A stretch of 21,054 bases of DNA from a virus. Location: positions 1 through 21,054 of the IMG/VR virus record IMGVR_UViG_3300046005_002772; one strand, 5' to 3'. Of this stretch, positions 1 through 21,054 are shown one piece after another. A program made the position numbers and the translations under genes. The notes under the pieces are model-generated. The model saw only the letters and a list, made by a program, of their open reading frames with translations, was not told the origin of the DNA and did no database searches. Position 1 is the stretch's first letter. Every line of letters begins with the position of its first letter.

Positions 1-5
1 ACATA

Positions 6-233
6 TTAATCTATTATTATTTTTATATTCTTAGAAAATATTCTTATAATATTTCCATTCTCGTTTTTTGTTATGTATCCTATTATATCATCATATGTAT
101 CATATATGGGTTCTTGGATCAATAATTTTCTATTCAGATTATCAATTATCCATTTATTTAATATCGTACTCATTTCTCTGCTCCCTGGGGCTTTACTTTG
201 AGGTATTACTGCGTTTGCTCCACATCCACACAT
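6..233 (-). CDS. Hypothetical 75-aa protein
   Basis: I do not recognise this protein. It begins MCGCGANAV, with two cysteines in a CxC arrangement. The rest is polar, with an Ile/Asn/Lys-rich C-terminus ending in a probable beta-strand and no membrane segment. The ATG at 233 lies one base after the stop of the upstream gene and has the A-rich leader usual in this window. An internal ATG at codon 21 (position 173) is preceded by a GGGAG sequence, the only Shine-Dalgarno-like site I noticed, so a 55-residue product is possible. The first 20 codons look slightly richer in GC than the rest. It is the last gene visible at the left edge of a minus-strand series. Confidence 0.6.
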   Translation of the reverse strand: MCGCGANAVIPQSKAPGSREMSTILNKWIIDNLNRKLLIQEPIYDTYDDIIGYITKNENGNIIRIFSKNIKIIID

Positions 234-234
234 A

Positions 235-648
235 TTATCTATAATCTTTTCTTTGTTCTTTCCTTTTTATATATTCATAAAGATATTTAAGTCCCTTTAT
301 ATAATCCTTTGTAGTTTTAAAGGGAAGAGTAAATCTTTTAATGTCATTACCATTTCCTTCCGGTACATCATCAGATTTAACCGGATTATATCTTCTTATT
401 ATTCCCGATGGATGAACAGTATAAAAAACATCACCGTGATCTTTTTCTTTTTCTTTTTTCGATATTCTTCTAAATTTAATAGTATTATTTAATTCTTGCT
501 GATGCGAGGTATCCTCATCAAATCCAAGTTTAATAATTTTTTTAAACTCTTTTGTTTTTTTAAGTTTGTCCAAATCAAGTTCCCTTCTAGATTCAGTTTT
601 ATATTCGTTATCAGGAATATATTTATTAAAATTTATTAAATTTTTCAT
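235..648 (-). CDS. Hypothetical basic protein with possible capsid-targeting N-terminus
   Basis: Unknown function, 137 residues, very rich in Lys, Arg, Asp and Glu, with no membrane segment or recognised catalytic motif. The N-terminus MKNLINFNKYIPDNE resembles the start of four other proteins in this window (at 1032, 2071, 4648 and 10597): a short hydrophobic stretch with aromatic residues three apart, ending in Asn-Glu. It is the weakest member of that set because the cleavage-like site is D-N-E rather than (I/L)-x-E. A central stretch around residues 70-90 (HGDVFYTVHPSGIIRRYNP) looks like a small beta-hairpin fold. The ATG follows an A-rich leader, 8 bases after the stop of the DUF3008-like gene, so the two are probably co-transcribed. 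Confidence 0.7.
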   Translation of the reverse strand: MKNLINFNKYIPDNEYKTESRRELDLDKLKKTKEFKKIIKLGFDEDTSHQQELNNTIKFRRISKKEKEKDHGDVFYTVHPSGIIRRYNPVKSDDVPEGNGNDIKRFTLPFKTTKDYIKGLKYLYEYIKRKEQRKDYR

Positions 649-656
649 TTATTAAA

Positions 657-1019
657 TTATTTTGAATCCAACCAGTCTCTATAATCCTTAAGATTCTCAA
701 GATTACGTTTTCCCTTTTTAGTTTGTTTTGCGTCGGTATCTAAAAATGGGACTAATGAAGCAGGTCCTTTAGGATGAAAAGGGGGTATAACTTTTGCTTC
801 TATAGTTCCTATGTTAATAGCAGATTCATCTACTTTATTAGGCAAACCTTTTAATTTGGTAGTAGCATATGCTTCAAGCTCCTCTTCGGTCATACTTTTG
901 GAAAGTGCTATTATGGCTTTTCTATATAATGGGTTTATGTCACTTTTCTTTAATTGCCCTGTTTTTAAAGCATAAGCTTGTCCCATTAATCTCTGTTGTC
1001 CTTTACTTTTCGCTGGCAT
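657..1019 (-). CDS. DUF3008-like protein
   Basis: 120 residues. The N-terminus MPAKSKGQQRLMGQAYALK, followed by a helix-rich stretch with SMTEEELEAYATTKLKGLP at about residues 42-60, matches the pattern I associate with the DUF3008 family: MPAKSKAQQR-type start, a Mxx(K/E)-rich helix, then (T/K)KxKGLPxKV. That family is small, basic and found in many phages and some bacteria; its function is not established. The C-terminal 50 residues (PPFHPKGPASLVPFLDTD and a Lys-rich tail) go beyond the usual domain and are not recognised. The ATG is clear, 12 bases after the stop codon of no gene but directly downstream of the gene ending at 1032. The assignment is from memory of the family consensus and needs a profile search. 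Confidence 0.75.
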   Translation of the reverse strand: MPAKSKGQQRLMGQAYALKTGQLKKSDINPLYRKAIIALSKSMTEEELEAYATTKLKGLPNKVDESAINIGTIEAKVIPPFHPKGPASLVPFLDTDAKQTKKGKRNLENLKDYRDWLDSK

Positions 1020-1031
1020 AATTATATATAT

Positions 1032-1328
1032 TTATTTTACCTCTAGCCAATTTGGCTCGAATTTTTTAACCATATCTCCATGTATTAATTGAGGAACGCC
1101 CGGTTTATACCATTCATTAACAACGTATATGCAATTAATATCACCATTTTTATTTTCGGTTTCCACTATTTCTACTATATCATAACTTTCCCCTCTCATT
1201 CCAAGGGAAGGTATAGATACGGTAGAAATAGTTCCTATTATTGGCATTTTTGTAACATCTCCTCCACTAGTTACTAGTGGTTTAAGATCCTCGTTTATAA
1301 AATCTACAAATGTATTAATATTTTTCAT
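1032..1328 (-). CDS. Hypothetical small protein with capsid-targeting-like N-terminus
   Basis: 98 residues, unknown. The N-terminus MKNINTFVDFINED is the clearest example here of a T4-like capsid-targeting peptide: a short basic start, Phe residues three apart, then I-N-E followed by Asp, matching the (L/I)-x-E cleavage rule of T4 prohead protease gp21. The remainder reads as a small all-beta domain (IIGTISTVSIPSLG, SYDIVEIVETEN, INCIYVVNEWYKPG). It ends in a Trp-Leu-Glu-Val-Lys tail and could be an SH3-like barrel. The ATG lies 12 bases after the U-tract of an intrinsic terminator (1341-1373), leaving little room for its own promoter, so it is probably expressed by read-through. Confidence 0.72.
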   Translation of the reverse strand: MKNINTFVDFINEDLKPLVTSGGDVTKMPIIGTISTVSIPSLGMRGESYDIVEIVETENKNGDINCIYVVNEWYKPGVPQLIHGDMVKKFEPNWLEVK

Positions 1329-1340
1329 AAAGTATATATC

Positions 1341-1373
1341 AAAAAAAAAGACTTATAAAAATAAGTCTTTTTT
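1341..1373 (-). terminator. Intrinsic terminator overlapping the stop of the 81-aa gene
   Basis: A perfect 7-bp stem GACTTAT/ATAAGTC (1350-1356 and 1361-1367) has a 4-base loop and is flanked by A runs on the left and T runs on the right, so it can form an A-U extended stem and could act on either strand. On the minus strand the stem is followed by a 9-base U-tract (1349-1341). The stop codon of the upstream gene (1353-1355) lies inside the hairpin. The next start codon is only 12 bases beyond the U-tract. Confidence 0.75.
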
Positions 1374-1598
1374 GTTTTTACCAATTTCCTTTTGAGTACT
1401 TGGTTTTTTATTAAGTTCCCAATTAGTATCAGGATTTATAATCTTCTTCTTCTGCTTAGCCCATTCATTAAAAGTCCATAAAAATCTATTATATCCCTTT
1501 CCTACCGTTTTAAATCCGGTATCATTAGGTTGTATAGCTATAGGAGAATTTGGTGGTACATATGAACCGGTTTCTGCTGATTTAGAGGATTTCTTCAT
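1353..1598 (-). CDS. Hypothetical 81-aa protein
   Basis: Unknown function. The longest open frame begins at a TTG at 1613, but an ATG six codons in (1596-1598, MKKSSKSAETGSY) is more likely given that almost all other genes here use ATG. Either start overlaps the end of the preceding gene (17 bases with the ATG). The protein starts with a Ser/Lys-rich, probably disordered segment and proline-rich PPNSP. A central aromatic stretch (GYNRFLWTFNEWAKQKKK) follows, then a Lys-rich tail ending KKDLFL. No domain is recognised. The stop codon is embedded in the terminator hairpin at 1341-1373. Confidence 0.6.
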   Translation of the reverse strand: MKKSSKSAETGSYVPPNSPIAIQPNDTGFKTVGKGYNRFLWTFNEWAKQKKKIINPDTNWELNKKPSTQKEIGKNKKDLFL

Positions 1599-1815
1599 AA
1601 CGATCTTTGTCAAAAATGACAGCTTCTATTTTTGTTTTTGTAATTTGTGTAGTTTCATATGATCCCAATGTTCCACTCATATACTCTGCAACTTTTTTTT
1701 CTACACCTATTACAGTTTCATCTGCAACTAGAAATTGAGAAATTTTTGAAACTGGATCGCCTGCTTTATTAACGTCACCTGTTTCGAATTTAACTTTTAC
1801 TGAATAATAACTCAT
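1582..1815 (-). CDS. DUF4494-like small protein
   Basis: 77 residues. The layout is a first strand with an aromatic start (SYYSVKVKFET), a Gly/Lys turn (NKAGDPVSKISQ), a strand with LVADE, a helix (TVIGVEKKVAEYM), then TTQITKTKIEAVIFD and an acidic tail. This follows the pattern I recall for DUF4494, a small Bacteroidota protein family of unknown function: V+Y...e.G..kK...yLVdA.t..EAE..v...m, ending with a strand containing I+...I.EVi. The resemblance is in the order of motifs, not in strong identity, so the family call is tentative. The clean ATG has an A/T-rich leader and lies 11 bases downstream of the histone H1-like gene, suggesting a shared transcript. Confidence 0.65.
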   Translation of the reverse strand: MSYYSVKVKFETGDVNKAGDPVSKISQFLVADETVIGVEKKVAEYMSGTLGSYETTQITKTKIEAVIFDKDRYEEIL

Positions 1816-1826
1816 ATCTTAAAATA

Positions 1827-2006
1827 TTAAACTTGTTTGTTTTTAGTATCTTGAACTTCTACTCTAAGCTCCTGAGCAAGTGTTTTCAATTCTTGCATAG
1901 CTTTTCTAATTCTAGTCCCGGCTGTATCATTTCCTTTTGAAAAGAATTTAACCATGTCTTCTTGTGTTTGCTCGATAAGAGCTTTAATTTCTTCGAATTT
2001 TTCCAT
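1827..2006 (-). CDS. Histone H1-like (Hc1-type) DNA-binding protein
   Basis: A 59-residue gene, too short for routine ORF filters. Translation starts MEKFEEIKALIEQTQED, continues with a Phe-Ser-Lys-Gly-Asn segment and then TAGTRIRKAMQELKTLAQEL, and ends RVEVQDTKNKQV. The whole length follows the Bacteroidota Hc1/histone H1-like family: acidic first helix, K(F/Y)xxKGN, AGTR(V/I)RKAMQ(E/D)LKxLAQE(I/L)RVEVQ. In cells such proteins bind and compact DNA. In a phage, packaging with or condensation of the genome, or modulation of the host nucleoid, are possible roles (inference). The neighbours upstream (2071) and downstream (1032) begin with capsid-targeting-like peptides, but this protein does not. 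The leader is A-rich (AAATAAA) and a T4-late-like TATAAATA lies 33 bases upstream. Confidence 0.9.
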   Translation of the reverse strand: MEKFEEIKALIEQTQEDMVKFFSKGNDTAGTRIRKAMQELKTLAQELRVEVQDTKNKQV

Positions 2007-2038
2007 TTTATTTAATTTATTAATTTAATTAATTTCTA

Positions 2039-2046
2039 TATTTATA
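2039..2046 (-). promoter_or_regulatory. Possible T4-type late promoter upstream of histone H1-like gene
   Basis: The minus strand reads TATAAATA, identical to the T4 late promoter element recognised by the gp55/gp33/gp45 machinery. It sits in the short gap between the gene at 2071-2616 and the H1-like gene, 33 bases before the latter's ATG. In sequence this AT-rich, several chance matches per strand are expected (I see others inside genes), so only the intergenic position supports it. Confidence 0.3.
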
Positions 2047-2070
2047 TCAAATGATAATAGAAATGTTCCA

Positions 2071-2616
2071 TTATCTGCTTATTATTATTGATTTTTTATT
2101 TGATCCTTCCTGAACTGACCAATTTATTCCAAGTTCTGAATTTACCATCGATTTCATATATTCGATATATGTTTCTTTACCTCTATAATCCAGATTTATC
2201 TGCATTTCATCATGTATACTAGAAACTTTTGGGTTTGATGAAAGATAATTATCTATGCATTTACAAACATATTTAACAAATCTTGATAACTCGCTTCCAG
2301 CCATTCTAAATTTATCCTCATTAGGTTCAGGTATATCCTCCTTATCTACTGCTATATCCTCGATCACTTCAGAAGATAATGGATTAACGTTTATAACACA
2401 ATATGAATTTTTTGCTCCCTCTATCGGACCATTCATTGAATATTTACCTATTATCAAATGATATCCACTTTGGTTTTCTGCATCTCTATCATCAAGATTA
2501 AAGAAATAGTGATATACATCTCCCATTTTTTTCATCAAAAAAGGAGATGAACCAAATCCATCAGATTCGTTGACATCTTTTGTAAATTCACTAAATGATA
2601 CTATTTTCTTTTCCAT
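2071..2616 (-). CDS. Hypothetical 181-aa protein with capsid-targeting-like N-terminus
   Basis: Unknown function. The N-terminus MEKKIVSFSEFTKDVNES belongs to the shared peptide set: FxxF followed by V-N-E and Ser. This is one conservative change from the (L/I)-x-E rule for T4 gp21 cleavage. After that comes a beta-rich region (VYHYFFNLDD, GYHLIIGKYSM, NSYCVINVNPL), an acidic linker (DIAVDKEDIPEPNEDKF) and a helix (GSELSRFVKYVCKCIDNYL). The C-terminal part ends in a strand SIIISR. There is no signal peptide and no catalytic motif. The start codon is 5 bases after the ligase-fusion stop, in a TATTTATA/A-rich leader, so the two genes are translationally close and probably co-transcribed. Confidence 0.72.
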   Translation of the reverse strand: MEKKIVSFSEFTKDVNESDGFGSSPFLMKKMGDVYHYFFNLDDRDAENQSGYHLIIGKYSMNGPIEGAKNSYCVINVNPLSSEVIEDIAVDKEDIPEPNEDKFRMAGSELSRFVKYVCKCIDNYLSSNPKVSSIHDEMQINLDYRGKETYIEYMKSMVNSELGINWSVQEGSNKKSIIISR

Positions 2617-2621
2617 TTTAT

Positions 2622-4598
2622 TTATATTTGTTGATTCTTAGACTCTTCAGTATTTAATATTACTGTTTCATCTATAGCTTTTCCTTTTATGCTGGATAAT
2701 AGGAAACTATATATATTCGAAACCGCTAAAGGAACTAGTTTTTTAAATCCAAGAAAATCCTCATCCATTAATTTTTTTCTAACATCAGATCCATTCGTAG
2801 TTCTCGTAGTTTCTATTATCTCAACGTCTTCAGGTAATTCATTACCTATTTTTTTAAGATATTCACATTGTTTTTTGTAATCATTAGCTACATCTTCGCC
2901 TACCCCTATTAATTTAGGGATAAACCCCAAACCTTTAGATCTGCTATATATAGGTCCAAGTAATCCACGCTCGACTGTAAAATATCCTATTATATTTTCG
3001 GAATTTTCTCTAACCACATTTTCCATATACTTAGCAATCATATCCTCGTTAAATGGGCATTTATCAGACTTATTGTATTTATTATAAACAACAGCAAGTA
3101 TACATGGCAAGTCATTTTTTTCATTGACAGCAGTAACCATTTTTAGATGTCCATTATGAAATGGCTGAAATCTACCTATTAGTATATTAACAGGAACCAA
3201 ATCTTTAGAATCTCCTTCAACTTTATCGATTTTTGGCAAATTCTTAGTAGGCTTCTTTTTGGTATCAACTGTTTCCAATGATGATATGAAATCATTATAG
3301 GAATAGAATGGATCATCCTCTCTATCCTCTGCTTCAGTTGTTAAATAATCAACTTTTTTAGGAGATGTATTAGTTTTCTTGAAATCTAAAAACGATGAAA
3401 CCGATTCTTTCACAGCTTCGTCTTTTCTTTTAGAAACGAGTTCCGCTATTTCTGATACCAATATATTGAATTGATCTATTATACCAGATGTTATTATGCC
3501 GCTTGCCCGTTTTTTCATTTTTCTAAATGAATTCAATATCAATTTAAATAAGGATTCGAAAGATTCATCCATTTCTAGATATTTTATTACTCTTTTATCT
3601 TTTATTAAATCCTTATTAAGCCTGAATTCTTCTCTCTTTAGATATTCGGGTTCCTGAAAATCAGCACCTTTGTATTTATAGAGTTGTATATCTAAAAATT
3701 TAGAAAATACATCAGATATAAATGAGATGTATCTTTCGTCTTCGCTATTTCCTCTGATATTAAAAGATTTTATCCCCTCTTCCAAAATAAAATTCATAAC
3801 ATCTAGTATAGTTATTCCTAAAAAATCACTAGGTTTTTCGTTCAATTTTTTCTTATATCGATCTTTTACCATTTCACTAAAAACAGGATCAACCATTTTA
3901 GCAAGGATCGCATCTTTCTCTATTGAATCTCCCTTTTCGAATTTGAAAACTATACCTTCTATGGGTTTATCTAAATCCTCGTTTAAAGCTGAAGTTTTAG
4001 CTTCGGGATTTAATACACCTATCATATATCTAACAAAACTTTTTGTTTTATACTCAGATACTAATTGATCCGATGGGGTTTTTAAAAAATCAAGAATTAG
4101 GTTTTTTTGTTCATCTAATAAAATCCCCTGGAATATTATGGTTGGTCTTTCTATTCCAATTATATCTGCCCACTCATTCAATGTATCTTTATCTACTATA
4201 GTGGAAACGCTTTTTTCATTTTTAGCATGTATGTATGATATAATTAAATTATTTTTAGGCAATCTATCATATTCTATCTCAACCGGTTTGTTATTAGAAA
4301 AATATTCAAGCCCGAATTTCCATCCTCTTGGTATTCTATTTAATACTTCAGGTGCTAATGATTCGATATAATTAATAGGTTTTTCGTAATATTTCATTAA
4401 TGTTCTATCCACTAATGTAATTGGATTTCTTTGATCTCCCTTATAAAAATTAAAATTACCTGTTTCTATATCCCTTTCAAAAATAAATGCAGATCCATCC
4501 ATTTTTTCATTGATCGTCACATAGGAATTAAAGAGATTATCCATAAATTCCTTTCCTTTTTTATTATAAATATCATATAAATGACTAATTCCTGACAT
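2622..4598 (-). CDS. Ligase-type nucleotidyltransferase fused to NMN-adenylyltransferase domain
   Basis: 658 residues with two enzyme domains. Residues 1-250 have the covalent nucleotidyltransferase motifs of ATP-dependent RNA/DNA ligases: motif I EKMDGS (31-36, Lys32 as the AMP acceptor), a motif III-like WKFGLEYF (93-100), motif IV IEGIVFKF (213-220) and a motif V-like Lys (LAKMVDP, 232-238). Residues 250-450 are helical and charged, with no recognised domain; there is no OB-fold that I can see. Residues 468-640 are a nucleotidyltransferase of the HxGH class. They contain GRFQPFHNGH (475-484), as in archaeal-type NadM/NadR NMN adenylyltransferases, and a later TTNGSDVRKKL (600-610) matching the ISxTxVR motif. 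Predicted activities are nucleic-acid end adenylation or joining, and NAD synthesis from NMN and ATP. It sits between capsid-targeting-like genes, downstream of UvsW. Substrates cannot be read from sequence. Confidence 0.88.
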   Translation of the reverse strand: MSGISHLYDIYNKKGKEFMDNLFNSYVTINEKMDGSAFIFERDIETGNFNFYKGDQRNPITLVDRTLMKYYEKPINYIESLAPEVLNRIPRGWKFGLEYFSNNKPVEIEYDRLPKNNLIISYIHAKNEKSVSTIVDKDTLNEWADIIGIERPTIIFQGILLDEQKNLILDFLKTPSDQLVSEYKTKSFVRYMIGVLNPEAKTSALNEDLDKPIEGIVFKFEKGDSIEKDAILAKMVDPVFSEMVKDRYKKKLNEKPSDFLGITILDVMNFILEEGIKSFNIRGNSEDERYISFISDVFSKFLDIQLYKYKGADFQEPEYLKREEFRLNKDLIKDKRVIKYLEMDESFESLFKLILNSFRKMKKRASGIITSGIIDQFNILVSEIAELVSKRKDEAVKESVSSFLDFKKTNTSPKKVDYLTTEAEDREDDPFYSYNDFISSLETVDTKKKPTKNLPKIDKVEGDSKDLVPVNILIGRFQPFHNGHLKMVTAVNEKNDLPCILAVVYNKYNKSDKCPFNEDMIAKYMENVVRENSENIIGYFTVERGLLGPIYSRSKGLGFIPKLIGVGEDVANDYKKQCEYLKKIGNELPEDVEIIETTRTTNGSDVRKKLMDEDFLGFKKLVPLAVSNIYSFLLSSIKGKAIDETVILNTEESKNQQI

Positions 4599-4647
4599 AT
4601 CTTTATTATTTAATTATCCGCATTAATTATACTATTGAATATAATTA

Positions 4648-5190
4648 TTATTTAATTTTCTTGTAATATCTATCCATGATATCATTTATGTAATCACTAT
4701 AGATTTCCTCGTCTTTATTTTTTGGCGAAGTTGGCGAATAATTCTTACCAAAATATTTTTTACCTTTTAATACTCCTGATTTGTAGAATTTTTCAGCATC
4801 AGAATCTTTTACATCCTTTTTCTTTTCTATGTGCTCTGCTTTCCATTTTTCGATTATCTCCTTTTTCTTAGAATTGAATTCTTCCTTCGATAATTTTCCA
4901 TATGATTTAAAATCTCCGTCAGGACTAAGCAAATCTACTATAGCAGCACTTCCTGATGTTACAGTTTTTAGTGCTAATGGTAATAGATTACTTCCACTTT
5001 TTATTGTAGATAACGGATCATTTGGATCTGAATAATAACTAGAATATTCACCAGCACCTAATTCACTACTAACCCTATTGTCTATATTATGTAGCCAACC
5101 AGTAAATCTGGTTTTACCTGTATTTTCATAATATTCGGCTTCGCTTAATATTAAATTTCCAAATTCCTTGAAAGTTGCTATTTTTCCCAT
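4648..5190 (-). CDS. Hypothetical 180-aa protein with capsid-targeting-like N-terminus
   Basis: Unknown function. The open frame extends to a TTG at 5220, but I place the start at the ATG ten codons later (5188-5190). That choice gives MGKIATFKEFGNLILSEA, which aligns with the N-termini of the genes at 1032 and 2071: FxxF, then L-S-E followed by Ala, a match to the T4 gp21 (L/I)-x-E cleavage rule. The body has a Ser/Tyr/Pro-rich region (GEYSSYYSDPNDPLS) and one short hydrophobic stretch (NLLPLALKTVTSGSAAIVDLL, about residues 70-90) that may be a membrane-active or buried helix. The C-terminal half is strongly charged (Lys/Glu/Asp). It follows UvsW by about 35 bases on the same strand. Confidence 0.7.
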   Translation of the reverse strand: MGKIATFKEFGNLILSEAEYYENTGKTRFTGWLHNIDNRVSSELGAGEYSSYYSDPNDPLSTIKSGSNLLPLALKTVTSGSAAIVDLLSPDGDFKSYGKLSKEEFNSKKKEIIEKWKAEHIEKKKDVKDSDAEKFYKSGVLKGKKYFGKNYSPTSPKNKDEEIYSDYINDIMDRYYKKIK

Positions 5191-5226
5191 TGTTAAAAAG
5201 TGTTTTTCTATATATCGCAATAATAT

Positions 5227-6765
5227 TTAAAGTTTGACGTTAAATATCTTATACTCGAAGAGTTCCTTGTTATAAATTGCTATCCTATCCGCTGAATGCT
5301 TCATTAAGTAATTTTTATACTTTTTAGTACTAAAGTCATCCACAAAATCTATGATGTTAACTTTTTCCTTACCCTCCATTTTACGCATTCCCCTACCTAA
5401 ACTTTGTTTTATAAGAATTTCGCTTTTATATGATTCGACAAGAAATATATTATGTAAATTATTTATCGATATACCAGTAGAAAATGTACCATATGTTGCT
5501 ACTAAAACTTTATTCGTTCCCGTAGCCATCCTTTTTTTATATTCTTCCCTTAATGGTTCACTGGTATCACCATCAACATAAAATACTTCTCTTTCCCCGT
5601 TAATTTCTCTTAGTAGATTCCATATTTGCTTTCCGTATTCCTCCTTAACCGATTGAAATAATACCAAAGAATTCTTTGATGTTTTATTTATAAAATCTAC
5701 AATGAAATTAAGTCTCTTTTTGCTTTCTATTACTAATTTTCTTTCTATATTATATAATTCAGTCCCTTCTATATTATTATCATTTACTTTAAGCTCTGCT
5801 AATTTTTCTTTGTATATAGGATCTAGCCAATCCATGACAACAATCTTGATAGATACCGGGGTAGCATAATTATTTTTAAAAAGAAAATTGGGAGATATCT
5901 CCATTATCAATGGACCAAGAAATTGTTGTATAGTTAAATAATCAGCAGTTCCTCTTTTCGTAAGCGTTCCTGTAAGTCCGAATCTCCATCTAGCACCCAT
6001 ACACTGAGATACTATTTTCTTTATTGATGTACAATTGGTAAAATGCGCTTCGTCAACAAAAACAGCATCAACCTCAGCAAAAAAATCAGGCTCTCTCTTT
6101 ACTAATGACTGGAACGTTCCTATTATAATATCACATCCATCCTTTAATTTACTTCCCCCGCCTATTTGTTGTATTTTTACTCCTATTTTATCAATACCGT
6201 ATTCCTCGAAATCATCCTTTCCCTGAAAAACTAAATTACTATTTGGTACAATCATTAATATCTTTCTAACTAACCCTTTAGATTTTAAAAAAGCAAATAC
6301 CATAAATGATATAAGGGTTTTCCCAGAAGATGTAGCTATTTCTGATATAGAATATCTATATTTTATTATCTTCCATGCGGTTTCTATTTGGAAATCTCTA
6401 GGCATTTTATCAGGATCCCCATTAATACCATCAATGAAAAAATTATTAGCCCATTCTGTAAAATATTCCAGACTATAATCGTTAATAATTATTAGATCAA
6501 GTCCATCTATATCCATTTCTATTTTATATTCCTCCCCTATATGCAATACTTCCTTCCAAAGTCCTACTGGAATTTTCCAGAAAGGTCCTCTTTTGTCAAC
6601 AAAGCATATATCGCCATTCCATATTTTTTTCTTTACTAATGGATGGAAGAAATGATTATGGATTTTTTGGGTTAATGATAATTCGATTTGTTTTTTTTCT
6701 ATATCGTTTTCGAATTCAGTCAAAATAATCCATTGTTGATCTTCAGAAAGTTTAAATTTTAACAT
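5227..6765 (-). CDS. uvsW: UvsW-like superfamily 2 helicase
   Basis: 512 residues against about 500 for T4 UvsW, an ATP-dependent helicase that branch-migrates Holliday junctions and unwinds R-loops, switching replication to the recombination-dependent mode. Motifs seen: an N-terminal UvsW-like accessory region (1-115, including NPxxxxKxWNGD-like HPLVKKKIWNGD at 41-52), PRDFQIETAW (122-131) as the substrate/Q-like motif, Walker A TSSGKT (145-150), motif II DEAH (238-241) and motif III GLTGTL (263-268). In RecA-like domain 2 it has VLFQSV, ATYGTFSTGISI (423-434) and motif VI QSLGRGMRKM (454-463). The local string IGGGSKxKDG before the GTFQS segment matches T4 UvsW closely. It lies directly downstream of UvsY (11-base gap), the same pairing as in T4. 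Confidence 0.95.
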   Translation of the reverse strand: MLKFKLSEDQQWIILTEFENDIEKKQIELSLTQKIHNHFFHPLVKKKIWNGDICFVDKRGPFWKIPVGLWKEVLHIGEEYKIEMDIDGLDLIIINDYSLEYFTEWANNFFIDGINGDPDKMPRDFQIETAWKIIKYRYSISEIATSSGKTLISFMVFAFLKSKGLVRKILMIVPNSNLVFQGKDDFEEYGIDKIGVKIQQIGGGSKLKDGCDIIIGTFQSLVKREPDFFAEVDAVFVDEAHFTNCTSIKKIVSQCMGARWRFGLTGTLTKRGTADYLTIQQFLGPLIMEISPNFLFKNNYATPVSIKIVVMDWLDPIYKEKLAELKVNDNNIEGTELYNIERKLVIESKKRLNFIVDFINKTSKNSLVLFQSVKEEYGKQIWNLLREINGEREVFYVDGDTSEPLREEYKKRMATGTNKVLVATYGTFSTGISINNLHNIFLVESYKSEILIKQSLGRGMRKMEGKEKVNIIDFVDDFSTKKYKNYLMKHSADRIAIYNKELFEYKIFNVKL

Positions 6766-6776
6766 TTATTTTTTAT

Positions 6777-7220
6777 TTATTTTGGTGTAGAACCTCTTAG
6801 GTAATCTTCTAATGCTATTCTAGATTTTATTGCAAATAACATGTGATCAACGGTTTGCATCGTTTGATCCATATATTTTCTATGGTTCTCGACTAATTCC
6901 ATTTTTTCCACTATATCAGTTAAATCCCCATCAATTAATGTAGTTTTTTCAGTAGCGCCATATCTTATATTATTATTTTCAGAATATTCTCTTAATTTTT
7001 TAGCTTTTTCTACTTTATACTTAGTATTTAATTTTGAAATTATCCCTGCTAGTTTATAACTATACTCAAGTAAGATCTGTCTATTGCTAAACATATCAAC
7101 TTGCGCTTCTCCCAACGTATGTATATCCTTTATTTTGGAAGCTAATATTTGTATTTTTTCTTTCCAATCAGTCCTTTCTTCAGAAAATATTTGATGGAAA
7201 TCAGTTTTTTCAGTTGACAT
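6777..7220 (-). CDS. uvsY: UvsY-like recombination mediator
   Basis: 147 residues (T4 UvsY is 137). UvsY helps load UvsX recombinase on gp32-coated ssDNA. Evidence is partly sequence and partly context. The C-terminal segment MLFAIKSRIALEDYLRG (about 126-142) resembles the T4 UvsY ending with AIKSRGFAIKHIQDMRAFE. The middle has a Lys/Arg-rich helical stretch followed by a polar GDxTDIVEKxELVEN region, as in T4. The protein is predicted all-helical, which fits its known oligomeric coiled structure. It lies immediately upstream of UvsW, as in T4. The ATG is preceded by an A-rich leader. UvsX itself is not in the window. Confidence 0.82.
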   Translation of the reverse strand: MSTEKTDFHQIFSEERTDWKEKIQILASKIKDIHTLGEAQVDMFSNRQILLEYSYKLAGIISKLNTKYKVEKAKKLREYSENNNIRYGATEKTTLIDGDLTDIVEKMELVENHRKYMDQTMQTVDHMLFAIKSRIALEDYLRGSTPK

Positions 7221-7221
7221 T

Positions 7222-7455
7222 TTAAAATAGTTTATTTTTGTTATTTTTATTTACTCTTGGTTTTCCTACATTTATTACGTTTGCTTCTAGATTTAATGGT
7301 TTCTTTTTATCAACAGGATCCTTTATTATCGGATCATCGAAATCTAAATCTACATCAGCTAATCTATCATCTAACATCTTAATTGGAAACTTTAACTTAG
7401 GCATCTGCTCCTCAGATAATCGTTTCTCCCACTCATTAGTAATATCAGTTCCCAT
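7222..7455 (-). CDS. Hypothetical acidic 77-aa protein
   Basis: Not recognised. It starts MGTDITNEWEKRLSEEQMPK, has a strongly acidic centre (DDRLADVDLDFDDPIIKDP) and ends in a basic Asn/Lys-rich tail (KPRVNKNNKNKLF), so it is probably largely disordered. It is packed between primase (its ATG is 2 bases after the primase stop) and UvsY (its stop is 1 base before the UvsY ATG), which implies co-transcription with the replication genes. The charge split suggests a protein-interaction peptide, for example with a replication or recombination factor, but this is inference only. Confidence 0.6.
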   Translation of the reverse strand: MGTDITNEWEKRLSEEQMPKLKFPIKMLDDRLADVDLDFDDPIIKDPVDKKKPLNLEANVINVGKPRVNKNNKNKLF

Positions 7456-7457
7456 AC

Positions 7458-8522
7458 TTATGCATTTATGAAATATCCTATATCTAATATATCATTAGTA
7501 AAATATTGATCAAGTCTTTTAATTTTTTTCCCTAGCTTTCTAAGGTGAATCACTAAATCATTTAAATCCCATTTTCTATTTTTTGTTATATTATTTTCTT
7601 CCAAGAATTTTCCCCAGTTAAAAACTGTTTCGCCATTACCTAAAAGCTCCATGCTTTTGCCTATTCCTGCTTTATCCCAATCGTACCAATATCTTTTATT
7701 CTCTATATCAAAGGGAAACCTATTTTCTATTGAACACATTCCAACCGAATTTGGCCAAAGCCACGAATCCATTGGCCCTTCAAATACAGTAACCTCTAAT
7801 CCAAAATCTAAATCTCCTATACCAAATACATTGGATATAGGATCAACGCTTCTTGCTTTTTCTAATATTTCTATATCCTTAATTCCTAAAAGCTTTTCAT
7901 ATATCCCGCTTAATTTATAAGTTAGATATTTGGAAGATCCATTTATGGAATGCATATTTCTTACTTGCAGACCCAGTATTTTATTAGATGGGGTTAGATT
8001 AAAAAGGAAAAGTTTTTCCTTTTTTGGATCCCAAGCAAATTTTCTATCTGGTTTTTGATATCTCCTTGTTACATATCTATTGATAGAAGAGCCTGATATC
8101 TCCTGCAATCTAAGTTTAGCCATAAATGCATCTCTATCTATTAATATATCGCTTATGTCATTATCAAAGAAAAAACTAATATCAATTTTTCCATATGATG
8201 ATTTATGTTTAGCATGATTCGTATCGATTATAGATTTCATCTCATCCTTTTCGTCGTCGCTAAATGTATCATACACAGAAAAATCCTTAAACATATTAGT
8301 CGAATTCTTATAGATACCACAACCCCCGTTATAGCATTTATAAGCTAATGTATCAAGATAGAAATTACCTCTCTTCTTTTTACCATCCTTAGAATCGCCA
8401 CAATATGGGCAAGAAAAATTTAAACGATTACCAGCTTTATAAATAATTTGCTTATTGTGATCATTTTTAAATTCCTTTGCAAGAATAATTCTTATACTTT
8501 CCTCTAATTTATCGATTTGCAT
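7458..8522 (-). CDS. T4 gp61-type DNA primase
   Basis: 354 residues (T4 gp61 is 342). Primases of this class synthesise RNA primers for lagging-strand replication with the gp41 helicase. The N-terminal zinc-binding domain has CPYC (Cys38, Cys41) and CYNGGC (Cys63, Cys68), spaced as in a CHC2/zinc-ribbon primase. The Toprim core has the acidic motif FEGPMDS (247-253, Glu248) and the second metal motif WYDWDKAG (279-286, Asp281, Asp283). Between them lies the RNAP-like basic region (VTRRYQKPDRKFAWDP, 151-166). The C-terminal DLNDLVIHLRK and DQYFTND are unassigned. The gene follows gp32 but is separated from it by an intrinsic terminator 13 bases before its ATG, so its expression probably depends on read-through or a promoter inside gp32. 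Confidence 0.9.
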   Translation of the reverse strand: MQIDKLEESIRIILAKEFKNDHNKQIIYKAGNRLNFSCPYCGDSKDGKKKRGNFYLDTLAYKCYNGGCGIYKNSTNMFKDFSVYDTFSDDEKDEMKSIIDTNHAKHKSSYGKIDISFFFDNDISDILIDRDAFMAKLRLQEISGSSINRYVTRRYQKPDRKFAWDPKKEKLFLFNLTPSNKILGLQVRNMHSINGSSKYLTYKLSGIYEKLLGIKDIEILEKARSVDPISNVFGIGDLDFGLEVTVFEGPMDSWLWPNSVGMCSIENRFPFDIENKRYWYDWDKAGIGKSMELLGNGETVFNWGKFLEENNITKNRKWDLNDLVIHLRKLGKKIKRLDQYFTNDILDIGYFINA

Positions 8523-8535
8523 ATGTAATATTATG

Positions 8536-8563
8536 AAAAAGGGATAGCTGTAATACTATCCCT
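8536..8563 (-). terminator. Intrinsic terminator after gp32
   Basis: On the minus strand an 8-bp perfect stem (AGGGATAG at 8563-8556 pairing with CTATCCCT at 8547-8540, loop of 8 bases) leads into a U-tract of five (8540-8536). This is a textbook intrinsic terminator for the gp32 transcript, 23 bases beyond the gp32 stop. The downstream primase ATG is only 13 bases past the U-tract. Confidence 0.88.
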
Positions 8564-8585
8564 CTATGTATATCAGTAATAAATA

Positions 8586-9554
8586 TTATAGATCACCGTA
8601 TAAATCTTCTAAAGAAGAAGATGTATTGCTTACAGCAGGTGCTGGTGCTGCTACATCCTTATCATATGATGTCTCTGTAGATGAACTATAGATATCCTGT
8701 GAAGAAGTAGGAGTACTTGCTCTTTCAGTTACTACTGCAGCAGGTTGAGTTCTAGCATTAGATACACCACCAAGTATTTCATTTACTACTCTTTGTTCAG
8801 GAACACTATTTTTAATAGTAGTTATGATTTTATCGTTAAGTGTATCATCCCAATCTTTATATTCATATGATAATAGATTTTTTGGACCTTCATTTACATA
8901 TGCTATAATAGATGCCATATCTTCTTTTGTTTTTTGCATAGGTTTACCACCTACTTTAATTGGCGATTTACCTTTATCCCCAACAAATGAACAAAGATCG
9001 TAATTATTCCAATCACCTACTTTTCTAACTTTCAAAGAAAGTTCTCTACCATCAAAAAGATCAAAAGGATTACAAGTTTCACCATATGTAGGTTTTATCT
9101 GTGCTTCTATTAAATCGTTTATTTTTTTACCGAATTTAAATATTACCATTTTACCCTCTAATTCCGGACGATGTTTATCCTCAATTACTTGAACTATTGC
9201 ATAAAAATCTTCTTTTCTGGAAAAAGATTTTGATAATTCCTGATCTGCAGCAGAATGCGAATTCTTAAGTTTCCAGTATAAATCTTTTAATATAGATTTT
9301 TTACCAACCGTTGATGGGCAATCAGCAGTATAGCTGTCTCCTGTTACAGGATCTTTTAAAAATACATAAAATTTATGGATTTTTGATTTTTCTGGATTTT
9401 CCGCATTTGGTACGAATCTAATTAAAGATGTATAAACCCCGTCTTTTCCGTCTTCTGGATATGGTTTATAAAAATCATCCTTATCCCCTGATGTAATTGC
9501 TTTTGTTACGAATGCCTCTGCATCCAAATTGAAAATGTCTAAATTGTTGCTCAT
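8586..9554 (-). CDS. gp32-like single-stranded DNA-binding protein
   Basis: 322 residues (T4 gp32 is 301). It coats ssDNA and coordinates replication, recombination and repair. T4-family features: N-terminal region (1-30), then the OB-fold core from about 38 with YTSLIRFVPN and HKFYVFLKDPVTG (60-72). The conserved CNPFDLFDGRELSLKVRKVG follows (161-180), then DLCSFVGDKGKSP. A Ser/Thr/Ala/Pro-rich linker leads to an acidic C-terminal tail (SSSLEDLYGDL) typical for binding partner proteins. Odd point: the T4 zinc-binding ligands (His64, Cys77, Cys87, Cys90) are not all present. Only Cys79 is near the expected place and there is no CxxC, so the zinc site is probably lost. The leader is long, A-rich and carries three 11-bp repeats. 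Confidence 0.93.
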   Translation of the reverse strand: MSNNLDIFNLDAEAFVTKAITSGDKDDFYKPYPEDGKDGVYTSLIRFVPNAENPEKSKIHKFYVFLKDPVTGDSYTADCPSTVGKKSILKDLYWKLKNSHSAADQELSKSFSRKEDFYAIVQVIEDKHRPELEGKMVIFKFGKKINDLIEAQIKPTYGETCNPFDLFDGRELSLKVRKVGDWNNYDLCSFVGDKGKSPIKVGGKPMQKTKEDMASIIAYVNEGPKNLLSYEYKDWDDTLNDKIITTIKNSVPEQRVVNEILGGVSNARTQPAAVVTERASTPTSSQDIYSSSTETSYDKDVAAPAPAVSNTSSSLEDLYGDL

Positions 9555-9931
9555 GTTTTTAAATTTTTTTTGTTTACTCTTTTTTTACTCTTTTTTTACT
9601 CTTTGTTTCTTTTATTTAACATATAATCAAAAAAAAATTTCATTGATGCAGAAAACATCGATGAAACATCTATTTGAAGGAATCCTTCTTCAAGCCAATT
9701 AAAGAACTAGCTTTTACCAATAAAAAGTCTAATGACAATATACAAATTTCTATATAATATTTTAAATTTACCATCAATTTCATAAAATTACCTTTAATAC
9801 CTTTTAATTACTCTAAATATATTCTCTTAATATAATACTGTATAAATCATATTTGTTTCATACTTAGTATATATCTATTTTATATCAAAAAAATGTTGGT
9901 TTGTGTGAAATAAACGCAAGATATATATAAA
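9555..9931. other. Divergent intergenic region between gp32 and the RuvC-like gene
   Basis: 377 bases with no convincing gene; the longest plus-strand frame with an ATG is about 18 codons (9646-9702). The region must hold the start signals for gp32 (minus) and the resolvase (plus). Visible contents are a triple 11-bp repeat (9573-9605), a hairpin-forming inverted repeat TTGAAG/CTTCAA (9674-9679 and 9688-9693, loop of 8), and runs of A and T. No match to the Bacteroidota promoter (TTG, then TAnnTTTG) or to a sigma-70 pair was convincing on either strand. Confidence 0.6.
9573..9605 (-). repeat. Triple 11-bp tandem repeat in the gp32 leader
   Basis: The plus strand reads TTTACTCTTTT three times in tandem (9573-9583, 9584-9594, 9595-9605, the last with one change). 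On the gp32 mRNA this is a purine-rich, unstructured AAAAGAGTAAA ladder that ends 18 bases before the ATG. Unstructured A-rich RNA next to the start codon is how T4 gp32 mRNA is bound and repressed by its own protein. The same could apply here, but that is inference. Confidence 0.75.
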
Positions 9932-10594
9932 ATGAAAACATATATAGGAATAGATTTTAGTTTAAATTCTACAGGAATTTGCATCATCAGGGAAGAAAAA
10001 ATAAAGGTAATCTCCATATTTAAAACTGATGTAATAATAGACAACATGTTTACCAAACCTGGATTTTTTAAGGAGCTTAAAAAATGTCAGGATCTTAATA
10101 TGATAATTTCAAATAAAATTGTATGGGATACAGATGATTATGCGGAAAAAGAAAGATATAAAATAGTATCGTTTATAAAATTAGCGGATTCCATATTAGA
10201 ATCTATTATGAATGATATTGATACAAATGATGATGTATTTGTTGCTATAGAAGGATTAGCATTTGGATCATCAGGAAATTCGTTGATTGATATATCGATG
10301 GCAACAGGTATATTAAGAAGAGAAATTATAACTACTATGCTAAATAATAAAAGTGAAAATTTCTATGTTTTTCCTCCAACTACTGTAAAGAAATTTGCGG
10401 GTAAAGGCTCGTTTAAAAAAATAGATATGTTTAATTCATTAATAGAATCAAATAATCCAGATTCAGAATTTATAGACTTCATTGGAAAAAATAAAGGTTT
10501 AGTAACTACACCAAAGGGAATAGTTAAAAAACCAGTAGAAGATATAGTAGATTCGATTTGGATTGCTAAGTTATTAAAGAATAGATTAGATTAA
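9932..10594 (+). CDS. RuvC-like Holliday junction resolvase
   Basis: 220 residues, the only plus-strand gene. RuvC-family enzymes are dimeric RNase H-fold nucleases that cut four-way junctions using two metals. Motifs: MKTYIGIDFSLNSTG with the first catalytic Asp8, VFVAIEGLAFG with Glu107, PPTTVKKFAGKGSFKK (148-163, the RuvC-typical P..VKK...G.G.K DNA-contact stretch) and PVEDIVDSIW with Asp204 and Asp207 as candidate remaining ligands. No signal or membrane segment. It is AT-rich like its neighbours. It faces gp32 and shares its intergenic region, so both could be co-regulated. Its stop is 2 bases from the stop of the convergent gene at 10597. T4 uses the unrelated endonuclease VII (gp49) for junctions, so this resolvase type differs from T4's. 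Confidence 0.9.
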   Translation: MKTYIGIDFSLNSTGICIIREEKIKVISIFKTDVIIDNMFTKPGFFKELKKCQDLNMIISNKIVWDTDDYAEKERYKIVSFIKLADSILESIMNDIDTNDDVFVAIEGLAFGSSGNSLIDISMATGILRREIITTMLNNKSENFYVFPPTTVKKFAGKGSFKKIDMFNSLIESNNPDSEFIDFIGKNKGLVTTPKGIVKKPVEDIVDSIWIAKLLKNRLD

Positions 10595-10596
10595 TA

Positions 10597-10833
10597 TTAT
10601 TTATCTATTCCCTCTTTTTGTCCAACAGATCCAGTATACCCGTATTCTTTGGATAATTTAGTATAGCATGCTTTCATTTGTTCGTCGCTTAAACAATTTA
10701 CTATATCATTTAGCACTCTTTGATCATTACCAGAAGCAGCAATAAGAAGATTTTTCATATGATCTTTCTCGCTATATAATACCTGACCATATTTCATTTC
10801 GTTTAGTTCAGTTAATTTTGTGAATGTTTTCAT
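10597..10833 (-). CDS. Hypothetical 78-aa protein with capsid-targeting-like N-terminus
   Basis: Unknown function. The N-terminus MKTFTKLTELNEM fits the shared peptide: short, basic, hydrophobic residues spaced by three, ending in L-N-E. This satisfies the T4 gp21 (L/I)-x-E rule and gives a propeptide of 12 residues. The remaining 66 residues look helical (HMKNLLIAASGNDQRVLNDIVNCL, then DEQMKACYTKLSKEYGY) with a disordered tail. It is the last gene of the tail/structural series and converges with the RuvC-like gene. A TATAAATA sequence 17 bases before the ATG suggests a late promoter of its own, which would fit a head-packaged protein. Confidence 0.68.
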   Translation of the reverse strand: MKTFTKLTELNEMKYGQVLYSEKDHMKNLLIAASGNDQRVLNDIVNCLSDEQMKACYTKLSKEYGYTGSVGQKEGIDK

Positions 10834-10850
10834 TTATTGATTAGTTAGTT

Positions 10851-10858
10851 TATTTATA
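10851..10858 (-). promoter_or_regulatory. Possible T4-type late promoter
   Basis: Minus-strand TATAAATA, identical to the T4 late promoter core, lies in the short gap between the tail-tube-like gene and the 78-aa gene, 17 bases before the latter's ATG, leaving about 10 bases of leader after a start site 6-7 bases downstream. Several chance matches of this 8-mer are expected in AT-rich sequence, so only its position supports it. Confidence 0.38.
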
Positions 10859-10862
10859 TATC

Positions 10863-11411
10863 TTATTTTGCTTCTAAAAATACATCCATATAGTTACATT
10901 TAAATCCTACACCAAATTGGCTAAATTGAGGATTATTAGAAGCATAGTTTAATTCGATTTCTGTCAAGGATGTTAATATAACTTCCTTAAACGTAATAGA
11001 AGTAACTATATTTCCCTCGTTATCCATTATACGAATAGGTAAATTCTGAATAAATAATGAATCGTTGATGAAATTTAAAAAATGCAACAGCGTATCCATC
11101 ATTATAAAATAATTTATAAAGCCATCAACCATTTTAAATCTAATCTCAAATTCATGACTGAATAAATCCTGTACCGGGGTAGCACTTTTATATGATATTT
11201 TTTTACCCAAATTTCTGGTCTGTTCAACAGTATCTATCGTCATCCCAGGTATTCCCACTGATTGTATGGTACTATTAATATAGTTATCCACTGTATCAAA
11301 TGGAATTGGTTGTCTCTTAATATACGGAAGATATTTATCAACCACAGTCTTAGGAAAAAACCCCCTTGGGAATACAAAATAAAAACTACTAGATTTTGGA
11401 TTTAATAACAT
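10863..11411 (-). CDS. Tail-tube-like structural protein (T4 gp19/gp54 fold candidate)
   Basis: 182 residues, soluble, beta-rich. Features that recall the tail-tube/tube-initiator fold: an N-terminal SSFYFVFPRG strand; GIPGMTIDTVEQTRNLGKK (about 53-71), resembling the 'aLPg' segment and the following loop of tail-tube proteins; FSHEFEIRFKMVDGFINYFIMM (84-105), a long strand leading into a helix; and a final GFKCNYMDVFLEAK strand, as in gp19-like ends. In T4-like phages this fold occurs in gp19 (tube), gp54 and gp48 (tube base). The match is by layout only. Its neighbours are the 746-residue structural protein upstream and the 78-residue protein downstream. Confident that it is a virion structural gene, less so of the exact role. 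Confidence 0.6.
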   Translation of the reverse strand: MLLNPKSSSFYFVFPRGFFPKTVVDKYLPYIKRQPIPFDTVDNYINSTIQSVGIPGMTIDTVEQTRNLGKKISYKSATPVQDLFSHEFEIRFKMVDGFINYFIMMDTLLHFLNFINDSLFIQNLPIRIMDNEGNIVTSITFKEVILTSLTEIELNYASNNPQFSQFGVGFKCNYMDVFLEAK

Positions 11412-11417
11412 TTATAT

Positions 11418-13658
11418 TTACAATTTTTTGATTATTTTTTTTACCTTACCAAGTAAGCCACCTCTAGTTCTAGCTTTTGTTACTACAGCATCTATCGAAG
11501 TTTGTGTTAATATACCTTTACTAGCAGCAGCTATATCAGCTGCAGTTAATCCAGGGTATTTTATATATCCAGGTTTTCCTTCTGTTGTAAAGTATTTTAA
11601 AATAGTAACATCCGCCCAACCAAGAGCTTTATATCCGGCCATCTCCGCACTTAATGCTGCTATTAATGCAGCACCTTTCAGGGTATCAAAGAAATTACCG
11701 GTAGAGGTATCACCAGTGGTACCACCTGATGTACCTGCCGGGGTAATATTTTTAATTATAGGTGAAGGAGCTTCCAAAATAGGAGCTTCCACCGGAACCG
11801 GTTGAATAACAGGACACGGCCCTGTTATGCCAGGGGTTTCTATAATATCAATTTCTCCCTGTTTTTTCCAATATCCCCAATACATAACAGAATTTGCATT
11901 ATTAGTCGATGTTGGTATTTTGTTTATATTGGTATAATTCGTGGTAGTAGCACTAACATCAGTGGAGCTAATAGTATTCGATATTATATTAGTTATAAAA
12001 AATCTTCTATCAGATAATTGCAATATTTGTGTGGATATGGTTTCATCTATTTTGAATGCTAATTCACCCAAATTTGGACTTGCCAGATTATTATCTTTTA
12101 ATGCGCTAATCTGTATTTTTTTTCCGACGTTATCTATAAATGATATATTGAAATCTCCAGAACTAGTTAAATCTATCGGAATAGGATCACCCGAAATGCT
12201 ACTCTTGATGAATTTTAATTTAAAATAGTTATCAAATGGGGATACTATAATAGTTAATTTACCAGTACCGTATGCTATAGTAGTGGATTCAGTGGTATCT
12301 ATATTTAGGTTAGAATTAGTAAACGTTAGATTATTTAAAGTTACCGTAACATAATTCTGATCAATAAAAACATTAGTATATTTTACTATTTCTCTCGGTC
12401 TAATAGCAGTACCTCCACCTAAGTTTATAGCAGGATGCGAATAAACCCGATTATAAATTTTTTGTACTTGTGGAAAATTACTAAGTTCTATAGGTGCTAT
12501 ATTAGTTCCCCATTGTGATGGACTGTTTGAGGTATATGCAGATATTCTTATTGTTCTACTCTGATCCTTGCTGTTAATTAATGTCATCGTATATCTTAGC
12601 ATAAAACTAGAAGCAACACCAGCATTTATTATGATTGGTCTATAGTAATTTGTTGTATCATATGCAGTGGTTTGTATAGATTCGAAATGGGAGGTTTGTA
12701 TAAGAGCAGCTCCAATTTGTTCAAATACCTCTATTTGATGGCTTAGATAATATGAATTACCTATAGAATTTTGAAATAATATGAAATCCTCGATAAATCC
12801 TTCATTATCAGTTGCATAATATTCATAAAATTGCCCTTTAGCTGATTCTTTAATAGTAGCTCCTATATTAGAAAATGGATCTTCCTCCTCTAATGAAAGA
12901 GTTGCTATTTTTGTTGTATTGTATTTTGCATATCCGTTATAATCATCGGTAGTTTCTACTTGCCATGCAGTTATTCTAATAGGTGCACCATAATAAAATC
13001 CAGTACCACTATAACTTATTAATCCTGCTAATGTACTTGGTTTAAAATAAGTAGATGCAACAAGATATTTGTCATTCATATCTTTTATATTTGGTATCTT
13101 TATTTCAAAATACTTATCATAGATATTTGATCCTATTTTTACTGGGCTTGGATTTAATGTATAATTTTGTTCGGTTCCTTTTTTAATTAATATTTGAGAT
13201 ACAGGCATATACGTAAGATTCTGATCCTGAAATTCAACCGACATAATTAGTCCATCTATATTTCCAAGATTATATCCAGCTCTTATATGATACCTAATAG
13301 TATCATACACAACAACGATATTAGAAGGAAATACTATTTCAACCTCATCTGTATTGGTTAATTCATCAGCATAATCATTAAATGGTATTATTAAATTAGA
13401 ATCTAAAGTAACAAATGAATTGGTACTCATTTTAACCACACTATTATCGCTCGTATTGTAAGTTATATCATAATCCCTGGTAGGATTATATATTTGCGGT
13501 ATACCCCCGTCAAATCCGTTTATTAGCTTATTGTACCCAACTGTATCAGGGCCAGTTTTAGTAGGATGTGTTTCCGGTTGTGGTTGATCAGCATATCTAT
13601 ATTCCATCAATAGATATGGTGTTATCTGAACGAATTTAGATGTTACGTCGTATGCCAT
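11418..13658 (-). CDS. Large structural protein with cationic C-terminal helix
   Basis: 746 residues, no recognised domain. Residues 1-630 are beta-rich with many Asn, Thr, Ser and Tyr (for example VEIVFPSNIVVVYDTIRYHI, IRITAWQVET, SFMLRYTMTLIN), as expected of a tail, baseplate or fibre protein. A Pro-rich stretch (PCPVIQPVPVEAPILEAPSP) precedes a Gly/Thr/Ser linker (about 641-656). A helical region follows (DTLKGAALIAALSAEMAGYK, 658-677), then a short domain (AADIAAASKGILTQTSIDAV, 706-725). The last 14 residues (GGLLGKVKKIIKKL) form a strongly basic amphipathic helix resembling membrane-active peptides. Its neighbours are the membrane-anchored protein upstream and the tail-tube-like protein downstream. 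The role is unknown. Confidence 0.7.
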   Translation of the reverse strand: MAYDVTSKFVQITPYLLMEYRYADQPQPETHPTKTGPDTVGYNKLINGFDGGIPQIYNPTRDYDITYNTSDNSVVKMSTNSFVTLDSNLIIPFNDYADELTNTDEVEIVFPSNIVVVYDTIRYHIRAGYNLGNIDGLIMSVEFQDQNLTYMPVSQILIKKGTEQNYTLNPSPVKIGSNIYDKYFEIKIPNIKDMNDKYLVASTYFKPSTLAGLISYSGTGFYYGAPIRITAWQVETTDDYNGYAKYNTTKIATLSLEEEDPFSNIGATIKESAKGQFYEYYATDNEGFIEDFILFQNSIGNSYYLSHQIEVFEQIGAALIQTSHFESIQTTAYDTTNYYRPIIINAGVASSFMLRYTMTLINSKDQSRTIRISAYTSNSPSQWGTNIAPIELSNFPQVQKIYNRVYSHPAINLGGGTAIRPREIVKYTNVFIDQNYVTVTLNNLTFTNSNLNIDTTESTTIAYGTGKLTIIVSPFDNYFKLKFIKSSISGDPIPIDLTSSGDFNISFIDNVGKKIQISALKDNNLASPNLGELAFKIDETISTQILQLSDRRFFITNIISNTISSTDVSATTTNYTNINKIPTSTNNANSVMYWGYWKKQGEIDIIETPGITGPCPVIQPVPVEAPILEAPSPIIKNITPAGTSGGTTGDTSTGNFFDTLKGAALIAALSAEMAGYKALGWADVTILKYFTTEGKPGYIKYPGLTAADIAAASKGILTQTSIDAVVTKARTRGGLLGKVKKIIKKL

Positions 13659-13667
13659 TTTTATTTT

Positions 13668-14510
13668 TTATTTTCCGAATTGTAAGAACTTAGGACTATA
13701 TGTAAGGCCAACCCCTATATAAGGTTGGGTTACTACAGTAGTTCCGGATGTGGTAATTCCATATCCCATTTGTATTCCCAATGCAAAATTCTTTCTTGCC
13801 TCTCTCAATGTTTTTTTAGCTTCTGGTGTATCTGTTATATCAAATGAATTAATTTCATTAAATTTCATATCGGGAAAAGTAGTACTAACCCTCGTCATTA
13901 GCCTTTTTGTTTTAGGATCCTGATAAATTCCAGTAACTATATCAATATTTTGTTCAATTTTAAGATCAGTGGTACCAGGTACAACAGATCCAGTATATTT
14001 ACTAGGATCAATAGGATCAATCTTTATCGATAAATCATATTTGGTTTTCCCACTTATAAATAATCTATTTTTTCCTGATAATTTCGGATTATAAACAAAA
14101 TTTATAGTTTCGTCACCATTAGCATCTTTGGATATAGTTGATTGTATATTTTTAGCAGTAGTATTAAGATCACTGACAATTCCGATAACTGTGCTCGGTG
14201 TGGTTTTTCCCCCATTATCCTTTAGTGCCAATCTTTTTATCAATTCTTTTTGTTCTAATGTAAGCTCTTTTGTTTTTTTGACATAGGTAGATTTTTCATA
14301 TATTGCATTATCCCTGTCTTTTTTTATAAGTCTAACTGAATCCTTAGATGCAAGATAATTATTATGCTCTATAGATGCTTCGTATTTAGCATTTTTTGTT
14401 TTTTCGCATTGATTAAAAAGTAAAAAAAATGCAAGCAATATAATACCGATCAGAAAAAATTTACTGGTTACTATACTCACTACTTTGTTTAACGTTTCTT
14501 TATTTACCAT
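13668..14510 (-). CDS. Membrane-anchored coiled-coil protein with barrel-like C-terminus
   Basis: 280 residues. A single N-terminal transmembrane helix (about 17-33, KFFLIGIILLAFFLLF) is followed by a coiled coil (about 40-95, rich in Lys/Glu/Asp), a beta-rich middle, and a C-terminal stretch GIQMGYGITTSGTTVV and YIGVGLTYSPKFLQFG. The last part reads like alternating amphipathic strands of an outer-membrane barrel edge. The layout recalls the DUF6808-type proteins of Bacteroidota and their phages (membrane helix, coiled coil, GYG...GVG ending). An inner-membrane anchor plus periplasmic coiled coil plus outer-membrane-like end would suit a spanin or an envelope-spanning role, but no lysis gene is nearby. 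N-terminal topology is expected to be inside. There is no lipobox (FNQC does not fit). Confidence 0.7.
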   Translation of the reverse strand: MVNKETLNKVVSIVTSKFFLIGIILLAFFLLFNQCEKTKNAKYEASIEHNNYLASKDSVRLIKKDRDNAIYEKSTYVKKTKELTLEQKELIKRLALKDNGGKTTPSTVIGIVSDLNTTAKNIQSTISKDANGDETINFVYNPKLSGKNRLFISGKTKYDLSIKIDPIDPSKYTGSVVPGTTDLKIEQNIDIVTGIYQDPKTKRLMTRVSTTFPDMKFNEINSFDITDTPEAKKTLREARKNFALGIQMGYGITTSGTTVVTQPYIGVGLTYSPKFLQFGK

Positions 14511-14527
14511 TTTGTATATTTATTTTG

Positions 14528-14773
14528 TTATTTACTAGCTTCCCACGATAATGTCATAGGGTCTAAAATACCTTCCCCGTATTTTTTATTAAGCTCATTC
14601 ATAAATTCAATTTCTCTTGATCTGCATTTTTCCAATTTAGAGATTAATAGACTAGCAGATTTAGTAATCTTTTTCATATTTTCTTCGGTCTTTGCTATTG
14701 ACATATGAACATTAACAAATTTTTTAGATATTGTCATTAATTCCTCTTTCTCTTCAGCACTCAATTCTATCAT
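14528..14773 (-). CDS. Hypothetical coiled-coil protein
   Basis: 81 residues, predominantly helical with heptad-like spacing (EEKEELMTISKKFVNVHMSI, then SLLISKLEKCRSREIEFM). No domain is recognised. The start at the ATG at 14773 is preceded on the mRNA by four and a half copies of an 8-base repeat that provides the A-rich initiation context. It lies between the fibre genes and the membrane-anchored coiled-coil gene, with a 17-base gap to the latter. It could be a small structural chaperone or assembly protein. Confidence 0.62.
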   Translation of the reverse strand: MIELSAEEKEELMTISKKFVNVHMSIAKTEENMKKITKSASLLISKLEKCRSREIEFMNELNKKYGEGILDPMTLSWEASK

Positions 14774-14775
14774 AT

Positions 14776-14810
14776 TATCTATTTATCTATTTATCTATTT
14801 ATCTATTTAT
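14776..14810 (-). repeat. 8-bp tandem repeat in the leader of the coiled-coil gene
   Basis: TATCTATT occurs four times in tandem plus three further bases (plus strand). On the minus-strand mRNA it gives ATAAATAGATAAATAG-like repeats ending 2 bases before the ATG. It therefore forms the whole ribosome-loading region. Repeat number could vary by slippage and change translation. Confidence 0.85.
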
Positions 14811-14825
14811 TATACAATACTTTAA

Positions 14826-16802
14826 TTATGGGTAATAGTCAATGGGTACATGTCCACCCGGTGTATCTGTTTCATCAGCATCTACTGTATATGATAGTGC
14901 TCCTTCTGATATAATAACAGATAAAGAATAATCGATAGTTGATATGGATATAGGATCAGGACCATCAGATGTTATTAAAATGTATGGATCACCGTATGTA
15001 AGGACACTAACATCCATAGTATCACCAGGACTAAAGTATAATATTCCGCTTCCACCCGGAGTAGAAAGAACTGTTATTCCGTTTTTATTTATGTTCAAGC
15101 TTCCACCATACGGAGCAACAGCAGCACTAATGAATCCCCAATATACAGGGATAATTGGAGGGGATGGCTGTATAAATTCATCGGTAAAACTTATTTGTCC
15201 TGAAAACCCACTACATGTTTTATAGAATAATCTAGGCAATGATGTTATTGCATTGATTCTCGGTATCCAAATTAGATCTATATATTGGCATGTACTTGGT
15301 ATAAATGATCCTCCTGGGGAATTATTAGTAACCACATTATATGTTGTCCCTGTGGGAAAATCCCCGCTAAATATTAAACCTTGTATATAACGTCTAGATG
15401 TATCTGTTGACAATGAATTAAGAAATATTCTATATTGTATAGATTTACCATCACTATAAAGAGGATAAAGATTTGTTGATATGCTACTTGGTATTTTTAT
15501 GTATACCCCTCCGACAACTGACGTATAACTAGTAGGGGTAATTATAATATGATTGGAATCCCACAATAGAGGATTTGATATATCTATGACATTACCCAAT
15601 GTTGAAAAGTTATCGCTCAGATATTCTCTAGAATATACGTTATTAGTCCCCAATCTGATTTCCTTTGTTTTCTTTACATGGTAGAAATATGGTCCAGCAG
15701 TTCCACCTGGACTACCCCCGATAGATCCAAATACAGTTTGTGAATGATTGCCGCTATTCACACTACCCTTAACATTACCTGATAATACAGGATATGACGT
15801 TCCGTCACTAAATACAAATGATTTATTTGTATCTGTACCTGTATTACTAGAAATACCAACACTAGTGCCTGGGAGATATCCAGGATTACTTGGAACTATA
15901 TCAAGAGAATATATCCCAGGGGTTCCTGATGATATAACAATATTGCTATTATGTATGAAATTATCAGTATCGAATTTTACATTTAAAGAATTTATATTAA
16001 AAGATCCACCAGTTCCTATTATTGCAGAAGAACCAAGTATAAAATTTCCATTACCGTTTATATTTAAAGATTTACTATTAATATTTATATTATTGTTATT
16101 TAATATAATAGCAGCTAAATCTGTATTTATAGAAAGTTTTAGATATGCATTAATATCAAAAGATGCATCAGAATTAAATATCAAAGAAGTTGATGTTCCT
16201 AATTCTGACCAATAAAATGATGGCACATTTCTGGATACAGATGACGTTTTACCAAAACTCATTATAGGTCTAGATATTTGATCATTAGTAGAAACAAGAA
16301 CCTTGCTATTATTCGGATTAGCTATATCAGGGGTTAAGTAGCTATCACCTATAATAAGAGACAATTTACTTGGACTTGTTATTCCAGTACTTTTAAAACC
16401 TACGACATATTTGTTTGATGTACCAGCTGGTCCACCTATATAGGAATAGGAATCAAAGAAAACCGAACTCGAAAAATTATATCCGGAATAATTCCATCCT
16501 GTGGCACCTAGTGTTTTTATTGGTCCCTCAGCTAACGATGTATCTATCCATACATCATCAATGATAGATAATGTACTTAGAGGTTCACCAGGTTGACTAA
16601 ACCAATTACTTCCTCTCTGCCCGGTAACCCCAGCTGCACCTCTACGCCCGGCAGGAGCAGAAATACCGATTTTTCCTCTAGAACCTATATGACCCATCGG
16701 TCCAACTGCAAAAGATGATATCTGATTAAAATTATAGTTAATTTTATCAATTATTACTTCTTCCGAATCTCCATTAAAGATATATTTAGTATTGAAATGC
16801 AT
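14826..16802 (-). CDS. Collagen-like fibre protein 3 (last of three paralogues)
   Basis: 658 residues. N-terminus MHFNTKYIFNGDSEEVIIDKINYNFNQI, then a collagen-like stretch of Gly-X-Y (Gly34 to about Gly64, with one interruption), then SNWF (Trp67) and a DDVWIDT motif (82-88). These three elements are shared at almost identical positions with the genes at 16809 and 18523. The middle (about 90-430) is Ser/Asn/Gly-rich and variable. A C-terminal module with IDLIW...LFYKTCSGFSG matches the end of the other two paralogues. Unlike them it carries about 118 extra residues after it (541-658), beginning DEFIQPSPPIIPVYWG and ending HVPIDYYP, an added beta-rich, Ig-like module. Probable trimeric tail or side-fibre protein involved in host contact. 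Confidence 0.8.
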   Translation of the reverse strand: MHFNTKYIFNGDSEEVIIDKINYNFNQISSFAVGPMGHIGSRGKIGISAPAGRRGAAGVTGQRGSNWFSQPGEPLSTLSIIDDVWIDTSLAEGPIKTLGATGWNYSGYNFSSSVFFDSYSYIGGPAGTSNKYVVGFKSTGITSPSKLSLIIGDSYLTPDIANPNNSKVLVSTNDQISRPIMSFGKTSSVSRNVPSFYWSELGTSTSLIFNSDASFDINAYLKLSINTDLAAIILNNNNININSKSLNINGNGNFILGSSAIIGTGGSFNINSLNVKFDTDNFIHNSNIVISSGTPGIYSLDIVPSNPGYLPGTSVGISSNTGTDTNKSFVFSDGTSYPVLSGNVKGSVNSGNHSQTVFGSIGGSPGGTAGPYFYHVKKTKEIRLGTNNVYSREYLSDNFSTLGNVIDISNPLLWDSNHIIITPTSYTSVVGGVYIKIPSSISTNLYPLYSDGKSIQYRIFLNSLSTDTSRRYIQGLIFSGDFPTGTTYNVVTNNSPGGSFIPSTCQYIDLIWIPRINAITSLPRLFYKTCSGFSGQISFTDEFIQPSPPIIPVYWGFISAAVAPYGGSLNINKNGITVLSTPGGSGILYFSPGDTMDVSVLTYGDPYILITSDGPDPISISTIDYSLSVIISEGALSYTVDADETDTPGGHVPIDYYP

Positions 16803-16808
16803 ATATTA

Positions 16809-18497
16809 TTAAGATATTGAATTATATGTTGCTAGAACACCACACTTAGGATATAATAAATTCCCACCCCATGCAGAATAGTAGACTTTAAACCATCTAT
16901 TGGTTCCACCAGTTCCACCAGTTCCCGTTATATTTATTATAGTAAAATCTACGCTTGATGCATATTCATGAACTCCATTTTCGTCAATAAGTTTTGCATA
17001 TGAATAATTTGTGGATAATGAATTATTAGGTGGATCCAATTGGTTATCGGAAGCATTTAAACCAATGTAACCAAACCAATCACCAGTAGTTCCCGTAGCA
17101 TCAGTTTTATTACTTCTTACAGTAAAACTTATGCTTTCATTTGGTTCTAATAGATTCAACCAACCCTTATTATATCCACCAGTACCACCAGTTGCAGGAA
17201 CCCATAAAGATATTCCTCTTTCACCAGCCAATGCAGAACCAGATTTTTCTATTACATAATCAATTCCCCCATCAACCCAGAAACAATTTCCATTCGTGGT
17301 TGTTGATACTGAAGGAAGAACAGTTATCCAATTTATATTAACAGAATCAACAACGGAAGATACAGTCTGTGTTATAACTTGAGGATCTAGTATATTATAA
17401 ATTATATTATCCATATAAATATTACCATTACCATATAATCTAAAAAAACTATTCTGTCCTGGCTGCTTAGTTTCAAATAATATACTGTTTTCGTTACTAG
17501 GTAAATTATAATAATATCTAATATTACCAGAAAATGCATTTGTTGATATTACCTCAAGTGGATAATTATTTCTAGTTGATGGTGTAGTAGAAATTATGGA
17601 TGTCGATAAATCAAATTTATTAGAATATATAATATTTTTAGATGAAAATAATGCTATACCTGAACCAAAATTGAAATTTATATCACCAGAACAAAATGCA
17701 CCGAAATATCCGGTCGAATATACATTAAAACCTGTGGATTTTAAGGATATTGCTTTATATGATGAAGCTATATTAAGATCCCCCGATGGTATATCGATCT
17801 TAAACGAATCCCCCATATCTAATTTTAATCCATATTTACCCCTATCTGACAATAGTCCCTGATCCCACGAAAATTTAGGATTTTTTGTATAAATATTACT
17901 ATCATTACTATATGGAAATTTAGAAAATTCTAATATATTTTTAAGAGGGTCCGGTCCGGTAGGTCCAGAAATTGATATTACAAATTTACTATATTGCGGA
18001 TTTGGTATATTATTAAGATTTGATATTGTACCTGATACTAAATCAGAATCACTTATAACCACAGTATGATCTATTGGCATATATGATGATAATAGATAGC
18101 CATATTTATCAGTAGTCCCCATAGAATTGGATATAGGTCCAAATACATTAAACAAATCTACTGATTTTAAATAGAATCCATAATAAGACCAAACACCAAG
18201 ATTAAATTGATATACTATATTATTACTATCAGTTTTTATCCAGAAATCACCGTTTATGCTAGAGGAAACTGTTGGTTCATTTGGACCTATTCTCCAGGTC
18301 GTTCCACGAATTCCCTGATTTCCATAAGAACCTCTTGGACCGGTTTCTCCTGTATATCCGTCTTTTCCTTTAGGACCAATAATACCATATGGACCCCCAC
18401 CAAATCTTATAATCTCCGGAAAGTTATAATTTAGTTTATCTATAAAATTCTTTTGAGAATCTCCTTTTTCTATTTTTAATAATTTTAATTCCGGCAT
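16809..18497 (-). CDS. Collagen-like fibre protein 2
   Basis: 562 residues. N-terminal anchor FIDKLNYNFPEII (18-30) is followed by a near-perfect collagen-like run with Gly at 35, 38, 41, 44, 47, 50, 53, 56, 59, 62 and 65, then TTW (Trp68) and GDFWIKT (83-89). The middle is Ser/Asn-rich. The C-terminal module has NESISFTVRSN, DFTIINITG and FKVYYSAWGG, related to the ends of the flanking paralogues. Two short motifs containing TGGTGG occur (TGGTGGYNKGW and TGGTGGTNRW), encoded by imperfect triplet-like DNA repeats near 16910 and 17180. It lies 6 bases upstream of the next paralogue and 25 bases downstream of the previous one. Probable homotrimeric fibre; the ligand is unknown. Confidence 0.8.
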   Translation of the reverse strand: MPELKLLKIEKGDSQKNFIDKLNYNFPEIIRFGGGPYGIIGPKGKDGYTGETGPRGSYGNQGIRGTTWRIGPNEPTVSSSINGDFWIKTDSNNIVYQFNLGVWSYYGFYLKSVDLFNVFGPISNSMGTTDKYGYLLSSYMPIDHTVVISDSDLVSGTISNLNNIPNPQYSKFVISISGPTGPDPLKNILEFSKFPYSNDSNIYTKNPKFSWDQGLLSDRGKYGLKLDMGDSFKIDIPSGDLNIASSYKAISLKSTGFNVYSTGYFGAFCSGDINFNFGSGIALFSSKNIIYSNKFDLSTSIISTTPSTRNNYPLEVISTNAFSGNIRYYYNLPSNENSILFETKQPGQNSFFRLYGNGNIYMDNIIYNILDPQVITQTVSSVVDSVNINWITVLPSVSTTTNGNCFWVDGGIDYVIEKSGSALAGERGISLWVPATGGTGGYNKGWLNLLEPNESISFTVRSNKTDATGTTGDWFGYIGLNASDNQLDPPNNSLSTNYSYAKLIDENGVHEYASSVDFTIINITGTGGTGGTNRWFKVYYSAWGGNLLYPKCGVLATYNSIS

Positions 18498-18522
18498 TTT
18501 CTATTTTATATTATTGTATATA

Positions 18523-20070
18523 TCACAGAATGAAAGATCCTCCTAAGCAAGAACCGCCATCTATACTATATGCTTTATAAAAGACAGTAGTTACCGATCC
18601 CGAAATATTTTTTGCTATAGTTAAATCAACTACTGGAGAAGTACTAGGCAAAGAAACCATAGATGTTATAGATCCAGCTGTTATACCCTTACCTATAAAC
18701 GAAAATCCCTCATATGTATATGCAGTTGGACTGCACACAACGGTAATTTCTATAGATTCACCATTAGCTAATCCGTTTCCAGCCCAAGAATTTATAGCTT
18801 CGTTATAAACTCCGATACCAAGTACGCCAAAAAATCCAGGAGTTACATATTGAGGTGGGCTTATTACAATAACATTTCCACTATCCAATACTGCCGAGTA
18901 GGAATCTACACCAGGTTTGGATATTAAATACCATACTTCAGCACCAGGTCCGGTAGAAACCAACGGAGTTCCGACTGGATATGATATGCCGCTTTCTATT
19001 TTTTTGGTCTTTATTTTACCCTTAGTATCTATAAAAAATTCTTTATCGCTCTGAGTTTCAAAAAGAACATTATATGTTGAATGTGAAAGCGTATTAAATG
19101 TATCCCCGGTTCTTGTTGTTTTAATCGCTCCTGTTACCCCAGCTGATAGATATACAGCATTTAATAAATTAGTATTTAATGTAGGTGCAATACGTACAGG
19201 AGAACTAAATCCAGCAACTCCTCCAGTAATATTAATAAATTGACTCTCTATGCTAAAATTATTACTTATTCCAGTATTTAAATTAAAACCACCAGTAGCA
19301 AATATTCCAGATGAGCTATCGGTACTGTAATCAATATCAATATAATCATTAGATCTTAAGTTTAATACATTACAAAGAACTTCAAATCCGCCGGATGCTC
19401 CGATTACAAAAGAACCATCAGGAATCTGTAACATTATATTATCATCAGATAATCCGGTATTTTTCCATGCCCAATATGGGTGTCCCTGATAATCAGTCAA
19501 TGTGCCATCCTCCAAATCACTCTTAGAAAATTCTAAAAGATACCCAGAATTATTATAGCTATCAGTGGAAATAATGAATTTAGCTAATGGCTCATTAATA
19601 ACTCCAGATTCAAAAACTTTATCAGCTACTATAAATAAATAATTTTCCAAAGCATCCTGATTCATGTGTATAGCACCACCAGTATTACCATTCAAGAAAT
19701 AGGATTCATCATATCTAAAAACACTCCCACTCGGGGCTAGATTATACCCAGTAGCTTCCCAGCCAGTTTCAGTAAACGTATTAATATCTCCAGTGTTTGA
19801 ATCTATCCAAAAGTCATTTTCGACTATGGCATTCCCTATGCCCGTTGGCCCACTAATATCGATAAACCATTTGCTTCCTCTTGTTCCAGGATTCCCAGTA
19901 ATACCAAGTTTTCCGCTATTACCTATACCACCATCGGATCCAGTTGGACCAATATCTCCAATAGTACCACCATGCATTTCTACTATCTCATCAAAATTAT
20001 GATTGATTTTATCTATTATTCGTGATTCTGTGTCATTATAATCAAATGAGCTTATATTAGTTATTGGCAT
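18523..20070 (-). CDS. Collagen-like fibre protein 1
   Basis: 515 residues. Anchor IIDKINHNFDEIVEM (18-32), Gly-X-Y run with Gly at 35 to 65 in exact register with its neighbour at 16809, SKW (Trp68) and NDFWIDS (85-91). The variable middle contains IDIDYSTDSSSG and other Ser/Gly-rich strands. The C-terminal module is GESIEITVVCSPT, VDLTIAKNISGSVTTVFYKAYSIDGG, close in layout to the other paralogues. It ends SCLGGSFIL. It starts immediately after the stop of the large structural gene at the window edge and is the first of the three fibres in the transcript. Shared ends with a divergent middle imply duplication and then diversification of the receptor-contact part. Confidence 0.8.
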   Translation of the reverse strand: MPITNISSFDYNDTESRIIDKINHNFDEIVEMHGGTIGDIGPTGSDGGIGNSGKLGITGNPGTRGSKWFIDISGPTGIGNAIVENDFWIDSNTGDINTFTETGWEATGYNLAPSGSVFRYDESYFLNGNTGGAIHMNQDALENYLFIVADKVFESGVINEPLAKFIISTDSYNNSGYLLEFSKSDLEDGTLTDYQGHPYWAWKNTGLSDDNIMLQIPDGSFVIGASGGFEVLCNVLNLRSNDYIDIDYSTDSSSGIFATGGFNLNTGISNNFSIESQFINITGGVAGFSSPVRIAPTLNTNLLNAVYLSAGVTGAIKTTRTGDTFNTLSHSTYNVLFETQSDKEFFIDTKGKIKTKKIESGISYPVGTPLVSTGPGAEVWYLISKPGVDSYSAVLDSGNVIVISPPQYVTPGFFGVLGIGVYNEAINSWAGNGLANGESIEITVVCSPTAYTYEGFSFIGKGITAGSITSMVSLPSTSPVVDLTIAKNISGSVTTVFYKAYSIDGGSCLGGSFIL

Positions 20071-20071
20071 A

Positions 20072-21054
20072 TTATATTTTAATTATTTCGAAATTGAATA
20101 ATAGAGAGTAATTATAGTTAGCTTGAACTGGATACTCAAAACTATAAATTAGATTCTTTGTATTGATTAATTTAAAATTTGGTTCTATATAATATCCATT
20201 TTTGTATGTATCAGATGGAACCATATCTCCTCTAACCATATAGTTTGTATTGATAGTTTGTTCCGCTATATTTGCATCCTTTTTAACAAAGAGATTAAAT
20301 ACATTCCCTGTATATAAAGGGGAAACATTAAGATCTATGTATTCATTTATATCATCATCTATAGAATCCGGATTACCTACGCCAAACTCTGATATGATGT
20401 TATCGATGAAAACCTGTTTTATCCCGTCATTTAATAAATATCGTCTTAATATCTTATCCAATCTTACGATTCCCTTTACGACTAATAATTCCGGATAATA
20501 TTGCCATACTATTTCACAATTAGGGAGTATGTTTAGGTCTATTTTATTGTAATCAACCCCAGATAAATACGTTCCTGCGTTACCTATTCCTGTCCCGCTT
20601 GTTGTAGTATTTATATATTGAATTGACTTAGTATATGAATCTATTATTTTATTAATTTCTATGATATCAGAATTTCCATAATTTCTAGATATCTCAAGAG
20701 TTATATAATTATTAAAATCTAAATCATACGGAGTCATCATCATTTTAGAACCAAAAAATGATTTAGATTCCAGCATAGATCGGGTTCCAGCAACTTTTTT
20801 ATAAGCACTTTCAGATGTAAATGTTTCATAATAACCAGGATCCCACGAGGATGAAAATATATTAAAATCTTTCCTTGATATCGGGAATTGGTCTACGAGA
20901 GGATACACTGGTCCTTCGGGCAGACTTGCGCTTAATCTAAGTATATCTTTATCTAATGCTACTTTAGTAAATTCTAGATTTTTAGAAACCCCAAAATTTA
21001 TTTTATTGGATGAAAAATTGCAATTTCTAAATGATAAATCTATGGAATTATCTG
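20072..21054 (-). CDS. Large virion structural protein, 5' end outside the window
   Basis: The frame is open all the way to the right edge, giving at least 326 visible residues. A shorter call starting at a GTG at 20908 is an internal codon, not a start: codons upstream read SKNLEFTKVALDKDILRLSA and continue without a stop. Visible features are VYPLVDQFPISRKDFNIFSS, YKKVAGTRSMLESKSFFGSK (about 83-102 of the visible part) and a beta-rich C-terminus ending NYSLLFNFEIIKI. There is no catalytic motif or membrane segment. The context, one base upstream of three fibre genes, suggests a baseplate or fibre-attachment protein. The true length cannot be known from this window. Confidence 0.75.
   Translation of the reverse strand, partial: DNSIDLSFRNCNFSSNKINFGVSKNLEFTKVALDKDILRLSASLPEGPVYPLVDQFPISRKDFNIFSSSWDPGYYETFTSESAYKKVAGTRSMLESKSFFGSKMMMTPYDLDFNNYITLEISRNYGNSDIIEINKIIDSYTKSIQYINTTTSGTGIGNAGTYLSGVDYNKIDLNILPNCEIVWQYYPELLVVKGIVRLDKILRRYLLNDGIKQVFIDNIISEFGVGNPDSIDDDINEYIDLNVSPLYTGNVFNLFVKKDANIAEQTINTNYMVRGDMVPSDTYKNGYYIEPNFKLINTKNLIYSFEYPVQANYNYSLLFNFEIIKI

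Follow-up and report, generated by a model that had tools for sequence, protein, structure and literature searches.

A conserved phage fusion of RNA-ligase-like and NMNAT-like modules whose disordered linker resembles T4 capsid-targeting sequences

Why should one viral polypeptide carry both a ligase-type nucleotidyltransferase and a nucleotidyltransferase of the NMN adenylyltransferase kind? The window, that is, the whole 21,054-base virus record analysed here, has a minus-strand gene of this composition. The original prediction was that a single polypeptide might couple nucleic-acid end repair with NAD restoration, or use NMN/NAD chemistry directly in end adenylation or capping. Its premises proved sound: the gene is one 658-codon open frame (658 aa), recovered without internal stops by the genome search, and the motifs lie where they were read (EKMDGS 31–36, WKFGLEYF 93–100, IEGIVFKF 213–220, AKMVDP 233–238, GRFQPFHNGH 475–484 and TTNGSDVR 600–607). 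Profiles and predicted structures likewise bear out the assignment of a ligase-superfamily fold and an HxGH nucleotidyltransferase. Since the motifs of both domains are conserved across 75 full-length members, they are not due to chance, and the ligase-NMNAT fusion is real and conserved. What the two domains do together is a different matter: we think it probable that the gene encodes a T4-type head-packaged polyprotein, which would be cut into separate ligase and NMNAT enzymes. In the full-length model (pLDDT 74.8, pTM 0.49) both modules are well predicted, and the features are collected in Table 1.

Table 1. Features of the fusion gene and its neighbours in the window.
Feature	Residues	Position in window	Strand	Basis
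Whole gene: ligase module, CTS-like linker, NMNAT-like module	1-658	2622..4598	-	open frame and 257 IMG/VR relatives
RNA-ligase-type nucleotidyltransferase domain (predicted)	1-245	3864..4598	-	PF09414, model, VIA, Foldseek
All-helical domain (predicted)	246-392	3423..3863	-	model; structural matches barely reach it
Disordered linker with conserved short motifs, proposed capsid-targeting/cleavage segment	393-467	3198..3422	-	pLDDT, conservation
VKES, proposed prohead-protease site [IV]-x-E↓S	396-399	3402..3413	-	conservation, capsid site, T4 rule
SFLDFKK, aromatic-x-x-aromatic CTS-like element 1	402-408	3375..3395	-	F403 and F406 100% conserved
YSYNDFISSLETVD, CTS-like element 2	432-445	3264..3305	-	F437 94%, I438 91%, E442 94% conserved
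HxGH nucleotidyltransferase, NMNAT-like	468-640	2679..3197	-	PF01467, phrog_395, profile, VIA
Variable tail	641-658	2625..2678	-	alignment, pLDDT < 50
Downstream gene, 181 aa, N-terminal signal IVSFSEFTKDVNE↓SDG		2071..2616	-	sequence, signal scan
Upstream gene, about 180 aa, N-terminal signal MGKIATFKEFGNLILSE↓A		4648..5190	-	sequence, signal scan
98 aa gene, CTS-like start MKNINTFVDFINE↓D		1032..1328	-	by eye; regular expression missed the start
Homologue of SSCSM1_93 (annotated virion protein, cyanophage S-SCSM1)		657..1019	-	40% identity, 62 residues

The gene content of the window, named after PHROG hits, is T4-like: it includes a UvsW-type helicase (5227–6765), a primase (7458–8522), a gp32-type single-strand binding protein (8586–9554) and a RuvC-like resolvase (9932–10594). 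Further along, at 14826–20070, three fibre-like proteins follow one another, with collagen-like G-x-x stretches close to their N-termini.

Residues 1–245 have an RNA-ligase fold in the predicted structure, and their conserved motifs make them a candidate ligase. Modelled separately with a wider alignment (pLDDT 89.6, pTM 0.84), the module adopts the nucleotidyltransferase fold of the covalent ligase superfamily. Its best structural match is T4 Rnl2 1s68 (VIA Z 11.8, rmsd 3.6, 190 residues); the ranking descends from T4 RNA ligase 2 through other RNA ligases to DNA ligases, and Foldseek agrees (2hvr, E 5.4e-8). In Pfam, PF09414 (RNA_ligase) is matched by 30 of the 35 alignment members, with a best E of 1.6e-7; the window protein alone gives no PF09414 match. 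Because the module's profile found no match among PDB sequences, the fold assignment rests on structure prediction and PF09414. The nucleotide-binding lysine of motif I (KxxG/KxDG) lies in EKMDGS, and the catalytic motifs are represented by K32 (I), E98 (III), E214 (IV) and K234 (V). Of the 75 full-length members, 69 have K32, all have E31, G35 and S36, 73 have E214 and 71 have K234, which is R in the other four.

With T4 Rnl2 and other Rnl/REL/Trl1 ligases, the module shares the nucleotidyltransferase fold, motifs I and IV and the first motif V lysine, yet identity to them is 10–15% and two Rnl2 positions differ. The KxK of the Rnl2-family motif V is replaced by KMV at 234–236 (T4 RnlB K225 aligns with K234, and K227 with V236), and R55, an essential residue of Rnl2, corresponds to G54. 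The helical domain that follows is also unmatched: most alignments to solved ligases, including Rnl2, stop near residue 243–245, before its helices (258–274, 286–309, 335–343, 345–357 and 371–389), which are mostly predicted with high pLDDT.

The C-terminal module looks like an HxGH adenylyltransferase of the NMNAT kind, NMN being its putative substrate. PF01467 (CTP_transf_like) matches residues 472–528 (Pfam, E 2.1e-5), phrog_395 covers residues 469–628 (PHROG, E 4e-11), and the family profile of the module reaches the NMNAT 1f9a (E 1.1e-6), so that the sequence profile favours NadM. The predicted Rossmann-type nucleotidyltransferase fold combines the NadM-type elements HNGH (481–484) and NGSDVR (602–607, with N for the usual S), and H481, G483 and H484 are kept in 65, 72 and 72 of the 75 full-length members, respectively. 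The model scores alike against NadD, NadM/NMNAT and PPAT (phosphopantetheine adenylyltransferase; VIA Z 13–15.7), hence the acceptor cannot be deduced from the fold. An NMN adenylyltransferase fold is shared with KVP40 NadM/NatV and the jumbo-phage NadV-NadM salvage route (PMC9503650), and a NadV-like NAPRTase is present in five of eight relatives, whose records may be incomplete. KVP40-type NadM is joined to Nudix, whereas the NMNAT-like module of the window protein is joined to a ligase module. We know of no head-targeting signal in KVP40-type NadM.

The window copy itself departs from its family. It has G54 where 67 of the 75 members have R, Y505-N506-K507-Y508 where most have HPGH or YPGH, V570 where 66 have R, and N602 where 65 have S. 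Because R54, the HPGH loop and R570 are absent, this copy may be partly inactive, and its activities are doubtful. Several family-conserved residues are thus missing in both of its domains.

The new point of this analysis is the disordered linker between the modules, with its targeting-like motifs. Disorder is predicted from pLDDT values below 50 at 391–402 and 411–464 of the full-length model, and mean conservation is lower in the linker (0.52) than in the ligase domain (0.77). Nine linker residues, E398, S399, F403, F406, E422, F437, I438, E442 and D445, are each 91–100% conserved in the alignment. The pattern [ILVM]xES occurs at the VKES column in 29 of 35 members, spelled VNES or INES in many of them, against a background of 0.157 per 100 aa. 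T4 gp21 cleaves behind L/I-x-E, and in the IPIII propeptide it is chiefly residues 4 and 7 that determine targeting (PMC9026906). With VKES and SFLDF, the linker combines an aromatic-x-x-aromatic core with an [LIV]-x-E site, and in sequence it looks like T4 capsid-targeting sequences and prohead-protease sites. The signals in common with T4 IPI-III and Alt, whose CTS is cut by gp21 (PMC9026906), are aromatic-x-x-aromatic and [LIV]-x-E↓[A/S/G]; [IVL]-x-E sites are also present in the tail of near relatives. T4 internal proteins, however, carry their signal at the N-terminus, while that of the fusion would lie mid-chain between two enzyme-like modules, with cleavage site and aromatic pair in the opposite order to T4, the site coming first; the window protein begins MSGISHLYDIYNKKG, with no targeting signal there. 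The cargo differs as well, as the fusion consists of a ligase-like and an NMNAT-like enzyme. Two further points speak against a T4-type reading: the conserved glutamates E422 and E442 do not match L/I-x-E, and an internal signal is unusual among T4 internal proteins. The motifs could instead serve to bind a partner protein.

Neighbouring genes carry signals of a similar kind. In the window, both genes flanking the fusion carry a signal in the regular-expression scan. For the upstream gene, the ORF program lists a TTG start at 5220, an ATG at 5190 being likelier, and its probable counterpart in G001 (370946–371494) has a similar signal. In two relatives (L037 and L064), the ligase-NMNAT protein continues at its C-terminus into a homologue of the downstream, signal-bearing gene. 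Across relatives, the signal is found in 28 of 44 upstream neighbours (Fisher p 1e-21) and 21 of 42 downstream neighbours (Fisher p 5e-14), compared with 49 of 849 other genes of the same loci; these adjacent-gene counts are not independent events because the phages are related, and the downstream count is a lower bound because many second-clade downstream frames begin at an internal ATG. In one 434-kb relative, of which 400 kb were read, 31 of 540 frames begin with the signal (aromatic-x-x-aromatic, then [LIVM]-x-E-[ASGDN]), against 1.6% of internal 40-mers.

Other neighbours recur. Window-clade relatives have a signal-bearing pol-beta-like gene (IGSIGKK..TSGDLDIG; L008 7060–7980, L041 6631–7545) directly upstream of the fusion or one gene off, a gene that is missing there in the window. 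In several branches a second ligase-like gene (EKTDGQ ... EGLVFKY ... YKLTG; L082 6733–7998, L087 6704–7969, L157 4562–5833) stands directly upstream and has its own targeting-like start. No informative family was matched by either the pol-beta-like or the second ligase-like neighbours, and the pol-beta-like assignment is a lead at the level of motifs.

The machinery that such signals would call for is present in the relatives: a T4-type gp21 protease and a gp23-type capsid protein were each found in eight of the eight tested, while neither was seen within the 21-kb window, a genome fragment. Where a T4-like propeptide should end, the N-terminal region of the capsid protein reads SLNE↓SAGAY, identically in six relatives; the capsid frame was readable in these six of the eight genomes, and at the remaining two loci the strand examined had no complete frame. 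By analogy with T4, the capsid protein is probably cleaved at LNE↓S. In the relatives' prohead-protease records L089–L094, the gp21-type protease frame runs on into long tandem Y-S-x-Y-[LV]-A-E repeats, which resemble a T4 targeting sequence with its cleavage site.

These data bear on the possibility that the fusion acts, without being packaged, as a bifunctional enzyme synthesised in the infected cell, which would pair RNA repair (e.g., of anticodon-nuclease damage) with NAD restoration and whose linker would be a tether with docking motifs. The predicted RNA-ligase and NMNAT folds, the conservation of both active sites in most of the fused family and the NadV-like NAPRTase of the relatives, which recalls the known NadV-NMNAT salvage route, are all in line with it. 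Yet a separate Rnl1-type ligase exists in seven of the same eight phages, head-targeting and cleavage signals mark the linker and the flanking genes, stand-alone NMNAT homologues bear the signal and are reported in virions in the passages cited below, and NMNAT is swapped for other cargo. We thus regard an unpackaged bifunctional enzyme as unlikely.

The family distribution adds to this picture. Querying IMG/VR with an alignment yielded 257 relatives, on contigs of up to 434 kb; 80 of them were retained, and most of these carry the complete fusion. Additional queries reached further branches, and a search of IMG/VR with a single sequence returned no relatives. The fusion is not unique to this phage. 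PHROG 455 spans a DUF6267 protein and an NMNAT within one profile. In agreement with the original prediction, to which no characterised phage enzyme combining the domains in this order was known, no description of an RNA ligase-NMNAT fusion was found in PMC texts, a search outside which most subscription papers fall.

The two modules part company in several ways. In L068, HxGH is lost and the ligase lysine retained, while in L081, L082 and L085 Gln replaces the ligase lysine and the NMNAT GH is retained (GRFQPFTEGH); such independent decay of the active sites argues against coupled catalysis. In L121, NMNAT has its own gene, starting MNHFKTFEQFIFE↓A; L157 pairs the ligase module with a different domain of 500 residues, and its NMNAT is encoded in the next gene. 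L081, L082 and L085 add a third module behind LLTFNDFI..E, and other phages combine this ligase module with unrelated cargo; the C-terminal cargo of L082, L086, L121, L153, L157, L164 and L190 matched no PHROG and nothing above the Pfam cut-off. Independent loss and exchange fit enzymes that are released from a common chain and work separately, and are not what a coupled enzyme would lead one to expect. Coupling of end repair and NAD restoration within one polypeptide, as originally envisaged, is thus not supported by modules that decay independently, are exchanged and occur in separate genes, and the use of NMN/NAD chemistry in end adenylation or capping finds no support as coupled chemistry. 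A coupled enzyme whose ligase half draws on NAD, or forms an NAD-type cap, while its NMNAT half regenerates NAD from NMN has nothing in its favour beyond the juxtaposition of two domains; as ATP-dependent RNA ligases rank first in the structure comparison, the active sites are lost independently and the modules are found in separate genes, we judge it very improbable. The data are compatible with both activities reaching one and the same host cell.

A PD-(D/E)XK-like motif is visible by eye in some of the C-terminal cargo domains. A ligase-like gene of L121 (3998–5218) has an apparent intein-like segment (CYDLTIDNFSRYFANNILVHN ahead of the TDGQ motif) and is followed by a frame resembling a GIY-YIG homing endonuclease (5265–6011). 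In a single record, L079 (8001–8423), the frame of the fusion is interrupted 141 residues in, and later parts of the gene are still recognisable.

Module exchange also raises the question whether the ligase-like module serves chiefly as a structural part or scaffold of the head core, with which different cargo enzymes enter the prohead, and whether its catalysis is secondary or lost. We grouped 100 representatives by NMNAT presence and motif residues: the motif I lysine is kept in 44 of 51 with cargo and missing from all 49 solitary modules found in other huge phages, which likewise all lack the motif V lysine although they are clearly homologous. The ligase fold may therefore be structural in some lineages, and the variable cargo would suit a scaffold. 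For the fused family, however, the retention of the motif I lysine and the near-invariance of motifs IV and V in the window clade, which a scaffold would not need, make this reading quite improbable; moreover, the solitary group is one related set, so that the loss may represent a single event or a few.

We thus return to a packaged polyprotein as the reading that we find probable. The linker would act as an internal capsid-targeting segment, and a gp21-type prohead protease would cut it after [IV]-x-E during head maturation, so that the virion would hold and inject two separate enzymes. T4 itself injects Alt and internal proteins together with its DNA, and the likeness of the fusion to these proteins includes the gp21-type protease and gp23 capsid of its relatives, packaging and injection being what we infer. 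The likely purpose would be to protect the host cell early in infection, ahead of phage gene expression: the ligase module would seal RNA ends left by host nucleases, and the NMNAT-like module would make NAD from NMN. Since the relatives mostly also have an Rnl1-type ligase, and many a NadV-like enzyme, the packaged enzymes would be an early supplement. A broader statement, that T4-like huge phages pack modular polyproteins of an RNA-ligase-like module and exchangeable cargo, which are cut and injected as an RNA-repair/NAD kit, is put forward tentatively and may well not hold in this form.

The closest precedents for head targeting are cyanophage NMNAT-like proteins (annotated 'cytitidyltransferase'/NMNAT; phrog_395, phrog_3041; S-SCSM1 QFG06348), in which an HxGH-type enzyme and a T4-like signal stand on the same chain, as in P-SSM4 (MKKFSAFLKE↓A), S-SM2 (MKSFFQFLSE↓A) and S-SCSM1 (MKSFLQFLKE↓A). 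They differ from the fusion in being stand-alone genes with an N-terminal signal and no ligase module on the chain, often preceded by a DUF6267 gene; among 44 distinct genes following cyanophage DUF6267, 36 have an NMNAT motif and 30 a T4-like signal start. Unlike the fusion, whose packaging is proposed, some of these proteins are reported from virions: mass spectrometry detected those of S-SCSM1 (PMC9602691) and S-CREM2 (PMC10665884) in virion preparations, and S-CBWM1 and S-SZBM1 are also named in this context (PMC10665884). The passages on NMNAT-like proteins in PMC9602691 and PMC10665884 caution that detection possibly reflects carry-over, and do not mention a targeting signal.

The signal would offer a sequence-based reason for the recurrence of NMNAT-like proteins in cyanophage virion proteomes. 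If the linker works as proposed, head-packaged enzymes would be recognisable by in-chain signals as well as by N-terminal ones. If the polyprotein reading is true, huge phages of a large family would enter the cell with RNA-ligase-like and NMNAT-like enzymes already made, and the countering of nuclease- and NAD-depleting defences could precede any phage gene expression.

Other arrangements of these modules are visible at the level of motifs. The profiles phrog_455 (DUF6267 and cytidyltransferase) and phrog_27149 (Vibrio phage Va1) span a ligase-like KxDG protein and an NMNAT-like domain, and are related to the fusion by motif only. DUF6267 proteins (L276 1351–2277, L277 1062–2264, L281–L360) contain ligase-like KWDGAPA, EGFVAI and LKLVD, and in most cases an NMNAT gene comes after them. 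Homology of DUF6267 to the ligase module was rejected, the profile match not being significant (hhalign probability 0.3%), and comparison of DUF6267 with PDB sequences gave no meaningful match; since no profile match links it to the ligase module, DUF6267 is kept as a motif-level lead. In Moby, Va1 and possibly X1 (L280 785–2992, L279 1484–3747, L006 3138–5477), NMNAT lies in a cassette, its partners being, by their motifs, a ligase-like KxDG protein and a PD-(D/E)XK-like protein. Va1 also appears, again by motifs, to have a separate ligase-like/NMNAT fusion of about 484 aa.
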